Positions 1 to 64,000 of a stretch of 64,000 bases of DNA are shown piece by piece. Source of the DNA: Rhodococcus sp. ARC_M5 (lineage in GTDB: Bacteria; Actinomycetota; Actinomycetes; Mycobacteriales; Mycobacteriaceae). The stretch is taken from contig NZ_JALGQE010000004.1 in assembly GCF_022810405.1 (NCBI RefSeq), positions 62,001 to 126,000 on the forward strand. Direction: 5' to 3'. The notes under the pieces were generated by a model. That model did no database searches. It was given only the letters and a program-made list of their open reading frames with translations, and was not told the origin of the DNA. A program made the translations under genes and the position numbers. Within the stretch, counting starts at the first letter, position 1. Each line of letters begins with the position of its first letter.

Positions 1-12
1 GCCGAAAGCGGG

Positions 13-1368
13 CTAGAAACGCGGCAACTGGATGACCGGTGGCGGCGGCAACTGGATCTGCGGCAGCTGAATCTGCGGAAGGCCGGGGATCAGCGGCGGC
101 GGCGGAGCAGGTGCGGGCGCAGCAGGCGGAACGTACTCGGGCTCGGAGTAGGTGCGCGCCGGAGCCTGCGCGGCCTCGGTTGTGGGCGGCACGGTGGTGG
201 TCGGCGGCGCAGTGGTGGGCGGGACCGTCGTTCTCGGCGTGGTGGGCACCGCCGTGATCGGAGCAGTCGTTTCCGCTGGAGCGCTCGTCGGTTCGGTCGA
301 ACCACCGCCGTACCCGAGAGACAATCCCAGAGCCGCGACGGCAACGAGACCACCCGCGACGAGTACCGCTCCACGCACTTTGCGCTTGGAGTCGGCGGGC
401 TTGTCGGCAGCCGGCTCGGGACTCAACCAATCCGGAGCTCCGGTCAGAGACGCTGGATCGGAGGGAGACTGCCGAATCCCGGACTGCGGTGCCGGTCGAC
501 GCGGTGCGTCGGCCACGGGAGTCGCCAGAAGTGCCGCCCCGCGGGCAGCCACCGATTCCGGGTCTGCCGGCGTGACGACCGGGAGACCGATCCACGCACC
601 GAGAATCGATTCCACCAGCGGAATGCGTGCGCCGCCGCCGATGAGGAAAAGCGCGTCGACGTGCTTGGGTGAACGACCGATCACGTCACGCACCAACCGC
701 GCCGAGTACTCGATCGGAACGGTCACCAGAGATTCGAATGCCTCGCGCGAGATCAGGATCACGCCGCCGTCGCCGGGCAGGCACACGGCACCGCTGGTCG
801 AGAGCTGCTCCTTGGCCACGCGGCACCGCGCGGTGAATGCACTCAGTTCTTGGTTGTCGGCAATGTCGACGCCCTGCTTGGCGAGCTGGTTGTCCGAGAT
901 GAGCCGATCGAAGTCGTCACCGCTGATGTCGATGGTGCGTTCGGCGAGCAGAACCTGCCCGGTGCCGCGGTCGATCACGCTGATCGTCAGCCCGGAGCTG
1001 CCGAGATCGTAGAGAGCAATGGTGCCGAAATGTCCCAGCTCACCCGAGGCCTCCAGGTACTGCAATGCCGCACGCGCCTCGGGAACCAGTCGATAGTTGT
1101 AGAGCCGCTGGCTCGCCATCGCCTGCTGAATCTCACCGAACTGCTGCTGGTCTCGGTACGCAACGCCGGTCGCCTGCACCGGCCCACCGTCACCGGGCTG
1201 CGAGAGCACGACCCCGATCGACTCGGCGGCCAATTCCTCGGCGCGATCCCAGTAGGCATCGACGGTGTCGTGGTGAAAATCGAGGCGACCCGAATTCTGA
1301 GGGCGCGCGTCGGGACGGGCCATGCGCACTGCGCTGGCCCCCACCGACACACCGAGAACTTCGGTCAT
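13..1368 (-). CDS. Membrane-anchored Hsp70-like protein with proline-rich tail
   Basis: 451 residues. The N-terminal ~290 residues look like an Hsp70/actin-type ATPase fold: LGVSVGASAVR near the start, an ALYDLGSSGLTISV phosphate-binding segment and a late IGGGARIPLV motif. A linker leads to one membrane helix (about residues 334-354). The rest is a Thr/Pro-rich tail ending in repeated QIQLP units. It has no DnaK peptide-binding domain, so it is probably a membrane-associated Hsp70 relative, as found in mycobacteria and rhodococci, and not a classic chaperone. It stands alone and diverges from the phosphatase gene. Family call is firm; the function is unknown. Confidence 0.8.
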   Translation of the reverse strand: MTEVLGVSVGASAVRMARPDARPQNSGRLDFHHDTVDAYWDRAEELAAESIGVVLSQPGDGGPVQATGVAYRDQQQFGEIQQAMASQRLYNYRLVPEARAALQYLEASGELGHFGTIALYDLGSSGLTISVIDRGTGQVLLAERTIDISGDDFDRLISDNQLAKQGVDIADNQELSAFTARCRVAKEQLSTSGAVCLPGDGGVILISREAFESLVTVPIEYSARLVRDVIGRSPKHVDALFLIGGGARIPLVESILGAWIGLPVVTPADPESVAARGAALLATPVADAPRRPAPQSGIRQSPSDPASLTGAPDWLSPEPAADKPADSKRKVRGAVLVAGGLVAVAALGLSLGYGGGSTEPTSAPAETTAPITAVPTTPRTTVPPTTAPPTTTVPPTTEAAQAPARTYSEPEYVPPAAPAPAPPPPLIPGLPQIQLPQIQLPPPPVIQLPRF

Positions 1369-1512
1369 TACCCGCCTTCGGTCGACTTCCCCGTGAACAC
1401 ACGCCGAGACTCGATGTCACGAACCGGTCTCGATCCCCCCTGCCAATGGCTCACTGTAGCGCGTCCCTCGGAGCACGGTGCGGCACCCGACCACACCACT
1501 ACAGTTGCGATC

Positions 1513-2022
1513 ATGCGCGTTCTGTTCGTCTGCACCGGGAACATCTGCCGATCGCCCACAGCCGAGCGCCTCGCGGCCGCGTTCGCTCACGAGGGCGGAT
1601 TCGAGCTGACCGCGTCCAGCGCGGGAACGCAGGGCTTGACCGGACACCCCATGGACCCGACGGCAGCGACGGTGCTGATGCAGCTCGGCGGCGATCCCGA
1701 CGGTTTCGTCGCCCGACGCCTCACGCCTACCATCGCCGCCGACGCCGACCTGGTACTGACGATGACCGCAGCACACCGTGACGCCGTTCTGGCACTCGCG
1801 CCGCGGCAGATGCGTCGCACCTTCACACTGCTCGAGGCATCCGGCCTGGCCGCCGCGTCCGGTGCGCACTCCGTTGCGGCACTCGCCGACGCGCGGGCCG
1901 TACATCGAATCGACACACTCGACATCGGCGATCCGTACCGCCGCGATCCGTCGGTCTACGAGCATGCCGGGGAGCTGATCGCGGAGACGCTGCCCGCTGT
2001 TCTGCGGTTGTCACCGCAGTGA
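1513..2022 (+). CDS. Low-molecular-weight protein-tyrosine phosphatase
   Basis: 169 residues, normal for the family. The catalytic P-loop sits at the extreme N terminus as CTGNICRS (Cys7 to Arg13, the CX5R signature). A late DPYRRDP segment supplies the expected general-acid aspartate. The ATG at 1513 was chosen because it places the P-loop where the family has it; the open frame extends much further upstream without similarity. Such enzymes dephosphorylate tyrosine residues in actinobacterial signalling or polysaccharide control. No partner kinase lies nearby. Confidence 0.9.
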   Translation: MRVLFVCTGNICRSPTAERLAAAFAHEGGFELTASSAGTQGLTGHPMDPTAATVLMQLGGDPDGFVARRLTPTIAADADLVLTMTAAHRDAVLALAPRQMRRTFTLLEASGLAAASGAHSVAALADARAVHRIDTLDIGDPYRRDPSVYEHAGELIAETLPAVLRLSPQ

Positions 2023-2112
2023 ACGCCCATCCCTCACCGCGTCCCTCGCTGAGGTAACGTTCTCGCATCATTGCCGACCATCCGGGTTCGGCCACGGCGT
2101 TAGGGTCTGTGC

Positions 2113-2496
2113 ATGCGCGACAAGGTCATCGCGTTGGCAGCAGTAGCGAGCGCTGGAGTGGCCGTCGCTGTCGGATTGACCATCGGTGCGCTCGGTGGCG
2201 CGTTCGACGACACGAGTGAGACGGTGCGTCCACCGGCTCTGAGATCGGACGAGCTCAGTTCGGTAGAGATGACGCCGAGTTCGACGATCGTCATCGTGCC
2301 GCCCTCCCCCACCTGGCAGGTGGCACCGCCCACCACCGCTCGCCCCACCACGACCACGCCGGATCGATCCGAGACGACAACTCGAAGCCCGCGCCGCACC
2401 CCGTCCTCGGACCGGACGACCACCACGTCCGAGGACGAGTCCGACGAGGAGAGCACCACCACCGAGTCCGAGGACGAGTCCGACTCGGGGCGGTAG
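2113..2496 (+). CDS. Small secreted or membrane-anchored Thr/Glu-rich protein
   Basis: 127 residues, not recognised. An N-terminal hydrophobic helix (about residues 7-28) looks like a signal anchor. The rest is low complexity: a Pro/Thr-rich stretch, then an acidic Ser/Thr/Glu/Asp tail with a repeated SEDESD motif. This composition suggests an unstructured extracytoplasmic protein. It lies between the phosphatase and the convergent ABC exporter, ending 13 bp from the latter's stop. Confidence 0.6.
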   Translation: MRDKVIALAAVASAGVAVAVGLTIGALGGAFDDTSETVRPPALRSDELSSVEMTPSSTIVIVPPSPTWQVAPPTTARPTTTTPDRSETTTRSPRRTPSSDRTTTTSEDESDEESTTTESEDESDSGR

Positions 2497-2509
2497 GCTC
2501 CGGGCCTGC

Positions 2510-4297
2510 TCAGCTGGGTGTGCTCAACGCTGTGTTGTCGCCGATTCTCAACGCGGCCACCAGCTCTCGGTAGAGCGAGTCGGTCTCGATGAGTTCCTCG
2601 TGGGTGCCCCTGGCGCGGACCACTCCGTCCTCCATCACCAGGATGGTGTCGGCGTCGAGCACGGTGGACAACCGGTGCGCGATGGTCACGACGGCGGCGT
2701 CGGACGCGATCGATCGGATCACCTCGTGGATGGCCGCCTCCGTACGGCCGTCGACCTGAGCTGTCGCCTCGTCCAGCAGCAGAATCTGTGGGCGCCGAAC
2801 GATGGCTCTGGCCAACGCAATTCGTTGCCGTTGCCCACCGGATATGGTCGATCCGATCAGGTCGGTGTCGAGTCCCTCGTCGAGCGCACGGATGGTCGAA
2901 TCGAGTCGAACGGACTCGAGCGCCGCCCAGATGTCGGCCTCGCTGGCCTCGGGGTGGCTGAAGAGCAGGTTCTCACGGACCGAGCCGGGGATCACCGGCG
3001 TCTCCTGCTCCACGTACGACAACCGGGCTCGCACCTCGTCGATCGTCAGCTCGTCGTACGGGGTTCCGCCGAGCCTGATCTCGCCGGCCTCCGGCGTCAG
3101 GAAACGCAGGATCAGCGAGAAGACACTGGTCTTGCCTGCGCCCGACGGCCCGACGATCGCGGTGTGCCCACGCGCAGGCACCTGGAAATCGATACCGCGC
3201 ACGGCCGGCTCCCTACCCGGTGCGTATCGGGCTGTGACGCTGCGGAATTCGAGAGCCGGGGCAGTCGCGTCGGTCCTCACCGACTGCGCAGAACCCGTCT
3301 CACCCTTTTCGGTGACCAGGTCGTCGATCTGGCGGATACGAGCAGCTGCGGCCATGCCGGCCTGCAACGCGGTGATGTTCGTGGCCAGCGTGGACACCGG
3401 CCCCATCACCTGGAATGCGTACAGCAGAAAAGCGATCAGACTCGACACGGCCAGCGCCCCGGTGCTGACACGGTATCCGCCGAGACCCAGGATTCCGATG
3501 ATCGCCAGCTGCACTCCACCCCCGGCGAACGTCCATGCCAGCGCGGAGATCTTGACCGCCCGCACGCTGTGCTGGGCGGAGATGCGCGCCTCGGAGATGA
3601 CTCGCTCCGATTCGCGGGCCTCGGCTCTGCTGGACTTGACGGTACGGATCGCCCGCAGAGTGCCGTCGAGAATTCCGCCGAGGCGGCCCACCGCTTCCTG
3701 GGATTGCCGCTGGGCGACGGCGATAGGAGGCATCAGACGCGCGAACAACACCGCGATCGCAATGATCGCCGAGGCGATCGCGCCGAGCAGCACCAGATCG
3801 AGCACGGCCATGAGAATCAGTGCACCGACGAGGCCGACGACACTGTTGACGATGGCCACCAACGCATTCGACGTGGCCTCGCGCAGCAGAACGGTGTCGG
3901 AGGTGACCCGAGTGACGAGTTCTCCGGTGGGACGAGTGCCCAGACTTCCCACCGTGGCACCGAAGTACTTGCGCACGATGGTTTTGCGGGCGTCCAGCAC
4001 CACGCGTTCGGCCAACACTCCCAGCACGATCCACTGCAGATACAGAACCAGCGATCCCACCACCAGCAGACCCACCAGAATCAGCACCGGCTGTATCAGG
4101 GACGCGTCGGTGCCGAGGCCGTCGAGCACTCCTTTGGCGACCATCGGCGTCGCCAGAGCGGCTCCGGTTCCGATCAGGCCGAGTGTCATGCCCAGCGACA
4201 GTGTCCGACGATGCGGCCGAACGAACTGCCACAGCACCCGCAGATTCGGGACAGTTATCTTCTTCTTCTCCGCCGTAGCGAGCTGCACGTCGACCAT
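2510..4297 (-). CDS. ABC transporter, fused permease and ATPase (exporter type)
   Basis: 595 residues, the size of a half-transporter. Residues ~20-310 form the six-helix exporter domain; residues ~345-585 form the ATPase with Walker A GPSGAGKTS, signature ISGGQRQRIALARAI, Walker B ILLLDEATAQVD and a switch histidine (VTIAHRLS). It should act as a homodimer at the cytoplasmic membrane exporting a lipid, peptide or drug. The substrate cannot be told. It starts 39 bp downstream of the anti-sigma gene on the same strand, so cotranscription is possible. Confidence 0.9.
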   Translation of the reverse strand: MVDVQLATAEKKKITVPNLRVLWQFVRPHRRTLSLGMTLGLIGTGAALATPMVAKGVLDGLGTDASLIQPVLILVGLLVVGSLVLYLQWIVLGVLAERVVLDARKTIVRKYFGATVGSLGTRPTGELVTRVTSDTVLLREATSNALVAIVNSVVGLVGALILMAVLDLVLLGAIASAIIAIAVLFARLMPPIAVAQRQSQEAVGRLGGILDGTLRAIRTVKSSRAEARESERVISEARISAQHSVRAVKISALAWTFAGGGVQLAIIGILGLGGYRVSTGALAVSSLIAFLLYAFQVMGPVSTLATNITALQAGMAAAARIRQIDDLVTEKGETGSAQSVRTDATAPALEFRSVTARYAPGREPAVRGIDFQVPARGHTAIVGPSGAGKTSVFSLILRFLTPEAGEIRLGGTPYDELTIDEVRARLSYVEQETPVIPGSVRENLLFSHPEASEADIWAALESVRLDSTIRALDEGLDTDLIGSTISGGQRQRIALARAIVRRPQILLLDEATAQVDGRTEAAIHEVIRSIASDAAVVTIAHRLSTVLDADTILVMEDGVVRARGTHEELIETDSLYRELVAALRIGDNTALSTPS

Positions 4298-4336
4298 GGC
4301 ACCAGTGTGCCGGAAAGGGAGGTCAGGGCGGTCGGC

Positions 4337-4792
4337 CTAGACCGCGTCCCAGATCATGTGCACGGTCGTACCGTTCTGGTCCGAGGTGACTGCGGCGCTG
4401 TCGGCAAGCGCCCGCATCAGCGGCACACCACGCCCGCGATTGGGATCGGAGTTGTGCGATGCCCAATCCCCGCGATCGGTCACACGCACGTCGATTCGCC
4501 CCTCTGCGGCACACGACACCCGAATGTCGAGAGTTCCGCGGTCGGTGTGATCGCGATATGCGTGCTCGACGCTGTTCGCTATGGCCTCGTAGGTGGCCAG
4601 CACAACGTCGTACGCACGATCGGCGTCGATGCCCACCCCGTTCAGCCAATCACCGAGCTCACGACGAAGTTCCGACGCTCGATCCGCGTCGGCGGGCTCG
4701 TCGGTGAACAGCAGTTCTTCCATTCGCGCACCTGCCGTCGAGATCGAACTGTCGGTACGTGAGTCGTCACCCCCGGAGAGAGTCGCCATCAT
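4337..4792 (-). CDS. RsbW-type serine kinase / anti-sigma factor (HATPase)
   Basis: 151 residues. GHKL ATPase motifs are visible: YEAIANSVEHAY (N box), VTDRGDW (G1 box) and GRGVPLM (G2 box). Proteins of this type bind a sigma factor and phosphorylate a STAS-domain antagonist. The STAS gene is directly upstream on the same strand (22-bp gap), giving an antagonist/anti-sigma pair. No sigma factor gene is in the window. Residue ~24 (MEELLF) is an alternative start, since the first residues are low complexity. Confidence 0.85.
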   Translation of the reverse strand: MMATLSGGDDSRTDSSISTAGARMEELLFTDEPADADRASELRRELGDWLNGVGIDADRAYDVVLATYEAIANSVEHAYRDHTDRGTLDIRVSCAAEGRIDVRVTDRGDWASHNSDPNRGRGVPLMRALADSAAVTSDQNGTTVHMIWDAV

Positions 4793-4813
4793 GAATCCCG
4801 TCTACCCAAAAGT

Positions 4814-5194
4814 TCAGGATCTACCCGCATGAAGCGCAACGAATGCTTCGTCTACCGAAGCATAGATCCCGAAGACCTCGTCCAGACCGACGAGAGTGAG
4901 GGGACGACCGGTCGCCGGACCGTCCGCGACCACCGCAAACCCGGCCGATCCACCCAGTTGCTGATGCGTCGACGCCAACAGAGACATTCCGGCGGACGCG
5001 AGAAATCCCACATCACTGAGATCGATCACCACCGCCGTCGGCGACTTCTCGAGCACGAGCGCAACGGACTCGGACAGATCAGGAGCCGTCACGAGATCCA
5101 ATTCACCGGACACGGCCAGAACTACGTCCTGATCACGCCATTCCACCATCACATCGAAGTGCTGGGGCCTAGGGCCCATATCGTCCGCAGTCAC
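4814..5194 (-). CDS. STAS-domain anti-sigma factor antagonist
   Basis: 126 residues with the STAS pattern VVIDLSDVGFLASAGMSLL; the serine in LASAG is at the position phosphorylated by RsbW-like kinases in this family. Unphosphorylated antagonist sequesters the anti-sigma factor and frees the sigma factor. It is the first gene of an apparent operon with the RsbW-like gene and possibly the ABC exporter. It diverges from the FluC genes across an 80-bp gap. Confidence 0.85.
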   Translation of the reverse strand: MTADDMGPRPQHFDVMVEWRDQDVVLAVSGELDLVTAPDLSESVALVLEKSPTAVVIDLSDVGFLASAGMSLLASTHQQLGGSAGFAVVADGPATGRPLTLVGLDEVFGIYASVDEAFVALHAGRS

Positions 5195-5274
5195 ACGAAG
5201 ACTTTACCCCGGCCCACCTTGGCCGACTTTCTTCCGCTCAGCCGAGTTGCCGCACTCCCATTAGGCTCGCTTCG

Positions 5275-5679
5275 ATGATCGAAGGACTGCAAGACGCGGA
5301 CCGCCGTCGTTCGGTCGGCGAGTACGTCGCGGTCACGGTCGGCGGCGCGGTCGGTGCGGCGCTGCGATACGAGGTCTGGACGTGGCGGGCGACGCCGAGG
5401 TGGCAGTTGATGAGCACGTTCGGAGTCAACGTGTTCGGATGTCTCGTCGTCGGGGCGGCGCTCGGCTACCTCTGGGGCCGACCGGCTCCGGTTGCTCGTG
5501 CAGGAGTATTCGGCCTGGCGTGCGGTTTCACCACGTTCGGCCTGTACGCGTTTCAGGCGGTGACGCATCGCGGGGCGTGGAATTCGGTGCTGTATCTGCT
5601 GGGGACTCCGGTCGTGGCCCTGATCGCGATGGCGCTCGGAGCCGCGATCACCAAGCCGAGGCCGAGCAGCATCCGATGA
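5275..5679 (+). CDS. crcB: Fluoride channel FluC/CrcB, canonical subunit
   Basis: 134 residues. FluC hallmarks are intact: GAALRYE in helix 1, FGVNVFGC in helix 2, and the pore motif GLACGFTTFGLYAF in helix 3. Four membrane helices are expected. These proteins form dual-topology dimers that export fluoride. The gene overlaps the next by the ATGA junction, so the two are translated together. No fluoride riboswitch signature was found upstream. Confidence 0.9.
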   Translation: MIEGLQDADRRRSVGEYVAVTVGGAVGAALRYEVWTWRATPRWQLMSTFGVNVFGCLVVGAALGYLWGRPAPVARAGVFGLACGFTTFGLYAFQAVTHRGAWNSVLYLLGTPVVALIAMALGAAITKPRPSSIR

Positions 5680-6041
5680 CGACCATGCTCCTGGTGGCCG
5701 CCGGAGGCGGGCTCGCTGCGCTCGGGCAGTTCGTGTTCTCGTACGCGATCAGGTCCAGGCGACGGTTGTCCGCACTCAATCTGGTGGCGTGTGCGGCATT
5801 GGGATTGGTGTTCGCTCTCGATCCACCGGACCGGTTTCGTTCGCTCGTGGGCATCGGATTTCTGGCGTCGGTGGCTCCGTTGGCCACGGTGGTACTGGCT
5901 ACGCTTCGGCTCACCCGCAAGCAGCAGTACCGCAGCGCTGCAACGTTCTTCACTGCGAACATGGTGGGTGGTATCGCTGCGGTGATGTTCGGATTCCTGG
6001 CGTGGAAGTCCGGCATCACGCTCTATCACAAGATTTTCTGA
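5676..6041 (+). CDS. crcB: Divergent second FluC/CrcB subunit
   Basis: 121 residues, four hydrophobic helices, start ATG within the stop of the first FluC gene. The helix-2 asparagine is kept (NLVACAALG), but the TTF phenylalanine-box region reads GFLASVAPLATVV, so the canonical phenylalanine/threonine track is lost here. A late TANMVGG motif resembles the last FluC helix. Tandem unequal subunits are known to make heterodimeric channels in other Gram-positive bacteria. That role is inferred here. Confidence 0.8.
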   Translation: MTTMLLVAAGGGLAALGQFVFSYAIRSRRRLSALNLVACAALGLVFALDPPDRFRSLVGIGFLASVAPLATVVLATLRLTRKQQYRSAATFFTANMVGGIAAVMFGFLAWKSGITLYHKIF

Positions 6042-6051
6042 CTCGGCTCCG

Positions 6052-6627
6052 TCAGTCGCTCGCCGAGTCGTCGCACGGCCCCTGCACTCCGGCCTTGACG
6101 AATCCCGCGATTTGATAGAGATACGTGAATTCCCACTCGACGAGGGAGAAGTCGTAGGCCCGTGGCGTCGGACGCATGGTGACGGTGCCGTCGAAGCATT
6201 GGTCGAAGATGTACCGGGCGCGGGGTAGGTGGTAACGCCACGTGACGACGATGACGTGGTTCCATCCGCGTTCGCGGGCGAGTTCCTGGGTGAAGATCGC
6301 CTCTCCCCGTGTGGTCGAGGGCACCGGCGGAATGCAGAGAACCTCGAACTGCGGTGAGGACGTCGCGCATGCCTTTTTCATCGTCGGGTCGGCGGATCCG
6401 TAGGGATCGGAGAGCACAACCGTGTTCGCGAGACCTTGCTCGGCGAGCGAGATTCCGTAGGCCTCGCGGCCGTCGTGCTCACCACCCAGTACGACGATGG
6501 CGTCGGCCGAAGTCAGCGGATCGACGCGAGCCTTGGTGAACGCGACGTAGCCGCCGACGCCGATGAGCGAGACCAGGACAACAGGGATCGCGAAGGCGAG
6601 AAACAGCAACAAGCGTCCACGGAACAC
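6052..6627 (-). CDS. YdcF-like (DUF218) membrane-anchored protein
   Basis: 191 residues. One N-terminal membrane helix (about residues 3-28) is followed by a DUF218 domain: SADAIVVLGG, YGISLAEQGLANTVVLSD, TTRGEAIFTQEL and VVTWRYHLPRARYIFDQ. The family includes SanA/YdcF envelope proteins of unclear biochemical role. It is convergent with the FluC pair, the stops being about 10 bp apart. Confidence 0.8.
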   Translation of the reverse strand: MFRGRLLLFLAFAIPVVLVSLIGVGGYVAFTKARVDPLTSADAIVVLGGEHDGREAYGISLAEQGLANTVVLSDPYGSADPTMKKACATSSPQFEVLCIPPVPSTTRGEAIFTQELARERGWNHVIVVTWRYHLPRARYIFDQCFDGTVTMRPTPRAYDFSLVEWEFTYLYQIAGFVKAGVQGPCDDSASD

Positions 6628-6677
6628 CTCACCAGGTTAGGGAAGGTGCACTGCGGGCGCGCGGTCAGAGACTCGTA

Positions 6678-6884
6678 TCACTCACTCGGCTGAGGCACGT
6701 TGACGTTGCAGTCCGTGACCTCGGGGTTGACGCCGAAGTAGTTGAGCGGTCCTGCGACGACAGTGAGAGCGATGGTGCCAGCTCCGCCGCAGTTCTCCGG
6801 AGCGCTCTCGAAATATCCACGCTGGTACGACGCGAATGCGCCGACGATCAGCCAGACGAGAACGATCAGTGTTACGAACCTCAT
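6678..6884 (-). CDS. Small membrane or secreted protein, hypothetical
   Basis: 68 residues, not recognised. It has an N-terminal hydrophobic helix (residues ~2-19) and an extracytoplasmic part with two cysteines (ENCGG and TDCNV) that could form a disulfide. An AGGGGG-type ribosome site (minus strand, just before 6884) supports the start. It lies upstream of the YdcF-like gene on the same strand with a 50-bp gap. Confidence 0.6.
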   Translation of the reverse strand: MRFVTLIVLVWLIVGAFASYQRGYFESAPENCGGAGTIALTVVAGPLNYFGVNPEVTDCNVNVPQPSE

Positions 6885-6963
6885 GGTGCCCCCTTAGGCG
6901 GTCAGCCGCCGTTCGGCTGTCGAGAGTCAGGTATGTCCGATTGTCGCAGTCTTCAAACCGCGA

Positions 6964-7698
6964 CTACTCGTTCTGCCTCGACAACGTCTGTGACAGATAG
7001 TCACTCAGTGCCTGTTCCTGGACCCGATCGAGGGCGCGGGCCAGCTCTGCCTGCGCAGATTTCATCGCCAGGCTGCGCATCTTCTCGAACATCTCGGTTG
7101 TTTCGGCCACCTCTCCCGACTTGGGGAGCCAACCCGGACCGTGTTGCGCGATCAGGTGGTCGGTCACGCTCCCCACCATCGACTCGGCGATCGCGTTCAT
7201 CTTCGACGCGGTCCTCTCGTGCTGGTCGAGCAGCTGCTCCAACGTGAAGCCGTACTGGCTCAGATCGACGAAGACCTCGAGAAGTGTCGGATCGAGAATC
7301 TCGCACTGGTCACCGTCGATCCTGATCAGTTTCACTTCGATGAGTCGGGCAACGATGGCGTCGTTGTCCTCACCGAGAAATTGAGCGATCAATTCGACGG
7401 GAATGACCGTGGTCTCGGCCGACGACCACTTGCGAGTCACGATTTCCTGCAAGCCCAGGATTTCTTCCAGGCCTTTGCCCTGCTCCCAGCCCGAGAGGAA
7501 GTCCGCGATGTGCGCCGAGGTGAAACCCCGCTGGAGCAGCGAGTCGATCACCTTCAACCGTGTCAGGTGACCGTCGTTGTAGATACCGACTCGCCCTCGG
7601 AGCGTGGGCGGCGGCAGCAGCCCGCGTTCCTGGTACGCCCGCACGTTGCGAGTGGTCGTCTTGGCCTCTCGGGCCAAGTCGTCGATTCGATACTCCAC
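6964..7698 (-). CDS. MerR-family transcriptional regulator
   Basis: 244 residues from GTG 7698, chosen because a GGGAG ribosome site lies 5 nt upstream and the protein then begins at the MerR helix-turn-helix (YRIDDLAREAKTTTRNVRAYQERGLLP). The C-terminal ~150 residues form an uncharacterised helical effector region. The gene sits 112 bp downstream of the BVMO gene on the same strand, so it may be co-transcribed with the oxidation operon. Confidence 0.85.
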   Translation of the reverse strand: MEYRIDDLAREAKTTTRNVRAYQERGLLPPPTLRGRVGIYNDGHLTRLKVIDSLLQRGFTSAHIADFLSGWEQGKGLEEILGLQEIVTRKWSSAETTVIPVELIAQFLGEDNDAIVARLIEVKLIRIDGDQCEILDPTLLEVFVDLSQYGFTLEQLLDQHERTASKMNAIAESMVGSVTDHLIAQHGPGWLPKSGEVAETTEMFEKMRSLAMKSAQAELARALDRVQEQALSDYLSQTLSRQNE

Positions 7699-7810
7699 CG
7701 AGCTCCCTACCTCCGCCGCGCGTCGACCCTCAGGATATACGTCGACCACGCGGCGGAAGGGGGACCCGAACCCGAACGTCGTCGCATCGACAAGCATGCT
7801 GTCGAGCGAT

Positions 7811-9334
7811 TCAGGAGTGGGCGACGGCCCGTGCGGGTTCCCGCGGCAGCTCGACGCGGCGCGGAACCATGGTGAAGTCGCCCTGTTCGACACCTCGGAG
7901 TTGGTTGACGTACTGGGTGGCGAAACCGGGGAACATGGTGGCGTTGAAGCCGTCCTCGGTGAGATACCAACTGCTGCAACCGGAATTCCAGGTCGTCTTC
8001 GCCAGTTTGCGCTGCATGTCCTCGTTGTAGGCATCCTGGACGTCCTGGCGTACGTCGGCACTGTGCAGATCTCCGTCGAGTACCAGAGAGATCGCCTCGA
8101 CGATGTAGTCGATCTGCGCCTCCATGTACACCAACGCCGAACTGTGCCCCGGACCGGAGTTGGGACCGAAGGTGAAGTACATGTTCGGATAGCCCGATAC
8201 CGCAATGCTCTTGTACGCCTTGGCTCCCGCGCTCCATTCGTCGGCCAGCACGCGGCTGTCGCGTCCGGTGATCGGAATGGGGGTCCCGGTGTTGGACACG
8301 TCGAACCCGGTGGCGAACACGATGGCGTCGAACTGATGCTCGATGCCTTCCACGGTTCGAATGCCCTTGGGCGAGAGCGTCGCGATCGGCCAGGTCACCA
8401 ACGTGCAGTTGGGCTTCTGTAGAGCCGGGTAGTAGTCGCTGGTCATCAACAGTCGTTTGCACCCGGCCCGGAACCGAGGTGTCAGCTGTCGCCGCAGCCA
8501 CGGATCACGAACCTGCTGACGCAGATGCGCCCGCCCGGCCAGTTCGACGATGCGCGTCAACGGGGTCTTCCACACGACACCGAGGGCAACGGACTCGTGC
8601 CCCCAGAACCACAGCGAACGCGCCAGGGTCTGCGTCTGCGGGTATCGAGCATAACGACGCTTGGTGCCTGCCTGCACCTTTCGATTCAGTCTGGGCAGCG
8701 TCCAACCCGGGGTACGTTGGAACACCTTGACCGTATCGGCGATCTTCACCAGTTCGGGCACGATCTGTACCGCGCTCGCCCCGGTTCCCACGACCGCGAC
8801 CTTCTTACCCTCGAAGTCGTAGTCGTGATCCCACCGAGCACTGTGGATCTTGTGCCCCTCGTAGGTGTCGATGCCGCGAATGTTGGGCAGGCTCGCATTG
8901 GCCAGTGGGCCCGACGCCATCACCACCGTGCGCGCCCGAACATCGGGACGCCCGTCGATGCTCACGTGCCAATGCCCGGCCGCCTCGTTCCAGATGATGT
9001 CGACGACATTGTGTCCGAATCGAATACGCGATTCTATGTCGAACTCACCCACCATCGTGTGGATGTAGTCGAGAATCTCACCGCTACCGGAGTAGGTGTG
9101 CGACCAGTTGGGATTGGGCGCGAAACTGTACGAATACAACCGCGAGGGTATGTCGCAGGCTGCGCCCGGGTACGTGTTGTCGCGCCAGGTTCCGCCGACG
9201 GCACTGCCGCGTTCGAGGATGGCGAAGTTCTCGATTCCACTGTTGCGCAGTCGGATAGCGGTACCGATTCCGGCGAATCCCGCACCGACGATCACCGCGT
9301 CGAGTACCCCTTCGCGCACGTCGAACTCGCTCAT
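7811..9334 (-). CDS. Baeyer-Villiger-type flavin monooxygenase
   Basis: 507 residues from ATG 9334. It has an N-terminal FAD Rossmann motif (VGAGFAGIGTAIRL), GGTWRDNTYPGAACD, a BVMO fingerprint variant YEGHKIHSARWD (Tyr replaces the usual Phe) and an NADPH Rossmann motif VGTGASAVQIVP. Such enzymes insert oxygen into ketones or aldehydes to give esters. It is the last of four tightly packed genes (hydrolase, SDR, diiron protein, BVMO) and its ATG overlaps the preceding stop by 4 bp. The set recalls the mycobacterial mymA locus. The substrate is unknown. Confidence 0.9.
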   Translation of the reverse strand: MSEFDVREGVLDAVIVGAGFAGIGTAIRLRNSGIENFAILERGSAVGGTWRDNTYPGAACDIPSRLYSYSFAPNPNWSHTYSGSGEILDYIHTMVGEFDIESRIRFGHNVVDIIWNEAAGHWHVSIDGRPDVRARTVVMASGPLANASLPNIRGIDTYEGHKIHSARWDHDYDFEGKKVAVVGTGASAVQIVPELVKIADTVKVFQRTPGWTLPRLNRKVQAGTKRRYARYPQTQTLARSLWFWGHESVALGVVWKTPLTRIVELAGRAHLRQQVRDPWLRRQLTPRFRAGCKRLLMTSDYYPALQKPNCTLVTWPIATLSPKGIRTVEGIEHQFDAIVFATGFDVSNTGTPIPITGRDSRVLADEWSAGAKAYKSIAVSGYPNMYFTFGPNSGPGHSSALVYMEAQIDYIVEAISLVLDGDLHSADVRQDVQDAYNEDMQRKLAKTTWNSGCSSWYLTEDGFNATMFPGFATQYVNQLRGVEQGDFTMVPRRVELPREPARAVAHS

Positions 9335-10251
9335 GCGACGGGCTCGTAGGTCAGTTCCTTGGCCCAGGTGGGTTCGGAATTGAGAGTCTTGGCCGGGTAC
9401 CGGCGAGTGAGCCTCACCAGGCCGTCCGCAAGGCGATGGTATGGGTGCTTGCGGTTGATGACGATACTGCTGTGCCACTGCACGAATCGATACATCGGCA
9501 CGCGGAGCGCCTCGGGGCTACGCTCCCCCACACTGCGGAATCGCTTCATCGCGGTGTAGAGCCGTTCCTCGTCGACACCCATCTCGACGATGTTGTCGCG
9601 CATCTTGTTCAGCAGCGGGATGTAACGCAGCAATCCGACGATGAGGGCCGGGTTCATCCAAGCCCCGATGGTCTCGACCACCAGCTTGCGCATCCGGGAA
9701 TGCCCGAGCAATTCGATGACCGCGAAATCGACCGCCAGATGGCGAGATTCGTCGGAGTTGATCTTCTTGAACACTGCCTGACACACCGGATCGTCGATCT
9801 CGTCCATGATGAACTTCACGAGCGCGCCGTCCAGCGCCACCTCGAGCATCGGGATGACGGTGCCCAGCACGGTCAGGGAGAGCCCGTCGGAATGCTTGTC
9901 GAGCCAGTCGATGACGAGCTTGACGTTGATGTTCGGCTCGGGCATCTCGTCGCCGTCGAGCATGCCCCAACGCCGCATGAGCGCAAGCTCGGCATTGGCG
10001 TGCTTCTGCTCCTCGGCGTGGAAGTAGCGATAGATCTCGGCCAGCGTCTCGTTCGGAGCCTTGAGCGCCATCGCCGCGAAGCCCCGAGCGCCCACATTCT
10101 CGATCCACATCAGATCGGACATGAAAGGCTTGAGTTTGGCGTGCAGCTCGGGGCTGATGGTCTCGGCACCCGGCCCGTCCCAATCGATGTCCGCCAATGC
10201 CCACTGACGGTCCTTGATCTTGGTCAACATGTCTTCGAAATCCATTGCCAT
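9331..10251 (-). CDS. Ferritin-like diiron protein
   Basis: 306 residues, helical. Two EXXH-like iron-ligand motifs are spaced as in ferritin-like diiron proteins: AEEQKH near residue 80 and DESRH near residue 170. Similar proteins occur in mycobacteria and may be oxygenases or desaturase-like enzymes. The gene starts 1 bp after the SDR stop and overlaps the BVMO start by 4 bp, so it is translationally embedded in the oxidation operon. A divergent ferredoxin-type reductase could supply electrons. The reaction is unknown. Confidence 0.75.
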   Translation of the reverse strand: MAMDFEDMLTKIKDRQWALADIDWDGPGAETISPELHAKLKPFMSDLMWIENVGARGFAAMALKAPNETLAEIYRYFHAEEQKHANAELALMRRWGMLDGDEMPEPNINVKLVIDWLDKHSDGLSLTVLGTVIPMLEVALDGALVKFIMDEIDDPVCQAVFKKINSDESRHLAVDFAVIELLGHSRMRKLVVETIGAWMNPALIVGLLRYIPLLNKMRDNIVEMGVDEERLYTAMKRFRSVGERSPEALRVPMYRFVQWHSSIVINRKHPYHRLADGLVRLTRRYPAKTLNSEPTWAKELTYEPVA

Positions 10252-10252
10252 G

Positions 10253-11131
10253 TCAGGCTCCTGTAGTTGTCGAGGTAAGGGATTGGTCTTTCGCCGGCTG
10301 CTGCTCGGCGGGCATCACACGGTTGAGCAACCCGAGAAAACGCACGTACACGGCGGGTAGCAGTCTCTTGAACCGCCAGACGGCTTTGGCGTCGAACTGG
10401 GGTACGACGTAGAGCCGGCCCCGGTCGAAGGCATCGAGCGTTCGGGCAGCGATCTTGTCGGGCGAACGCCCGGTCCAGCGCATCGCGAACTCGGCCAGCC
10501 GGGACGAACTCGCGGTGATCCGGCCGTCGACGGCAACGTTGGTCTTGACGAACGTGGGGCACAGAACCGACACCCGCACACCGGTACCCGAGAATTCCGC
10601 CGCCATCGTTTCCGACAGGCTCATCACTGCGGCCTTGCCGACGTTGTACGGACCCATCAGCGGCGCAGCAGCGAAGCCGGCGGCGGACGCGACGTTGATG
10701 ATCCCGCCCTCCCCGGCGGCCCGAAGCCCAGGCGTGAACACCTCGCACCCGTGGATCACGCCCCAGAGGTTGATTCCCAAGGCCCAGTTCCAGTCCTCGA
10801 AACCGACGTTGCCGACGGGCTTTCCGCCGATGCCGACGCCTGCGTTGTTGATGAGCACCGTGGTGGGTCCGTCGAATTCGATGCCGGCACGCAGCGCCAG
10901 TTCTTCGACGTTCTCCCGTATCGAGACATCGCATTCGACGGCGTATCCGGTCGCGCCCAGTGCCTGCACCATCGCCACCGTCTCCTGCGCCCTCGGTAGC
11001 GAGATGTCGGCACACATGACGACGCCTCCACGTCGAGCCAGTTCGAGTGCGAACGCCCGCCCGATGCCGCTGCCTGCACCGGTCACTACCGCTCTCGACC
11101 CGTACGAGGGTTTTCCGGCCTTGGTTCTCAT
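10253..11131 (-). CDS. Short-chain dehydrogenase/reductase
   Basis: 292 residues. NAD(P)-binding TGAGSGIGRA is at the N terminus, followed by NNAGVG and the catalytic Ser...Tyr-X3-Lys set (SAAGFAAAP then YNVGKAA). Classical SDR fold with a C-terminal extension. It probably interconverts an alcohol and the ketone or aldehyde used or made by the neighbouring BVMO and hydrolase. The start overlaps the hydrolase stop by one base (TGATG). Confidence 0.88.
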   Translation of the reverse strand: MRTKAGKPSYGSRAVVTGAGSGIGRAFALELARRGGVVMCADISLPRAQETVAMVQALGATGYAVECDVSIRENVEELALRAGIEFDGPTTVLINNAGVGIGGKPVGNVGFEDWNWALGINLWGVIHGCEVFTPGLRAAGEGGIINVASAAGFAAAPLMGPYNVGKAAVMSLSETMAAEFSGTGVRVSVLCPTFVKTNVAVDGRITASSSRLAEFAMRWTGRSPDKIAARTLDAFDRGRLYVVPQFDAKAVWRFKRLLPAVYVRFLGLLNRVMPAEQQPAKDQSLTSTTTGA

Positions 11132-12135
11132 CAGCTCACCTGTTCCTTCGAATCATCCTGTACAACTTGGCTGTCGAGCGCATAGCCGATGAACTCGGCT
11201 GCATGCTCGAGTGCATGCTCGGCCTCGGGTATCAACCTCGGGAGAGCTTGGAACACGTGCATCTGATCGGGCCAGATTTCGAGTTCGCTCTCTCCGCCGG
11301 CCGCGTCGATCATGGAGTGCAGGTGTCGCGCATCGCCCCGGAGCATCTCGGCTCCGCCCACCTGGATCAGCGTCGATGGAAGCTCCCGCACACGTCCGAG
11401 ATCGAGCCGGAGACGCGGGAGATTCGCATCGTGGCCGTCGGTGTACAGCGAGACCAGTCCTCGCGCTGCCTTCGCCGAGATCATCGGATCCTTGCGCGTG
11501 CGTTCCATCCGCGCAGAGAGCTCGAAGTCGAGGTCGATCAACGGCGAGAACAGCACCATCGCTCCCGGTTGCGGCGTCCCGGTTCGGTCGTTCTCGATGA
11601 TCAGGTCGGCGGCCAGGTGGCCGCCGGCAGAGTCCCCGGCGATGACGATGCTCGATGCGTCGTACCCCTGGCCGAGCAGCCAGCGGTACGCGGCTTCGAG
11701 GTCGTCGGCCGCGGCGGGGAACGGGTGTTCCGGGGCCAGCCGGTAGTCCACCGTGAACACCGGCAGACTCGTCGACCTGGACAACCTCGCGGTCAGACCA
11801 CGATGTGTACGCGCCGAGCAGATCACGTAGGCGCTGCCGTGGATGTAGAGGATCACGCGTGGCCCCGGGGACACGCCGGGTGCTCGCACCCACTCGCCGC
11901 GCACCGGGCCGTCGGCCACCAGGTCCACTGTCGTTCCCTTCGGGACCGGACCGAACAGGTTCATCGAGGTGGCGACGAGGCGTCGGGAGAACTCGATGCC
12001 GCCGCGGGAGGTCGGGAGCATGTTCGTGATGGGACGCAGCATCAGCCGAGTCATCAAGGCAGCCAGACGGGTTCGACGACTCCCGGCACTGAATGCACCG
12101 TGCGGCAGGTAGTCGTCCTTGGTGGTCGAAGTCAC
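11131..12135 (-). CDS. Alpha/beta hydrolase, HSL/LipR-like
   Basis: 334 residues. Hormone-sensitive-lipase family features: an oxyanion motif HGSAYV (variant of HGG), YRLAPEHPFPAA, and nucleophile elbow GDSAGGHLA; a late DQMHVF carries the likely catalytic histidine. It probably hydrolyses a carboxylic ester, fitting the ester product of the operon's BVMO, as with lipR beside mymA. It is the first gene of the four-gene operon; a 16-bp palindrome lies 24 bp upstream of its start. Confidence 0.88.
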   Translation of the reverse strand: MTSTTKDDYLPHGAFSAGSRRTRLAALMTRLMLRPITNMLPTSRGGIEFSRRLVATSMNLFGPVPKGTTVDLVADGPVRGEWVRAPGVSPGPRVILYIHGSAYVICSARTHRGLTARLSRSTSLPVFTVDYRLAPEHPFPAAADDLEAAYRWLLGQGYDASSIVIAGDSAGGHLAADLIIENDRTGTPQPGAMVLFSPLIDLDFELSARMERTRKDPMISAKAARGLVSLYTDGHDANLPRLRLDLGRVRELPSTLIQVGGAEMLRGDARHLHSMIDAAGGESELEIWPDQMHVFQALPRLIPEAEHALEHAAEFIGYALDSQVVQDDSKEQVS

Positions 12136-12158
12136 CTCGTCACCTTCACCTGCTATTC

Positions 12159-12174
12159 GCCATTTGTCAATGGC
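12159..12174. promoter_or_regulatory. Palindromic operator, copy 1 (TetR-type)
   Basis: GCCATTTGTCAATGGC is an inverted repeat with 6-bp arms. It lies between the divergent hydrolase operon and the reductase gene. A nearly identical 16-mer occurs at 16481-16496 in front of the second BVMO operon, which encodes a TetR regulator. Shared site, spacing and context argue for a common repressor; binding is inferred. Confidence 0.7.
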
Positions 12175-12241
12175 CTATTAATTAGTGGCAAAGTGTGTAA
12201 CAGTGACGACCAGCACCATGAGCGCAAAGGAGCGAGCACAC

Positions 12242-13336
12242 GTGACGATGTTCAGGAGCGCACCATCGGCGGACCCCGATACGTCTGCCACCGGTCCCGA
12301 GGACAGGATCTTCGAGTTGGAGATCGCCGAGGTGACCCACGAAACCGAGGATGCGGTCTCCCTCGGATTCGCGGTCCCCGAGCATCGAGAAGCTCAGTTT
12401 CGGTACGAGCCGGGGCAATTTCTCACCCTGGAGATTCCCTGCGCCGACGGCGGCTCGGTGGCTCGCTGCTACTCCTTCTCCAGCTCCCCGGCACGGGACC
12501 CGTTCCCCACCGTGACCGTCAAGCGAATCCACGACGGCCTTGCATCACACTGGTTGCACGACAACGCTGTTCGTGGGATGCGACTCAAAGCGCTGAAACC
12601 GTCGGGCATGTTCGGACCCGAGAGCTGGGACGTGGATTTCGTCCTCATGGCCGCCGGCAGCGGCATCACCCCGATCATGTCGATCATCAAAACCGCTCTG
12701 TTGCGGCACGACAATCGGATCACCCTCGTCTACGCCAACCAGAGCCGCGACTCGGTGATTTTCGGAGAGCAACTGACCGAACTGCAGTCTCGTTTTCCCG
12801 ATCGTCTCGACGTTCACCACTGGTACACCTCGGACTCGGGGCTACCCACCGCTGCCGGACTGGCCTCGCTGGATGCACCAGTTCCGGCCGAGTGCGAGGC
12901 CTTCCTGTGCGGCCCTCCGCAGTACATGAACGTTGCCGAGGAGTGGCTCGCCCGCACCGGTACGACGGCGCGCAGAACACATCGAGAGGTGTTCTCCTCC
13001 TTCGACGCCAATCCGTTCCGGGCCGGCGACGCGCAGGCGTCCGAGGAACCGGATGCGAACTCCGTCACCGCTCAGGTCGAGATCGACGGAATGGAGACCG
13101 AGTTCGCCTGGAATGCGGCCACCAAACTGCTCGACAGGCTCCTCGAGTTGGGTCTCGACGCGCCGTACGTGTGCCGCGAAGGAACCTGCGGCGGTTGCGC
13201 GTACACGCTCACCGAAGGCGCCGTGACGATGCTCGCGAACGAGACTCTCGACGAGCACGAACTGAAGCACGGCGTCCGATTGGCCTGCCAGTCCGTGCCC
13301 GATTCGACGGCAATTCGGGCGGTGTTCGACCGCTGA
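12242..13336 (+). CDS. Ferredoxin-type oxygenase reductase (FAD, NAD, 2Fe-2S)
   Basis: 364 residues from GTG 12242, chosen for the AAAGGAG ribosome site 9 nt upstream; ATG 12248 is an alternative. Domains in order: FAD-binding (RCYSFSSSP), NAD-binding (AAGSGITPIMSI), and a C-terminal plant-type 2Fe-2S domain (CREGTCGGCAYTL then a late LACQ cysteine). This layout matches KshB/HmpD-like reductases that pass electrons from NAD(P)H to oxygenases. It is divergent from the diiron/BVMO operon and shares its palindromic control region, so a diiron oxygenase partner is likely. Confidence 0.88.
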   Translation: MTMFRSAPSADPDTSATGPEDRIFELEIAEVTHETEDAVSLGFAVPEHREAQFRYEPGQFLTLEIPCADGGSVARCYSFSSSPARDPFPTVTVKRIHDGLASHWLHDNAVRGMRLKALKPSGMFGPESWDVDFVLMAAGSGITPIMSIIKTALLRHDNRITLVYANQSRDSVIFGEQLTELQSRFPDRLDVHHWYTSDSGLPTAAGLASLDAPVPAECEAFLCGPPQYMNVAEEWLARTGTTARRTHREVFSSFDANPFRAGDAQASEEPDANSVTAQVEIDGMETEFAWNAATKLLDRLLELGLDAPYVCREGTCGGCAYTLTEGAVTMLANETLDEHELKHGVRLACQSVPDSTAIRAVFDR

Positions 13337-13352
13337 TGCGGGAGGAGGACGC

Positions 13353-14030
13353 TCAGTCCCCTAGCGTCAACGGGTGAGGCTGCGACGTGAAGGTCGCGGC
13401 CGATCCCGCAGCGCGCGCTATGCCCGCGATTCCGCCCCAGACCATCATGGTGAGGTAGTCGACGAGTTCGTCGGCCGTCATGGTTCGATCGAAGATCCAC
13501 CAGTGTGATGCCAACCGGACCGCACCGATCATGGCGAAAGCGATGGGCATCGAGCCGGCTGTGGAGAACTCGCGCTCTCGAAATCTGTCGGCGATGACCG
13601 TCGCCAGCAGGTCTGCGATCAGATCCTCCGCCGCAGTGATGATGTCCTGATTGCCGCTGACTGCGCTGTTGGCGTGGACATAGATGTAGATATCGGGATC
13701 GGTGGCCACCGTCGTGACGTAGGCACTGATCACCGCACGGGTGAGGTGGTACTCGTCGTGGTCCTCGGAGATCGCGTCCTGGATCCGCGGCACCAGTGCA
13801 GTCTCGACGTATCGAGCCATCGCAGCGTCGGCGAGACCCTTTTTGTCCGCGAAGTGTTTGTACAGAACGGTTTTCGAGACGCCGTTCGCTGCCGCGATGG
13901 CATCCATACCCACGTCGTGTCCGTGCTCACGAATCGCTGTCAGCGTTCGATCGAGCAGTTCACGTCGCCGGGTGATTCTGTGATCGCGCCACCGGTCGCT
14001 TCGCCCGTCCACCTTGACCACCGCGCTCAT
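13353..14030 (-). CDS. TetR-family regulator of the BVMO operons
   Basis: 225 residues. The N-terminal helix-turn-helix reads MDAIAAANGVSKTVLYKHFADKKGL, typical of TetR. It is the last gene of a BVMO-hydrolase-TetR operon with ATGA overlaps. The 16-bp palindromes at 12159 and 16481 are its most likely operators, making it autoregulatory and giving it control of the neighbouring operon. The effector is unknown, perhaps a ketone or ester. Confidence 0.87.
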   Translation of the reverse strand: MSAVVKVDGRSDRWRDHRITRRRELLDRTLTAIREHGHDVGMDAIAAANGVSKTVLYKHFADKKGLADAAMARYVETALVPRIQDAISEDHDEYHLTRAVISAYVTTVATDPDIYIYVHANSAVSGNQDIITAAEDLIADLLATVIADRFREREFSTAGSMPIAFAMIGAVRLASHWWIFDRTMTADELVDYLTMMVWGGIAGIARAAGSAATFTSQPHPLTLGD

Positions 14031-14848
14031 GCCGACTGCGGTACCGCTCGTGATCCCCTCAGCAGAATCGACGCCACCAGCTCGGGATCGTCCGACATCG
14101 GCACGTGCCCGAGCCCCGGGTACGTCGTCACGTCGGCCTGCGGAAAGGTTCGACGCACGAGCGGTGCCTGATAGACCGGCAGAACCAAGTCACGACGGCC
14201 CCACGCGACGGTGACGGGAACGGTCTCGTCGACCGGAATACTGAAGCGCGGCACTGCATTACCGGCCGCATCGATCGCTCGGTTGGTGGTGATGCTGAGT
14301 GCGTCGATCGTCGCCGTTGCCGCGGGAACTCGCCACGGCTTGGCGTAGAACACACCGTTGGCGATCGTGCGTCCGACGACCGAACGCATGACGGTGGGGG
14401 CAATCGGGGCGATGACTCGCGACAAGGCCCGCAGCAAACGAAACACCAGCAGCGCTCTTGTCTGATCCCAGTGGCCGCGGAAGAAGCCGGCCGGCGAGAG
14501 CGCGGTCGCCGAGGCGACCGACCCGCGGGCGGCGAGTTCCATTGCGAAGTATCCTCCCAACGAATTACCTGCCACGTGCGGCTTCTCGCCGTCCACCGCC
14601 ACGTACTGAAGGAAGCGCTCGAGCTCGGCCACGATCCACGGCCCCAGATCGAATTCCTCCGTGGGCAAGTCCGGTGACGCGCCGTGGCCGGGCAGGTCCA
14701 CCGTCACCACTCGTCGATGCCGTGCCAATGTCTCGACGACGCTGTCCCACGCATGTTGCCGATGGACGATGCCGTGAATGAGCACCAATGTAGGACCCTC
14801 ACCCCGGATCGTGTGCGCGAGGGTCTGGCCATCGATGTCCGAAGTCAC
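14027..14848 (-). CDS. Alpha/beta hydrolase
   Basis: 273 residues from GTG 14848, which overlaps the BVMO stop by the GTGA junction; the open frame upstream is a shadow inside the BVMO gene. Motifs: HGIVHRQHAW (oxyanion region), DLPGHGASPD, nucleophile elbow GNSLGG and a C-terminal GLGHVPMSDDP histidine. It probably hydrolyses the ester made by the partner BVMO. The stop overlaps the TetR start by ATGA. Confidence 0.87.
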   Translation of the reverse strand: MTSDIDGQTLAHTIRGEGPTLVLIHGIVHRQHAWDSVVETLARHRRVVTVDLPGHGASPDLPTEEFDLGPWIVAELERFLQYVAVDGEKPHVAGNSLGGYFAMELAARGSVASATALSPAGFFRGHWDQTRALLVFRLLRALSRVIAPIAPTVMRSVVGRTIANGVFYAKPWRVPAATATIDALSITTNRAIDAAGNAVPRFSIPVDETVPVTVAWGRRDLVLPVYQAPLVRRTFPQADVTTYPGLGHVPMSDDPELVASILLRGSRAVPQSA

Positions 14849-16431
14849 TGCATACCAATCTTTCTCGGATGAATGCGGTACACGTTCGCCGTTCCAGCCA
14901 CCCTCGAGTGCGCCGCACGGCCGAACGTCATCGATTCCGTCAGATCGTCGAACCGTGCGTCGATTCTGTCCAGAATGTAGTTCTGGCGCACCGACCACGG
15001 GCGTTCGGTCCCCGATTTGGGCAACTCGTTCAGGGAACGCGTGACGTATCCGGCGGCCAGATCGACGACCGGACGAGAGTCCACGGCCTTGCCCCGCCGG
15101 TCCGGGATCGCATGGGTGTAGCCGTGAGAGCGCATGTACACCAACAGCTTTGCTACTGCCTGCGCCGTCATGTCGGCCTTGAGCGTCCACGATGCATTCG
15201 TGTACCCGATGGACCAGGCAACGTTGGGTACGTCCTCGAGCATGTGGCCCTTGTAGACGAACTTGTCGTGCACTTCGAGCCGCTCACCGTCCAGCGAGAG
15301 CTCGATACCGCCGAACGCCTGCAGGTTCAATCCCGTTGCGGTGACGATGATGTCGGCCGGAATCTCGTCGCCCGATTCCAACCTGATCCCGTCCGCGGTG
15401 ATCTCGGCTATCCGGTCGGTCACCACAGTCGCTCGACCGCTGCGAATGGCCTTGAAGAGATCGCCGTCGGGCACGACGCACAGCCGCTGGTCCCACGGGG
15501 CATACGTCGGCTCGAAGTGCTTGTCGACGTCGTATCCACGCGGGAGCTGCGCCTTCGTCATCGCACGGAACACCCTGCGGGCCGTCTTCGGCGCGCGTCG
15601 ACACAACTGATACGAGCCGACCATCAACAGTGCATTGCGCCACCGCAGTGCACTGTGCGCCAGGGAGTCCGGCAGTACACGCTGAGTGAGCGTGGTGAAC
15701 GGATCGGTCATCGGTAGTGATGCGATATAGGTCGGTGAACGCTGCAGCATCGTCACCGACGCGGCGTCGGCCGCAAGCGTCGGCACCAATGTGATCGCGG
15801 TTGCGCCGCTCCCGATCACGACGACCCGCTTGCCGGAGTGGTCGAGATCCTCGGGCCACTGCTGCGGGTGCACCACCTGTCCCGTGAACTTCTCCACCCC
15901 GGGGAAGTCGGGGGTGTACCCACCCGAATAGTCGAAGTAGCCGGTGCACAGGAACACGAATCGGCTGCGGTAGGTGGTGGGTACACCGTTCGTCAGGGCG
16001 TCGACCGTCCACAGGTCCGTCGAGGAGTCCCAATTCGCCGCCGTGACCATGGTCGAGAAATGCGTGTGCTCGTCGATTCCGTTCGCACAGGCGGTATCGA
16101 CGATGTAGTTGCGGATGTCTTCGCCATGAGCCAGCAGAGTGTCCCCTCGCCACGGCGTGTGCGGGAACGCGAACGTGAAGATATCGCTGTCCGACCGAAT
16201 GCCGGGGTATCGGAACAGATCCCAGGTACCCCCGGCTCGCTCGCGGCCTTCGAGGATTGCGTAGCTGAGCTCCGGTGCCATCTGCTGCAGGCGATATGCC
16301 GCTCCGACGCCCGATATGCCGGCACCGATGATGAGAACGTCCTGAAAGTTGTCATCGATCGAACTGTCGACCTCGGGCCATCGACTTGGATTTGCCGTCA
16401 CGTCATCCCTCACTGTCTTGCCGCACGCCAT
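14845..16431 (-). CDS. Baeyer-Villiger monooxygenase
   Basis: 528 residues from ATG 16431. GTG 16401 is an alternative start with a better GAGGGA ribosome site and would give 518. FAD Rossmann GAGISGVGAAYRL, GGTWDLFRYPGIRSDSD, the BVMO fingerprint FTGQVVHPQQWP and NADPH Rossmann GSGATAITLVP are all intact. It should convert a ketone to an ester using NADPH and oxygen. It is the first gene of a three-gene operon with a hydrolase and TetR; the 16-bp palindrome lies about 50 bp upstream. Confidence 0.9.
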   Translation of the reverse strand: MACGKTVRDDVTANPSRWPEVDSSIDDNFQDVLIIGAGISGVGAAYRLQQMAPELSYAILEGRERAGGTWDLFRYPGIRSDSDIFTFAFPHTPWRGDTLLAHGEDIRNYIVDTACANGIDEHTHFSTMVTAANWDSSTDLWTVDALTNGVPTTYRSRFVFLCTGYFDYSGGYTPDFPGVEKFTGQVVHPQQWPEDLDHSGKRVVVIGSGATAITLVPTLAADAASVTMLQRSPTYIASLPMTDPFTTLTQRVLPDSLAHSALRWRNALLMVGSYQLCRRAPKTARRVFRAMTKAQLPRGYDVDKHFEPTYAPWDQRLCVVPDGDLFKAIRSGRATVVTDRIAEITADGIRLESGDEIPADIIVTATGLNLQAFGGIELSLDGERLEVHDKFVYKGHMLEDVPNVAWSIGYTNASWTLKADMTAQAVAKLLVYMRSHGYTHAIPDRRGKAVDSRPVVDLAAGYVTRSLNELPKSGTERPWSVRQNYILDRIDARFDDLTESMTFGRAAHSRVAGTANVYRIHPRKIGMQ

Positions 16432-16480
16432 CGCGGTTCCGCACTCGAGTCACGACACCGCGACCTACATCAAATAATGT

Positions 16481-16496
16481 GCCATTGACCAATGGC
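16481..16496. promoter_or_regulatory. Palindromic operator, copy 2 (TetR-type)
   Basis: GCCATTGACCAATGGC is an inverted repeat with perfect 7-bp arms around AC. It differs from copy 1 at 12159 only in the centre. It lies upstream of the BVMO-hydrolase-TetR operon and also upstream of a tiny plus-strand reading-frame pair. Binding by the TetR protein at 13353-14030 is inferred. Confidence 0.7.
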
Positions 16497-16541
16497 GATG
16501 TCAATGCCAGGCTCAGGAATACGAACTACAGAAGGATATCC

Positions 16542-16601
16542 ATGAAGCGCACACGACCCCTTGCCCTCACTCCGACGACGGCCCGAATCGGGCTCCGATG
16601 A
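16542..16601 (+). CDS. Possible 19-residue leader peptide
   Basis: A 19-codon frame preceded by a well-placed AGAAGGA ribosome site 6 nt before ATG. It is basic at the N terminus and otherwise unremarkable. Its stop overlaps the ATG of a 49-codon frame (ATGA), which suggests coupled translation. It diverges from the second BVMO operon and shares the palindromic operator. No family recognised; it may be a leader peptide or chance. Confidence 0.3.
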   Translation: MKRTRPLALTPTTARIGLR

Positions 16602-16747
16602 CTCCGCTGGTGGTCACAGCCGTCGCCGCGCTGGCACTGGCCCTTCTCACCGCCAACGGCTCGGGTCTCGATTTCGACCGACGCTCACTCGCAGGCGCAT
16701 ACCGATCGACCCGCCCTCGTTCGACGCGCTCCCGATGGCATCGATAG
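16598..16747 (+). CDS. Possible 49-residue membrane peptide
   Basis: A 49-codon frame starting within the stop of the 19-codon frame. The first 18 residues are a hydrophobic helix rich in Ala, Leu and Val; the remainder is strongly basic (RSTRPRSTRSRWHR at the end). This could be a small membrane protein expressed with the BVMO system. No homologue is recognised and codon use is Arg-heavy, so the call is tentative. Confidence 0.3.
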   Translation: MTPLVVTAVAALALALLTANGSGLDFDRRSLAGAYRSTRPRSTRSRWHR

Positions 16748-16925
16748 ACACCGCAGCCGTGACGGTCGGCCCGGCCCGACTGGCCCGTCGTCGATAGTGA
16801 CCCATCGCACTCCGGTCGGACGTATGTTTCGGAGCAGTTGATTCGACTCATACTTATCGGCGTCGTCCGCGACGCCCCCAGCTCCGGATGTCCGGAGACG
16901 ACCTACACGAAAGAGGTACGCACCG

Positions 16926-17516
16926 ATGGCCGACTTCATCGACAAGGCTCAGCACAAGGCAGAGGAACTGGCCGGGACTGCGAAGGAGAAGGCAGGCGAG
17001 GCCACCGGTGACGACAGCCTTCGCGCCGAGGGTGCCACCGATCAGGCCAAGGCCAACACTCACCAGGCCGCCGACAAGGTCTCCGACGCCGCAGAGAGCG
17101 TCGCCGACTCCGCGTCCGGTGCCGCCAAGGAAGCAAAGCATGCCGCCGCCGACGTTGCCGACAAGGCCGCCGACGTTGCCGAGGATGTCAAGAACACCGT
17201 CAAGGACCAGGTCAAGAGCGTCGATGCCGACGAGGTGAAGGAGAAGGCCTCTCAGGTCGCCGACAAGGCAGCCGACAAGGCCTCCGCCGTCGCCGACGAC
17301 GTGAAGAACACGGTTCGCAACATCGACAGCGACGACGTTGCCCAGGCCGCGAAGGTAGGCACACCGGTCATCGCAGCTATCGCAGCCGCAGCCGGAGCCG
17401 TCGCGTTCGTCCTGATCCGTCGACGCAACCGTCGCCGCAGCGCCGCGCACCTGTTCGTCCCGTCGAAGCGCACCACTCGCAAGCTCGCCAAGAAGGCCCG
17501 CAAGCACAGCTTCTGA
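16926..17516 (+). CDS. CsbD/LEA-like stress protein with C-terminal membrane anchor
   Basis: 196 residues. The first ~45 residues resemble a CsbD domain (KAEELAGTAKEKAGEATGDDSLRAEG). About 90 residues of Ala/Lys/Asp/Val-rich LEA-like 11-mer repeats follow (ADKAADVAEDVKNTVKD and similar). A membrane helix (about residues 145-165) and a very basic tail end the protein. Such proteins are stress-induced and may protect membranes from drying or osmotic shock. AGAGG at 16911 suits the ATG, and a terminator hairpin follows directly. Confidence 0.75.
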   Translation: MADFIDKAQHKAEELAGTAKEKAGEATGDDSLRAEGATDQAKANTHQAADKVSDAAESVADSASGAAKEAKHAAADVADKAADVAEDVKNTVKDQVKSVDADEVKEKASQVADKAADKASAVADDVKNTVRNIDSDDVAQAAKVGTPVIAAIAAAAGAVAFVLIRRRNRRRSAAHLFVPSKRTTRKLAKKARKHSF

Positions 17517-17533
17517 AGGTAATCGTGCAGACA

Positions 17534-17557
17534 GCCTCGCCTCGACCGAGGCGGGGC
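17534..17557 (+). terminator. Intrinsic terminator after the CsbD-like gene
   Basis: GCCTCGCCTC and GAGGCGGGGC pair in a 10-bp stem (one G-U) around the loop GACC, followed by TTT. It lies 17 bp after the stop and ahead of a convergent gene. Confidence 0.75.
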
Positions 17558-17567
17558 TTTCGCGTAT

Positions 17568-17864
17568 CTAGAGCGGCTTCAGCGCCCGACTGGGCACCCA
17601 GTGCGTGACAGTTTCGCTGCGATCTCGTGACATCAACTCGTAGGTGACACGGCCCAGCCAATCCCCGTCCACGGTGATGGACCATTCGACCAGATCTCCG
17701 GGCACCACGCGTCGCACATCGAATCCCTCGGGATTGAACTTCGACGCATGGTGCGGTGGCAGTGGGTACAGGATGTTGAGGTCGATCCATACCTTCAGCG
17801 GCGGTCGGAGCAGCTTGAAGGGGCGCACGGCAGACGCCGGTCGAGGGTGCGCGCGCCGTGCCAT
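17568..17864 (-). CDS. Hypothetical cytoplasmic protein
   Basis: 98 residues from ATG 17864; GTG 17888 would add eight. No family recognised. The N terminus is basic and proline-rich; the middle holds PEGFDVRRVVPGDLVEWSITVDGDW and the end is RALKPL. No signal peptide or membrane helix is evident. It is convergent with the CsbD-like gene and sits between two terminator hairpins, so it is probably a monocistronic unit. Confidence 0.55.
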   Translation of the reverse strand: MARRAHPRPASAVRPFKLLRPPLKVWIDLNILYPLPPHHASKFNPEGFDVRRVVPGDLVEWSITVDGDWLGRVTYELMSRDRSETVTHWVPSRALKPL

Positions 17865-17917
17865 CGTTCGATCATACGTTCGATTCACGCGCAGTCATAC
17901 CCGTCCACGCAACGAGA

Positions 17918-17952
17918 AACGGCCACCCGCACACGAGGTGCAGGTGGCCGTT
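17918..17952 (-). terminator. Intrinsic terminator after the mycolyltransferase gene
   Basis: AACGGCCACC and GGTGGCCGTT pair in a perfect 10-bp stem around a 15-nt loop. On the minus strand it follows the mycolyltransferase stop by 17 bp and is trailed by TTTC. Confidence 0.7.
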
Positions 17953-17969
17953 GTTCGGTGCTACGAGAA

Positions 17970-19022
17970 TCAGAGGCCGAGCGATCCCGCCAGGAACGGC
18001 CAGGACTTGTGCAGGTCGTCCTGCCAGTAGCCCCACGAGTGGTTGCCGACCGGGCGGAAGTCGACGGTGGCCGGAATGCCGAGCTGGTCGAGGCGCTTGG
18101 CCAGGTTCGAGGTGCAGAAGTTGGTGGCCACCTCGATGCCGCCGCCGACGATGACCTGGTTGGCGAGCGTGGCCGGGTCGTTGTCCAGGCGAGGGTTGGC
18201 GAAGGTGTCGTTCGGTGCGCCGGGCAGGCCGCTACCGGTGCTCATGTAGATCTGCGTGCCGCGGAGCTTCTCGGCGTTGAGCAGAGGATCGTTCTCGCGC
18301 CACACCGGGCCGTCGAGCGGTCCCCACATGTTCTCGACGTTGCCGCCACCGTAGGTCTCGACGACGAGCTTGACGAACTGCTGACCGATGGGGTCGGAGG
18401 TCTGCGCACAGCCGCTGTACGCCGCGACGCCGGTGAACTTACCCGGGTACTTGATCGCGATGTTGAGGACCGAGGTGCCCGTCATGGACAGCGCCGCGAG
18501 CGACTGGCGGCCGTTGGTGTCGAACTGAGCGTCGATCAACGGGGGCAGTTCTTCACCGAGGAAGGTGCTCCACTTGTTGCTGCCGAGCTTCGGATCGTCC
18601 TGCAGCCAGTCGGTATAGTAGGACCACTTGCCCTTCTGCGGAGTCACGATGTACGCGTTCTTGTCGGCGAAGAATGCCTCGGCGTCGGTCTGCGACTGCC
18701 ACGACGCCGAATCCTCGCCGCCGCCTGCACCGTTGAGCAGGTACAACACCGGACGCGACACGCTCTCGTCGGCAGGCCGCTGCACCGTCACGGGAATGGT
18801 GCGGTTCATCGACGCGGAGAACACCTGGAGCTGAACCTGCTTGTTGTCGAGCGTGTTCACCGACTCGATGCGCGATCCGTTGCTCGACTGCGTCGTGGCC
18901 GCAGGCAGTTCGTCTGCGGACGCGACGGGCGTCATCAGCGCGGTCGGGAGAATCGCCACTGCGAGGGCGACGGCCGTAGCCGAACCGATTCGCCGGAAGC
19001 CGTGTCGTCGAGATCGTGGCAC
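17970..19022 (-). CDS. Secreted antigen-85-type mycolyltransferase
   Basis: 350 residues with a signal peptide (RR near residues 10-11, hydrophobic core, ASA-D cleavage near residue 36). The esterase fold carries the nucleophile in ALSMTGTS (Ser179) and the catalytic histidine in GNHSW (His328). Family members move mycolic acids onto trehalose or arabinogalactan in the cell wall, which fits a mycolate organism. There is no C-terminal LGFP repeat region, so it is the short form. Confidence 0.9.
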   Translation of the reverse strand: MPRSRRHGFRRIGSATAVALAVAILPTALMTPVASADELPAATTQSSNGSRIESVNTLDNKQVQLQVFSASMNRTIPVTVQRPADESVSRPVLYLLNGAGGGEDSASWQSQTDAEAFFADKNAYIVTPQKGKWSYYTDWLQDDPKLGSNKWSTFLGEELPPLIDAQFDTNGRQSLAALSMTGTSVLNIAIKYPGKFTGVAAYSGCAQTSDPIGQQFVKLVVETYGGGNVENMWGPLDGPVWRENDPLLNAEKLRGTQIYMSTGSGLPGAPNDTFANPRLDNDPATLANQVIVGGGIEVATNFCTSNLAKRLDQLGIPATVDFRPVGNHSWGYWQDDLHKSWPFLAGSLGL

Positions 19023-19112
19023 GCTGTTTCACCTTTTCGTCGAGTTACACCGGTCGAGTTTCTACATCGGCCGAAGATGAGGTGACGTTACCTCGAGCAA
19101 ACGTGCCGAGCG

Positions 19113-20390
19113 TTATGGACCGGACGAATCCGAGACGCGATCGTGATGCTCGCGGTCATGGTGCCGAATGGCGACGAGGCAACCCACTACGACGATCACC
19201 GCGACCACCACACCCACGGGCAGCGGCGAATACAACCAGACGACCGGCCGCACATAGTCCTCGGGCGTCCCGTCCGTCCAACCGAACAGCCGCGGCGGCA
19301 CCGGAGCCGAGACCCAGAACAGCGTCAGCGCGAACGGAATCAGCGGACCGATGGCCGACGCCACCGTGCGGCTGGGTTGCATCGACCCGACGGCCAGGCC
19401 GATGGCGACGGGATACAGGGTGCAATAGGCAACGGTTCCAACGACATTGACCGAACTGTCGCCGATCGGAAGCAGACCGGTGGCCGTCACCACGGCCAGC
19501 ACCACGAGCGCGGCCGTGGTGAGATCGCGTCGCAGGCCTACTCCCACCGCACCGACGAACAACACAGCGGCCACGACGAGTACCCACCACGACGCGTCGG
19601 ACCACCCGAGTGCATTGACGCCCGATGCCGCTATCGCCAACCCCAGCATCAGGTATCGGCCGTCGCGGCCACCGAGGTCGAAAGCGACGGCGTAGGTAAG
19701 GAGAACCACGATCGCGACGGCGAACATCCACATGGTCACCGTCGACGTCGTATTGCCGAGGTAGGTATAGGCCGTCAGACAGACGAATCCCAGCACGAGA
19801 GCGGCCGCCGCGTCGGAGGATTCGAATCGGCCGACGGATGAGCGCCGGACGGCCACGAGCAGCACGACGGTGGTTGCGAGAAGGAGGAGTAGAGGGACGG
19901 TCGATTCGACGTGCTGCGGTCCCAAACCATCCATCCACCGTCCCTCGCGCGGTCCGCGTAGTGGCGAGATCGCGTTGTAGAACAGCATCGAGCCCAGCAG
20001 CCCTACTGCGATGCCGGCAGACGGAAGTCTGCGTCCACCGGCGACGAATCCGCACACGCCGACCAGAACGCCGGCACCGAGGGCGTTGGTCGTCACAGCT
20101 TGATTGGACGCAATCGGTACGAACGACGGCAGCGCCATCAACAGCACGCCGAAAACGGTTGCTCCGGCAGCCGACACCCGGGGGCGTCGGCGATGAACCA
20201 GCGCGAGCACGAGTATCGCGGCCAGGACGGCCAGCGAGCCTGCCCATTGCGCGGTGACGAATGCCCCGTACCACTTGCCCGAGGACTCGATGTGGAACAA
20301 ATCCTGGCCGAGCGATTCGCGAATCGAGTATCCGGCCACGAATCCGCCGCATACCGTTGCCACGACTGGCCCGTAGCGATCCACGATCAT
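19113..20390 (-). CDS. Polytopic membrane protein, hypothetical
   Basis: 425 residues with roughly twelve hydrophobic helices and a His/Asp-rich cytoplasmic tail (IRHHDREHHDRVSD). No transporter motif is recognised. The Pro/Gly-containing helices and conserved WYGAF near the N terminus do not point to a known family. It stands alone between the mycolyltransferase and the NADH dehydrogenase, all on one strand with gaps of 90-150 bp. Confidence 0.7.
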   Translation of the reverse strand: MIVDRYGPVVATVCGGFVAGYSIRESLGQDLFHIESSGKWYGAFVTAQWAGSLAVLAAILVLALVHRRRPRVSAAGATVFGVLLMALPSFVPIASNQAVTTNALGAGVLVGVCGFVAGGRRLPSAGIAVGLLGSMLFYNAISPLRGPREGRWMDGLGPQHVESTVPLLLLLATTVVLLVAVRRSSVGRFESSDAAAALVLGFVCLTAYTYLGNTTSTVTMWMFAVAIVVLLTYAVAFDLGGRDGRYLMLGLAIAASGVNALGWSDASWWVLVVAAVLFVGAVGVGLRRDLTTAALVVLAVVTATGLLPIGDSSVNVVGTVAYCTLYPVAIGLAVGSMQPSRTVASAIGPLIPFALTLFWVSAPVPPRLFGWTDGTPEDYVRPVVWLYSPLPVGVVVAVIVVVGCLVAIRHHDREHHDRVSDSSGP

Positions 20391-20540
20391 GTCTTCAACT
20401 TAGAGGTCCCCGCCTTCATCCCCGACGTCGGCTGATCCGCACCTGACCGGATTCGGCACCAACGCGAACTGACCTCAGCGCCCACAATTCGCCCTCGACA
20501 GCGGAATTCCGTGCGAGGGACCAAATAGTGGACACTCAGG

Positions 20541-21863
20541 TCAGTTGTACGGCTTACGCGCGGTTTCCGGATCGCCGTAGGTGATGGCCCGTTCGCGTCG
20601 GGTTCCGGTGGCGAGGGTTGCGGCCCAGTTGATCAGCGTCCCGACGCGATTGCGGTTGCCGGCCAGGAAGGCGATGTGGATGACGCCCCACGAGACCCAG
20701 CCGAGGAATCCGGACATGCGTAGCGGCCCGGCCTGCACCAGTGCATGTCCGCGCGCAATGTACGCCGCGGTGCCGAGATCCCGGTATTTGAAATCCGAAC
20801 GCGCAGAACCGGACAGGTCCGCTGCGATCGCCGCGCCCGCCGCGCGGCCGCCCTGCATCGCCACTTCGGCTACTCCCGCAAGCTTGTTCAGCGACATGAT
20901 GTCTCCGACGACGAAGACGTTGCGGTGTCCCGGGATCGAGAGATCCGGTTGCACGGCGATACGCCCGGATCGGTCCTGTTCGACGCCCATCGCGTCGGCG
21001 AGCTTCGCAACGAACGGAACGGCTTCGACGCCTGCGGTCCACAGCACGGTGTGGGTGTCGTAGCGAGTGACAGTCTTGGGTTCGGCCTTGGCCGTCACCT
21101 CGACGTCGGTTGCGGTGACGTCGGTGACGTGAACTCCGAGATGGGTTTCCACGCCGACCGCGTCGAGGGTGCGCTGCGCCTTCTTCGTCAGGGAGTCGGG
21201 AAACGATTCGAGTACGCGGTCGCCACCGTGGAAGAGCAGCACTCGCGCTTCCGACGGATGGATCGCGTCGAACTCCTTTGCCAACGCCCTGGTGGCGAGT
21301 TCTCTTATCTGCCCTGCCAATTCGACTCCGGTCGGGCCTCCCCCGGCGACGGCGAACGTGAGCCAGGGTCGGCGTTCGTCGGCGGTGGGCAGGGATTCGG
21401 CCATCTCGAAGGCGGAGATCAGCTTTCGCCTGATCGCGAGGGCATCATCGAGGGTCTTCATCCCCGGTGCCCACTGCACGTATTCGTCGTGGCCGTGATA
21501 GGCCTGCTGCATTCCGACGGCGACGACCAGGTAGTCGTAGGGCAGCTCGAACGTCGAGCCGTCGAATCGGCTCGCCGTCACCACTCCGCCGTCGCCCGCC
21601 GAGCCGTCCGCAGGAGGGGTCACCGAGGTCGCTTCGCCCAGTGCCACATGCACGTTCTTCTGCTTGCGCAGCAGGTGACGCAGCGGACTGGCGATCGAGC
21701 CCTCGGATACCAGACCGGTAGCGCACTGATAGAGCAGCGGCTGAAAGACGTGGGAGGTGCCGCGTTCGAGCACGGTGACGTCGACGTCCTCACCGCGTAG
21801 GCGTCGAGCCGCGTGCAGCCCGCCGAATCCTCCGCCGATGACCAAAACCCGTGGACGTGCCAT
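20541..21863 (-). CDS. ndh: Type II NADH dehydrogenase
   Basis: 440 residues. FAD Rossmann VIGGGFGGLHAARRL starts near residue 7, an NADH Rossmann AVAGGGPTGVELAGQI near residue 165, and GDIMSL and AMQGGRAAGAAIA follow as in Ndh. The C-terminal part holds a hydrophobic membrane-binding segment (FLGWVSWGVIHIAFLAGNRNR). It oxidises NADH and reduces quinone without pumping protons, being the main NADH entry in mycobacterial respiration. It is single copy here with no operon partner. Confidence 0.93.
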   Translation of the reverse strand: MARPRVLVIGGGFGGLHAARRLRGEDVDVTVLERGTSHVFQPLLYQCATGLVSEGSIASPLRHLLRKQKNVHVALGEATSVTPPADGSAGDGGVVTASRFDGSTFELPYDYLVVAVGMQQAYHGHDEYVQWAPGMKTLDDALAIRRKLISAFEMAESLPTADERRPWLTFAVAGGGPTGVELAGQIRELATRALAKEFDAIHPSEARVLLFHGGDRVLESFPDSLTKKAQRTLDAVGVETHLGVHVTDVTATDVEVTAKAEPKTVTRYDTHTVLWTAGVEAVPFVAKLADAMGVEQDRSGRIAVQPDLSIPGHRNVFVVGDIMSLNKLAGVAEVAMQGGRAAGAAIAADLSGSARSDFKYRDLGTAAYIARGHALVQAGPLRMSGFLGWVSWGVIHIAFLAGNRNRVGTLINWAATLATGTRRERAITYGDPETARKPYN

Positions 21864-21970
21864 ACGAACGTTCTCCCTCGGACCGACCTGAGGAGAGGAA
21901 CTCTCCGATGTTGCAGCCTACTCGAGTGCCGCACCCCGGTCAGGGGTGCGGCACTTCACTTCGATCCGGA

Positions 21971-22594
21971 TCAGCCGAGCAACGCCTCCATGGTCTCGAT
22001 TTCCTCCTGCTGTGTGGCCGCGATCGTGCGCGCCATCTCCTGCGCGTCGGGGTTCGAGCCGTCCGCGATCTCGTTGTTCGCCATGTCGATCGCGCCCTCG
22101 TGGTGCTCGATCATCATCGTCAGCCACTGGCGGTCGAACTCGGCACCGGAGGCCGCAGCCAACGCATCCATGTCCCGCTGGGTCATCATGCCCATGCCCG
22201 AGCTGTGGTTCATTCCGCCCATCTCACCCATGTCGGACGAAGGCGCGGGCTGACCCCATTCGGCGAGCCAGGCGGTCATCCGGTCCATTTCCGGTGGCTG
22301 CGCGGCTGCGATCGCCGACGCCAACGCCACGACGTCCGAATTGTCGGTGCGGCCCTCGACCATTGCCGCCATCTCGACCGCCTGCGCATGATGCGGGTAC
22401 ATCATCCGAGCGAACATCACGTCCGCATCGTTGAAATCTGCCGACGCGTCGGCCTGGGTCGATGACGCCGACGAGTTCGGTGAGCCCATCGAATGGCCGT
22501 CCATCGGCATGTCGGAGCCGTCGTTGCTGCAGCCGGCGACGAGGAATACGCTCACGGTGGCGGCAGCCAGCGAAGCGACGAGAGTTGTACGCAT
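21971..22594 (-). CDS. DUF305 lipoprotein
   Basis: 207 residues from ATG 22594, set by AAGGAG 6 nt upstream. A lipoprotein signal ends in VAGC (lipidated Cys about residue 21). The DUF305 domain contains two repeated histidine pairs, MMYPHHAQAVEMA and MMIEHHEGAIDMA, and is rich in methionine. DUF305 proteins often accompany copper-resistance genes and may bind metal at the membrane. It lies 82 bp downstream of a DUF6153 gene on the same strand. Confidence 0.88.
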   Translation of the reverse strand: MRTTLVASLAAATVSVFLVAGCSNDGSDMPMDGHSMGSPNSSASSTQADASADFNDADVMFARMMYPHHAQAVEMAAMVEGRTDNSDVVALASAIAAAQPPEMDRMTAWLAEWGQPAPSSDMGEMGGMNHSSGMGMMTQRDMDALAAASGAEFDRQWLTMMIEHHEGAIDMANNEIADGSNPDAQEMARTIAATQQEEIETMEALLG

Positions 22595-22676
22595 GTGAAT
22601 CTCCTTGAACAAGAGCGAAATACAGGGATCTGGGTACAGCGATCCGCCGGTGGTCGTGCGTCCACCGGTCTTCCTG

Positions 22677-23069
22677 TCACACTCGCAAGGTCACCGATCT
22701 GTCCAGTTCCCAGAGGGTCCACGGCGGCGCACGCTCCGAGATGGAGTCGGTGCGCCCACCGATACCGTCCTCCGACATGAACGGGTGGACGCCATCGACG
22801 CCCGTCGACGGGACCGACAGCGCAGCCCACGACACCGTGGTTCCCGCGCACGGATGCATCATCTGGTGTGCCGACGGGCAGTCGCGTTCGGCCGCCACCT
22901 GCACCGGACCCTCGTGATGGGTCACCGACGCCATGGCAGCGTGTTCGTTGCTCGCCGACGCGGTCGGTGTCACCGAGTGCATCAGCAGCACGCCGAAAAT
23001 CGTCAGTGCGATCAGCAATCCGGTCGCCGAGGCGAAGCCCGGGCGACTGCATCGGATCACTGAGTGCAT
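22677..23069 (-). CDS. DUF6153-like membrane protein
   Basis: 130 residues. One membrane helix (about residues 15-32), then a Met/His/Cys-containing extracytoplasmic part (NEHAAMASVTHHE, CPSAHQMMHPC). DUF6153 proteins commonly sit beside DUF305 genes. The metal-ligand residues suggest copper handling. A CsoR-type palindrome lies about 20 bp upstream at 23091-23105, so repression lifted by copper or a related thiol/metal signal is likely. Confidence 0.7.
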   Translation of the reverse strand: MHSVIRCSRPGFASATGLLIALTIFGVLLMHSVTPTASASNEHAAMASVTHHEGPVQVAAERDCPSAHQMMHPCAGTTVSWAALSVPSTGVDGVHPFMSEDGIGGRTDSISERAPPWTLWELDRSVTLRV

Positions 23070-23090
23070 GTCACCGACGATAGCAAGAGA

Positions 23091-23105
23091 TACCCCCTAG
23101 GGGTA
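23091..23105. promoter_or_regulatory. CsoR/CstR-type operator
   Basis: TACCCCCTAGGGGTA is a near-perfect palindrome with TACCCC/GGGGTA arms, the layout bound by CsoR-family repressors. It lies in the 151-bp gap between the DUF6153 gene (minus) and the USP gene (plus). No CsoR gene is in the window, so the repressor would act in trans. Confidence 0.65.
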
Positions 23106-23220
23106 GGTGGCGGTGACCTCCGTCCCCGACCGAAGGACTTCCGCCTCTGTCGGCCACCGTTCGATGCGGACCATGCTCGAGATGTATCTGCACACGTAAG
23201 TCAATGGACGGGAATTCACC

Positions 23221-24099
23221 ATGAATGCATCGAGCCGAGTAGTCGTCGGAGTCGACGGGTCTGCCACATCACTCGACGCGGTCCGCTGGGCAACGCGCGA
23301 GGCTGTCCGACGCCACGCCCCACTCGAGCTGGTCACGTCCTCGCTGTTCGCGCCGGGAACCTACGGTGACGCCATCAGCCTCCGGATGGGCGCATTCACC
23401 GACCCGGACGTCGAGGCCAAGCGGGTGCTGACCGCCGCGGTCGATGTTGCGCACAAGGCCGCAGCAGGCAATTCGCTGATTCTGGACACTCGTCTCGAAC
23501 ACGGCTCTGCTGCAAAGAACCTGACGCATTTCGACGTCGCGCCCGCCATGATCGTCGTCGGGTCGAGGGGTCTCGGCGAGTTCACCGGTGGGCTGATCGG
23601 GTCGGTCAGTACCGCAGTTGCAACGCATGCGAAATGCCCTGTCGCAGTGATCAAATCCAACAAGTCCAGCGACGGTCCGGTCGTCGTCGGGGTGGATTGC
23701 ACCCCCAACAGTCAACCCGCCATCGGCTTCGCTCTGAAGGAAGCGTCACTGCGAGGTGTCGACCTCGTCGCGGTGCACGCCTGGAGCGACCTCGAGCTCG
23801 GCAGTGTGTTGACCCGCGACGGCGTGGGTCCGTGGGTCGATTCCGAACTCGCGGAGAAGACGTCGTTGGCCGAGAGTTTGGCCGGGTGGTCCGAGGACTA
23901 CCCCGACGTATCCATTCGTCGAGTGGTGTTCCAGGACAGGCCGGTTCGGGCGATGGTCCGTGAGTCCGAGACCGCCCAACTGGTGGTGGTGGGAAGCCGT
24001 GGTCGAGGTGGATTCGCGTCGATGCTTCTCGGGTCCACCTCGCGTGCGGTGCTGCATTCGGTCGATGTTCCCGTCGTCGTCGTTCCCACCGATCGATGA
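23221..24099 (+). CDS. Universal stress protein, two domains
   Basis: 292 residues, two tandem USP domains. Both start with VVVGVD(G/C) and both keep the ATP-binding motif: GSRGLGEFTGGLIGSVS and GSRGRGGFASMLLGSTS. Tandem USPs of this kind belong to the DosR dormancy regulon in mycobacteria. The stop overlaps the phosphoketolase start by ATGA, so the two are coexpressed. It marks the left edge of the dormancy island. Confidence 0.92.
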   Translation: MNASSRVVVGVDGSATSLDAVRWATREAVRRHAPLELVTSSLFAPGTYGDAISLRMGAFTDPDVEAKRVLTAAVDVAHKAAAGNSLILDTRLEHGSAAKNLTHFDVAPAMIVVGSRGLGEFTGGLIGSVSTAVATHAKCPVAVIKSNKSSDGPVVVGVDCTPNSQPAIGFALKEASLRGVDLVAVHAWSDLELGSVLTRDGVGPWVDSELAEKTSLAESLAGWSEDYPDVSIRRVVFQDRPVRAMVRESETAQLVVVGSRGRGGFASMLLGSTSRAVLHSVDVPVVVVPTDR

Positions 24100-26486
24100 G
24101 CGTGGAGTCGATCGAGTCCTCCTACAACTCGGAAGAACTGGACGCCGACCTGCGTTATTGGGCTGCGGCGAACTATCTGACGGTGGCGCAGATCTATCTG
24201 CAGGACAACGTGCTGTTGCGTCGGCCACTGACGGTAGAGCACATCAAACCCCGCTTGCTCGGCCATTGGGGCACCAGCCCCGGACTGTCGATGATCTACA
24301 CCCTCCTCAACCGGGTGATTCGGCGAACCCACTCGGACTGGCTGTATGTCACCGGTCCTGGTCACGGCGGCCCAGCATTGGTGGCGAACACCTACCTCGA
24401 AGGGACCTACAGCGAGATCTACCCGGACATCTCGCTCGACAACGACGGCGTCCAGCGGCTGTGTCGTCAATTCTCCACTCCTGGCGGCATTCCGAGCCAC
24501 GTCAGCGTCCAGACGCCCGGCAGCATTCACGAGGGCGGCGAGCTGGGGTACGCCCTCGTCCACGCCGCCGGTGCAGCGTTCGACAATCCCGATCTGATCG
24601 TCGCCTGTGTCGTCGGGGACGGTGAGGCCGAAACCGGCCCCCTGTCCGGTTCGTGGAAGATCCCGGCATTTCTCAATCCGATTCGCGACGGGGCCGTGTT
24701 GCCCATCCTCCATCTGAACGACGGAAAGATTTCCGGACCGACGGTTCTCGGACGCAGCACCGACCAATCGATAGCGGACTACCTGAGCGGTCAGGGGTGG
24801 GCACCACTGTTCGTCGAAGGCGATGACCCACGAGAAGTGTTCCCGGCTCTCGAAAGAGCCCTCACCCGCGCCCACGATGCAATCGAGCGAATCCAGCACG
24901 CCGCCCGCAACGGCGAACCACACCACGACATCGAATGGCCCGCCATCGTTCTACGTACTCCCAAGGGCTGGACCGGACCCCACGAGGTGGACGGCAAGCT
25001 CATCGAGGGCACTCACTGGGCGCATCAGGTTCCGCTCTCCGGTGTCCGCGAGAACCCCGCGCATCTGGCTCTGCTCGAGAAGTGGCTGCTCTCCTACGAC
25101 CCGAGATCGCTGTTCGACGACGAGGGTGCCCCGGTGGCGGACGTTCGCGAGCTGGCTCCGTCCGGCGACGAACGGCTCGGTGCCACTCCGCACGCCAACG
25201 GCGGACTGCTTCTGCAGCCCTTGGTTATTCGCGATCTCGAGAACTACGCGCTCATAGTCGAATCCCCGGGTCGCACGTCGCACGAGACGACGACCGCACT
25301 CGGGGAGATGATGCGCGATATCTACCTCGACAACGCCCAGCCCCACGGCGGCGGCAACTTCCGTCTGTTCTGCCCCGACGAAACTGCGAGCAACCGCCTG
25401 CAGGCCGTGTTCGAGGCCACCGACAGATGCTGGCAGCTGCCGACCACCGAGTTCGACGACAACCTCGGCCCCGACGGCCGCGTGATGGAGGTGCTCAGCG
25501 AGCATCTGTGCGAGGGCTGGCTGGAGGCGTATCTCCTGTCGGGTCGACACGGTCTGTTCGCGAGCTACGAGGCTTTCGCGATGGTGAGCGTGTCGATGCT
25601 GATCCAGCACACCAAGTGGCTTCAGCACGCGGCCACACTCGCATGGCGGGCACCGGTGGCATCGCTCAATGTGCTGCTCACGAGCACGTGTTGGCGCAAC
25701 GATCACAACGGGTTCAGCCATCAGGGTCCCGGACTGATCGACGCCGTGATCCCGCTGGCACCGGATGTGGTGCGCGTGTGGCTGCCACCGGACTCCAATA
25801 CCCTGCTCGCCGTTGCCGATCATTGCTTCCGCAGTCGAGGTCACGTCAACGTTCTGGTGGTGGACAAGCAGAGTCACCCGCAGTACCTGACGCTTCCCGA
25901 GGCACGCGCGCATGCTGCGGCGGGTGCGTCCCGTTGGGACTGGGCCGGCACCGAGGAGGTCGATACCGAGGAGGATCCCCAGATCGTGCTGGCGTGCGCC
26001 GGCGACGTACCGACCGAGGAAACCCTCGCTGCCGCAGAGTTGTTGCGTACGTGGACTCCCGAACTCAGGGTTCGCGTCGTCAACGTCATCGATCTGATGG
26101 CGCTACTCCCCGTCGTCGATCATCCGCACGGATTCTCCGACGAGCAGTTCGTGGATCTGTTCACCGCATCGGTCGATGTGGTCTTTGCGTTCCACGGTTA
26201 TCCCCGTGCGGTACACCAATTGGTGCACGGCCGACCGGCCGCCCAGCGATTCCACGTTCGCGGATTCATCGAACAGGGCACTACGACAACACCGTTCGAC
26301 ATGGTGGTGCTCAACAAGATCAGCCGCTACCACCTCGCGCTCGCAGCACTCGACCGAGCGCAGAACGCGCCCGCCGGAACCGAGCGACTGCGGCAGCACT
26401 GCCAGGACCAACTCACACGCCACGACGCCTACATACGAGAGTATTTCGAGGACCTCCCGGAGATTCGGCAGTGGCGGTGGTCGTGA
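24096..26486 (+). CDS. Xylulose-5-phosphate/fructose-6-phosphate phosphoketolase
   Basis: 796 residues, full family length. Phosphoketolase hallmarks are present: VTGPGHGGPA, TPGSIHEGGELGYAL, the ThDP-binding GDGEAETGPLSGSW, and FSHQGPG near residue 550. It cleaves sugar phosphates with inorganic phosphate to acetyl phosphate, giving ATP without oxygen. Its fusion to a USP gene by ATGA overlap suggests fermentative energy supply during hypoxia. An acetate kinase partner is not in the window. Confidence 0.94.
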   Translation: MSVESIESSYNSEELDADLRYWAAANYLTVAQIYLQDNVLLRRPLTVEHIKPRLLGHWGTSPGLSMIYTLLNRVIRRTHSDWLYVTGPGHGGPALVANTYLEGTYSEIYPDISLDNDGVQRLCRQFSTPGGIPSHVSVQTPGSIHEGGELGYALVHAAGAAFDNPDLIVACVVGDGEAETGPLSGSWKIPAFLNPIRDGAVLPILHLNDGKISGPTVLGRSTDQSIADYLSGQGWAPLFVEGDDPREVFPALERALTRAHDAIERIQHAARNGEPHHDIEWPAIVLRTPKGWTGPHEVDGKLIEGTHWAHQVPLSGVRENPAHLALLEKWLLSYDPRSLFDDEGAPVADVRELAPSGDERLGATPHANGGLLLQPLVIRDLENYALIVESPGRTSHETTTALGEMMRDIYLDNAQPHGGGNFRLFCPDETASNRLQAVFEATDRCWQLPTTEFDDNLGPDGRVMEVLSEHLCEGWLEAYLLSGRHGLFASYEAFAMVSVSMLIQHTKWLQHAATLAWRAPVASLNVLLTSTCWRNDHNGFSHQGPGLIDAVIPLAPDVVRVWLPPDSNTLLAVADHCFRSRGHVNVLVVDKQSHPQYLTLPEARAHAAAGASRWDWAGTEEVDTEEDPQIVLACAGDVPTEETLAAAELLRTWTPELRVRVVNVIDLMALLPVVDHPHGFSDEQFVDLFTASVDVVFAFHGYPRAVHQLVHGRPAAQRFHVRGFIEQGTTTTPFDMVVLNKISRYHLALAALDRAQNAPAGTERLRQHCQDQLTRHDAYIREYFEDLPEIRQWRWS

Positions 26487-26505
26487 CTGCCGAATCCCTG
26501 GAGAG

Positions 26506-27390
26506 CTACCCGCGGGCGATGATCAGCGGGCAGTCGACGCGGTGGGCCAGCGAACGGACGGTGGATCCGAGAAGTCGGTCGCTGAAACCGTTGCGGCCGC
26601 TCGAACCGACGACGACGGCCTGCGCGCGCGATGCCGCCTCCAGAATCTTCTCGACCACGTTGCCGCGCAACACTGTTTGCTGTACCTCCACATCCGGGTA
26701 TTGCTCGCTCCAGCCGGACATGCTCTCTGCCAGGATGGTTCGGCCGTTCGATACGATCGCGTCGGATCTGTCGGTCACGGAAGCGTCGGGCGACGAGACG
26801 AGTTCGTCCGTCGACACGTGGACTGCAACCAATCCTGTTCCCCGCAGTGAGGCTTCTTCGAATGCCAACCGAACGGCATTCTGGTTGTGCGCCGACACGT
26901 CGACTCCGAGGACGACCGGGCCTCGCGAAGAATGCACCTCCACGCTTCCCGGCACAATGGCCACCGGGCAGTGCGCTTGCACGGCCACTGCTGTGCTGAC
27001 CGAGCCGAGCAGTTCGGCGAAGTATTCGCCGTTACCGCGCGAGCCCACCACCATCATCGAGGCACTGGAGGACTGCTCCAGCATGGCCTGAATCGTCGGC
27101 CCCACAATCGGTTCGACGATGATCGGCAATGCATCCGGGTCTTCGACAGATCGGCGGGCAACCAGCGCTGCCGAGGCCAGAATGGACTCTGCGGCCGCAT
27201 GCTCTTCCGAGCCGATGTGGGACGGAAGTGCGACGAAGCTGGTGTACAGGGCCTTGACTTGATACGCGGACACCAGCTTCAGGGGTACGCCGCGCAGCTC
27301 CGCCGCACGCGCGGCCCAGCCGACTGCGTCGAGCGACGAGCCGGAGCCGTCGACACCGACGACGATCGGAGACCGCCTCGAGGTACTCAT
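26506..27390 (-). CDS. Universal stress protein, two domains
   Basis: 294 residues from ATG 27390, which overlaps the upstream USP stop by ATGA. Domain 1 has VVGVDGSGSS and the nucleotide motif GSRGNGEYFAELLGSVS. Domain 2 has GSSGRNGFSDRLLGSTV, a slightly altered ATP loop. It is convergent with the phosphoketolase and downstream of another USP and the DosR-like genes. Probably hypoxia-induced. Confidence 0.9.
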   Translation of the reverse strand: MSTSRRSPIVVGVDGSGSSLDAVGWAARAAELRGVPLKLVSAYQVKALYTSFVALPSHIGSEEHAAAESILASAALVARRSVEDPDALPIIVEPIVGPTIQAMLEQSSSASMMVVGSRGNGEYFAELLGSVSTAVAVQAHCPVAIVPGSVEVHSSRGPVVLGVDVSAHNQNAVRLAFEEASLRGTGLVAVHVSTDELVSSPDASVTDRSDAIVSNGRTILAESMSGWSEQYPDVEVQQTVLRGNVVEKILEAASRAQAVVVGSSGRNGFSDRLLGSTVRSLAHRVDCPLIIARG

Positions 27391-28229
27391 GCGTGCGGGA
27401 CGACGAGGACGGGGCAATGGGCATGCCGCAGTACGGCGGTCAACGTTCGTCCTGGCACTCGGTCTCGCTCGTGACCCATCACCATCAGTTGCGCGGTCTC
27501 GGAGATGGCGACCAGCTCCGATCCCGAGTCCGCCTCGGCGTACACCGACGCCACGCGAATGCCCGGGTAGTTCGCACCGAAGGGTTCGAGCCGAACGTCC
27601 ATGGCCGATTCGGGGTGTAGCCCGTCGACCGGGCCACTGAGAGCAGACGCGAGGATGGACGACACAGCCTGTGCATGCACGGCCAATACGCTGGTCTCTC
27701 GGATCGACGCCTCGTCGAATGCCTGAGCCACAACCACGTCGGTGGCCGACACGTCGACATCACCGAGCGCTGCGACTATCGGGCCGCCCCGTTCGGCGTC
27801 GAAGTGCCGGACGATCGCCACGGGATGGGGCGATGCTTCCACCACTGCACCGACCATCGACCCCAGAACCCAGGCGGCCACTGCACTGCCGGTCGTGGTC
27901 CCCAGCACGAGCAGCGACGCGGATCCTGCTTCCGTCGACATCACCGATTCGGGCCGACCCTGCAGAACGACCGATTCCACGGCAACCGCCGGATCGATCG
28001 CTGTGGCCGCATCCGCTGCGCGACTCAACGCCGCGCGGGCGTAGTCGCCGTCGACATCCGGAGCGCCGTAGACGGTTTCGGGATCGGCGTGTCCGTCGAT
28101 CACATGGATCAAACGAAGTGACGTGCCCCGCCCGCGTGCCTCCTGTACGGCGAACCGGACCGCATCGAGTGCGGTCTCCGATCCGTCGATACCGACCACG
28201 ACCGGTCCGGTGGATAGTGAAGTGTTCAT
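27387..28229 (-). CDS. Universal stress protein with degenerate ATP motifs
   Basis: 280 residues, two USP domains. The ATP-binding signatures are eroded: domain 1 reads LGTTTGSAVAAWVLGS and domain 2 reads MGHERDRVPGRTL, lacking the canonical G-X2-G-X9-G(S/T). It may be a non-ATP-binding USP that acts by protein contact. It precedes and overlaps the 294-residue USP gene, forming a two-gene unit just downstream of the sensor kinase. Confidence 0.87.
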   Translation of the reverse strand: MNTSLSTGPVVVGIDGSETALDAVRFAVQEARGRGTSLRLIHVIDGHADPETVYGAPDVDGDYARAALSRAADAATAIDPAVAVESVVLQGRPESVMSTEAGSASLLVLGTTTGSAVAAWVLGSMVGAVVEASPHPVAIVRHFDAERGGPIVAALGDVDVSATDVVVAQAFDEASIRETSVLAVHAQAVSSILASALSGPVDGLHPESAMDVRLEPFGANYPGIRVASVYAEADSGSELVAISETAQLMVMGHERDRVPGRTLTAVLRHAHCPVLVVPHA

Positions 28230-28336
28230 CAGATGCCTCTCGATGGTGCGCGTCTACTACGAGAACGCTACGAGCGCAACCGCCGTGGACGCAGCAGTCG
28301 GAGGTCATCGGAACAAGTGACCAAGGTCGTCCGCCG

Positions 28337-30710
<2,374 letters not shown>

Positions 30711-30800
30711 GTCCAGCCCCTCACCCGCGTCCTCGGTGGGCGCTTCTCCCCCAACACTACGGACCGGCAGGCGCGGGAGCTTCACCTTTGGTCATCGAAA

Positions 30801-30820
30801 GTGGAGACGAAAGTCCCTGA
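30801..30820 (+). promoter_or_regulatory. DosR-box-like site
   Basis: GTGGAGACGAAAGTCCCTGA matches about 15 of 20 positions of the mycobacterial DosR consensus TTSGGGACTWWAGTCCCSAA, counted by eye. It lies in the divergent region between the DosR-like gene and the USP at 30904. Confidence 0.65.
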
Positions 30821-30903
30821 CGTCGGTGTAGTTGTCCTGGCGCGGGCATGCCGGGCCCGAGCGTCTGATGGAGGCCTGACACCACCACGAAGGGAACCAT
30901 CGG

Positions 30904-31806
30904 ATGGGCATATTCCACACCGTCGTCGGAGTCGACGGCTCCGCAGCGTCGATGGACGCCGTCCGGTGGGCCGTGCTCGATGCCGAACTGCACGGCTCCG
31001 ATCTGACGATCGTCTCTGCCGTCCCCACGGTTCTCACCGGCCTCGATGCTCTACCGGAACAGACTTCCGCGCATCTGAGGTTCGAGACGAATCGCATTCT
31101 GGACGAGGCGATGTCGATAGCCCGGCCCACAGGGTCGGCGGTGTCCGCCATCGCCGTCGATGCAGTGCTGTCGGACCGGCCCGCCGCTGCCATCCTGCTC
31201 GAGATGTCCGAGACGGCTCGGATGGTCGTCATCGGGACGCGCGGACTCGGTGCCGCACAGCGCACCTCGTTGGGTTCGGTCAGCGTGGCATTGAGTACGC
31301 ACTCGCACTGCCCGGTCACGGTCGTACATGCGTGGCCGACGGGTGGCTACACGCAGTCCGAAGCGGTTGTGGTCGGCGTCGACGGGACCTCGGCCGCGAC
31401 GGCTGCGGTGGAGCTGGCGTTCGAAGAGGCCGACGTGCGGGGCGCACCGCTCACGGCTGTGCACGCATGGGCTGATTCCGATCTGTCCATAGGGATGTCG
31501 GTTCCCGGTCTCGAGTGGGCGGTCCATCGGCCCGAAGCCGATGACGTATTGGCCAGTGCCCTGGACGATTGCGCACAGCGGCACCCGACAGTGCCACTAC
31601 GACACGTCACTGTCAGAGACCGTCCGGCTCACGCGCTGCTCGACCACGCGCAGGGTGCTCAACTGCTGGTACTCGGCAGTCACGGTCGCGGCGGATTCGC
31701 CGGAATGATGCTCGGTTCGACCAGCCGATCGGTGGTGGCACGCGCATCGTGTCCGGTCACCGTCGTGCCCAGTGCAGCACGGATCGGAACGACCGCACGC
31801 TCGTGA
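30904..31806 (+). CDS. Universal stress protein, two domains
   Basis: 300 residues. Domain 1 holds VVGVDGSAAS and GTRGLGAAQRTSLGSVS; domain 2 holds GSHGRGGFAGMMLGSTS, an intact ATP loop. It is divergent from the DosR-like regulator with the best DosR-box match of the window about 85 bp upstream. That is the classic arrangement of a dormancy-regulon USP. Confidence 0.92.
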   Translation: MGIFHTVVGVDGSAASMDAVRWAVLDAELHGSDLTIVSAVPTVLTGLDALPEQTSAHLRFETNRILDEAMSIARPTGSAVSAIAVDAVLSDRPAAAILLEMSETARMVVIGTRGLGAAQRTSLGSVSVALSTHSHCPVTVVHAWPTGGYTQSEAVVVGVDGTSAATAAVELAFEEADVRGAPLTAVHAWADSDLSIGMSVPGLEWAVHRPEADDVLASALDDCAQRHPTVPLRHVTVRDRPAHALLDHAQGAQLLVLGSHGRGGFAGMMLGSTSRSVVARASCPVTVVPSAARIGTTARS

Positions 31807-31836
31807 AGGAGTGCGTATTACCCCTTTGCCGCCGAG

Positions 31837-31856
31837 TGTGGGTCCAAAGGCTCTAC
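31837..31856 (+). promoter_or_regulatory. Weak DosR-box-like site
   Basis: TGTGGGTCCAAAGGCTCTAC matches the DosR consensus at about 12 of 20 positions, but shares TGTGGGTC and CTAC with the better site at 36589. It lies about 33 bp before the DUF4342 gene. Confidence 0.4.
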
Positions 31857-31888
31857 GCGGGCGGAGGCGCACGCAGCACGCTGTGTTC

Positions 31889-32182
31889 ATGAACGATTCG
31901 AGCAACACCGGCTTCACCCCATCTGCCCCCACGATCGACACACTCCAGGTCAGCGGCACGAAGTTGACCGAATCGGTCAAGAAGTTGCTGCACGACGGCA
32001 ACATTCGGCGAATCGTGGTCAAGAACGACCAGGGTCACACGATCGTCGAGATACCGGTGACTGCGGGGGTTGCCGTCGCGATCGTCGCACCCGTTCTGGT
32101 CGCCGTGGCCGCGATCGCTGCAGTGGTCGACGACTGCACCATCGAGGTCCACCGCATCGACGAGCGCGTGCCCACGGCCTGA
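31889..32182 (+). CDS. DUF4342-like small membrane protein
   Basis: 97 residues from ATG 31889. A cytoplasmic part of ~50 residues with KLTESVKKLLHDGNIRRIVVKNDQGHTIVEIP is followed by a long hydrophobic helix and a short acidic end (CTIEVHRIDERV). This matches the DUF4342 pattern, a small family of unknown function. It precedes the ABC transporter genes on the same strand with a 36-bp gap, inside the dormancy island. Confidence 0.7.
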   Translation: MNDSSNTGFTPSAPTIDTLQVSGTKLTESVKKLLHDGNIRRIVVKNDQGHTIVEIPVTAGVAVAIVAPVLVAVAAIAAVVDDCTIEVHRIDERVPTA

Positions 32183-32218
32183 TTCCGCGCGAACCACGTG
32201 ACACCCGAGGACATGAAC

Positions 32219-33166
32219 ATGCCTTATCCGATCGAAGTACGCGGACTGAGCAAGAGCTACGGCGACAAACTAGTCATCGACGATCTGACGTTCGTCGTCG
32301 AACCCGGCACCGTCACCGGCTTTCTCGGACCGAACGGATCGGGTAAGTCCACCACGATGAGGTTGATCGTCGGTCTGGACCGCCCCAGCGGCGGCACCGC
32401 GCTGATCGGGGGCGTCGAGTATGCCCAGTTGAGCAAACCTCTGCTCACCGTGGGAACTCTCCTGGACTCCGAGGCCGTCCACCCGGGGAGATCGGCATAC
32501 AACCATCTTCTGTATCTGGCTCGGACGCAGCGCATTCCAGTGTCTCGCATCACCGAAGTCCTGGAACTTGTCGGGCTGCTCGACGTCAGCGGCGAACGTA
32601 CCGGATCTTTCTCGCTCGGCATGAGGAAGCGACTCGGGATTGCCGCAGCACTGCTCGGCGACCCGGCGGTGCTGATCTTGGACGAGCCGATCAACGGGTT
32701 GGATCCGGACGGCATCTACTGGATGCGCAACCTCATGAAGAACCTGGCGAGCGAGGGGCGAACGGTCTTCGTCTCCAGCCACCTGATGGGTGAGATGGCT
32801 CAGACTGCAGACCATCTCATCGTCATCGATCACGGCCGACTGATCGCAGAATGCACTCCCGCTGAGCTGATTGCCCGCAGCAGTCGAGCGACCGTGCTGG
32901 TGTCGTCATCCGATGCGACGAGTCTCGCCGCTCTGATCGCTGCGGCCGGGGGTTCCAGCGATGCCCTCGGTCATGACGAACTCACCGTCCATGATCTGTC
33001 TGCGCACCAGGTCGGGGAGCTCGCCCACCAGCAGCACATCGCGATCTATCAGCTGACCCCGCAAGAGGCATCGCTGGAAGAAGCGTTCATGACCCTCACC
33101 CACCTCGACGACGTCGAACACGACCGTCCCCTCGTCACCCACTCTCTCGGACAGGCGACGACATGA
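32219..33166 (+). CDS. ABC transporter ATPase (multidrug/BcrA type)
   Basis: 315 residues from ATG 32219, chosen because GAGG lies 8 nt upstream; GTG 32198 and ATG 32213 are in frame. Walker A GPNGSGKSTT, signature FSLGMRKRLGIAAAL, Walker B VLILDEPINGLDP and the HLMGEMAQTADHL switch region are intact. The C-terminal ~85 residues are the usual BcrA-like extension. The stop overlaps the permease start by ATGA, giving a two-component transporter. Substrate unknown. Confidence 0.9.
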   Translation: MPYPIEVRGLSKSYGDKLVIDDLTFVVEPGTVTGFLGPNGSGKSTTMRLIVGLDRPSGGTALIGGVEYAQLSKPLLTVGTLLDSEAVHPGRSAYNHLLYLARTQRIPVSRITEVLELVGLLDVSGERTGSFSLGMRKRLGIAAALLGDPAVLILDEPINGLDPDGIYWMRNLMKNLASEGRTVFVSSHLMGEMAQTADHLIVIDHGRLIAECTPAELIARSSRATVLVSSSDATSLAALIAAAGGSSDALGHDELTVHDLSAHQVGELAHQQHIAIYQLTPQEASLEEAFMTLTHLDDVEHDRPLVTHSLGQATT

Positions 33167-34002
33167 GCATCACCGCACAGCCCATCGCATCGGCACCTCG
33201 CGAGCGCGAACACCACCGCACCGACGTTGTCGGACTGGTGACATCGGAGTGGACGAAGCTGATCTCGCTGCGTTCGACGATCTGGTCGCTGACCGCGTTG
33301 GTGATCGTCACGGTGGGCTTCACCGGATTCTTCACCTGGTTCACGGTCGCCTACTGGGACAACGTGGATCCGGCGTCACAGCTCCAGATCGTCACCGACC
33401 CCGCGCGGCAGATCCTCGGTGCAGGGTTCCAGCTCGGCCAGCTGGCGGTGTGTGTCCTCGGAGTCCTGCTGGTCACGAGCGAATACGCGAGCGGCACGAT
33501 CAGGGCCAGCCTGCTGGCGGTCCCCTCACGAATACCGATGTTGGCCGCCAAGACCGGCGTGTTCATGGCCGTCGTGTTCGTCATCGGTGAGATCACGGCA
33601 TTTCCCACGTTCTTCCTCGGGTCGGCCATCATGGATTCACGTGCCTCGGTGACGCTGAGTGATCCCGGCGTGCTGCGAGCGGTGATCGGTGCCGGTCTTT
33701 ACCTTGCTCTGCTCGGTGCCATGGCAGTCGCCGTCGGTGCCATCGTCCGGCACACGGCAGGAGCCATCACGGGCGTGATCGGGTTCGTCCTGGTGCTCGC
33801 TCCGCTGACCCAGCTCATCCCGGGCACCGTCGGCCGACACATCGCGGCGTACCTGCCCTCGCAGGCCGGCAGCCTCATCGCCTCACCCCGACAGGCTCCC
33901 AGTGGCTTGCTCACTCCCTGGCAGGGTTTCGGGGTTGCAGCACTGTGGACGGTGCTGCTGCTCGCACTCGCCGCGTGGCTCCTTCGCCGACGCGATGCGT
34001 GA
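33163..34002 (+). CDS. ABC-2-type transporter permease
   Basis: 279 residues with six predicted membrane helices and the family's N-terminal segment LVTSEWTKLISLRSTIWSL. LLVTSEYASGTIRASLLAVPSR is the typical ABC-2 cytoplasmic loop. It pairs with the ATPase encoded just upstream (ATGA overlap). The next gene starts within its last codons, so at least three genes share a transcript. Confidence 0.88.
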   Translation: MSITAQPIASAPREREHHRTDVVGLVTSEWTKLISLRSTIWSLTALVIVTVGFTGFFTWFTVAYWDNVDPASQLQIVTDPARQILGAGFQLGQLAVCVLGVLLVTSEYASGTIRASLLAVPSRIPMLAAKTGVFMAVVFVIGEITAFPTFFLGSAIMDSRASVTLSDPGVLRAVIGAGLYLALLGAMAVAVGAIVRHTAGAITGVIGFVLVLAPLTQLIPGTVGRHIAAYLPSQAGSLIASPRQAPSGLLTPWQGFGVAALWTVLLLALAAWLLRRRDA

Positions 34003-34489
34003 CGCCGGAATGAACGAGCTCGCTGAGTCTGCCGGTGGTGCAGGACTCATCGCATTCCATGTCCTCGCTTCGATACCCCTACGCCGGTGGCGCACTACGT
34101 GGGGCGCGACGCCAGCCGAGGTCGAAGAAACACTGCCCGGTGACGAGAACGTGCCGCACCCTGCGTGGGCATACACCCACGCGATCGATGTCGATGCGAC
34201 GCCGGATCGGGTGTGGCCATGGTTGATTCAGATCGGACAACAGCGTGCAGGCTTCTACAGCTACCGCGGACTGGAGAACATGGTCGGATGCAACATCACC
34301 TCGGCGACGGGACTCGACCCTCGGTTCCAGACCCTCGCGGTCGGCGACTCCGTGCTCCTGCATCCGCAGTCACCACCGCTGACGGTGACCATGGTCGACG
34401 ATGGGAGGGCCTTCGTGTTGCTGGGCGCAGACCCCGACTCGGCCGACCGAGCACTGTGGTCGTTTCACTTGCGCGCCCTGCATATCTAG
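33995..34489 (+). CDS. SRPBCC-fold protein, apparently truncated
   Basis: 164 residues from ATG 33995, overlapping the permease by 8 bp. After an N-terminal hydrophobic part it contains the SRPBCC start IDVDATPDRVWPWLIQIGQQRAGFYSY, then LENMVGC and VGDSVLLHP. It ends at ALWSFHLRALHI, where family members normally continue with a TRL(I/V)VR strand and a final helix. The stop falls 4 bp into the convergent hydrolase gene, so an end-deletion is likely. It may be poorly functional. Confidence 0.7.
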   Translation: MRDAGMNELAESAGGAGLIAFHVLASIPLRRWRTTWGATPAEVEETLPGDENVPHPAWAYTHAIDVDATPDRVWPWLIQIGQQRAGFYSYRGLENMVGCNITSATGLDPRFQTLAVGDSVLLHPQSPPLTVTMVDDGRAFVLLGADPDSADRALWSFHLRALHI

Positions 34490-35379
34490 CCCCGAGGCAA
34501 CACCGCACCCAGACTCCGTAGGTCGTCCAGGATGGCGGAAACCCGACTCATCAGGGAAATGTGTCCCTCGCCGTCGATCAGGTGCGCCTGCGCTCCTGCG
34601 ACGTTGGCCGCAAGCCACCTCGCGTGCGCGAACGGCACCATCGTGTCCAGGCTCCCCTGCCAGATCGACACCGGCGTAGTGATGGCACGCAAGTCGAAAC
34701 CCCATGGGCGCGTGTGAGTCAGGTCGTCGTCACGCCAGCCTACGATGCCTTGACGGCCGGCCGCGTTGACCGATGCAGCGAGGTAGTCTGTGAGCTCCTC
34801 CGTCAGCGCGGCGCGGTCGACAGGCGGAGCCAATGCTCCCAATCCTGCCGCCACTTGATCCGGGGTGACACCGAAGAAGCCCTTTCTGACGTCGAGGAAC
34901 GACTCCAATGCCTCGACCCCGGCGAAGACCGCCGTGTATTCGTCGATGTTCTCCTCGGCCATTCCGTCGCGAATGTCACCGTCGTACTCGGCGGCGGGAG
35001 CGATCCCGACGCAGCATGCAGCCAGGCATCGCCCGGGCAGCAGTGCCGCACAGGCCAATGCGCGCGGTCCGCCACCCGACCAGCCGATTGTGAGAAATTC
35101 TCCGATACCCAAGTGGTCCAACACTGTTGCGGTATCGGCGGCGTCGTCGGCAACCTGAGCCGTGGTGGCACCGTCCTGGCGCGGCGTCGACGCTCCGTAC
35201 CCCGGCCGTGAATAGGAGACGACCCTCAATCCCTGTGCCGCCGCGGCACGTTCGAGAGTCGGGAAGGCCACCGCACCTTGTGGCGTGCCGTGGTGGTAAA
35301 CCAGGGGAAATGCGTCCGCAGGGCCGGTATCGAGCACTTCGAGAGTGCGGCGATCTGCCGTCTGGACGAGGACGGCCAT
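34486..35379 (-). CDS. Alpha/beta hydrolase
   Basis: 297 residues from ATG 35379, which has AAGGGA 6 nt upstream; ATG 35400 overlaps the carbamate kinase stop (ATGA) and is the other candidate. Motifs: YHHGTPQG (oxyanion), SRPGYGASTP, nucleophile elbow GWSGGGPRAL and a terminal GEGHISL histidine. Substrate unknown. It forms an operon with carbamate kinase. Confidence 0.87.
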   Translation of the reverse strand: MAVLVQTADRRTLEVLDTGPADAFPLVYHHGTPQGAVAFPTLERAAAAQGLRVVSYSRPGYGASTPRQDGATTAQVADDAADTATVLDHLGIGEFLTIGWSGGGPRALACAALLPGRCLAACCVGIAPAAEYDGDIRDGMAEENIDEYTAVFAGVEALESFLDVRKGFFGVTPDQVAAGLGALAPPVDRAALTEELTDYLAASVNAAGRQGIVGWRDDDLTHTRPWGFDLRAITTPVSIWQGSLDTMVPFAHARWLAANVAGAQAHLIDGEGHISLMSRVSAILDDLRSLGAVLPRG

Positions 35380-35396
35380 CTGTGTTCCCTTGTGGC

Positions 35397-36335
35397 TCAT
35401 ATGGCCCGCCGCCCAGCTGCGATATCGTCGGCTCGACGGTCGATAATCCTTGTGCCCGAAATCCCGTCGAGCACGTTCTGCGCATCGTCGAGCGCACCGA
35501 CGGATGCCGAATGCCCACTCGCCCAGGCGAAGGTACTGCAGGCCTGCACTTTCGGGCTCATCGACCCGGCCGCGAACGCGGCGGGATCGAGTTCGTCGAC
35601 ATAGACGGTGCCCAACGGCTCCGCCTGCGCGGTGCCGAAGTGGTCGACGACAGCGGGCACATCGGTGAGGATCAGCAGCCGATCGGCGGCGCAATCGAGG
35701 GCGATCAGCGTTGCAGTCAGGTCCTTGTCGATGACCGCGTCGACCCCGTCGAGTTGACCACTCGCTGCCTCGACGACAGGGGCACCGCCTCCGCAGATCA
35801 CGATAGAGCCGGCGTGGACCAAACGCGTGATCGAGTCCTGCTCGATCACGCGAATCGGGCTGGGCGACGGTACTGTTCGACGCCACCCGGTGCCGTCGGG
35901 AGCGATGGACCAACCGTACTCGTCCACTGCGGAGCGGGCGTCGGACTCCGGGTAGACGGCTCCGACGAACGTGGTCGGATCGGAGAACGCAACATCGTCC
36001 GGATCCACGAGTACCTGCGTGGTCAGGTTGACGATCGGTTTCACGATGCCCGCATTGCGCAATGCCTGCGACAGCCAGTAACCGATCATGCCCTGACTCT
36101 GAGCTCCGACTGCATCCAGCGGGTAAGGGCGCACCAGTGCCGCGTGCGAGCTGCTCTCCCGCTCGAGGGGCCCCACCTGAGGTCCGTTACCGAAGCAGAT
36201 GACGACCTCGTGTTCGCGAACGATAGGTGCGAGAGCAATTGCCGCCGAACGAACATGCGCGAGTAGTCCGGCGGTGTCGGAGCGCTCGTCGCAACCGAGC
36301 AACGCATTTCCGCCGACGGCAATGACGATGCGCAT
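35397..36335 (-). CDS. arcC: Carbamate kinase
   Basis: 312 residues, full length. Amino-acid-kinase motifs: VIAVGGNALL at the start, CFGNGPQVG, VICGGGAPVV and VIDKDLTATLIA. It makes ATP from carbamoyl phosphate and ADP, normally in arginine deiminase or purine catabolism. No deiminase or ornithine transcarbamylase is in the window, so the carbamoyl-phosphate source is elsewhere. Its place in the dormancy island suggests anaerobic ATP supply. A 17-codon frame ends 1 bp before its ATG. Confidence 0.92.
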   Translation of the reverse strand: MRIVIAVGGNALLGCDERSDTAGLLAHVRSAAIALAPIVREHEVVICFGNGPQVGPLERESSSHAALVRPYPLDAVGAQSQGMIGYWLSQALRNAGIVKPIVNLTTQVLVDPDDVAFSDPTTFVGAVYPESDARSAVDEYGWSIAPDGTGWRRTVPSPSPIRVIEQDSITRLVHAGSIVICGGGAPVVEAASGQLDGVDAVIDKDLTATLIALDCAADRLLILTDVPAVVDHFGTAQAEPLGTVYVDELDPAAFAAGSMSPKVQACSTFAWASGHSASVGALDDAQNVLDGISGTRIIDRRADDIAAGRRAI

Positions 36336-36336
36336 G

Positions 36337-36390
36337 TCAGCTACCCACTGCCGCGACGAGATCTATGCGAGTGATGTGAATCAGGTCCAT
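36337..36390 (-). CDS. Possible 17-residue leader peptide of carbamate kinase
   Basis: A 17-codon frame (MDLIHITRIDLVAAVGS) runs from ATG 36390 and its TGA ends one base before the kinase ATG. GAGGAG lies 11 nt before the ATG, slightly far. The kinase ATG has no better ribosome site of its own, so it could be translated by coupling from this frame. No known leader family fits with certainty. Confidence 0.35.
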   Translation of the reverse strand: MDLIHITRIDLVAAVGS

Positions 36391-36673
36391 GGTCAACAGG
36401 TCTCCTCGTAGCCGGGTGCGGCAGACTGTCGAATCTGCGCACCTCACCAGCGTGCGTGTTGCGACTGACCCCGAGACACGGTCGGATGCCCCCGCACCAC
36501 TGCCGAAGGTCCTTTTCTACGAATTCGAGTGGAGGGCGTTCGGAGTCGATGCCGTCGACCCGACATGTCGATCACCTTCGGCCGTTCCTGTGGGTCGTAA
36601 GTCCCTACTCGGCGGCGGTCCCGCAGCGCAGAGTGATCATCGAGCAGTCTCCCTCCACGACAAGGACCCCGGC
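36391..36673. other. Control region between carbamate kinase and the SHOCT gene
   Basis: With the 17-codon frame, this makes a 338-bp stretch without a firm gene. It is divergent between two operons and holds the DosR-box-like site at 36589-36608. An open frame runs through it in phase with the SHOCT gene but looks non-coding. Confidence 0.5.
36589..36608 (+). promoter_or_regulatory. DosR-box-like site
   Basis: TGTGGGTCGTAAGTCCCTAC matches about 14 of 20 DosR consensus positions by eye. It lies 66 bp before the SHOCT-flavodoxin-USP operon and within reach of the divergent carbamate kinase. Confidence 0.6.
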
Positions 36674-36853
36674 ATGATTCTCGTTCCTTCGCTCGGCAGT
36701 GCCGGACCCAACACGTTGGAAGAGCTGTTCGCCGCGCGATATGCGCGCGGCGACATGGATCGAGTGCAGTACCTGACCCGGATGGACGGTCTTGCAACGC
36801 GATTCAACCGAACCCGAACCAACACTGACAGGACGTCGACATGCGAATCCTGA
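36674..36853 (+). CDS. SHOCT-domain small protein
   Basis: 59 residues from ATG 36674 with AAGGA 8 nt upstream. The centre LEELFAARYARGDMDRVQYLTRM is a SHOCT motif, a short C-terminal oligomerisation helix pair found in many actinobacterial membrane proteins. Here it stands alone. It overlaps the flavodoxin-like gene by 13 bp, so it is the first gene of a three-gene operon. Confidence 0.7.
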   Translation: MILVPSLGSAGPNTLEELFAARYARGDMDRVQYLTRMDGLATRFNRTRTNTDRTSTCES

Positions 36854-37398
36854 TCGCAACAGCAAGCCGCCACGGTGCCACCCGAGAGATCGGACAGTGG
36901 CTGGGCGCATCGATTCTGCGCGAAATGTCCACCGACGACAGCACGACGACAGTGGACGTGCGTGATGCCCGCGACGTGGACAGCATCGCCGAGTACGACG
37001 CCGCGATCATCGGCAGCGGCGTCTACATGGGCCGATGGCTTCGAGACGCACGTTCGCTGATTGCCAGGGAACAGGCCGAACTGGAGAGCATGCCGGTGTG
37101 GCTGTTCTCGAGCGGTCCGGTGGACGGCAGTACCCCGGCCAAAACTCAACCGAAGGAGACGAAGGCCGACTGGGCAATCGAGCATCGCGTGTTCGGAGGC
37201 AAACTGGACCGCGCCGGGTTGTCACGCTTCGAGCGTGCGGTCGTTCGGCTGATCAATGTCTCCGATGGTGACAGCAGGTCACGAGCAGAGGTTTTGGCAT
37301 GGGCGGTAGTCATTTCCTCTCGGCTCACACTTTCGGCCCCCAATGCACCCGAGGCATCTCGACCGGATTCGACACCGAGGACAAGTGAGCGTTCATGA
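36841..37398 (+). CDS. Flavodoxin-domain protein
   Basis: 185 residues. The FMN loop reads ILIATASRHGATREIGQWL and the second loop IIGSGVYMGRWL, typical of HemG-like flavodoxin-domain proteins found in dormancy loci. It likely binds FMN and handles low-potential electrons; a specific reaction is not clear. The last ~25 residues are low complexity. Overlaps both neighbours: SHOCT upstream and USP downstream (ATGA). A second, related gene lies at 41201-41701. Confidence 0.83.
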   Translation: MRILIATASRHGATREIGQWLGASILREMSTDDSTTTVDVRDARDVDSIAEYDAAIIGSGVYMGRWLRDARSLIAREQAELESMPVWLFSSGPVDGSTPAKTQPKETKADWAIEHRVFGGKLDRAGLSRFERAVVRLINVSDGDSRSRAEVLAWAVVISSRLTLSAPNAPEASRPDSTPRTSERS

Positions 37399-37913
37399 TG
37401 GACACGAACTCGACCGGCCGCCCCATCGTGGTGGGAGTCGACGGATCGCCCTCGTCGATCCTCGCCCTGCAACGTGCGCAGCAATTGGCCACTGCATTGT
37501 CGACCACGGTGGATGCAATCCATGTCTGGCAGTACCAGCCGTACATGGACACCGGTTATGTCGTCGAGGTCGAGCCTGCGAAAAACGCAGGGAAGGTACT
37601 CGCCGAGGCTACGGCTGCTGCATTCGGAACCGACCTCCCGGCAGGTCTGAAACAGGTTGCGAGACAGGGTTCGGCGGCGAAGGTCCTGCGCGACGCCAGC
37701 CAGAACGCCGAGATTCTCGTCGTCGGAAGTCGCGGTCACGGCGGCTTCGTCGGACTGCTCCTCGGTTCTATCAGCTCGCAATGCGCCGAACATGCCCACT
37801 GCCCGGTGCTCGTGGTTCATTCGAGGGATCATCTCCAGCCCGGGCACCACCGGGGCGATTCCATCGCATCGAGTCTCTCGACGACATGGGCGGGCCCGAA
37901 AAACTCACGGTAG
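37395..37913 (+). CDS. Universal stress protein, single domain
   Basis: 172 residues. One USP domain with VVGVDGSPSS and the intact ATP loop GSRGHGGFVGLLLGSIS. The C-terminal ~30 residues (after VVHSRD) are an unrelated tail that overlaps the convergent ANTAR gene by 9 bp. ATG 37398 is an alternative start. It ends the SHOCT-flavodoxin-USP operon preceded by a DosR-box-like site. Confidence 0.88.
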   Translation: MMDTNSTGRPIVVGVDGSPSSILALQRAQQLATALSTTVDAIHVWQYQPYMDTGYVVEVEPAKNAGKVLAEATAAAFGTDLPAGLKQVARQGSAAKVLRDASQNAEILVVGSRGHGGFVGLLLGSISSQCAEHAHCPVLVVHSRDHLQPGHHRGDSIASSLSTTWAGPKNSR

Positions 37914-38504
37914 CCGAGGCGGGAACCAACCGCGGGCGTCCCGCAGGGTGCGTCCGGCCTCGTCGACGGTCGACCGGTTCGAGTGCTCGGCGAGTCTGCC
38001 CAATTCGGAACGCGCTTCGGTAACCGTGCGGCCACTCGCGACGAGAACTCCGATTGCTTGATTCACCTCGCTGATATCGGCGAGAGTAGGCGGGTCGGCC
38101 GGCTGGAGGGCCGTTCCACCGCCGCGGACCAGATGTCGATCCAATACAGCCGCGCCCTCGGCCAGCCCCAATGCGGAGCCGACGTCGGCTGCGAAGTCGA
38201 CGAGCGCACCGGAGGTACCGGACAGAATGAGCAGCTGCTTGGCTGTGCGGGAATCAGCAAGGCCGGCGAGGGTGACTTCGAGCGAGGAGGCAACGGCTCC
38301 CTGGTGTGGAGAGCTCGTCGATGCCGAGACTTCGAAGCGTTCACCGTCGACGGTCACTGTCAGGCTGATCGAAACCACTGACGGGACAGCCACATCGATG
38401 TCGGCCGCCAAGTGCCCGGCCATACGCGCGAGATCGACGGTCGAGCAATCCAGTGATTCGGTCAGCGTCGCGAGATCTTCGATCAATCGAGGCTGAAGTT
38501 TCAT
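37905..38504 (-). CDS. ANTAR-domain protein with divergent sensory region
   Basis: 199 residues from ATG 38504; GTG 38552 is an alternative. The N-terminal ~130 residues are a GAF-like but divergent region. The C-terminal part (DISEVNQAIGVLVASGRTVTEARSEL) is an ANTAR RNA-binding three-helix bundle, which acts on nascent transcripts to block termination. The second of three ANTAR genes in the island lies just upstream on the same strand. Confidence 0.75.
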   Translation of the reverse strand: MKLQPRLIEDLATLTESLDCSTVDLARMAGHLAADIDVAVPSVVSISLTVTVDGERFEVSASTSSPHQGAVASSLEVTLAGLADSRTAKQLLILSGTSGALVDFAADVGSALGLAEGAAVLDRHLVRGGGTALQPADPPTLADISEVNQAIGVLVASGRTVTEARSELGRLAEHSNRSTVDEAGRTLRDARGWFPPRLP

Positions 38505-38641
38505 CGATAATCCAGGTGCGGCCCGACCGCCGATTCGATTCTTCCGGTACACCCGCAGCGTAGCGCTGGGGTCGAAGTGCAGGCGCGAGGAAAAGTCGGA
38601 CTCGATGCCTCTGACGCACCCGCATGCTCAACGCTACGCCT

Positions 38642-39376
38642 CTACGTACGCCGGCGGGTTCGCGCGGTCTTCATCGCTTCTCCCACCATGGCCTCCGCGA
38701 CCACGGCGACCTTCCTGTGCTCGCTCTGGCTCAGCGATCGGAGCTTGTCGTATCCCTCGGCGCCGGTGCACCCGGTTCGACTGATCAGCACCCCGATGGC
38801 CTGGTCGATCACCGCGCGACTGTTCAGCGCCTTCTCCAGTTGCTCGGTGAGCCGGGCAGCACCGGCCAACGCGCGCGCGTTCTGTACCGAGATAGCAGCC
38901 GGTACCGAGAAGAGTTCGCCCAACTCCGCAGCGCGAGCATCGAACGCATCAGGCCTGTGCGCGTAGACATTCATCGCACCGAGCACGTCGCCTGCGGTGA
39001 CGAGCGGTAGGGACAACACGCTGTGCACGCCCAACCGGCCGACCTTCGGACCGAATTCCGGCCATCGCGGGTCGGTTTCGAGCGAACCGGATAGAACGGT
39101 GATGCCCTGTGCCGCCGCGGTGATGCAGGGGCCCTCGCCCAGCGTGTATTGGATGTCGTCGACGACACGAACGAAATCTGCACTCGCGACAATCGTGTCG
39201 GGCCGCCCCGGATGCAGCAGCGTCAAGCCGGCACCATCCGCGCCGGGAATCGCCCTGACCGCAAATTCCGCCACGTGCGAGAGAGTGTCGGACAGCGACA
39301 GATCGGTCATCGCCAATGTGCCGAGATCGGCGAGGCTCGACCTGAGGTCGTCTTCGTGCTCCTCGGAGTCCATCAC
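38642..39376 (-). CDS. GAF-ANTAR transcription antiterminator
   Basis: 244 residues. A GAF domain (about residues 25-165, with GADGAGLTLLH and YTLGEGPC) is followed by an ANTAR domain (LNSRAVIDQAIGVLISRTGCTGAEGYDKLRSLSQ). Mycobacterial proteins of this type couple ligand sensing to RNA antitermination. The GPC cysteine motif is common to this subfamily. It is 137 bp upstream of the other ANTAR gene. ATG 39373 is an alternative start. Confidence 0.88.
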   Translation of the reverse strand: MMDSEEHEDDLRSSLADLGTLAMTDLSLSDTLSHVAEFAVRAIPGADGAGLTLLHPGRPDTIVASADFVRVVDDIQYTLGEGPCITAAAQGITVLSGSLETDPRWPEFGPKVGRLGVHSVLSLPLVTAGDVLGAMNVYAHRPDAFDARAAELGELFSVPAAISVQNARALAGAARLTEQLEKALNSRAVIDQAIGVLISRTGCTGAEGYDKLRSLSQSEHRKVAVVAEAMVGEAMKTARTRRRT

Positions 39377-39510
39377 TGCTCACTTCGTTGCGGGCACGCA
39401 TACCTTTCGGGTACGCGCCTGCCCACCACGAACCCTACGGCCTCACCACAGGCACATGGTTCGATCGAGGGAACATAGACGTCAGCGCACAGGTGCCGAG
39501 AATGTCCACA

Positions 39511-40521
39511 TCAGAACTCGAAGACCTGGCGAGCGGTGACGCGGCCACCCATGAGGTCGTCGAAGCACTCGTTCACCTCGTCCAACTTGCGCGACACGGC
39601 AGATACCGTGGTTCGCCCGGCCTCGTGCAGCGCGAACACCTCACGCAGATCCTTTCGGGTACCGACGATCGACCCGAGTACCGAGATTCCGCCGACGACC
39701 GTCTCGAAGATCGGGACCGGGAACACACCATGCGCGGGCATCGAGACGCACACCAGTCGACCGCCGCGGCGAAGCGAACGGAAGGCCTGATCGAACACGC
39801 TCGGGATGACGGCCAACACGATGGCCACATCGGCTCCGCCGAGCGCCTTGATCTCCTCGACGGGATCGACTTTCGACGAGTTGACGGTGTGATCGGCACC
39901 GAGTTCACGAGCTAGTTCGAGCTTCTCGTCCTCGATGTCGACCGCAGTGACGAATCCGCCCGCGATCTTGGCGTACTGCACGGCCAAGTGCCCCAGTCCG
40001 CCCACGCCGAAGATGGCCACGCGTTGCGCCGGGGTGACGCCGCCGACCTTGACGGCCTTATAGGTGGTCACGCCGGCACAGGTCAGTGGGGCAGCGTCGA
40101 ACGAGGAGATTCCTTCCGGAACACGGACGACATACTTCGCATGTGCCACAGCGTATTCGGCGTAGGCACCGTCGATCGAATAGCCGCTGTTCTGTTGCGT
40201 CTCGCACAGCGTCTCCCAACCCGAGACACAGTGATCGCATTCCCCGCACGCCGAACCGAGCCACGCGATGGCAACGCGTTCGCCGATACGACTCGCATCG
40301 ACCTGCGATCCCACTGCCTCGATCACGCCGATGCCCTCGTGCCCCGGAACGAACGGAAGCGTTGGCTTCGCAGGCCAATCACCCTGCGCTGCATGGATAT
40401 CGGTGTGGCACACCCCGCATGTCTCCATCTTCACGAGCACCTGCTCGGGTGCGGGTGTCGGGATCGGGATGTCCTTGACGACCAGGGGCCCGCCGAACTC
40501 GGTGACGACTGCAGCTTTCAT
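39511..40521 (-). CDS. Zinc-dependent alcohol dehydrogenase (AdhP-like)
   Basis: 336 residues from ATG 40521 with GGAGGA 8 nt upstream; the longer frame is spurious. Catalytic zinc ligands: Cys in CGVCHTD and His/Glu in GHEGIGVIEAVG; the structural zinc site is CGECDHCVSGWETLC. NAD Rossmann motif GVGGLGHLA. It probably reduces acetaldehyde to ethanol to recycle NADH when oxygen is short, fitting the phosphoketolase pathway. A DosR-box-like site lies 162 bp upstream. Confidence 0.92.
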   Translation of the reverse strand: MKAAVVTEFGGPLVVKDIPIPTPAPEQVLVKMETCGVCHTDIHAAQGDWPAKPTLPFVPGHEGIGVIEAVGSQVDASRIGERVAIAWLGSACGECDHCVSGWETLCETQQNSGYSIDGAYAEYAVAHAKYVVRVPEGISSFDAAPLTCAGVTTYKAVKVGGVTPAQRVAIFGVGGLGHLAVQYAKIAGGFVTAVDIEDEKLELARELGADHTVNSSKVDPVEEIKALGGADVAIVLAVIPSVFDQAFRSLRRGGRLVCVSMPAHGVFPVPIFETVVGGISVLGSIVGTRKDLREVFALHEAGRTTVSAVSRKLDEVNECFDDLMGGRVTARQVFEF

Positions 40522-40682
40522 CGTGGATTTCCTCCAACTATCGAAACCAATGCCGTTCTCGACCATCGAGCAATGCACACTGTCGATGGTCGGCGCTGCG
40601 GTGTTCGGCATGTAGGGCCGGAAGTCACCGCCACACGAGGACACATCCCGGGCTGTCGGCTCGCGGGCCAAGGGCCCACCCA

Positions 40683-40702
40683 TCGTGGTCTTTCGTCCCT
40701 GG
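40683..40702 (-). promoter_or_regulatory. DosR-box-like site
   Basis: Read on the minus strand, CCAGGGACGAAAGACCACGA matches about 13 of 20 DosR consensus positions and shares GACGAAAG with sites at 30801 and 46206. It lies between the divergent alcohol dehydrogenase and DUF1003 genes. Confidence 0.5.
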
Positions 40703-40773
40703 CGCGGGCCGATCCTGCGGAACACACTGATGCTCATGACCGCTGCACATCTCGAACCGAATACCTGCGGCCC

Positions 40774-41226
40774 ATGAGTCTGTGGCGCAAGCACCCGGGC
40801 GTCCGTACCGGCGACGCACTGACCACCGGTGAACGAGCGGCGGACTACGTCAGAAACGGGATGGGCTCGTGGCCGTTCGTGTTCCTGTTTCTGGGCACCA
40901 TGGCGCTGTGGGCCGCCTACAACCAGAGCGACGGATTCGACCCGTACCCGTTCATCCTGCTCAACCTGTTCCTGTCCATGATCGCCGGACTCCAAGGAGC
41001 AATTCTGCTGATCTCGGCGAAACGCGCGGACTCGGTGAGCAGTGAGGTTGCCGTACACACACTTTCGAACACCGCACTACTCCAAGACATGATCGAGGCC
41101 AACACCGTGTTGACGGAATCCGTGGCGCAGCTCGCGGCAGAAATCCACGAACACGTCTGCCCCTCCGCTCAGCGTCTCGGTGCACGCACGTCCCAGAAGA
41201 TCACGAGCCCGGTGTCCCAGCCGTGA
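40774..41226 (+). CDS. DUF1003-like membrane protein
   Basis: 150 residues from ATG 40774. Two membrane helices (about 33-50 and 62-82) with the family pattern MGSWPFVFLFLGTMALW and DPYPFILLNLFLSMIAGLQGAILL. The C-terminal helix is cytoplasmic. Function of the family is unknown. The ATG overlaps the stop of a 13-codon frame from 40736, a second possible leader in this island. No clear ribosome site precedes the gene. The end overlaps the convergent flavodoxin-like gene by 26 bp. Confidence 0.78.
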   Translation: MSLWRKHPGVRTGDALTTGERAADYVRNGMGSWPFVFLFLGTMALWAAYNQSDGFDPYPFILLNLFLSMIAGLQGAILLISAKRADSVSSEVAVHTLSNTALLQDMIEANTVLTESVAQLAAEIHEHVCPSAQRLGARTSQKITSPVSQP

Positions 41227-41701
41227 GACAGGCAAGGATCTCTCGGGCCCAGTTGCACACGAGTACCCAATCGCGGAAGTCTCCTGCGACTGCGCCGGAG
41301 TTTTCGAAGATCTGACGTTCCCCCGCAGAAAGTCGTTCGGGATCCAGCTTTCCTGGAAACGTTCGGTGTGCAGTCGCATGCAAAACCGATGCTGCATGTG
41401 CCGCGTCGGAGGTGACGTTGACCGGCCGGTCGCTCGAGTGCAGCGGACCACAGGAGAACAGCCACACAGGTGGATGTTCGGACCTCGATACCCTGTCGAC
41501 CAGTGCCTTCGCGGCCGGAACCCAGCGATCGGAGTAGACAGCGCTCCCGATGACCAGAGCGTCGTAGTCGTCGACGCAAGCGACGGATGCCGGCGCACGG
41601 AGGTCGACATCGCCGCCGCTGTGCTCGAAGACTCGAGCCAATTCCCGACCCAGCGAGTCCGTCGCTCCGTGGCGGCCGGCGGTGGAGACGAGTATTTTCA
41701 T
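41201..41701 (-). CDS. Flavodoxin-domain protein
   Basis: 166 residues from ATG 41701 with GGAGGA close upstream. FMN loop ILVSTAGRHGATDSLGREL, second loop VIGSAVYSDRW, third LFSCGPL. It is a paralogue-like partner of the protein at 36841-37398; both carry ATRE/ATDS-type loops. A HemG-like or general flavin electron-transfer role is possible. The start overlaps the upstream membrane protein stop by ATGA. Confidence 0.82.
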   Translation of the reverse strand: MKILVSTAGRHGATDSLGRELARVFEHSGGDVDLRAPASVACVDDYDALVIGSAVYSDRWVPAAKALVDRVSRSEHPPVWLFSCGPLHSSDRPVNVTSDAAHAASVLHATAHRTFPGKLDPERLSAGERQIFENSGAVAGDFRDWVLVCNWAREILACLTAGTPGS

Positions 41702-42138
41702 GTCTCCTCCGACATGAGGTACGCGGACTTGCCCGCAGCCACCGTCATCCGCCATCCGCGGACCGCAATGACGAATCCCAGTACCCCGAACGAGCCCTGC
41801 AGCCAACTCGTCTCACCGGTCACCGCCGGCTGCACGACGATCCACGCAACCAGGAGCACACCGGCGATGTGAGCCATCGGACCGGACCTTCCGCCGCCGG
41901 CGAAAGCAGACACCGCAGCAAGCCCCATCGGAATCCCGACGACCAACACCAGCACGACTGCAGCGAGCGCGGTGCTGGACATGGGCAGACTGGCCTGTAC
42001 ATCGGGGCTCAGATCGATTGCACCCGATGCCAATCCGATCGCTCCGCCGAAGGCGTTGATCGAAACACCTCCGCAGACTGCGCCGAGCCACGGCCATCGT
42101 CGAGTGCGTTCGGTGGCCACCCGCGTTGTCGATATCAT
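41698..42138 (-). CDS. Four-helix membrane protein, hypothetical
   Basis: 146 residues with about four hydrophobic helices (GAVCGGVSINAFGGAIGL, AALAAVVLVLVVGIPMGLAAV, IAGVLLVAWIVVQPAV, FGVLGFVIAVRGW). Not recognised as a known family. It is the first gene of a pair with the flavodoxin-domain protein (ATGA overlap), so it may anchor or serve the flavoprotein. Upstream is the Cys-rich small protein on the same strand with a 76-bp gap. Confidence 0.65.
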   Translation of the reverse strand: MISTTRVATERTRRWPWLGAVCGGVSINAFGGAIGLASGAIDLSPDVQASLPMSSTALAAVVLVLVVGIPMGLAAVSAFAGGGRSGPMAHIAGVLLVAWIVVQPAVTGETSWLQGSFGVLGFVIAVRGWRMTVAAGKSAYLMSEET

Positions 42139-42214
42139 CGTTCCAGTGTGGCCGGCAGGTGATCAATTGGACTAGAGCACAAAGTACTTGACGCTCGACC
42201 AGCTGAAGCTGGTT

Positions 42215-42388
42215 TCAGCGACCGAACAACGACCGCATGCTCCGACGCTCCTTCGTGGGTGGCGTCGAATTCTCACTGCAGGTGCAACGATCGGATGCGG
42301 CAACCGTCCGCATGACGGAGTCGACATGTTTGCCGCAACCGCCCCAGCCGGTCTTGTCGCATTTCTTGCAGGTGACGGGGTAACACAT
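42215..42388 (-). CDS. Cys-rich 57-residue protein, possibly metal-binding
   Basis: 57 residues from ATG 42388 with an excellent AGGAGG site 6 nt upstream. The first 37 residues carry six cysteines: C2, the CKKC pair (C7, C10), C18 in GGCGKH, and the CTC pair (C35, C37), plus H21. This looks like a small zinc- or persulfide-binding fold. Similar short proteins are known in actinobacteria without assigned function. It starts 32 bp after the MBL-rhodanese stop on the same strand, so it is probably co-transcribed with persulfide metabolism. Confidence 0.65.
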   Translation of the reverse strand: MCYPVTCKKCDKTGWGGCGKHVDSVMRTVAASDRCTCSENSTPPTKERRSMRSLFGR

Positions 42389-42419
42389 GAGAATCCTCCT
42401 GGTAGAAGTCGGTCGAAAG

Positions 42420-43799
42420 TCAGGCCGGAACGTGAGCGTCGGCCCACGCGTTGTAGCCGCCCAGCAGGTCCGAGACGTCGTCGAATCCCTCGGCGCGCAG
42501 CAGCGACGCAGCCACGCTCGAGCGCCATCCTCCGGCGCAGTGCATCACGATCGGTTTGCCGGTCGGCACCTGATCGAGGCGAGTTCGCAACTGGGCCAGC
42601 GGGATCGGGATAGCTCCCGGTATCGTGCCGAACTCGCGCTCACCCGGGTTGCGAATGTCGATGAGTGTCACCTCGTCCGCGGCGAGCATCACGTCGAGTT
42701 GCTCGACCGTGGTGCGCGGCGCCGTCTCGACCAAGGTCGCCAGCTCGGCTGGAAACACGCCGTCACGGCCGATTCCGAGGTACCCGGTCACGTTGTCGGA
42801 TCCGATTCGGGCCAAGCGCAGTGCCGCCTCCTGCTCTTCGCCTGGATACGCGATGAGCACGATGCGACCGCCGACCTCCGCGACCATGCCGCCGGTCTCG
42901 GCGAAGCGACCGTCGAACCCCACGTTGACCGATCCGCGTAGATGACCGGCCGCGAAATCGTCCACGCTTCTCGCGTCGAGCACCCTTGTGCCGGCGGCGA
43001 GTTCGGCCGTCACCGCTCCGGGTGTCAGCTCAGGAACTGTCCGGCCCTGCGGAAGGAGCGGGTGGATCCGCTTGTTCATGGCGGCATCGGCGGAGAAGTA
43101 CGACGGCGCTGCCGGTTGGCCGTCGGTGACGAGTGCCACGAAGGCGTCCTCACTCATCGGTTGCACCGACGGGTTGCTCGCGCGCTGCTCACCGATGGTG
43201 GAGGTGAGCTCGGAGGACAGGTTTTTTCCACAGGACGAGCCGGCACCGTGAGCAGGCATGACGGTGACCTCGTCGGGCAGCGTCAGCAGCTTTTCGTGGA
43301 TCGTCGAATACATTGCACGGGCGAGGTCGGTGGTGGACCCGTCCCCGAGATTGACCAGGTCAGGACGCCCGACATCCCCGATAAAGAGCGAATCACCGGT
43401 GAGGACCGCGGTGGGTGTGACACCGGGGCGCTCCCGTACGAGCACCGAGATCGACTCCCAGGTGTGGCCGGGCGTCGAGAGGATTTCGAGTTCGACGTCG
43501 CCGAGAGACAGCCGCTCCCCGTCGCGCAGTCGTCGGATCGGGTAGTCGGTCTCGGCGGCCTCGCCGAAGCCGATCCAGGCACCGGTCGCGTCGACCAGTT
43601 CGAGGTGACCCGAGACGAAGTCGGCATGGAAGTGAGTGTTGACTACCCCTTCGATAGCGAGTCCGTACTTCGCAGCGTCGTCGAGATACTCGGCGATGTC
43701 GCGACGCGGATCGACGACGATCGCGCGCCCCGTGCTCTGATCTCCGATCAGATACGAAGCGTGGGAGAGACATTCGAGGTAGTACTGCTCGAGGATCAT
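42420..43799 (-). CDS. CstB-like persulfide dioxygenase-rhodanese fusion
   Basis: 459 residues from ATG 43799 with GGAGGA 5-6 nt upstream; the longer frame is spurious. The metallo-beta-lactamase domain (1-~240) has THFHADFVSGH (His56, His58, Asp60, His65). Two rhodanese domains follow: the first lacks a catalytic cysteine (LIAYPGEEQ), the second keeps it (HCAGGWRSS, Cys421). This matches CstB, which oxidises persulfides. Two CstR-type palindromes lie upstream, between it and a sulfite exporter gene. Confidence 0.9.
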   Translation of the reverse strand: MILEQYYLECLSHASYLIGDQSTGRAIVVDPRRDIAEYLDDAAKYGLAIEGVVNTHFHADFVSGHLELVDATGAWIGFGEAAETDYPIRRLRDGERLSLGDVELEILSTPGHTWESISVLVRERPGVTPTAVLTGDSLFIGDVGRPDLVNLGDGSTTDLARAMYSTIHEKLLTLPDEVTVMPAHGAGSSCGKNLSSELTSTIGEQRASNPSVQPMSEDAFVALVTDGQPAAPSYFSADAAMNKRIHPLLPQGRTVPELTPGAVTAELAAGTRVLDARSVDDFAAGHLRGSVNVGFDGRFAETGGMVAEVGGRIVLIAYPGEEQEAALRLARIGSDNVTGYLGIGRDGVFPAELATLVETAPRTTVEQLDVMLAADEVTLIDIRNPGEREFGTIPGAIPIPLAQLRTRLDQVPTGKPIVMHCAGGWRSSVAASLLRAEGFDDVSDLLGGYNAWADAHVPA

Positions 43800-43859
43800 G
43801 GGTTCCTCCGTCTGAGAAGTCTTCGGGCGAGCTTTGCGAGGTGGTAGACACAGTCTGCA

Positions 43860-43875
43860 ATACCCCCTAGGGTAT
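43860..43875. promoter_or_regulatory. CstR/CsoR-type operator, site 1
   Basis: ATACCCCCTAGGGTAT is a palindrome-like site in the 131-bp divergent gap between the persulfide dioxygenase and sulfite exporter genes. CsoR-family repressors, including persulfide-sensing CstR, bind such C-run/G-run sites. Confidence 0.7.
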
Positions 43876-43881
43876 GTCAAG

Positions 43882-43895
43882 TACCCCCTGGGGTA
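43882..43895. promoter_or_regulatory. CstR/CsoR-type operator, site 2
   Basis: TACCCCCTGGGGTA is a second site, 6 bp from site 1. Tandem placement fits cooperative repression of both divergent genes. The repressor gene is outside the window. Confidence 0.7.
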
Positions 43896-43930
43896 TCTAA
43901 TGAAGAACGGCCGATAGGGGTGGATCCACG

Positions 43931-44704
43931 ATGACGTTGACACTGGCGCTGGGATTCGGTGCAGTGATCGGAATTCTGCTCGGACTTCTCGGTGGCGGCG
44001 GATCGATCCTGGCAGTTCCGGTGCTTGTGTTCGCGCTGGGAATGCCGCCCACAGAGGCGGTCGCCGTCTCGCTGATCGTCGTCGGCGCTGCCTCGGCCGT
44101 CGGGGCGCTACCGAAGCTGCGAGCGCGGAAGGTCGAATGGCGTCTGGCCGGCGTGTTCGCAGCGACCGGAATTCCCGCCACCTTCGCCGGAAGCGCCGTG
44201 GGTCGCCTGCTTCCGGACACTGCGCTACTGATCGGATTCGCAGCGGTGATGGTGGCTGCGGGCGCACGCATGCTCGCCGAACGGAGCGACACCGGAACAG
44301 CTTGTAGGACATCGGGATCGGGGATCAACTGGAGACGATGCGCACCGCGATCCATCCCGGCAGGGCTGGCCGTGGGCTTCGTGACCGGACTGTTCGGCGT
44401 GGGAGGAGGCTTCCTCATCATTCCGGTTCTGGTGCTGATGCTGGGTATCGAGATGTCGGTCGCGGTCGGCACCTCGCTGGTCATCATCGTCGCCAACTCC
44501 GCCGCAGGCCTCTTCTCGCATCTGAGCGGAACGAGCATCGACTGGGCCGTCACCGCCGCATTCGCGGGCACGGCGATCGCCGGTTCGCTACTGGCCGGAC
44601 ACTTCGGCACCCGCATCGATACCGCCCGTCTACAGCGACTCTTCGCCTACCTGGTCTTCGTGGTCGCCGGCTACGTCGTGTTCGACGTACTGGTCCTCCG
44701 TTGA
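43931..44704 (+). CDS. TauE/SafE-family sulfite or sulfonate exporter
   Basis: 257 residues with about eight membrane helices. The family pattern GFGAVIGILLGLLGGGGSILAVPVL is repeated in the second half as GLAVGFVTGLFGVGGGFLIIPVL. It most likely exports sulfite or thiosulfate produced by persulfide oxidation, matching its divergent partner at 42420. The 3' end overlaps the convergent DUF4389 gene by 34 bp. Confidence 0.9.
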   Translation: MTLTLALGFGAVIGILLGLLGGGGSILAVPVLVFALGMPPTEAVAVSLIVVGAASAVGALPKLRARKVEWRLAGVFAATGIPATFAGSAVGRLLPDTALLIGFAAVMVAAGARMLAERSDTGTACRTSGSGINWRRCAPRSIPAGLAVGFVTGLFGVGGGFLIIPVLVLMLGIEMSVAVGTSLVIIVANSAAGLFSHLSGTSIDWAVTAAFAGTAIAGSLLAGHFGTRIDTARLQRLFAYLVFVVAGYVVFDVLVLR

Positions 44705-45270
44705 ACGGAATCCTCATCCGGGCCGAGGTCGAGCCGGAACGGTGGGTACTCGTCGGTCATCAGTGCCGCGTACGCCGCGACACGAAACACCCAGCGATTG
44801 ATGCCGATCACCAGGTCGAACAGGCCTCTCGGATAGCGACCGGTGAACAGCAGCGATACTGCGGCGATCAGGACCAACACACCGAGGACCGAGCCGAACA
44901 GATACGGCTGGCCCGTGGGCCCGGCGTCCCCGCTTCCGGCCAACCGGAAGCCGGCATACCAACCGCCGGCCAGCAGGGAAAGCACCAGGTAATGCGGTAT
45001 CGCCAGCAGCCACCACTTGATCAATACCTTGCCGCGCGAAAGCTTTTCGGGGTACTCCACCGTCAGGTCGGCGGGGTAGTTCGCGTGGTGCAGGGTGAAC
45101 GGTGGGTATCGATCGGTCCCCAGCGCCGAGTACGAATAGAACTGCACACGCCACATCCATCGGAGAACCCCGACGTTGAAGTGGAACAGCCCGCGCGGAT
45201 ACCGTCCGGTGAACAGGATCGCCACCCCGGCAACGAACGTCGTGACGACAAACCCTGCCGCGAGGAACAC
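44671..45270 (-). CDS. DUF4389 protein, C-terminal half (downstream of amber stop)
   Basis: 199 residues if read from GTG 45270. Two repeats of the DUF4389 unit are visible: FTGRYPRGLFHFNVGVLRW and FTGRYPRGLFDLVIGINRW, each with YPPF and a membrane helix pair. It is in the same frame as the upstream gene (45301-46101), separated by one amber codon. The residues beyond the amber codon read LLAVPHYVVL, so the coding continues through it. It is probably a fragment of one gene and not an independent protein. Confidence 0.6.
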   Translation of the reverse strand: MFLAAGFVVTTFVAGVAILFTGRYPRGLFHFNVGVLRWMWRVQFYSYSALGTDRYPPFTLHHANYPADLTVEYPEKLSRGKVLIKWWLLAIPHYLVLSLLAGGWYAGFRLAGSGDAGPTGQPYLFGSVLGVLVLIAAVSLLFTGRYPRGLFDLVIGINRWVFRVAAYAALMTDEYPPFRLDLGPDEDSVQRRTSTSNTT

Positions 45271-45300
45271 CAGGACGACGTAATGCGGAACGGCCAGAAG

Positions 45301-45303
45301 CTA
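45301..45303 (-). other. In-frame amber codon splitting the DUF4389 gene
   Basis: The minus-strand TAG sits where the family has TGG (Trp) in the KWLLAxPHY motif. Frame and protein similarity continue on both sides, with no indel, so a single base change explains it. Recent nonsense mutation, sequencing error or readthrough are all possible. Confidence 0.75.
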
Positions 45304-46101
45304 TTTGACGATCCACAATCCACGGGACAGTGACTCGGGACGTTCACCGGTCAGCGTGACCGGAGATCGAGACCGTTCGATGCTGCCGGACACCGGGATG
45401 GGTTCGGCGAGTGGTTCCGAGACGTGGTCGGAGTCGGATCTCCTCCCGAGCCCGGAAGCGCCGAACACGATGGACACAACACCGAACACCAGAAGGATTG
45501 CCGAGCCCGCGAGAACGAATGCAGCCACCGGTCCGAGCGACTGCACCCGAACACCTGCGCTCAGGTCCACGTCGATGCCCGCGCTACCGTCGGCGTTCAT
45601 GACGACCAAGGTCCACGAGCCGCCCTGCGGCTTCCACTGCAGTTCTGTTGTCCCCGTTGCACTTGCACGGGTCGACCACCACCGCTGATCCAGCGGCGAA
45701 GCCGCGGTGTCGCTTCCGGCGACGTTGTCGTATCCAGCCCGAAAGGGAGAGAACTCGACATCGGTCACCACGGTGTGCGCCACACCGCTCAGGTAGTCGC
45801 GGACATCGGCAGTGGGCGCGATCCCGATCAGCACCTCACGCGCGGGATCGGACGAAGTGACTCGGACCGAGACCGTAACCCTGTCCGACACCTGTGGGTC
45901 GATCGAATCGACAAGGGAGACATCCTCGGACACAAGCGCGCTCGAGGCCGTCGTCAACGGTGCAGTCGGCAAGCTGATTCGCCCATCGTCGTCCTGCGCG
46001 AGGTAACCGACGAACAGCAGTAGTCCTACACCGAGCATCGCGAAGGACACGAATGCCGCCACGCATCCGACGACGAGCGCGAGAATTCTGTTGATTCCCA
46101 T
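45301..46101 (-). CDS. DUF4389 protein, N-terminal half (ends at amber stop)
   Basis: 266 residues from ATG 46101, chosen for AGAAGGA 6 nt upstream; 46143 is the longer option. It has an N-terminal membrane helix, an extracytoplasmic region (about 35-190) and a second helix (~200-222). It ends RPESLSRGLWIVK, exactly the start of a DUF4389 repeat that family members continue as KWLLAIPHY. Here a TAG replaces the expected TGG. The whole gene, 44671-46101, would encode 476 residues. Confidence 0.7.
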   Translation of the reverse strand: MGINRILALVVGCVAAFVSFAMLGVGLLLFVGYLAQDDDGRISLPTAPLTTASSALVSEDVSLVDSIDPQVSDRVTVSVRVTSSDPAREVLIGIAPTADVRDYLSGVAHTVVTDVEFSPFRAGYDNVAGSDTAASPLDQRWWSTRASATGTTELQWKPQGGSWTLVVMNADGSAGIDVDLSAGVRVQSLGPVAAFVLAGSAILLVFGVVSIVFGASGLGRRSDSDHVSEPLAEPIPVSGSIERSRSPVTLTGERPESLSRGLWIVK

Positions 46102-46205
46102 CACAAATCCTTCTGTCCATACAGCTCGTACCGCCTTGGGCATCGGGCAGTCCGGACGACGCTACGAGGCCGGCAATGACGACAGAGGGGCCTTCGGTAA
46201 CCGGC

Positions 46206-46225
46206 CTGCCGACGAAAGGCCCTAC
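46206..46225 (+). promoter_or_regulatory. DosR-box-like site
   Basis: CTGCCGACGAAAGGCCCTAC matches about 13 of 20 DosR consensus positions and shares GACGAAAG with the 30801 site. It lies between the divergent DUF4389 gene and the 46291 operon. Confidence 0.5.
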
Positions 46226-46290
46226 ATGACGTGAGACGCGTCGGCCACTCTCGAGGGAGAGCTCTTCCTGCCAACGATCGTGAGGTCACA

Positions 46291-46929
46291 GTGCACACAC
46301 CATCGACTGCAGCGAATCACCCGAGCGGCACGATCGGCCTCGACCTGTACTGGCTACCTCTCGGAGCAGGCGGACGGTCGGTGCGATGGAACGGCCGGAT
46401 CCTCGAAGGTGCCAGTGCGTTGATCGACCACCGCACCGCCCACGACCTGTATCACTCTGCGCTCGTGATTCATCTACCGCCGAACCGGTACGTGGTCGAG
46501 ATGACTCCGGTCTGGAACGAACCCGCGGTCGATCGCGGAGTCGTCGTCGAAGGACCGGTCGGGATGCGGTTCGCCCAGCGATACGGAATCGGTCGCTACG
46601 AGGTGCACTGCTGGAAGAACGGCACCATCGCCGACATCGGTGAGGCGGTGGAGAGCCCACGCCGCCTTGCGGCCGATGCATCATCGTGCCGACGCGCCAT
46701 CGCCGCGGCCGAGTCGGTGCCCGGATTGATCTGGGGCCGTGACGAGCGCCGGACAGGCGAGAGGTGGAACTCCAACTCCGTTGTGGCGTGGGTCCTGATG
46801 CGCAGTGGAGTCGACGCCTCCTCGATCCACCCACCGGTGAACGGTGCCGCCCCGGGCTGGAATGCCGGAGTGGTTGCCGGAGCTTTCGACGCCCTCGACT
46901 GCAAGACGACCGTTCGGAGACATTCATGA
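46291..46929 (+). CDS. Hypothetical protein of the dormancy island
   Basis: 212 residues from GTG 46291 (GAGG 7 nt upstream). No signal peptide or helix. Conserved-looking parts include DLYWLPLGAGGRSVRWNGR, HSALVIHLP and WNSNSVVAWVLMRSGVD. A His in the first third and an NSNS motif late could hint at a circularly permuted papain-like fold, but the expected cysteine is missing, so this is speculation. The stop overlaps the next start by ATGA and a DosR-box-like site lies upstream. Confidence 0.6.
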   Translation: MHTPSTAANHPSGTIGLDLYWLPLGAGGRSVRWNGRILEGASALIDHRTAHDLYHSALVIHLPPNRYVVEMTPVWNEPAVDRGVVVEGPVGMRFAQRYGIGRYEVHCWKNGTIADIGEAVESPRRLAADASSCRRAIAAAESVPGLIWGRDERRTGERWNSNSVVAWVLMRSGVDASSIHPPVNGAAPGWNAGVVAGAFDALDCKTTVRRHS

Positions 46930-47231
46930 CCCTGATCGATTCGGCACCATCGACGTTGCCGTTGACCGGTGAATTGGCATCGATTGCCGCGATGCTCGCC
47001 GAGAGGTACCCGCATCTGACTCGCGCGCGCATCGACGATGCGGTCCTTGCCACGTACGAGAGATTGAACTCGACGGCACGCCTTCGTGGTCACCTGTTTC
47101 CCCTGACCGCCAATCGAGCTCGGGTGCTCCTCGAACAACTCGACGCCGAGCGTGCGATCGACGACGATCTCGCTGACGTCTCGGTCGACATCTGTCACGC
47201 CCTGGCACCGATGGTCGATCGATCATGGTGA
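46926..47231 (+). CDS. Three-helix-bundle dimerisation-domain protein
   Basis: 101 residues. ASIAAMLAERYPHLTRARIDDAVLATYERL followed by GHLFPLTANRARVLLEQL fits the small three-helix-bundle dimerisation family common in rhodococci and mycobacteria, often near dormancy genes. No catalytic residues are apparent. It overlaps the previous gene by 4 bp and the USP gene by 7 bp, giving a three-gene operon. Confidence 0.65.
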   Translation: MTLIDSAPSTLPLTGELASIAAMLAERYPHLTRARIDDAVLATYERLNSTARLRGHLFPLTANRARVLLEQLDAERAIDDDLADVSVDICHALAPMVDRSW

Positions 47232-48127
47232 GCACGGTGCCGCAGAACGATCCGGCGAGCTCCGCTCCTGGGTTCTGGGCGAAACCTGAGTGGGGTGACA
47301 TCGTCGTCGCACTCGACGGAACGCAGGAATCGCGCGGCGCACTGATCTGGGCGGCGGGCCTGGCATCGATCACGGGATCGCGAATTCGCCTTGTGCACGC
47401 GCTGATCTCGCGGCACTCACCGGCGTTGGGTAACCAGGACTCCACACGATCGAGGGTGCAAGTACAGGGTCGCCGGCTCCTCCGATCGGCTCGCAGTGAG
47501 CTCTTCGGCATCGACCCCGGTATCGTCGTCGATTCGATTCTGACGGACGACCCGATCGCCTCAGCGCTCGGCGCACTGTCGCACACTGCAGATCTGGTCG
47601 TCATCGGCGGTCGTGCGTCAGGTCCGATCAGAGAAATAGTGTTCGGCCGCAACGCGACTCGGATCGTGACGGCATCGACGTGCCCGGTTCTGGTGTGGCG
47701 CGCCCAGCCCCGAGACGCCGCGCCGAACTCACCGGTCGTCGTCGGAGTGGATCGATCCGAATCCTGTACTCGTGCGATCGACGCAGCCTTCTGGTACGCG
47801 GACGCACTCGATGTCCCGCTCACTGCTCTGCACGTCCGCTCTCCCCACGAACGTCCTGCTCCGGAAGAGTCTGCACCGGAACAGATGCGAACCCTGCACT
47901 GGCTGGGCGGACGTGTCGCAGCTGCCGCGTCCGCGCATCCAGCCGTCGTCGTCCACCTACACGTACTCGAGGCCTCGGCCGAGCACGAGCTTCGACTCGC
48001 ATCGGCCTCCGCACACCTTCTCGTGGTCGGCAGCCGCGGGCACGGACCATGGGCCGCTCCGATTCTCGGCTCGATCGGACGATCACTGGTGCATGCCTCG
48101 GGCGGTCCGATCCTCGTGATGCGTTGA
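47225..48127 (+). CDS. Universal stress protein, two domains
   Basis: 300 residues. Domain 1 has VALDGTQESRGAL and an altered loop GGRASGPIREIVFGRNATR. Domain 2 has VVGVDRSESC and an intact loop GSRGHGPWAAPILGSIG. So only the second domain is likely to bind ATP. It ends an operon preceded by a DosR-box-like site, and an Rv1733c-like gene follows 131 bp downstream. Confidence 0.9.
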   Translation: MVSTVPQNDPASSAPGFWAKPEWGDIVVALDGTQESRGALIWAAGLASITGSRIRLVHALISRHSPALGNQDSTRSRVQVQGRRLLRSARSELFGIDPGIVVDSILTDDPIASALGALSHTADLVVIGGRASGPIREIVFGRNATRIVTASTCPVLVWRAQPRDAAPNSPVVVGVDRSESCTRAIDAAFWYADALDVPLTALHVRSPHERPAPEESAPEQMRTLHWLGGRVAAAASAHPAVVVHLHVLEASAEHELRLASASAHLLVVGSRGHGPWAAPILGSIGRSLVHASGGPILVMR

Positions 48128-48168
48128 GTCTTCGATCGATCGAATTCACGGTCCACCGCCCTCGGTGT

Positions 48169-48188
48169 ATCGGGACCTTGTGCCCTTA
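48169..48188 (+). promoter_or_regulatory. DosR-box-like site
   Basis: ATCGGGACCTTGTGCCCTTA matches about 13 of 20 DosR consensus positions and keeps both GGGAC and CCC arms. It lies 70 bp before the Rv1733c-like gene. Confidence 0.5.
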
Positions 48189-48258
48189 CCCACCAGTGCA
48201 CAGCGTCGGAAACTCGTAAGCGACGCCGAACACACGGCGGTGAGGGGTAGGTGACGGC

Positions 48259-48855
48259 ATGCTCGCAGAACTCGCGCACCGGTGGTGGCACCGAAGTCCT
48301 TGGTCTTCCAATCCGCTGATGCGACTGCCCGACAGGATCGAACGAACGGCCCTTGTCGTCGGTGTCACTGTCCTTCTGTTACTGATACCCATCGCCGCGA
48401 CGATCGGCTCGGTGACCTACAGCGACCTGTCGTCGCGGTCGCAACAGCAACGGGCAGAATACGTTCGGGTCGACGCCCGAGTGATCGACACCGTGCAGTC
48501 CGCGCCCACCGGCAGCGACCGCACCACGCTTACCACCGGCATCGCAACGGTGCAGTGGAGTGCTTCGGACGGGTCCGTTCGCTCGGCATCGACCGAGGTT
48601 TCCTCGGACGTGCAGATCGGTGAGACCACTCCGATCTGGTGCGACGCGAACGGAACCCTCGTGCACGCGCCCCTCAGTGCGGTCGGTGCCGTCATCAACG
48701 GTGCGTCCACGGCCATGTTCGTGTGGGTTCTCGGCGCGGTCTTCGTCGGATTCTCGATCTATCTCACCACCGTCGCCGGTGACCGAAGCCGCATGCGGCA
48801 CTGGGACACTGATTGGGAAGACTTTCTGCAGGCGCGAAACCACCCGTCGCGGTAG
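48259..48855 (+). CDS. Rv1733c-like membrane protein
   Basis: 198 residues. Two membrane helices (about 30-52 and 146-170) flank an extracytoplasmic domain, and the N terminus SSNPLMRLPDRIERTALVV is the conserved start of the Rv1733c family. Rv1733c is a DosR-regulated dormancy antigen of M. tuberculosis of unknown function. The gene lies 70 bp behind a DosR-box-like site, consistent with the same control here. Confidence 0.85.
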   Translation: MLAELAHRWWHRSPWSSNPLMRLPDRIERTALVVGVTVLLLLIPIAATIGSVTYSDLSSRSQQQRAEYVRVDARVIDTVQSAPTGSDRTTLTTGIATVQWSASDGSVRSASTEVSSDVQIGETTPIWCDANGTLVHAPLSAVGAVINGASTAMFVWVLGAVFVGFSIYLTTVAGDRSRMRHWDTDWEDFLQARNHPSR

Positions 48856-48930
48856 TGCCGTGGAGCATCCACCTCGACGACAAGACCCGACCTCGTGCTC
48901 GCTCTCTCATCACCATTCGAAGGATGCACC

Positions 48931-50394
48931 ATGCCTGGAGTCGTCGATTGCGATCCGTCCGCCGACAGTGCCGCAATGGTCCACGAAACCCACAGTGCCT
49001 ACGTTTTCTTGTTCGGCGACTTCGCCTACAAGATGAAGAAACCGATCCGAACGGATTTTCTCGACTTTCGGACCGTCGACTTGCGACGGACAGCGTGCGA
49101 CCGCGAGTTCTCGTTGAATTCGCGATTCGCACCCGATGTTTACCTGGGCATTGCCGAGCTCACCGACCCGGAAGGCGGTCCAGCCGAACCAGTGCTGAAA
49201 ATGCGTCGTCTTCCCGACTCCACTCGACTGTCCGCTCGTGCCGCGGCCGGCGACGATGTCGGCAATACGGTCGATCTGGTCGCGCGGGCGATCGGGATTG
49301 CCCACAAGAACAGCCCTCGAACCGATCGCATCGACGGCGAGGGACGACAATGCGCTGTGGAAGAGCGGTGGCGCAACAACATCGACGAATTGCGTGATCT
49401 GGCGGTCGGCGTGTTCGACCCGGCGCTCGTCGAGCGACTGGACACTCTGTCGTCACGTTACGTCAGTGGGCGTGCTGCTCTGTTCGATCAGCGAATTTCG
49501 CAAGGTCACATAGTCGACGGGCACGGCGACCTTCTCTCGGACGACATCTTCTGTCTGCCCGACGGCCCCCGAATACTCGACTGCCTCGACTTCGACGACC
49601 GACTTCGCTTTCTCGACGGGATCGACGACGTCGCCTGCTTGGCAATGGATCTCGAGTTTCAGGGTCGCCCCGACGCGGCGCGACGATTCGTGGCGTCGTA
49701 CCTCGAAGCGACCGAAGACAATCCCCCTTGCTCTCTGATCGATCACTACATTGCCTACCGCGCAACCGTTCGCGCGAAGGTCGCCTGCCTTCGCTTTCAT
49801 CAGGGTCATCCGTCCTCGCAAATCGACGCGCTCGCCCACATGCATCTCGCGCTGGACCATCTGGCGTCCTCGGCGGTCACCGTCACGTTGGTGGGAGGCC
49901 TACCCGGTACCGGCAAGAGCACGATGGCGGCAGCGCTGGCAGAACGTACCGGAGCGGTGGTGTTGTCGAGCGATGTGGTGCGCAAGGAGAGCGCTGGTTT
50001 CGACCCGCAGTCTCCGCATCCGTCACCTGTCGGATGCGGGCTCTACACCGCCGAGAAGACAGCAGGCGCCTACGCCGAATTGATGCACCGCGCACGCGAG
50101 CAGGTCACGACGGGCCGTTCGGTCATCATCGATGCATCATGGAACGACGAGCACACCCGCGAGCAGGCGCGGAGGCTCGCCGCCGACACCCACAGCGACC
50201 TCGTAGAGCTCGAATGCCGAGCGCCGAGATGCACCGCGCTCGAACGTATCGCGACCCGTCCGCGGGGCGCATCGGACGCGTCAACGTCGGTGTACGACGC
50301 CATGGCCCGTTCCCGCTGCCCCTGGCCGAGTGCAACCGTGATCGACACTGCCGGAACTCCTGCCCGATCACTCGCCACTGCGCGCACTCGATGA
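48931..50394 (+). CDS. Rv2004c-like APH-fold and P-loop kinase fusion protein
   Basis: 487 residues from ATG 48931 (GAAGGA 7 nt upstream). The N-terminal ~310 residues resemble an aminoglycoside-phosphotransferase fold (VFLFGDFAYKMKKP, GHGDLLSDDIF with catalytic-type HGD, LDCLDFDDRLRF). The C-terminal part is a nucleotide kinase with P-loop GGLPGTGKSTMAAAL and SSDVVRKE. Rv2004c has this layout and belongs to the DosR regulon. Substrate unknown. The stop overlaps an alcohol dehydrogenase start by ATGA. Confidence 0.88.
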   Translation: MPGVVDCDPSADSAAMVHETHSAYVFLFGDFAYKMKKPIRTDFLDFRTVDLRRTACDREFSLNSRFAPDVYLGIAELTDPEGGPAEPVLKMRRLPDSTRLSARAAAGDDVGNTVDLVARAIGIAHKNSPRTDRIDGEGRQCAVEERWRNNIDELRDLAVGVFDPALVERLDTLSSRYVSGRAALFDQRISQGHIVDGHGDLLSDDIFCLPDGPRILDCLDFDDRLRFLDGIDDVACLAMDLEFQGRPDAARRFVASYLEATEDNPPCSLIDHYIAYRATVRAKVACLRFHQGHPSSQIDALAHMHLALDHLASSAVTVTLVGGLPGTGKSTMAAALAERTGAVVLSSDVVRKESAGFDPQSPHPSPVGCGLYTAEKTAGAYAELMHRAREQVTTGRSVIIDASWNDEHTREQARRLAADTHSDLVELECRAPRCTALERIATRPRGASDASTSVYDAMARSRCPWPSATVIDTAGTPARSLATARTR

Positions 50395-51416
50395 CACATC
50401 TCGACGGCGAATTCGGAAAAGTCTGGCGCACAACGGTCCCCGGGTCGGTGGACAACAGTCCGCTGCAGCTCGTCGAAGAAGGCCGCCCGATCCCTGGACC
50501 GGGAGAATTGTTGATCTCGGTGCAGGCCTGCGGGGTGTGCCGGACCGATCTGCACGTCGTCGAGGGTGATCTTCCGGTGCACGTACCTCACGTCGTCCCC
50601 GGGCACGAGATCGTGGGGGTCGTGTCTGCAGTCGGGGTGGATACCCCCACCTCGTTCCAGGTCGGCGACCGAGTGGGAATTCCCTGGCTTCGACACACCT
50701 GTGGGATCTGCTCGTTCTGCACCGCAGGCAAGGAAAACTTGTGTGCCGAATCCCGTTATACCGGTTGGGATCACGACGGAGGGTTCGCAGAGTGGGCGGT
50801 TGTTCCGGCCGACTATGCTCTCGCGTTGCCGGACGGATACCGCACGGCCGAACTCGCGCCCATGTTGTGCGCAGGAATCATCGGCTACCGAGCACTGATG
50901 CTCGCCGAGCTCCCCGTGCACGGCGTACCCGGGCTCTACGGGTTCGGTGGCAGCGCCCATATCGTCGCGCAGCTCGCTCGCTCGGCCGGTGCCACGGTGC
51001 ACGTGATGACCAGGGATCCTGTTGCTCGCGAGTTCGCACTGTCCCTCGGTCTCGATTCCGCGCAGGACACTTTCGCCGCGCCTCCGCAGCAACTGGATGC
51101 AGCGATCGTGTTCGCGCCGATCGGAGAGATCGTGCCGGCGGCGCTCGACGCACTCGTACCGGGCGGGACCGTCGTCATGGCCGGTATCCACATGACCGAT
51201 GTCCCTGCCCTGAACTACCAGCGACACCTGTTCCACGAAAAGCGTTTGCGCAGTGTCGAAGCGAACACCAGAGAGAATGCGCGGGCATTCCTCGAGATCT
51301 GCGGTCGAACCCACTTGACGGTGCAGACCACGGAGTACTCGTTCGCCCACGTGCCGGATGCCCTGCGAGATCTGCGGCACGGCCGGTTCGCGGGTGCCGC
51401 GGTCATCGTGATGTGA
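50391..51416 (+). CDS. Zinc-binding alcohol dehydrogenase (AdhA-like)
   Basis: 341 residues. Catalytic zinc motif CGVCRTDLH and GHEIVGVV, structural zinc site CGICSFCTAGKENLC, and GFGGSAHIVAQLA as the NAD(P) region. It belongs to the AdhA-like zinc alcohol dehydrogenase family. It is translationally coupled to the kinase gene. Together with the ADH at 39511 it gives two fermentative NADH sinks within one island. Confidence 0.9.
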   Translation: MTHLDGEFGKVWRTTVPGSVDNSPLQLVEEGRPIPGPGELLISVQACGVCRTDLHVVEGDLPVHVPHVVPGHEIVGVVSAVGVDTPTSFQVGDRVGIPWLRHTCGICSFCTAGKENLCAESRYTGWDHDGGFAEWAVVPADYALALPDGYRTAELAPMLCAGIIGYRALMLAELPVHGVPGLYGFGGSAHIVAQLARSAGATVHVMTRDPVAREFALSLGLDSAQDTFAAPPQQLDAAIVFAPIGEIVPAALDALVPGGTVVMAGIHMTDVPALNYQRHLFHEKRLRSVEANTRENARAFLEICGRTHLTVQTTEYSFAHVPDALRDLRHGRFAGAAVIVM

Positions 51417-51510
51417 AATCGGGCGACGCGGCCGGACACCGGGAGAAGGGCCGAGTGTCCTCGAAAAGAGAGCATTTGTGCCGACGGCACAGCCCGTTGG
51501 TCGTCGTACG

Positions 51511-51530
51511 CTCAGGACTGTCGTCCTGGC
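51511..51530 (+). promoter_or_regulatory. DosR-box-like palindrome
   Basis: CTCAGGACTGTCGTCCTGGC matches about 13 of 20 DosR consensus positions. Its core CAGGACTGTCGTCCTG is a perfect 6-bp-arm inverted repeat. It lies 42 bp before the small 66-residue gene and the antiporter. Confidence 0.5.
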
Positions 51531-51572
51531 AGTCGTCGACACGAAGGTAGCCCCGTTCGAGGAGACGATGAC

Positions 51573-51773
51573 ATGAGCGATCTCGACACCGAATTCCGCT
51601 TCGCCGGCATCGACTACGAGCTCGCGCTCATGCGCAGCCCGCTTGCCGCACAACTGCATGTGGTGCATTGTCGAATCCAGGCGATGATGACCGAACAGGG
51701 GGCGCTGCACCCTCGCGACCTCGTTGCGTCGGCACTGCCGTCGAGTCGGCGACCGACGCTGAACTCTGCCTGA
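51573..51773 (+). CDS. Small hypothetical protein
   Basis: 66 residues, not recognised. GAGGAG lies 9 nt before the ATG. The sequence is mostly helical and soluble, with FAGIDYELALMRSPLAAQLHVVHCRIQAMM; no signal or membrane helix. It precedes the cation/proton antiporter by 13 bp and shares its upstream region. Confidence 0.55.
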   Translation: MSDLDTEFRFAGIDYELALMRSPLAAQLHVVHCRIQAMMTEQGALHPRDLVASALPSSRRPTLNSA

Positions 51774-51786
51774 CGTCGGCGCGGGC

Positions 51787-52914
51787 ATGACCTTCGAGAC
51801 ACTCGCCCTGTGTGCCGCGGTGGGACTGCTCGGCCCGCTACTGGTGCTTCCGCACAGTCTTCGGATACCCGTCGTCATCGGAGAACTGATGGCTGGAATT
51901 GCCATCGGCCACACAGGCTTCGGCGTCCTGGATCCGAGTGAGCAGACACTGAGCTTTCTCGCCCAGGTGGGGTTTGCCCTTGTCATGTTCGTGGCCGGCA
52001 GTCAAGTACCGATTCGCGACCCGCGCCTACGTATCGGCCTCGGTGTCGGTGCTGCGCGGGCAGTGGCCGTCGGGCTGCTGGCAACTGCGCTCGGGTGGGC
52101 CGTCTCCGCCGCATTCGATTCACCTCACCCAGGGCTGTACGCGGTGCTGATGGCATCGTCCTCGGCCGCGGTCATCATGCCGATCGTCGAGTCCACCACC
52201 ATGACTGCCCCCGGTCTGATGGCCCTCCTGCCCCAGATCGCGCTCGCCGATGCGGTCTGTATTGTCGCGCTACCCCTCGCAATAGATCCACAGCGGGCCG
52301 GTCCAGCCGCATTCGGATCTGCGGCTGTTCTGATTGCAGCCGCGGTGGTCTTCGTCGTCCTGCGACACTTCGATATCTCGGGACTGCGCCGTCGCGTGCA
52401 TCATGTGTCTGCCCAGCGCAAACTCGCGCTGGAACTGCGACTCAACCTGGTTCTACTGTTCGGGCTCGCTGCCCTCGCCGTCCACACCCACGCATCGGTG
52501 ATGTTGGCCGGTTTCGGCTTCGGCCTGGCGATTGCCGCCATCGGAGAACCGCGACGCCTGGCAAAGCAACTGTTCGCCATCACCGAAGGATTTCTGGGAC
52601 CGCTGTATTTCGTCTGGCTCGGTGCATCCCTCGATCTGCGTGCCCTCGGCAGCCACCCGAACATGATCGTGTTGGGCCTCGCGTTGGGATTCGGAGCGAT
52701 TGCAGTGCACGGCACCATGCGTGTGACAGGACAGCCCGCTGGACTCGGGATACTCGCAGCAGCCCAGCTCGGAGTTCCAGTCTCGGCGGTGACACTCGGC
52801 GCGCAGAGTGGCGTCCTGGCTCCCGGAGAGGGGCCTGCCATCGTGCTCGGCGCACTGATGACTATCGCTGCGGCGGCCGCAGCGTCGCGGGTCGGTAGTC
52901 GTCGCCCTTCCTGA
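51787..52914 (+). CDS. Cation/proton antiporter (CPA2, KefB-like)
   Basis: 375 residues with about eleven helices and the CPA2 start VIGELMAGIAIGHTGFGVLDPSEQTLSFLAQVGFALVMFVAGSQV. LADAVCIVALPLA supplies a membrane-embedded acidic residue. No C-terminal TrkA-N domain. It probably exchanges Na+ or K+ for H+ to hold pH or membrane potential when respiration stops. It is linked to a small 66-residue gene and a DosR-box-like site. Confidence 0.88.
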   Translation: MTFETLALCAAVGLLGPLLVLPHSLRIPVVIGELMAGIAIGHTGFGVLDPSEQTLSFLAQVGFALVMFVAGSQVPIRDPRLRIGLGVGAARAVAVGLLATALGWAVSAAFDSPHPGLYAVLMASSSAAVIMPIVESTTMTAPGLMALLPQIALADAVCIVALPLAIDPQRAGPAAFGSAAVLIAAAVVFVVLRHFDISGLRRRVHHVSAQRKLALELRLNLVLLFGLAALAVHTHASVMLAGFGFGLAIAAIGEPRRLAKQLFAITEGFLGPLYFVWLGASLDLRALGSHPNMIVLGLALGFGAIAVHGTMRVTGQPAGLGILAAAQLGVPVSAVTLGAQSGVLAPGEGPAIVLGALMTIAAAAAASRVGSRRPS

Positions 52915-53021
52915 CCCCGGCGGGCCCGGGGGCGCTGCAAGGCTTTTGGGTGTTTCGAGTTCAGCGAGACGGGGAACAGAGGTCGTGGAACGATCGGCAC
53001 GACGCGAAACGGATCACGACG

Positions 53022-53330
53022 ATGACGGATGACCAGGTCTGGCGCCTCAAGGGTGCGTGCATCGACGATATGGATGCCTACGACTCGCAGCAACTCCCCC
53101 GCCACGGACGTAAGCGCGCAGAAAAAGCATGGCGCCTGTGCGCCGATTGCCCGGTGTTGCGTGACTGCGCCGAACAGACGGCTCGTGATATCGAGTCGGG
53201 TCGCATTCCGGTGGGAGTGGTTGTCGCCGGTGCCGCATACCACGACAATGCGAGCAACGGCCGTCGCACGGACGCGTACCGAACACTCGAATTTCTCATC
53301 GGGCGCCCGCTGTCCAACCCTGCCGCCTGA
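53022..53330 (+). CDS. WhiB-family iron-sulfur regulator
   Basis: 102 residues. Four cysteines in the WhiB pattern: Cys13, Cys40, Cys43 and Cys49 (LCADCPVLRDC). The usual G(V/I)WGG turn is changed to VGVVVAGAA. A 4Fe-4S cluster sensing oxygen or NO is expected. It sits at the right edge of the dormancy island, fitting a redox sensor role. Upstream region contains no clear DosR box. Confidence 0.85.
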   Translation: MTDDQVWRLKGACIDDMDAYDSQQLPRHGRKRAEKAWRLCADCPVLRDCAEQTARDIESGRIPVGVVVAGAAYHDNASNGRRTDAYRTLEFLIGRPLSNPAA

Positions 53331-53450
53331 TCACGGCCCGGTAACGGACCGCTACTGATCAAGTAACGTCGACAACTCTGTTCGACGCGTTTTCGGCGCG
53401 TCTTTCGGTGTCCGACCTGCGGCATTCCGGCCCGGGTGACAATTGAGCGC

Positions 53451-53669
53451 ATGAACGCAGGTCGGGCTCTTCGCGTCGACTGGCCCTGTGATGTGCAGAA
53501 GGTTCTGGACGACCGAGCACCCATCGAGCAGGCCAAAGGGATCTTGATGTCCGTGCACCGCATCGGCCCACAGGCCGCATTCGACATGCTTGTCGAGCAA
53601 TCGCAAAAGACCAACCGCAAGCTTCGCGAGGTGGCGCTCGACCACGTCAGGCAGGCATCAGCGGGGTAG
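53451..53669 (+). CDS. Stand-alone ANTAR domain protein
   Basis: 72 residues from ATG 53451 (GTG 53436 possible). Nearly the whole protein is an ANTAR bundle: LDDRAPIEQAKGILMSVHRIGPQAAFDMLVEQSQKTNRKLREVA. There is no sensory domain, so it would bind RNA constitutively or work with a partner. It is the third ANTAR gene within 16 kb. A hairpin follows the stop. Confidence 0.8.
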   Translation: MNAGRALRVDWPCDVQKVLDDRAPIEQAKGILMSVHRIGPQAAFDMLVEQSQKTNRKLREVALDHVRQASAG

Positions 53670-53681
53670 CAAAAGAAGTTC

Positions 53682-53715
53682 GGCCTCGCACGCTGTTTTT
53701 TCAACGTGCGAAGCC
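53682..53715 (+). terminator. Probable terminator hairpin after the ANTAR gene
   Basis: GGCCTCGCACG and CGTGCGAAGCC pair in an 11-bp stem with one mismatch around a T-rich 12-nt loop. It lies 13 bp after the ANTAR stop. No T-run follows, so strength is uncertain. Confidence 0.5.
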
Positions 53716-53813
53716 TGGGCGATGGGGTAGTCCGGACTACACGATCACTTGAGTGCCGTATGCCCTGACGCGGCCACCCGAAACATAGCCGGTCGACAGC
53801 TCCGTGCGAGAGC

Positions 53814-55028
53814 TCAGAAGCGCGCCAGAATAGCTCGGGCACAACGCACTACGGTCGAGCGATCGTACGACATCACGTAGTCGAACTCCCGGTCGGCGTC
53901 GACCTCGCCGCGGTGCAGATCGATCGCGGCGAGCACTCCACAGAAGTGCGGGCCGAGGACCACCACGTTCCACTCCTCGACCAGTGGATCCACCGGATCG
54001 AGAGGCGCATGCATGATGCCACCCTCTTGCACGTAGCCCATGCCGACGCCGTAGACGCCGGCATACGAGATCTGCTCGGCCATCGACACCCAGCGCCCGC
54101 GGGTGGTCGGGGTGAAGTGCTCGGCTCGCTGAAAAGTACCGAGTACCAACGTTTCCGGCCCTGCGGCTGCGGCCTGCATCTCGAGCGATGTGCTCATCGC
54201 CACCAGTAGACGCTTGGTGCTGCGGGTCGCAGTCTTGCCTGCGGAGGCAATGCCGTACGGCGACTCGGCGGCGATGGCAGGGGTGCTCCAGGTCGGGAAC
54301 GGAGGCATCACCTCGGCCGCATCGGCAGGCAGTTCCTCCGTCGTTGCCGCGGCCGGATACAGCTCGCCCACCCCGTAGGTCGCTCCGAGTCCGAGTGCGC
54401 GGCTGCGATGCAGGGCAGTGTCGACCCCGCTCGCCACCACTACGGCACCGGTTCGTTCGACCTGAGCCGAGACGGCATGAGCAGTGCGTGCAGTTGCGAG
54501 ATCAGGGCGGCGGGAGACCATGGATCCGGCGAGGATGATCACGTCCGGTTCGATGAGAGGGAGAAGAGTCATCGACTGTGGCCGACGACCGACGTCGTCG
54601 ACGGCCACCACCTTGCCGTCGCGTCGAGCCTTGTCGATGGCAGCGAGTGTGCGGGCCGGGCTGTCGACGAGTGCGGCTTCGGTGACGACCACGATGTCGC
54701 GTCGCAGCTGCTCTTCGGTGGCCGGATCCAGAGCAGCGAGCGAGTCGACGTCCATGGAGACGAGCATCGGCAGTCGTACCGACTGATTGATTCGAGCCAC
54801 TCCCCAGGCGAGGGCGTCGAGCTCACGCTTGGCATCCATGGCCCTGGCTGCGCGCTTGAGGGCGTCGGCCGAAGCCAGAGGACCGTTCTCGGGGCCGCGC
54901 AATTGAACCTCGATTGCTGCGAGCGCGCCGTTGTCCAGCCGACAGACCGGGGCGAAATACGGCTGCACCGTCAACTCTCCCGTGTCCGTGTCGACTGCAG
55001 ATCCTGCTTCGGCCAGCGCGAACGTCAC
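53814..55028 (-). CDS. Degenerate EAL-DICT sensory protein
   Basis: 404 residues. The N-terminal ~240 residues resemble an EAL domain but the signature is changed to AIEVQLRG and only VDDVG of the later metal sites remains, so phosphodiesterase activity is doubtful. The C-terminal ~150 residues (LLVAMSTSLEMQAAAAGPETLVLGTFQRAEHF onward) look like a DICT sensory domain, which accompanies GGDEF/EAL proteins. It may bind c-di-GMP or sense light or a ligand without catalysis. A GGDEF gene lies 1.8 kb away. Confidence 0.75.
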   Translation of the reverse strand: MTFALAEAGSAVDTDTGELTVQPYFAPVCRLDNGALAAIEVQLRGPENGPLASADALKRAARAMDAKRELDALAWGVARINQSVRLPMLVSMDVDSLAALDPATEEQLRRDIVVVTEAALVDSPARTLAAIDKARRDGKVVAVDDVGRRPQSMTLLPLIEPDVIILAGSMVSRRPDLATARTAHAVSAQVERTGAVVVASGVDTALHRSRALGLGATYGVGELYPAAATTEELPADAAEVMPPFPTWSTPAIAAESPYGIASAGKTATRSTKRLLVAMSTSLEMQAAAAGPETLVLGTFQRAEHFTPTTRGRWVSMAEQISYAGVYGVGMGYVQEGGIMHAPLDPVDPLVEEWNVVVLGPHFCGVLAAIDLHRGEVDADREFDYVMSYDRSTVVRCARAILARF

Positions 55029-55472
55029 ACCTCAGTTTGACACGAAAAAACCACCCCCGTCACGTGGGGGCGTCTCCGTTTTCAAACCTGTCGGGCGCAC
55101 TTTCTTTCGCTCGGTCAATCTTCGGCGTCGGAAGTGTCATCGACACAGCCACAACCATCTCGTTTCGGTAACTTTGTATAACGCAACGGTAACGGCAGAA
55201 GGATCCGGGCCGCCTTGAATCCAGAAGCTCACCTTCGTGCCGGAATCGGGGTGAAAGCCGATGTTGCACTGCACTTTCGAGGCATGCGCCGGATTCCGTT
55301 ACCACTGCATACAACAAACATACCGACCGGATTGTGACTTCTCACAGAGTTGCAGCAAAGCATTTTCGATGGGTGTTTTGTCCCCCTAACGTCCCTCCCG
55401 GTTGCCGGAACACCGGCACCACCGGGCCCCGGCAGGGGGTCCGGAGCCGTTCTGGACTTGGAGGATCGATCG
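55029..55472. other. 444-bp intergenic region upstream of the EAL-DICT gene and secreted proteins
   Basis: No gene is visible. It is divergent between the EAL-DICT gene (minus) and the secreted-protein genes (plus). A short hairpin of CCCCC and GGGGG around GTCACGT lies at 55055-55071, flanked by A- and T-rich runs. The last 80 bp are GC-rich and could fold. No known riboswitch motif was recognised. Confidence 0.5.
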
Positions 55473-55982
55473 ATGACGCTCAACCCGCCGACCCGCTCTC
55501 GTACACTCGCAGCCGCCGTTTCCGCTCTTGCCATCGCCGGAGCAACAGTCGGTGCCGCCAGCGCCGGTGCCGCTACCATCTCCCCCGCCGGTACCGCCTT
55601 CACAGCGCCCGGAACCATCGTCGTGAGCACACCGGCCTCGTTCGGAGTTCCCGTCAGTTGCTCCATCGAACTCATCGGCTCCACCAGTGCCGACGGCTCC
55701 TCGGCATCGATCACCGACGCCCAGATCAGCGGTTCCAATCGTCTCTGCAACCTGCCGCAGTTGAAGAACCTGCCCTGGACCCTCACCCCCACCAGCGCGA
55801 CCACCGGCGAAGTGTCCAACGTCGGCTTCTCGCTGGTCGGCTACAACTGCGGCCCGGCCACCCTCGCGGGTTCGTTCGACAACATGACCAACACCCTCAC
55901 CTCGACCAACCAGCCCATGTCCGGTAACTGCACGGTCAACAGCCTGTCGGTTCAGCCCGACCCCGCTTTCACCCTGTCCTGA
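55473..55982 (+). CDS. Secreted protein of unknown family
   Basis: 169 residues with a clear signal peptide (LAAAVSALAIAGATVGAASAGAA, cleavage near residue 34) and GGAGGA 8 nt before the ATG. The mature part is Ser/Thr-rich, probably all beta, with four cysteines likely in two disulfides. A second secreted protein gene follows 40 bp downstream with its own AGAAGGAG. No catalytic motif is recognised. Confidence 0.7.
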   Translation: MTLNPPTRSRTLAAAVSALAIAGATVGAASAGAATISPAGTAFTAPGTIVVSTPASFGVPVSCSIELIGSTSADGSSASITDAQISGSNRLCNLPQLKNLPWTLTPTSATTGEVSNVGFSLVGYNCGPATLAGSFDNMTNTLTSTNQPMSGNCTVNSLSVQPDPAFTLS

Positions 55983-56022
55983 TTCCTCCCGTCCCAACTC
56001 CCATTCTCTAGAAGGAGAACGC

Positions 56023-56739
56023 GTGAAGATCCGCAACAAGACCGTCGTCACGATGACGGCACTGGCATCGAGCATTGCCCTCGGCACGCTCGTCGCCGCC
56101 CCGGCCAATGCTGCCGACACCCTTCCCATCACGTTCCAGGCAGACACGACGACGATCATCGCCAAGACCGGTCAGCCGGTGGTGTTCCCGACCACGGACC
56201 TGGTGACCGATGTCGACCTGGTCGGTGGAACGGTGACCGGTTCGCTCGCCCTCCCGCAGGCGTCGGCCGATCTGAAGCTCGGACCCGCAACGCTGGCCAA
56301 CTTCACCATCTCGATCATCGACGCGACCCCGGTCTCCGGCACCCTCGTCCAGGGTGGACCCGCCGAGGCACCCACGTTGGATCTCGACGTCGAGCAGAGC
56401 TTCAAGATTCGAATCGACTCGGTGAAGCCCCTCGGTATCGACACCGGATCCGCAGGATCGGCCTCGGCCGATCTGATCCCCGCGGGTGCCGATTGCGTCA
56501 CCGCCGAAACCACCGCCAACCTCACCGGTTCGCTGGATGCGATCGACCTGATCCAGAACAACCAGACCGACTCACATGTCACGGGCACCTACACGATTCC
56601 GCAGTTCGAGGACTGTGGCGCGTTCACCTCGGTGCTCAACGCGATCATCGCCGGCCCGGGGAACACCCTCGACGTGCACCTGACCAACCCGGTCTTCGAC
56701 GTCGGCACCCGGTCCGCGATTGCGGCAGAGGTGGCATAA
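56023..56739 (+). CDS. Secreted protein of unknown family
   Basis: 238 residues from GTG 56023 (AGAAGGAG 5 nt upstream). Signal peptide to APANA-A near residue 30. The mature protein is acidic and Thr-rich, probably beta, with two cysteines (GADCVTAE and FEDCGAF). It is the second gene of a pair with 55473-55982. They may be cell-envelope or porin-accessory proteins; this is not shown. Confidence 0.7.
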   Translation: MKIRNKTVVTMTALASSIALGTLVAAPANAADTLPITFQADTTTIIAKTGQPVVFPTTDLVTDVDLVGGTVTGSLALPQASADLKLGPATLANFTISIIDATPVSGTLVQGGPAEAPTLDLDVEQSFKIRIDSVKPLGIDTGSAGSASADLIPAGADCVTAETTANLTGSLDAIDLIQNNQTDSHVTGTYTIPQFEDCGAFTSVLNAIIAGPGNTLDVHLTNPVFDVGTRSAIAAEVA

Positions 56740-56806
56740 GCAGTTTGCGCCTCGATCGGCGGCGTCGACCGGTTCCATCGCGGAACACGGTCGGCGCCGT
56801 CGTTCG

Positions 56807-57910
56807 TCACCGTTCGTCGGCGGGGCTGGTCGGCACCGGATCCGAACACTGTGCGACGCGATCTCCGCCCAATCTCTTGGCCCAGTACATCGCCTTGTCC
56901 GCCCGGCCGAGCAGTTCGTCGATGCCGGCCTCGACGCCCCTGGCTTCGACAACCGCATGGGCGACGCCTATCGACGCTGTCAATGGGGACCGATCGGTCG
57001 CGTCGCACAAGCGGATTCGCAGTTGCTCGGATCGTTCGATCACCGAGTCGAGGCCACCGAGGCAGACGACTGCGAATTCCTCGCCGCCGAGCCGAACCGT
57101 GACCGCCGGTGCCGGGAAGACGTCGAGAATGCGGCTCGCAGTCAGTCGTATGGCCGTGTCTCCGTGCTCGTGACCGAACCGATCGTTGACGGCTTTGAAG
57201 TTGTCGATGTCGATCACCACCGCGGTCACCACCGCATCCGTCCCGGGTCGACGGTCGAGGTTGCCGATCGCCGCGTCGAATCCCCGTCGATTCTGCATTC
57301 CGGTGAGCGGGTCGTAGAACGCGCCGGTGGCATCGCGGCGCAACAGCATCAGGAAGGAGTGGCAGATCAGCGGCGCCGAGAACATCACCAGGATCAGCAT
57401 CACGAGATAAAGAGTGGTCCGTAGACGCTGTGCGGGGTCGTCGACCATGGCCGATGCGTAGAGAACCGCAACGGTGACGAAAGCGAACAGGTGATGCGCG
57501 GTGAACAACTCGGGGCCGTGAAATCCCACGACGTAGCTGCCCATCACCGTGAAGAGCGCCGCCATCGGCAGCATCTCGGACGGCTCGTCGACGGTGAGAA
57601 GTACTGCGGCGAGGACGATATCGGCGTACAGCACGAATGCGATCGACATTCGCCAGCTCGGCCAGCCGCCGATCAACCAGGCGACCCCCAGCGGAAGAAT
57701 CGTGACGATGGTCGACCACAGCGCCCATTGCCCCGGGCCGCTGTCTCCGAGGCCCGGGATCGCCAGGGCGATCACAGCAGCAGCCGCGTAGACGAAGCAG
57801 AGGATCCCGATGAGGATCCTGGTGACGTGCAGTGCTTGCTGGGACCGTGCATACGCAACGTTCCACCCGTAGTCGACCGGGAGCGACCACCATTGGCGAA
57901 GACTGTTCAC
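56807..57910 (-). CDS. Membrane diguanylate cyclase (GGDEF)
   Basis: 367 residues. About six membrane helices occupy residues 30-195. The GGDEF domain follows with YDPLTGMQNRRGFD, DIDNFKAVNDRFGHEHGD and an intact active site RLGGEEFAVV. It should make c-di-GMP from GTP. No RXXD inhibitory site is evident before the active loop. A degenerate EAL-DICT protein is encoded nearby. Confidence 0.9.
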   Translation of the reverse strand: MNSLRQWWSLPVDYGWNVAYARSQQALHVTRILIGILCFVYAAAAVIALAIPGLGDSGPGQWALWSTIVTILPLGVAWLIGGWPSWRMSIAFVLYADIVLAAVLLTVDEPSEMLPMAALFTVMGSYVVGFHGPELFTAHHLFAFVTVAVLYASAMVDDPAQRLRTTLYLVMLILVMFSAPLICHSFLMLLRRDATGAFYDPLTGMQNRRGFDAAIGNLDRRPGTDAVVTAVVIDIDNFKAVNDRFGHEHGDTAIRLTASRILDVFPAPAVTVRLGGEEFAVVCLGGLDSVIERSEQLRIRLCDATDRSPLTASIGVAHAVVEARGVEAGIDELLGRADKAMYWAKRLGGDRVAQCSDPVPTSPADER

Positions 57911-58001
57911 AGGTCTCGAGCAGCTTTCCTAGTGTCACGACGTAGATGGACAAGTCAACCACAGACGAAACCACCTGGTCCGCAAAGTGGGAAACTCGCG
58001 A

Positions 58002-58235
58002 CTATCCCCGCATGCCGTCGGCCAACTCGAACACTCGGCCCGCGTAGGTCACCATGAACGCATCGAGCGCTTGCTGTGACAGTTCGGGGCACCCGGCTCT
58101 CCGAAAGAAGTGCTCCAGGTCCACCAGTCGATCCCCCAGTCCGACGCGTTGTCGATCCAGGGCCTCGAGCTCGACGACCAACGCCTTCAGTTCCTCGACC
58201 TTGCGCAGTACGTCGTTCACCGGATCACCGTCCAC
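58002..58235 (-). CDS. Small coiled-coil protein, hypothetical
   Basis: 77 residues from GTG 58235 (GTG 58220 also possible). The first 45 residues are a strong heptad helix (VEELKALVVELEALDRQRVGLGDRL). No signal peptide or known domain. No strong ribosome site. It may be a partner of the c-di-GMP genes or independent. Confidence 0.45.
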   Translation of the reverse strand: MDGDPVNDVLRKVEELKALVVELEALDRQRVGLGDRLVDLEHFFRRAGCPELSQQALDAFMVTYAGRVFELADGMRG

Positions 58236-58401
58236 TTCACTGGGCCCACCACCGTCTATCGATTCGGCGGCGGAGCCGGGCTTCCCTTCCCAACCCCGCC
58301 GAACTCGACCCTACGCCCTATCGAACATTTGTGCGAACATCGATCTAGTTTGTACCATTCATCTTGTGCACGATCCGAGGAAGTGACCTACAGTCTGTGA
58401 C

Positions 58402-58536
58402 ATGCTCCAGAAAAGGGGTCAGAACGGGGTACGCCCGCCGGGTTCGACCGATCCAGTTCAGTTGGCGCTCTTAGCAATCCTCACGATTGCTGTGATCGCT
58501 CTCGTTGTTGTCGCCGTACAGCAGGGCCGCCTCTGA
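58402..58536 (+). CDS. Possible single-helix membrane peptide
   Basis: A 44-codon frame with one hydrophobic helix (LALLAILTIAVIALVVVAV) behind a soluble N terminus. The ribosome site is weak. It lies next to the left copy of the 76-bp repeat. Small membrane peptides of this size are common, but the call is uncertain. Confidence 0.3.
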   Translation: MLQKRGQNGVRPPGSTDPVQLALLAILTIAVIALVVVAVQQGRL

Positions 58537-58540
58537 CCGC

Positions 58541-58616
58541 GCACCCAAACGTTCACCATCGACCGCGATCGGCGACATTCCGCGTTCGTCACACGGTTCC
58601 GAACGCTCAGGTCCGG
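58541..58616 (+). repeat. 76-bp dispersed repeat, copy A
   Basis: Starts GCACCCAAACGTTCACCATC and is about 85% identical to 59555-59630, in the same orientation and without gaps. It overlaps the last 10 bp of the DUF559 gene. Imperfect inverted ends (AACGTTCA and GAACGCTC) suggest a foldable or mobile unit. Confidence 0.7.
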
Positions 58617-59470
58617 GGTAGCGACCGGCCGACTGCATCGATCGAACGTCGACGACGCCTGACCACCTCGATGATCTCGTCCACCACGCGCCGCGTATCG
58701 CCCATTGCCTGGACGGCCGAGTAGCGCAGCACCAACCATCCCTCCAGAACCATCTTGTTCTGCCGTCGACGATCGTTGTCGAAAGCCTGGCCCGAGATGT
58801 GGAACTCCCGGCCGTCGACTTCTACGATCACCCGCGCCCGGAAGTCCACGAAATCGCCGAAGTAGGGCCCCACCTGTGCGTTGATCTCGATGAAGAAATG
58901 TCGAGCGGACATCGCTCGCGCCACGACACGCTCCGCTTCCGATCGTGTCCCGAGGCAGCACAGACGTAATTGTCTCCGTACGGCTTTCATGCCGTTCATG
59001 CCGCGAGATGATTCGCAGACCGTAGCGATTCGACGCCGAAGGGCCGGCCGCGCAATGGCCGTATCGAAGAATCGCTCCAACTCCTCACCCGTCAGAGTCG
59101 CCGCGACGTCCACGAACACCTGAGCCAACGTCACCACTGGAAGCCCTCGGTGCCGGTCCGATTCGGGGAGGCGTCGGCGATGAATCTTCACCCAGTCCGG
59201 TGCCTGGTGCCGTGTCGACGGCGGCACCGTTGCCGTGACGTGCAGTGGCTCCTCCTCCACCAACCCCCACACCCACGCCGCGGTCAGATGGCTGAGGACG
59301 GCGTCGGGCTTCCACAGAGTCACCGCAGTGCACAGGTCCAGATAGTCGGGCTTTCCTGTCGCATAGATCCCGGGCAGCACTCGAATCAACTGACCGGACG
59401 CAGTTCTACGTGTGATGGTGCTGCGACTCGTCCCCCGAGCCATCAGGTCGACCGCGGTGTGTACCCCCAT
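58607..59470 (-). CDS. DUF559 nuclease-like protein with AbiEi-type N terminus
   Basis: 287 residues from ATG 59470 (the frame extends further without a good start). The N-terminal part resembles the winged-helix/AbiEi antitoxin pattern (GTSRSTITRRTASGQLIRVLPGIYA). The C-terminal part is a DUF559 Vsr-like endonuclease domain: VDFRARVIVEVDGREFH and DNDRRRQNKMVLEGWLVLRYSA. Such genes are frequent, variable accessory genes in Rhodococcus and Mycobacterium. Two copies of a 76-bp repeat flank it. Confidence 0.8.
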   Translation of the reverse strand: MGVHTAVDLMARGTSRSTITRRTASGQLIRVLPGIYATGKPDYLDLCTAVTLWKPDAVLSHLTAAWVWGLVEEEPLHVTATVPPSTRHQAPDWVKIHRRRLPESDRHRGLPVVTLAQVFVDVAATLTGEELERFFDTAIARPALRRRIATVCESSRGMNGMKAVRRQLRLCCLGTRSEAERVVARAMSARHFFIEINAQVGPYFGDFVDFRARVIVEVDGREFHISGQAFDNDRRRQNKMVLEGWLVLRYSAVQAMGDTRRVVDEIIEVVRRRRRSIDAVGRSLPRT

Positions 59471-59554
59471 GCGAATACCGTGAACGATCCACGGTGCTTG
59501 CGCCAGTGGCGCTTTCGAAACCTGTGGATGGATCCGAGTTATCCACAGGCTGCC

Positions 59555-59630
59555 GCACCTCAACGTTCACTATCGACCCCGATCGGCGACATTCCGCGTA
59601 CGGTGCACGGTTCTGAACGCTCACGTTCGC
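59555..59630 (+). repeat. 76-bp dispersed repeat, copy B
   Basis: Starts GCACCTCAACGTTCACTATC and matches copy A at 58541-58616 at roughly 65 of 76 positions. It lies just upstream of the DUF559 gene's start and before the terminator at 59654. Confidence 0.7.
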
Positions 59631-59653
59631 GCTTCCGACACGACGCTCGGGCA

Positions 59654-59682
59654 GGTTGCGCCGGTGTTGCACCGGCGCAACC
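59654..59682 (-). terminator. Strong hairpin after the 35-residue peptide gene
   Basis: GGTTGCGCCGGT and ACCGGCGCAACC pair in a perfect 12-bp stem around GTTGC. It lies 8 bp past the stop of the small gene on the minus strand. No T-run follows, so it may be a rho-independent terminator of the actinobacterial kind. Confidence 0.7.
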
Positions 59683-59690
59683 GTTCGACC

Positions 59691-59798
59691 TCAGGATCCG
59701 AGGAGTGCACTCACTGCAGTGCTGCCGCTCTCGGCGCTTCCGCTGCCGATGAGGCCGAGGATGACGTCGATGATGATCTTGGCGATGAATGCGTCCAT
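59691..59798 (-). CDS. 35-residue hydrophobic peptide
   Basis: 35 codons from ATG 59798 with AGGAG 5 nt upstream and a perfect 12-bp hairpin just after the stop, so it looks like a complete transcription unit. Residues 1-18 (MDAFIAKIIIDVILGLIG) form an amphipathic helix; the rest is Ser/Gly-rich with a short hydrophobic end. Signal peptide is absent. Size and character recall the small porin peptides of mycolate bacteria (PorA/PorH), but that is only an analogy. Confidence 0.55.
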   Translation of the reverse strand: MDAFIAKIIIDVILGLIGSGSAESGSTAVSALLGS

Positions 59799-59952
59799 AA
59801 CTACTCCTGTTGTGTAGTACCCCCGACGGGATACAGACGGACCTACGAGCGCCGTGGCCGCATGTGACCGGCCACAACGGATCGGAAGGTAGCAGCTGAA
59901 ACTGTCCGAAGGGTGACGCTGTGGGCGCAACCACAGTTCACACCGCAATTTT

Positions 59953-59987
59953 ACAAATCTGCACATTTGTCCAACAACATGACAAAT
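59953..59987. promoter_or_regulatory. Nested palindromes upstream of alkB
   Basis: ACAAATCTGCACATTTGT (59953-59970) and ATTTGTC...GACAAAT (59965-59987) overlap, giving three alternating ACAAAT/ATTTGT arms. They lie about 50-85 bp before the alkB ATG. A repressor such as AlkU, or another alkane regulator, could bind here. Promoter boxes could not be fixed by eye. Confidence 0.45.
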
Positions 59988-60036
59988 TCGGTGTATTGTC
60001 CATTCCACAGTGATCGGCCTTACACGAGGAGTGACG

Positions 60037-61260
60037 ATGACCGCATCGAATGTCGACGATCAGGCGCAGGCGCCGGTCGACGAATGGCACGACCGCAAGC
60101 GATACCTCTGGTTGATGGGCTTGATCCCACCCACGGCGGTGTTCATGGCCACCGGACTGGTGTGGGCTTTCAACCAGCTCGGCTGGAATGCGGTGTCACC
60201 GGTCTGGTGGTGGATCGGTGCCCTGCTCGTCTACGGATTGCTCCCGATCCTCGACCGGTTCTTCGGTCCCGACGGCGACAACCCTCCCGACGAGGCGATG
60301 AAGGCACTCGAGGAAGACAAGTACTACCGCTACTGCACCTACGCCTACATTCCGTTCCAGCTCGCCAGCCTGGTGTTCGCCTGCTACCTGTGGTCGGCCG
60401 ACAACCTGTCGTGGCTCGGGATCGACGGTGGGCTGGGGCTGATCTCCAAGATCGGACTGGCCATCAGCATCGGCGTGATGGGCGGCGTCGGCATCAACAC
60501 CGCACACGAACTCGGCCACAAGAAGGACAGCCTGGAACGCTGGTTGTCGAAAATCACTCTGGCACAGACGTTCTACGGCCACTTCTACATCGAGCACAAT
60601 CGCGGACACCATGTCCGCGTCGCCACCCCCGAGGATCCGGCGAGCTCGAAGTACGGCGAGAGCTTCTGGGCCTTCTTGCCTCGCAGCGTCTGGGGCAGCC
60701 TCAAGTCGTCGTGGGAGCTCGAGAAGACTCGCATGGAGCGATTGGGCAAGAGCACGTGGAGCATCCAGAACGACGTGCTGAACGCGTGGCTGATGTCCGT
60801 CGTTCTCTACGCGGTGCTTGTCGCGGTGTTCGGTCCGATCATTCTGCCGTTCCTGGTGATTCAGGCAATCTACGGTTTCTCGCTGCTCGAGACGGTCAAC
60901 TACCTCGAGCACTACGGCCTGCAGCGCCAGAAGAAGGAGAACGGCCGCTACGAGCGCTGCACCCCCGAGCACAGCTGGAACTCCGATCACATCGTGACGA
61001 ACATCTTCTTGTATCACCTTCAGCGACACAGTGATCACCACGCCAACCCCACCCGTCGCTACCAGACCCTGCGCAGCATGGACGGGGCGCCGAATCTACC
61101 GAGCGGATACGCGAGCATGATCTCGTTGGCGTACTTCCCACCGGTGTGGCGCAAAGTGATGGACCACCGGGTTCTCGACCACTACGACGGTGACATCACG
61201 AAGGTCAACATTCAGCCGTCCAAGCGGGAGAAGATCCTCGCCCAGCACGGAGCCAAGTGA
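60037..61260 (+). CDS. alkB: Alkane 1-monooxygenase
   Basis: 407 residues from ATG 60037, set by GAGGAG 7-8 nt upstream. Six-helix membrane diiron enzyme with all histidine boxes: HELGHK (157-162), EHNRGHH (186-192), and LQRHSDHH near residue 330, plus the NYLEHYG motif. It hydroxylates the terminal methyl of alkanes using oxygen and electrons from rubredoxin. The stop overlaps the first rubredoxin ATG by one base (TGATG). Typical first gene of rhodococcal alk clusters. Confidence 0.96.
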   Translation: MTASNVDDQAQAPVDEWHDRKRYLWLMGLIPPTAVFMATGLVWAFNQLGWNAVSPVWWWIGALLVYGLLPILDRFFGPDGDNPPDEAMKALEEDKYYRYCTYAYIPFQLASLVFACYLWSADNLSWLGIDGGLGLISKIGLAISIGVMGGVGINTAHELGHKKDSLERWLSKITLAQTFYGHFYIEHNRGHHVRVATPEDPASSKYGESFWAFLPRSVWGSLKSSWELEKTRMERLGKSTWSIQNDVLNAWLMSVVLYAVLVAVFGPIILPFLVIQAIYGFSLLETVNYLEHYGLQRQKKENGRYERCTPEHSWNSDHIVTNIFLYHLQRHSDHHANPTRRYQTLRSMDGAPNLPSGYASMISLAYFPPVWRKVMDHRVLDHYDGDITKVNIQPSKREKILAQHGAK

Positions 61261-61424
61261 TGGCTGCCTACGAGTGCCCGGTGTGCGAGTTCGTCTACGA
61301 CGAGACCAACGGCGCTCCGCGCGAGGGCTTTCCGGCCGGCACTGCATGGTCCGAGGTACCCGAGGACTGGCCGTGCCCCGACTGCGGTGTACGCGAGAAA
61401 ATCGACTTCAGGAGTAAGGCATGA
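61260..61424 (+). CDS. rubA1: Rubredoxin, AlkG1-type
   Basis: 54 residues. Four iron-binding cysteines in CPVC and CPDC. Rhodococcal clusters have two rubredoxins; this first one resembles the AlkG1 group, which is usually less able to serve AlkB. The start overlaps alkB by one base and the stop overlaps the second rubredoxin by ATGA. Confidence 0.92.
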
Positions 61425-61594
61425 AGCTCTACCGCTGCGTTCAGTGTGGATTCGAGTACGACGAGGAACTCGGCTGGCCCGAGGACGGCATCGAGCCCGG
61501 CACCCGCTGGGACGACATTCCCGACGACTGGTCGTGCCCCGACTGCGGCGCGGCCAAGGCCGATTTCGAGATGGTCGAGGTCGAGCGCGGGTGA
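61421..61594 (+). CDS. rubA2: Rubredoxin, AlkG2-type
   Basis: 57 residues with CVQCGFEYD and CPDCG, matching the AlkG2 group that passes electrons to Alk[19 protein letters not shown] is the typical end of the fold. Overlaps both neighbours by ATGA/GTGA, so all genes from alkB to rubB are translated together. Confidence 0.94.
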
Positions 61595-62799
61595 GCACGC
61601 CCACGCCGCGCTCGATCGCAATCATCGGATCGGGTGCGACCGGGTACACCGCAGCCAAAACGCTACGCGCAGAGGGGTTCACCGGCTCCATCACGATGGT
61701 CGGGAGTGAACAGGCCGCGCCGTACCGTCGGCCGACGGTGTCCAAGGAATTGCTGACGGGAACCAAGTCGATCGACCAAGTTCAGCTGGGCAACCCGATC
61801 GACGGCGTCGACGTGCGCTCGGGCGTCACGGCAGTCGGCGTCACCGATTCGGCCGTGCTGCTCGACGACGGCGACCCGGTTCCGTACGACGCGCTGCTCC
61901 TGGCAACCGGTTCTCGGGCACGGCAACTCGATCTTCCGGGCCACGTGTTCACGCTCCGCGGTGTGGCCGATGTCGAGCCCTTGCACGCCGACATTCTGCG
62001 CACCGGATCACTGCTGGTGATCGGCGGCGGACTGATCGGGTGCGAGGCGGCCGCGGCAGCCCGATCGCTCGCAGCCGAGGTGACGGTGCTCGAGGCAGCG
62101 TCCGCTCCGCTGAATCGAATCGCACCGGCTGCAGTGTCGCAGATGTATCGAGACTTACACGCAGACAACGGTATTGAGCTGCACACCGATGTCGCCGTGA
62201 CCAGTCTGGAGACACTGTCCGACGGCACCCTTCGTGCGACCGCGCAGGACGGACGCAGTTGGTCGGCGGGCACCGTACTGGTTTCCGTGGGGTCGGTACC
62301 GAACGTCGAACTCGGAGTGGACATGGGGCTCGAGGTCGGCTCCGGAATTCTGGTCGACGCAGAAATGCGCACGTCCACGCCGAACGTCTACGCCGCGGGC
62401 GACGTGGCAGAGGTACCCAATCGAATCCTCGGCGGCACGTATCGCAGCGAGCATTGGAACGGTGCGGTGGATCAGGCCACCCGGGCTGCCCGCTCGATGC
62501 TGGGGGTTCCGCCCGGTGATCTCGATGTCCCGTGGGGCTGGTCCACTCAGCACGGCCTCAACGTGCAGTTCGCAGGGTGGACCGGCCCCGACGACGAGTA
62601 CGTGGTCGTTCGTGGCTCCATCGAGGATCGACGATTCACCGCATGCGCGCTGCGTGACGGCCGGCTCGTCGGGGCCATCGGGGTGGGTTACCCCAAGGAC
62701 ATCCGGCAGATCAGATCGCTCATCGCGAGCGGAGACCGCGTCGATCGGAGTCTCCTCGGAGAAGATTGGCTGGATCAGCCGCATGCGGTCGTTCGATAG
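61591..62799 (+). CDS. rubB: Rubredoxin reductase
   Basis: 402 residues from GTG 61591 (GTGA overlap with rubA2). FAD Rossmann [17 protein letters not shown] and NAD Rossmann [15 protein letters not shown], with YAAGDVAEV for the flavin-binding end. It moves electrons from NADH to the rubredoxins. Length and order are those of known rhodococcal alk operons. Confidence 0.94.
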
Positions 62800-62809
62800 A
62801 GTCGTGTTC

Positions 62810-63430
62810 ATGCCCGCAGCCGAACAGACGTCGACCCCCGGTCGATACCGTGAAGCAGCGTCGACTCTTGCGCGCGATACCGCGCTCGATGCGCTGCGCG
62901 AGTTGTTGCACCAACGCAACTGGCGCAACGTGACGATGAGTCACATCGCCAAGGCTGCGGGTCTGAGCAGGCAGAGCCTGTACAACGAGTTCGGTTCGCG
63001 GCGCGGCGTCGCACAGGGCTACGCCATCAGATTGACGGACGCGTTCGTCGCGATGTGCGAAACAGCGCTGTACCAACACGAGAACGACGCGTCGGCCGCT
63101 CTGCGACAGGGTTTCTCGTCGTTCTTCCAGCTGAGCGCGCTCGACCCCCTCGTGCGATCACTGCACGGCGGCGACGCACCGGAGGATCTTCTGCGCCTGA
63201 TCACCACCGACAGCGAGGTGCTCATCGACCGCGCGGGCGAGCGGCTGTCCGGGACATTCCAGCGCGGGTGGGTGGGCGCAACCCCACGCCAGGCCGACGT
63301 CGTCAGCAAGGCCATCGTTCGATTGGCCCTGAGCTACATCCCCGAGCCGCCCGACGACATCGACGCAGCAGCCGATGATCTGGCGCTGCTGCTCACGCCG
63401 TTCATCGATTCCATCACCGCGGACAGCTGA
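62810..63430 (+). CDS. alkU: TetR regulator of the alk operon
   Basis: 206 residues from ATG 62810, 10 bp after rubB. The helix-turn-helix reads MSHIAKAAGLSRQSLYNEFGSRRGV, a TetR pattern. In rhodococcal alkB1 clusters this gene is called alkU and is thought to regulate the operon. It probably binds the palindromes upstream of alkB. Confidence 0.88.
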   Translation: MPAAEQTSTPGRYREAASTLARDTALDALRELLHQRNWRNVTMSHIAKAAGLSRQSLYNEFGSRRGVAQGYAIRLTDAFVAMCETALYQHENDASAALRQGFSSFFQLSALDPLVRSLHGGDAPEDLLRLITTDSEVLIDRAGERLSGTFQRGWVGATPRQADVVSKAIVRLALSYIPEPPDDIDAAADDLALLLTPFIDSITADS

Positions 63431-63461
63431 CCTCGGCACCCGTCGTTCGCCCTCGCCTCCC

Positions 63462-63547
63462 GTACCCACTGACCTCGCGTACCCCGCTGACCTCCCGTAC
63501 CCACTGACCCCGCGCACCCACTGACCCCGCGCACCCGCTGACCTCGC
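63462..63547. repeat. 17-bp tandem repeat array, five copies
   Basis: Five units of about 17 bp, the first GTACCCACTGACCTCGC; one unit is 18 bp. Copies vary at a few positions. The array lies in the gap between the convergent alkU and SRPBCC genes. Too short and unspaced for CRISPR. Confidence 0.75.
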
Positions 63548-63565
63548 AAACGCGCGCGCGTTTGC
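63546..63565. repeat. 20-bp perfect CG-rich palindrome
   Basis: GCAAACGCGCGCGCGTTTGC is its own reverse complement. A partial copy, CGCGCGCGTTTGC, recurs at 63613-63625. It sits between convergent genes and could act as a terminator stem or alternate DNA structure. Confidence 0.6.
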
Positions 63566-63642
63566 TGGATGCGAGCGAAATCGGTAGCGAACCCGAACGC
63601 GTCTGACGAATGCGCGCGCGTTTGCGATCCCTTGCTTCAAGG

Positions 63643-64000
63643 TCAGCCCTCGGACTCCACGATTCGTTTGATTGCCGCCAGGGTCCGCGGGATGCCATCA
63701 AGTGCCGCCTGGCTGCGAGTGTCGATTTCCTGCTGCGCGTCGTCGCCGAACTTGCGGTGGAAGTAAGCGATGCCGTCGGGAAGGAAGTTCCAGTTCTCGG
63801 TCAGGCGTGTGCCACCGTCCACCGACTCGAGGGTGTAGCCCCAGCGTACGAAGTTGTCGCCCACCACCCAGGCGAATTCACGACCGGGCTCGGCTGCTGC
63901 CACTGTGGAGACCGTTTCCCACGTACGCCCCGGCACCACGTTGCGGCCGGTGAACGTCGATCCCACGCCACCGCCATCGGGTTCGTTCCACCAGCACTCC
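63643..64000 (-). CDS. SRPBCC-family protein, partial
   Basis: The frame runs off the window edge at the 5' end. Visible residues include ECWWNEPDGGGVGSTFTGRN, WETVSTVAAAEPGREFAWVV, YTLESVDGGTRLTENW and a final helix. This matches polyketide-cyclase/START-like ligand-binding proteins. Function unknown. It is convergent with alkU across the repeat region. Confidence 0.75.
   Translation of the reverse strand, partial: ECWWNEPDGGGVGSTFTGRNVVPGRTWETVSTVAAAEPGREFAWVVGDNFVRWGYTLESVDGGTRLTENWNFLPDGIAYFHRKFGDDAQQEIDTRSQAALDGIPRTLAAIKRIVESEG

Follow-up and report, generated by a model that had tools for sequence, protein, structure and literature searches.

Dyad elements paired with actinobacterial AbiEi-DUF559 genes: candidate targets of the predicted nucleases whose genes they flank

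A DUF559 gene between two copies of a repeat

Why should a gene of the DUF559 family stand between two direct copies of the same 76-bp sequence? The question arises from a 64-kb stretch of DNA, here called the window (G000:C68:62001-126000), whose source genome, G000, comprises 5.4 Mb in 78 contigs and has Rhodococcus and Rhodococcoides as its closest relatives within the named genome collection. DUF559 is catalogued as a domain of unknown function, and a gene paired with a nearby candidate DNA target would provide this family with a testable substrate. Self-comparison gave the two copies, D downstream and U upstream of the gene, a start-to-start distance of 1014 bp and 85.5% identity over 76 bp (Table 1); an earlier note on this DNA, which had described direct copies ~85% identical and ~1,014 bp apart at the gene ends, was right, its coordinates to within a base. 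The flanking-repeat score of the locus is far above chance: in a random control of 300 pairs of window segments the 99th percentile was 31, and the maximum, 97, is the score of this locus.

Table 1. Coordinates of the gene, the repeat copies and their arms in the window
Feature	Position	Strand	Basis or remark
Downstream element copy D	58540..58615	+	sequence read directly
Left ~22-bp arm (half-site), copy D	58540..58561	+	family consensus CGSACCTGANNGTTCACGATCG
Right ~22-bp arm (half-site), copy D, inverted	58594..58615	-	family consensus
AbiEi-DUF559 (Vsr/EDxHD-like) nuclease gene (predicted), 287 aa	58607..59470	-	likely ATG 59470; start inferred from alignment
Upstream element copy U	59554..59629	+	84 bp before likely start codon
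Left ~22-bp arm, copy U	59554..59575	+	family consensus
Right ~22-bp arm, copy U, inverted	59608..59629	-	family consensus
Solitary relative of the repeat beside paralogue G000c	20470..20543	+	profile match in window; arms similar by eye to those beside G000c (TGACCTSAGCG.CCAC)

The genome-wide search with the 76-bp unit that the earlier note had proposed returned, by BLAST against the source genome (E up to 1), 16 matches: the two flanking copies and 14 short ones (E 0.0115 to 0.97). Only the flanking pair being clear, a high-copy close repeat in this genome is ruled out; profile models add more distant, solitary copies, so that "only two copies" is true of close copies alone. A phage origin was rejected likewise, none of 31 pattern matches in viral contigs being confirmed as a relative, and an Rfam search of positions 57000-61000 (E up to 1) matched no RNA family. 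Elsewhere in the window, at 63380-63560, the ORF translations are repetitive (GQWVRGVSGY-like units), which suggests a short tandem repeat.

Both copies lie close against the gene. The likely start codon at 59470 corresponds to a conserved MGV in the protein alignment (longer alternative starts lie at 59509 and 59563) and sets copy U 84 bp upstream, a position that makes it a possible operator. Copy D overlaps the other end: its arm reads CGG ACC TGA and supplies the last two codons (R-T) and the stop, and the LPRT C-terminus is found also in the orthologues of G026, G010, G030, G008 and G023.

The window protein matched the Pfam families DUF559 (PF04480), MTES_1575 and AbiEi_4 (PF13338) at E 0.001, with no IS200/IS605-type tyrosine transposase domain among the matches, and is recognised by the AbiEi models of PADLOC. 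In its predicted structure (mean pLDDT 86.3) residues 12-185 match the AbiEi antitoxin of S. agalactiae (6y8q; Z 10.6, rmsd 4.9, 169 aligned), residues 190-288 the homing endonuclease I-Bth0305I (3r3p; Z 12.5, rmsd 2.3, 95 aligned) and residues 188-287 Vsr (1cw0; Z 9.6, rmsd 2.5, 100 aligned); a profile search of PDB sequences found 3hrl at E 8e-9, AbiEi at E 7e-6 and I-Bth0305I only at E 0.28. Columns invariant in an alignment of 32 sequences (31 of the 80 named-genome loci introduced below, plus the window; L112 and L122 were excluded for internal stops) include S190, E191, E193, R194, D219, E230, D232, H237, D246, R247, Q250 and N251, residues that presumably form the active site. The protein is predicted to be a sequence-specific endonuclease that joins a DNA-binding module of AbiEi type to a domain like that of Vsr/EDxHD homing endonucleases.

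Pairing of genes and repeats at other loci

The earlier note had also suggested looking for the repeat at other DUF559 genes, and had envisaged a repeat family maintained near them. The source genome holds ten matches to the window protein (E 0.001), and self-comparison showed that most of these loci carry their own direct or inverted repeats (L029 has none, L026 mainly tandem and short ones); at seven of the ten the direct repeat scores at least 35. At this threshold a direct flanking repeat is present at 34 of 49 genus loci, the ten own-genome loci included, and at 43 of 80 loci from named genomes, a set drawn partly from the same genomes. None of 315 shifted controls reaches that score, a result which together with the random segment pairs (n=300) rules out a chance origin of the flanking repeat. 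Among distant actinobacterial loci, 18 of 39 have a direct or inverted repeat scoring at least 35, against 0.94% of 1482 mismatched pairings. Loci with no repeat at the threshold thus amount to about half: 37 of the 80 named (direct) and 21 of the 39 distant (direct or inverted). The genus set consists of 44 of 124 matches (five from the source genome, 29 that are mostly the best per genome and 10 chosen by hand) plus five weaker own-genome matches; the named set comprises 80 of 170 confirmed loci; and the distant set is 39 of 40 loci taken roughly by rank from 101 non-own matches, L386 being left out because its flank is too short.

Repeat similarity falls as protein similarity falls, with a Spearman coefficient of 0.56 that none of 999 permutations equalled; the test used the 36 of the 80 named loci that score at least 45, with stops read as X, and many of these loci are orthologues, so shared descent gives part of the correlation. 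Different AbiEi-DUF559 clades carry different repeats at their own ends. The pairing of AbiEi-DUF559 genes with dyad elements of their own is real and general, a wider version of the family that the earlier note had envisaged. Genes of this type are present in 37 of 246 sampled actinobacterial genomes, the source genome included (E 1e-20). A search of the literature, largely confined to papers outside subscription, found no description of repeats flanking DUF559 or AbiEi-DUF559 genes.

Dyad architecture and dispersed copies

Each 76-bp copy is made of inverted arms of ~22 bp around a core of ~32 bp, the arms being two half-sites of one consensus, CGSACCTGANNGTTCACGATCG, in inverted order (57 copies of length 77 entered the arm test). 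In an alignment of 60 copies (the solitary copies introduced below without L269, L276, L283 and L291, whose length is not 77, plus the two window copies) 77.0% of cells pair between the arms, against 77.6% in shuffles, and the arms show no covariation: the score, 0.103, compares with a shuffled mean of 0.102, and 216 of 500 shuffles were as high. Since covariation is absent and each arm follows the consensus independently, the arms look like half-sites for a protein rather than the two sides of a hairpin. The z-scores for RNA folding of both window copies, on both strands, against shuffles were 0.98, -0.77, -2.16 and -0.05, and no terminator-like site was found at these two copies; with the lack of covariation, this leaves a hairpin or terminator reading of the element unsupported.

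Dispersed copies were sought with model R1, which was built from 17 element copies and, having only 3 base pairs, works mainly as a sequence profile. At E 0.01 it matched 35 of the 37 genus genomes, the source genome included, several of them only weakly and once or a few times. Six genomes with the gene gave 21, 22, 18, 21, 17 and 24 matches (both strands, E 0.01), eight genomes without it 17, 17, 17, 14, 17, 6, 5 and 5: element number is tied only loosely to presence of the gene. In the source genome 8 profile sites, the flanking pair included, lie at E below 1e-9. Among the R1 matches listed for 14 genomes we took 62 solitary copies, which occur away from identified DUF559 genes and which their flanks link into 17 groups (some with more than one site per genome) and seven single copies. 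The earlier note had seen many copies unlinked to DUF559 genes as an argument against such an association; solitary copies do exist, so that this argument holds in part.

The position of the solitary copies bears on the reading that they are ordinary transcription terminators or gene-end palindromes with no enzyme involved. A rough coding test placed 54 of the 62 (among the matches listed) outside coding-like ORFs; 47 of these 62 face a predicted 3' end, at a median distance of 10 bp and within 25 bp in 34 cases, and 41 face a predicted 5' end, within 25 bp in 13. Proximity to 3' ends is what this reading expects, but the arms lack covariation, RNA folding of the window copies gave the z-scores stated above, the two window copies have no terminator-like site and the repeats differ between gene clades; we regard it as the least probable of the readings considered here.

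The family around the window gene is not alone in having dispersed members. Solitary copies occur as well in a second family, that around paralogue G000b, where 20 loci fall into groups of 9, 7 and 4, and the solitary element of the window related to the G000c repeat (Table 1) provides with its last three bases the stop codon of a minus-strand ORF, 20541-21863. At five loci whose flanks are shared with G000c (L061, L062, L064, L065 and L083) a strong palindrome, scoring 60-76, lies downstream, with no matching upstream copy.

At one site, G000:C5:111009, presence of a solitary copy is polymorphic. Compared with 19 relatives, it is present in G008 and G023 and the site is empty in thirteen (G015, G022, G021, G010, G003, G024, G014, G026, G030, G036, G006, G025 and G004); the spacing between anchors is 10-22 bp in the empty genomes against 106 bp in G000, 108 in G008 and 98 in G023, from which it follows that the element and ~10-20 bp beside it are present or absent as a unit. 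In G018 the interval is 57 bp with no element in it, and in G034, G031 and G009 it is filled by 189-731 bp of other sequence. The large number of empty sites speaks for insertion. A second check for polymorphism, with the G026 element L252, was set aside, the left flank ending ~100 bp short of that element.

Insertion polymorphism at this site and terminal inverted repeats are likenesses to MITEs, and the element could be one that an unrelated transposase moves, the nuclease gene having been trapped between two copies by chance and then kept. The 22-bp inverted ends and the long matches of uniform length fit this idea; R1 matches run uniformly from 1 to 77, to which the search mode may contribute, and with a sequence-only model, R2, strong matches span nearly all 77 positions and weaker ones are partial. 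Against it, inspection by eye of the one site compared shows no evident target duplication, and each AbiEi-DUF559 clade has different repeats at its own ends. We consider this origin improbable.

The arrangement also recalls the REP/RAYT systems, in which, in the available text of PMC2817692, an enzyme gene lies between two palindromic repeats that are also found alone, the repeats diverge with the enzyme, and RAYT orthologues keep their genomic place. That the window element belongs to such a system, acting on single-stranded hairpins, has these points in its favour, dispersed solitary copies included. The enzymes, however, differ, an AbiEi module with a Vsr/EDxHD nuclease by Pfam and fold matches here and an IS200/IS605-type transposase in RAYT; the repeats are direct at the window locus and inverted REPs at RAYT genes, on the same available text; the arms of our 60 copies do not covary; and there are a handful of element copies, where REPs usually exceed 100 per genome. 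With the enzyme, hairpin and copy-number features missing, the window system resembles the REP/RAYT layout without being a member, and we judge the single-strand reading very unlikely.

The strong sites are unevenly spread in some long contigs. If the 5.7-Mb contig G023:C1 is circular, each of the eight strong sites of G023 (the flanking pair counted as one) lies no more than ~1.1 Mb away from dnaA. G014, G027 and G009 show a weaker dnaA-ward bias, and this evidence is not independent, since strong sites are common to several species.

The locus in relatives and a proposed role for the nuclease

The gene and both copies are present at the window locus in six genomes (G000, G008, G010, G023, G026 and G030). 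Four others, G014, G021, G024 and G015, lack the gene and keep a single copy, and G003 has a decayed stretch; no copy was recognised at the locus in G022, and the alignments of G013 and G033 end ~200 bp before the site. These states are scattered on a tree of the alkB region. The earlier note had named a layout fixed in all relatives as counting against its proposal; the layout is not fixed. The one-copy relatives fit two histories: the gene was lost when its flanking copies recombined, or it had not yet been inserted. All 63 genus gene pairs with at least 75% DNA identity share their locus: recent hopping of the gene between loci is thus not seen in the genus, and the gene seems to be inherited in place and lost at times. 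The proposal that the gene had been inserted by or with a repeat element does not follow from these observations.

Within a genome the two copies are more alike than orthologous copies are on average. In the six genomes, which stand for six species, U-D identity within a genome exceeds that of orthologous copies overall (0.83 vs 0.72), in the core (0.85 vs 0.66) and in the arms (0.81 vs 0.76), and no other of the 720 possible U-D pairings scored as high. In trees of this group (clade A), U and D pair by genome in four of six cases (G026, G000, G030 and G008; not G010 and G023). In clade B only some U-D pairs group by genome, G017 and G009 group by side, and mean identity is 0.915 within genomes and 0.83 between them. 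This pattern suggests that the flanking copies undergo conversion, above all in their core; alternatively, they were re-duplicated recently.

What the element does for the protein, or the protein for the element, can be read in two main ways. The main rival to a nuclease and its target is regulation only: the AbiEi module would repress its own gene from U, the other copies would form a small regulon or chromosome-organising sites, and the nuclease fold would act elsewhere, for example in defence. The distance of U from the likely start suits an operator, PADLOC AbiEi models match the protein, and, on the text available in PMC7319586, AbiEi and Rv2827c autoregulate via 23-bp inverted repeats. 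At solitary sites, moreover, arms are better conserved than the core (0.745 and 0.525 identity between copies of different genomes), and conserved arms at old solitary sites could reflect a host function instead of a nuclease target. But copy D overlaps a stop codon, solitary copies (among the matches listed) more often adjoin 3' than 5' ends, core homogenisation is unexpected on this account and the candidate nuclease residues are invariant. Regulation as the sole role seems to us unlikely, though worth keeping in view.

The best reading, and one that we hold to be just on the probable side, is that a dimer of the protein sits on the arms and cleaves the core; conversion and loss of the gene would follow from the cut, and perhaps spread of the element. 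The flanking elements would then be the likely recognition sites of the endonuclease encoded between them. AbiEi binds two 23-bp inverted repeats 3 bp apart (available text of PMC7319586) and I-Bth0305I forms a dimer on a target nearly 60 bp long (available text of PMC3943268); by analogy, one monomer would sit on each 22-bp arm, and the dimer would set its two nuclease domains over the core. The ~32 bp between the arms here, against the 3 bp of that AbiEi site, count against this model. So do the roughly one in two loci with no repeat at the threshold, the U and D copies that fail to group by genome in the trees, the constant place of the gene within the genus and the loose tie between element number and gene presence. 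A cut in the core would be repaired from the other copy, which would keep the flanking pair alike; recombination between the copies would at times delete the gene and leave a single copy, as fits the gene-less relatives; and cutting may help the elements, one site of which is polymorphic, to spread. Copy U may serve autoregulation as well. Pairing, dispersal, a dyad without covariation, homogenisation, one polymorphic site and the predicted fold are the supported parts of this scheme; binding, cleavage and their consequences we infer.

Comparison with characterised systems sets this reading in context. EDxHD homing endonucleases provide the best structural match of the nuclease domain in I-Bth0305I, itself described, in the available text, as a dimer with a long target; but here repeats flank the gene, where a homing endonuclease has one target split by its gene, and no intron or intein was noticed. 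Within the genus, movement of the gene between loci is not seen; its presence is scattered, with one-copy relatives, and each clade has the same locus. AbiE type IV toxin-antitoxin systems share the N-terminal fold, the AbiEi profiles and, as far as the available text goes, inverted repeats of similar length. They differ from the window protein in that its nuclease domain is fused, and among the four ORFs neighbouring its gene, a Pfam scan of which gave GGDEF, FA_desaturase and two without match, no toxin family was found, AbiEii nucleotidyltransferase included. Caulobacter VsrA has a DUF559, Vsr-like domain and is functionally linked to a cytosine methyltransferase, and palindromes go unmentioned in the available text of PMC12907096.

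The Ssn GIY-YIG nucleases of Neisseria, whose genes have cognate repeats nearby and elsewhere, belong to another nuclease superfamily than the window protein. The combination described here suggests an enzyme paired with DNA that it recognises, of a kind undescribed before, and with this pairing the systems in which an enzyme goes together with dispersed palindromic elements would gain an unrelated enzyme class. It also suggests a route by which the DNA reader of a toxin-antitoxin system becomes the targeting part of a nuclease. More broadly, and tentatively, for we think it possible rather than probable, AbiEi-DUF559 proteins may be widespread selfish homing-like nucleases of actinobacteria, which combine the DNA reader of an antitoxin with an EDxHD nuclease. 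A dispersed dyad element of two ~22-bp half-sites and a cut core would belong to each clade, and cutting followed by repair would keep the gene-flanking copies alike, an equivalent of the REP/RAYT layout on double-stranded DNA.

Two loci stand out for inverted flanking repeats. The distant AbiEi-DUF559 gene L356 (G037) has such repeats with a score of 300 (2 per match, ~150 bp), like the terminal inverted repeats of transposons. L131, in Kitasatospora arboriphila, of another order, encodes a relative at 54% identity between inverted repeats scoring 157, which suggests transfer.
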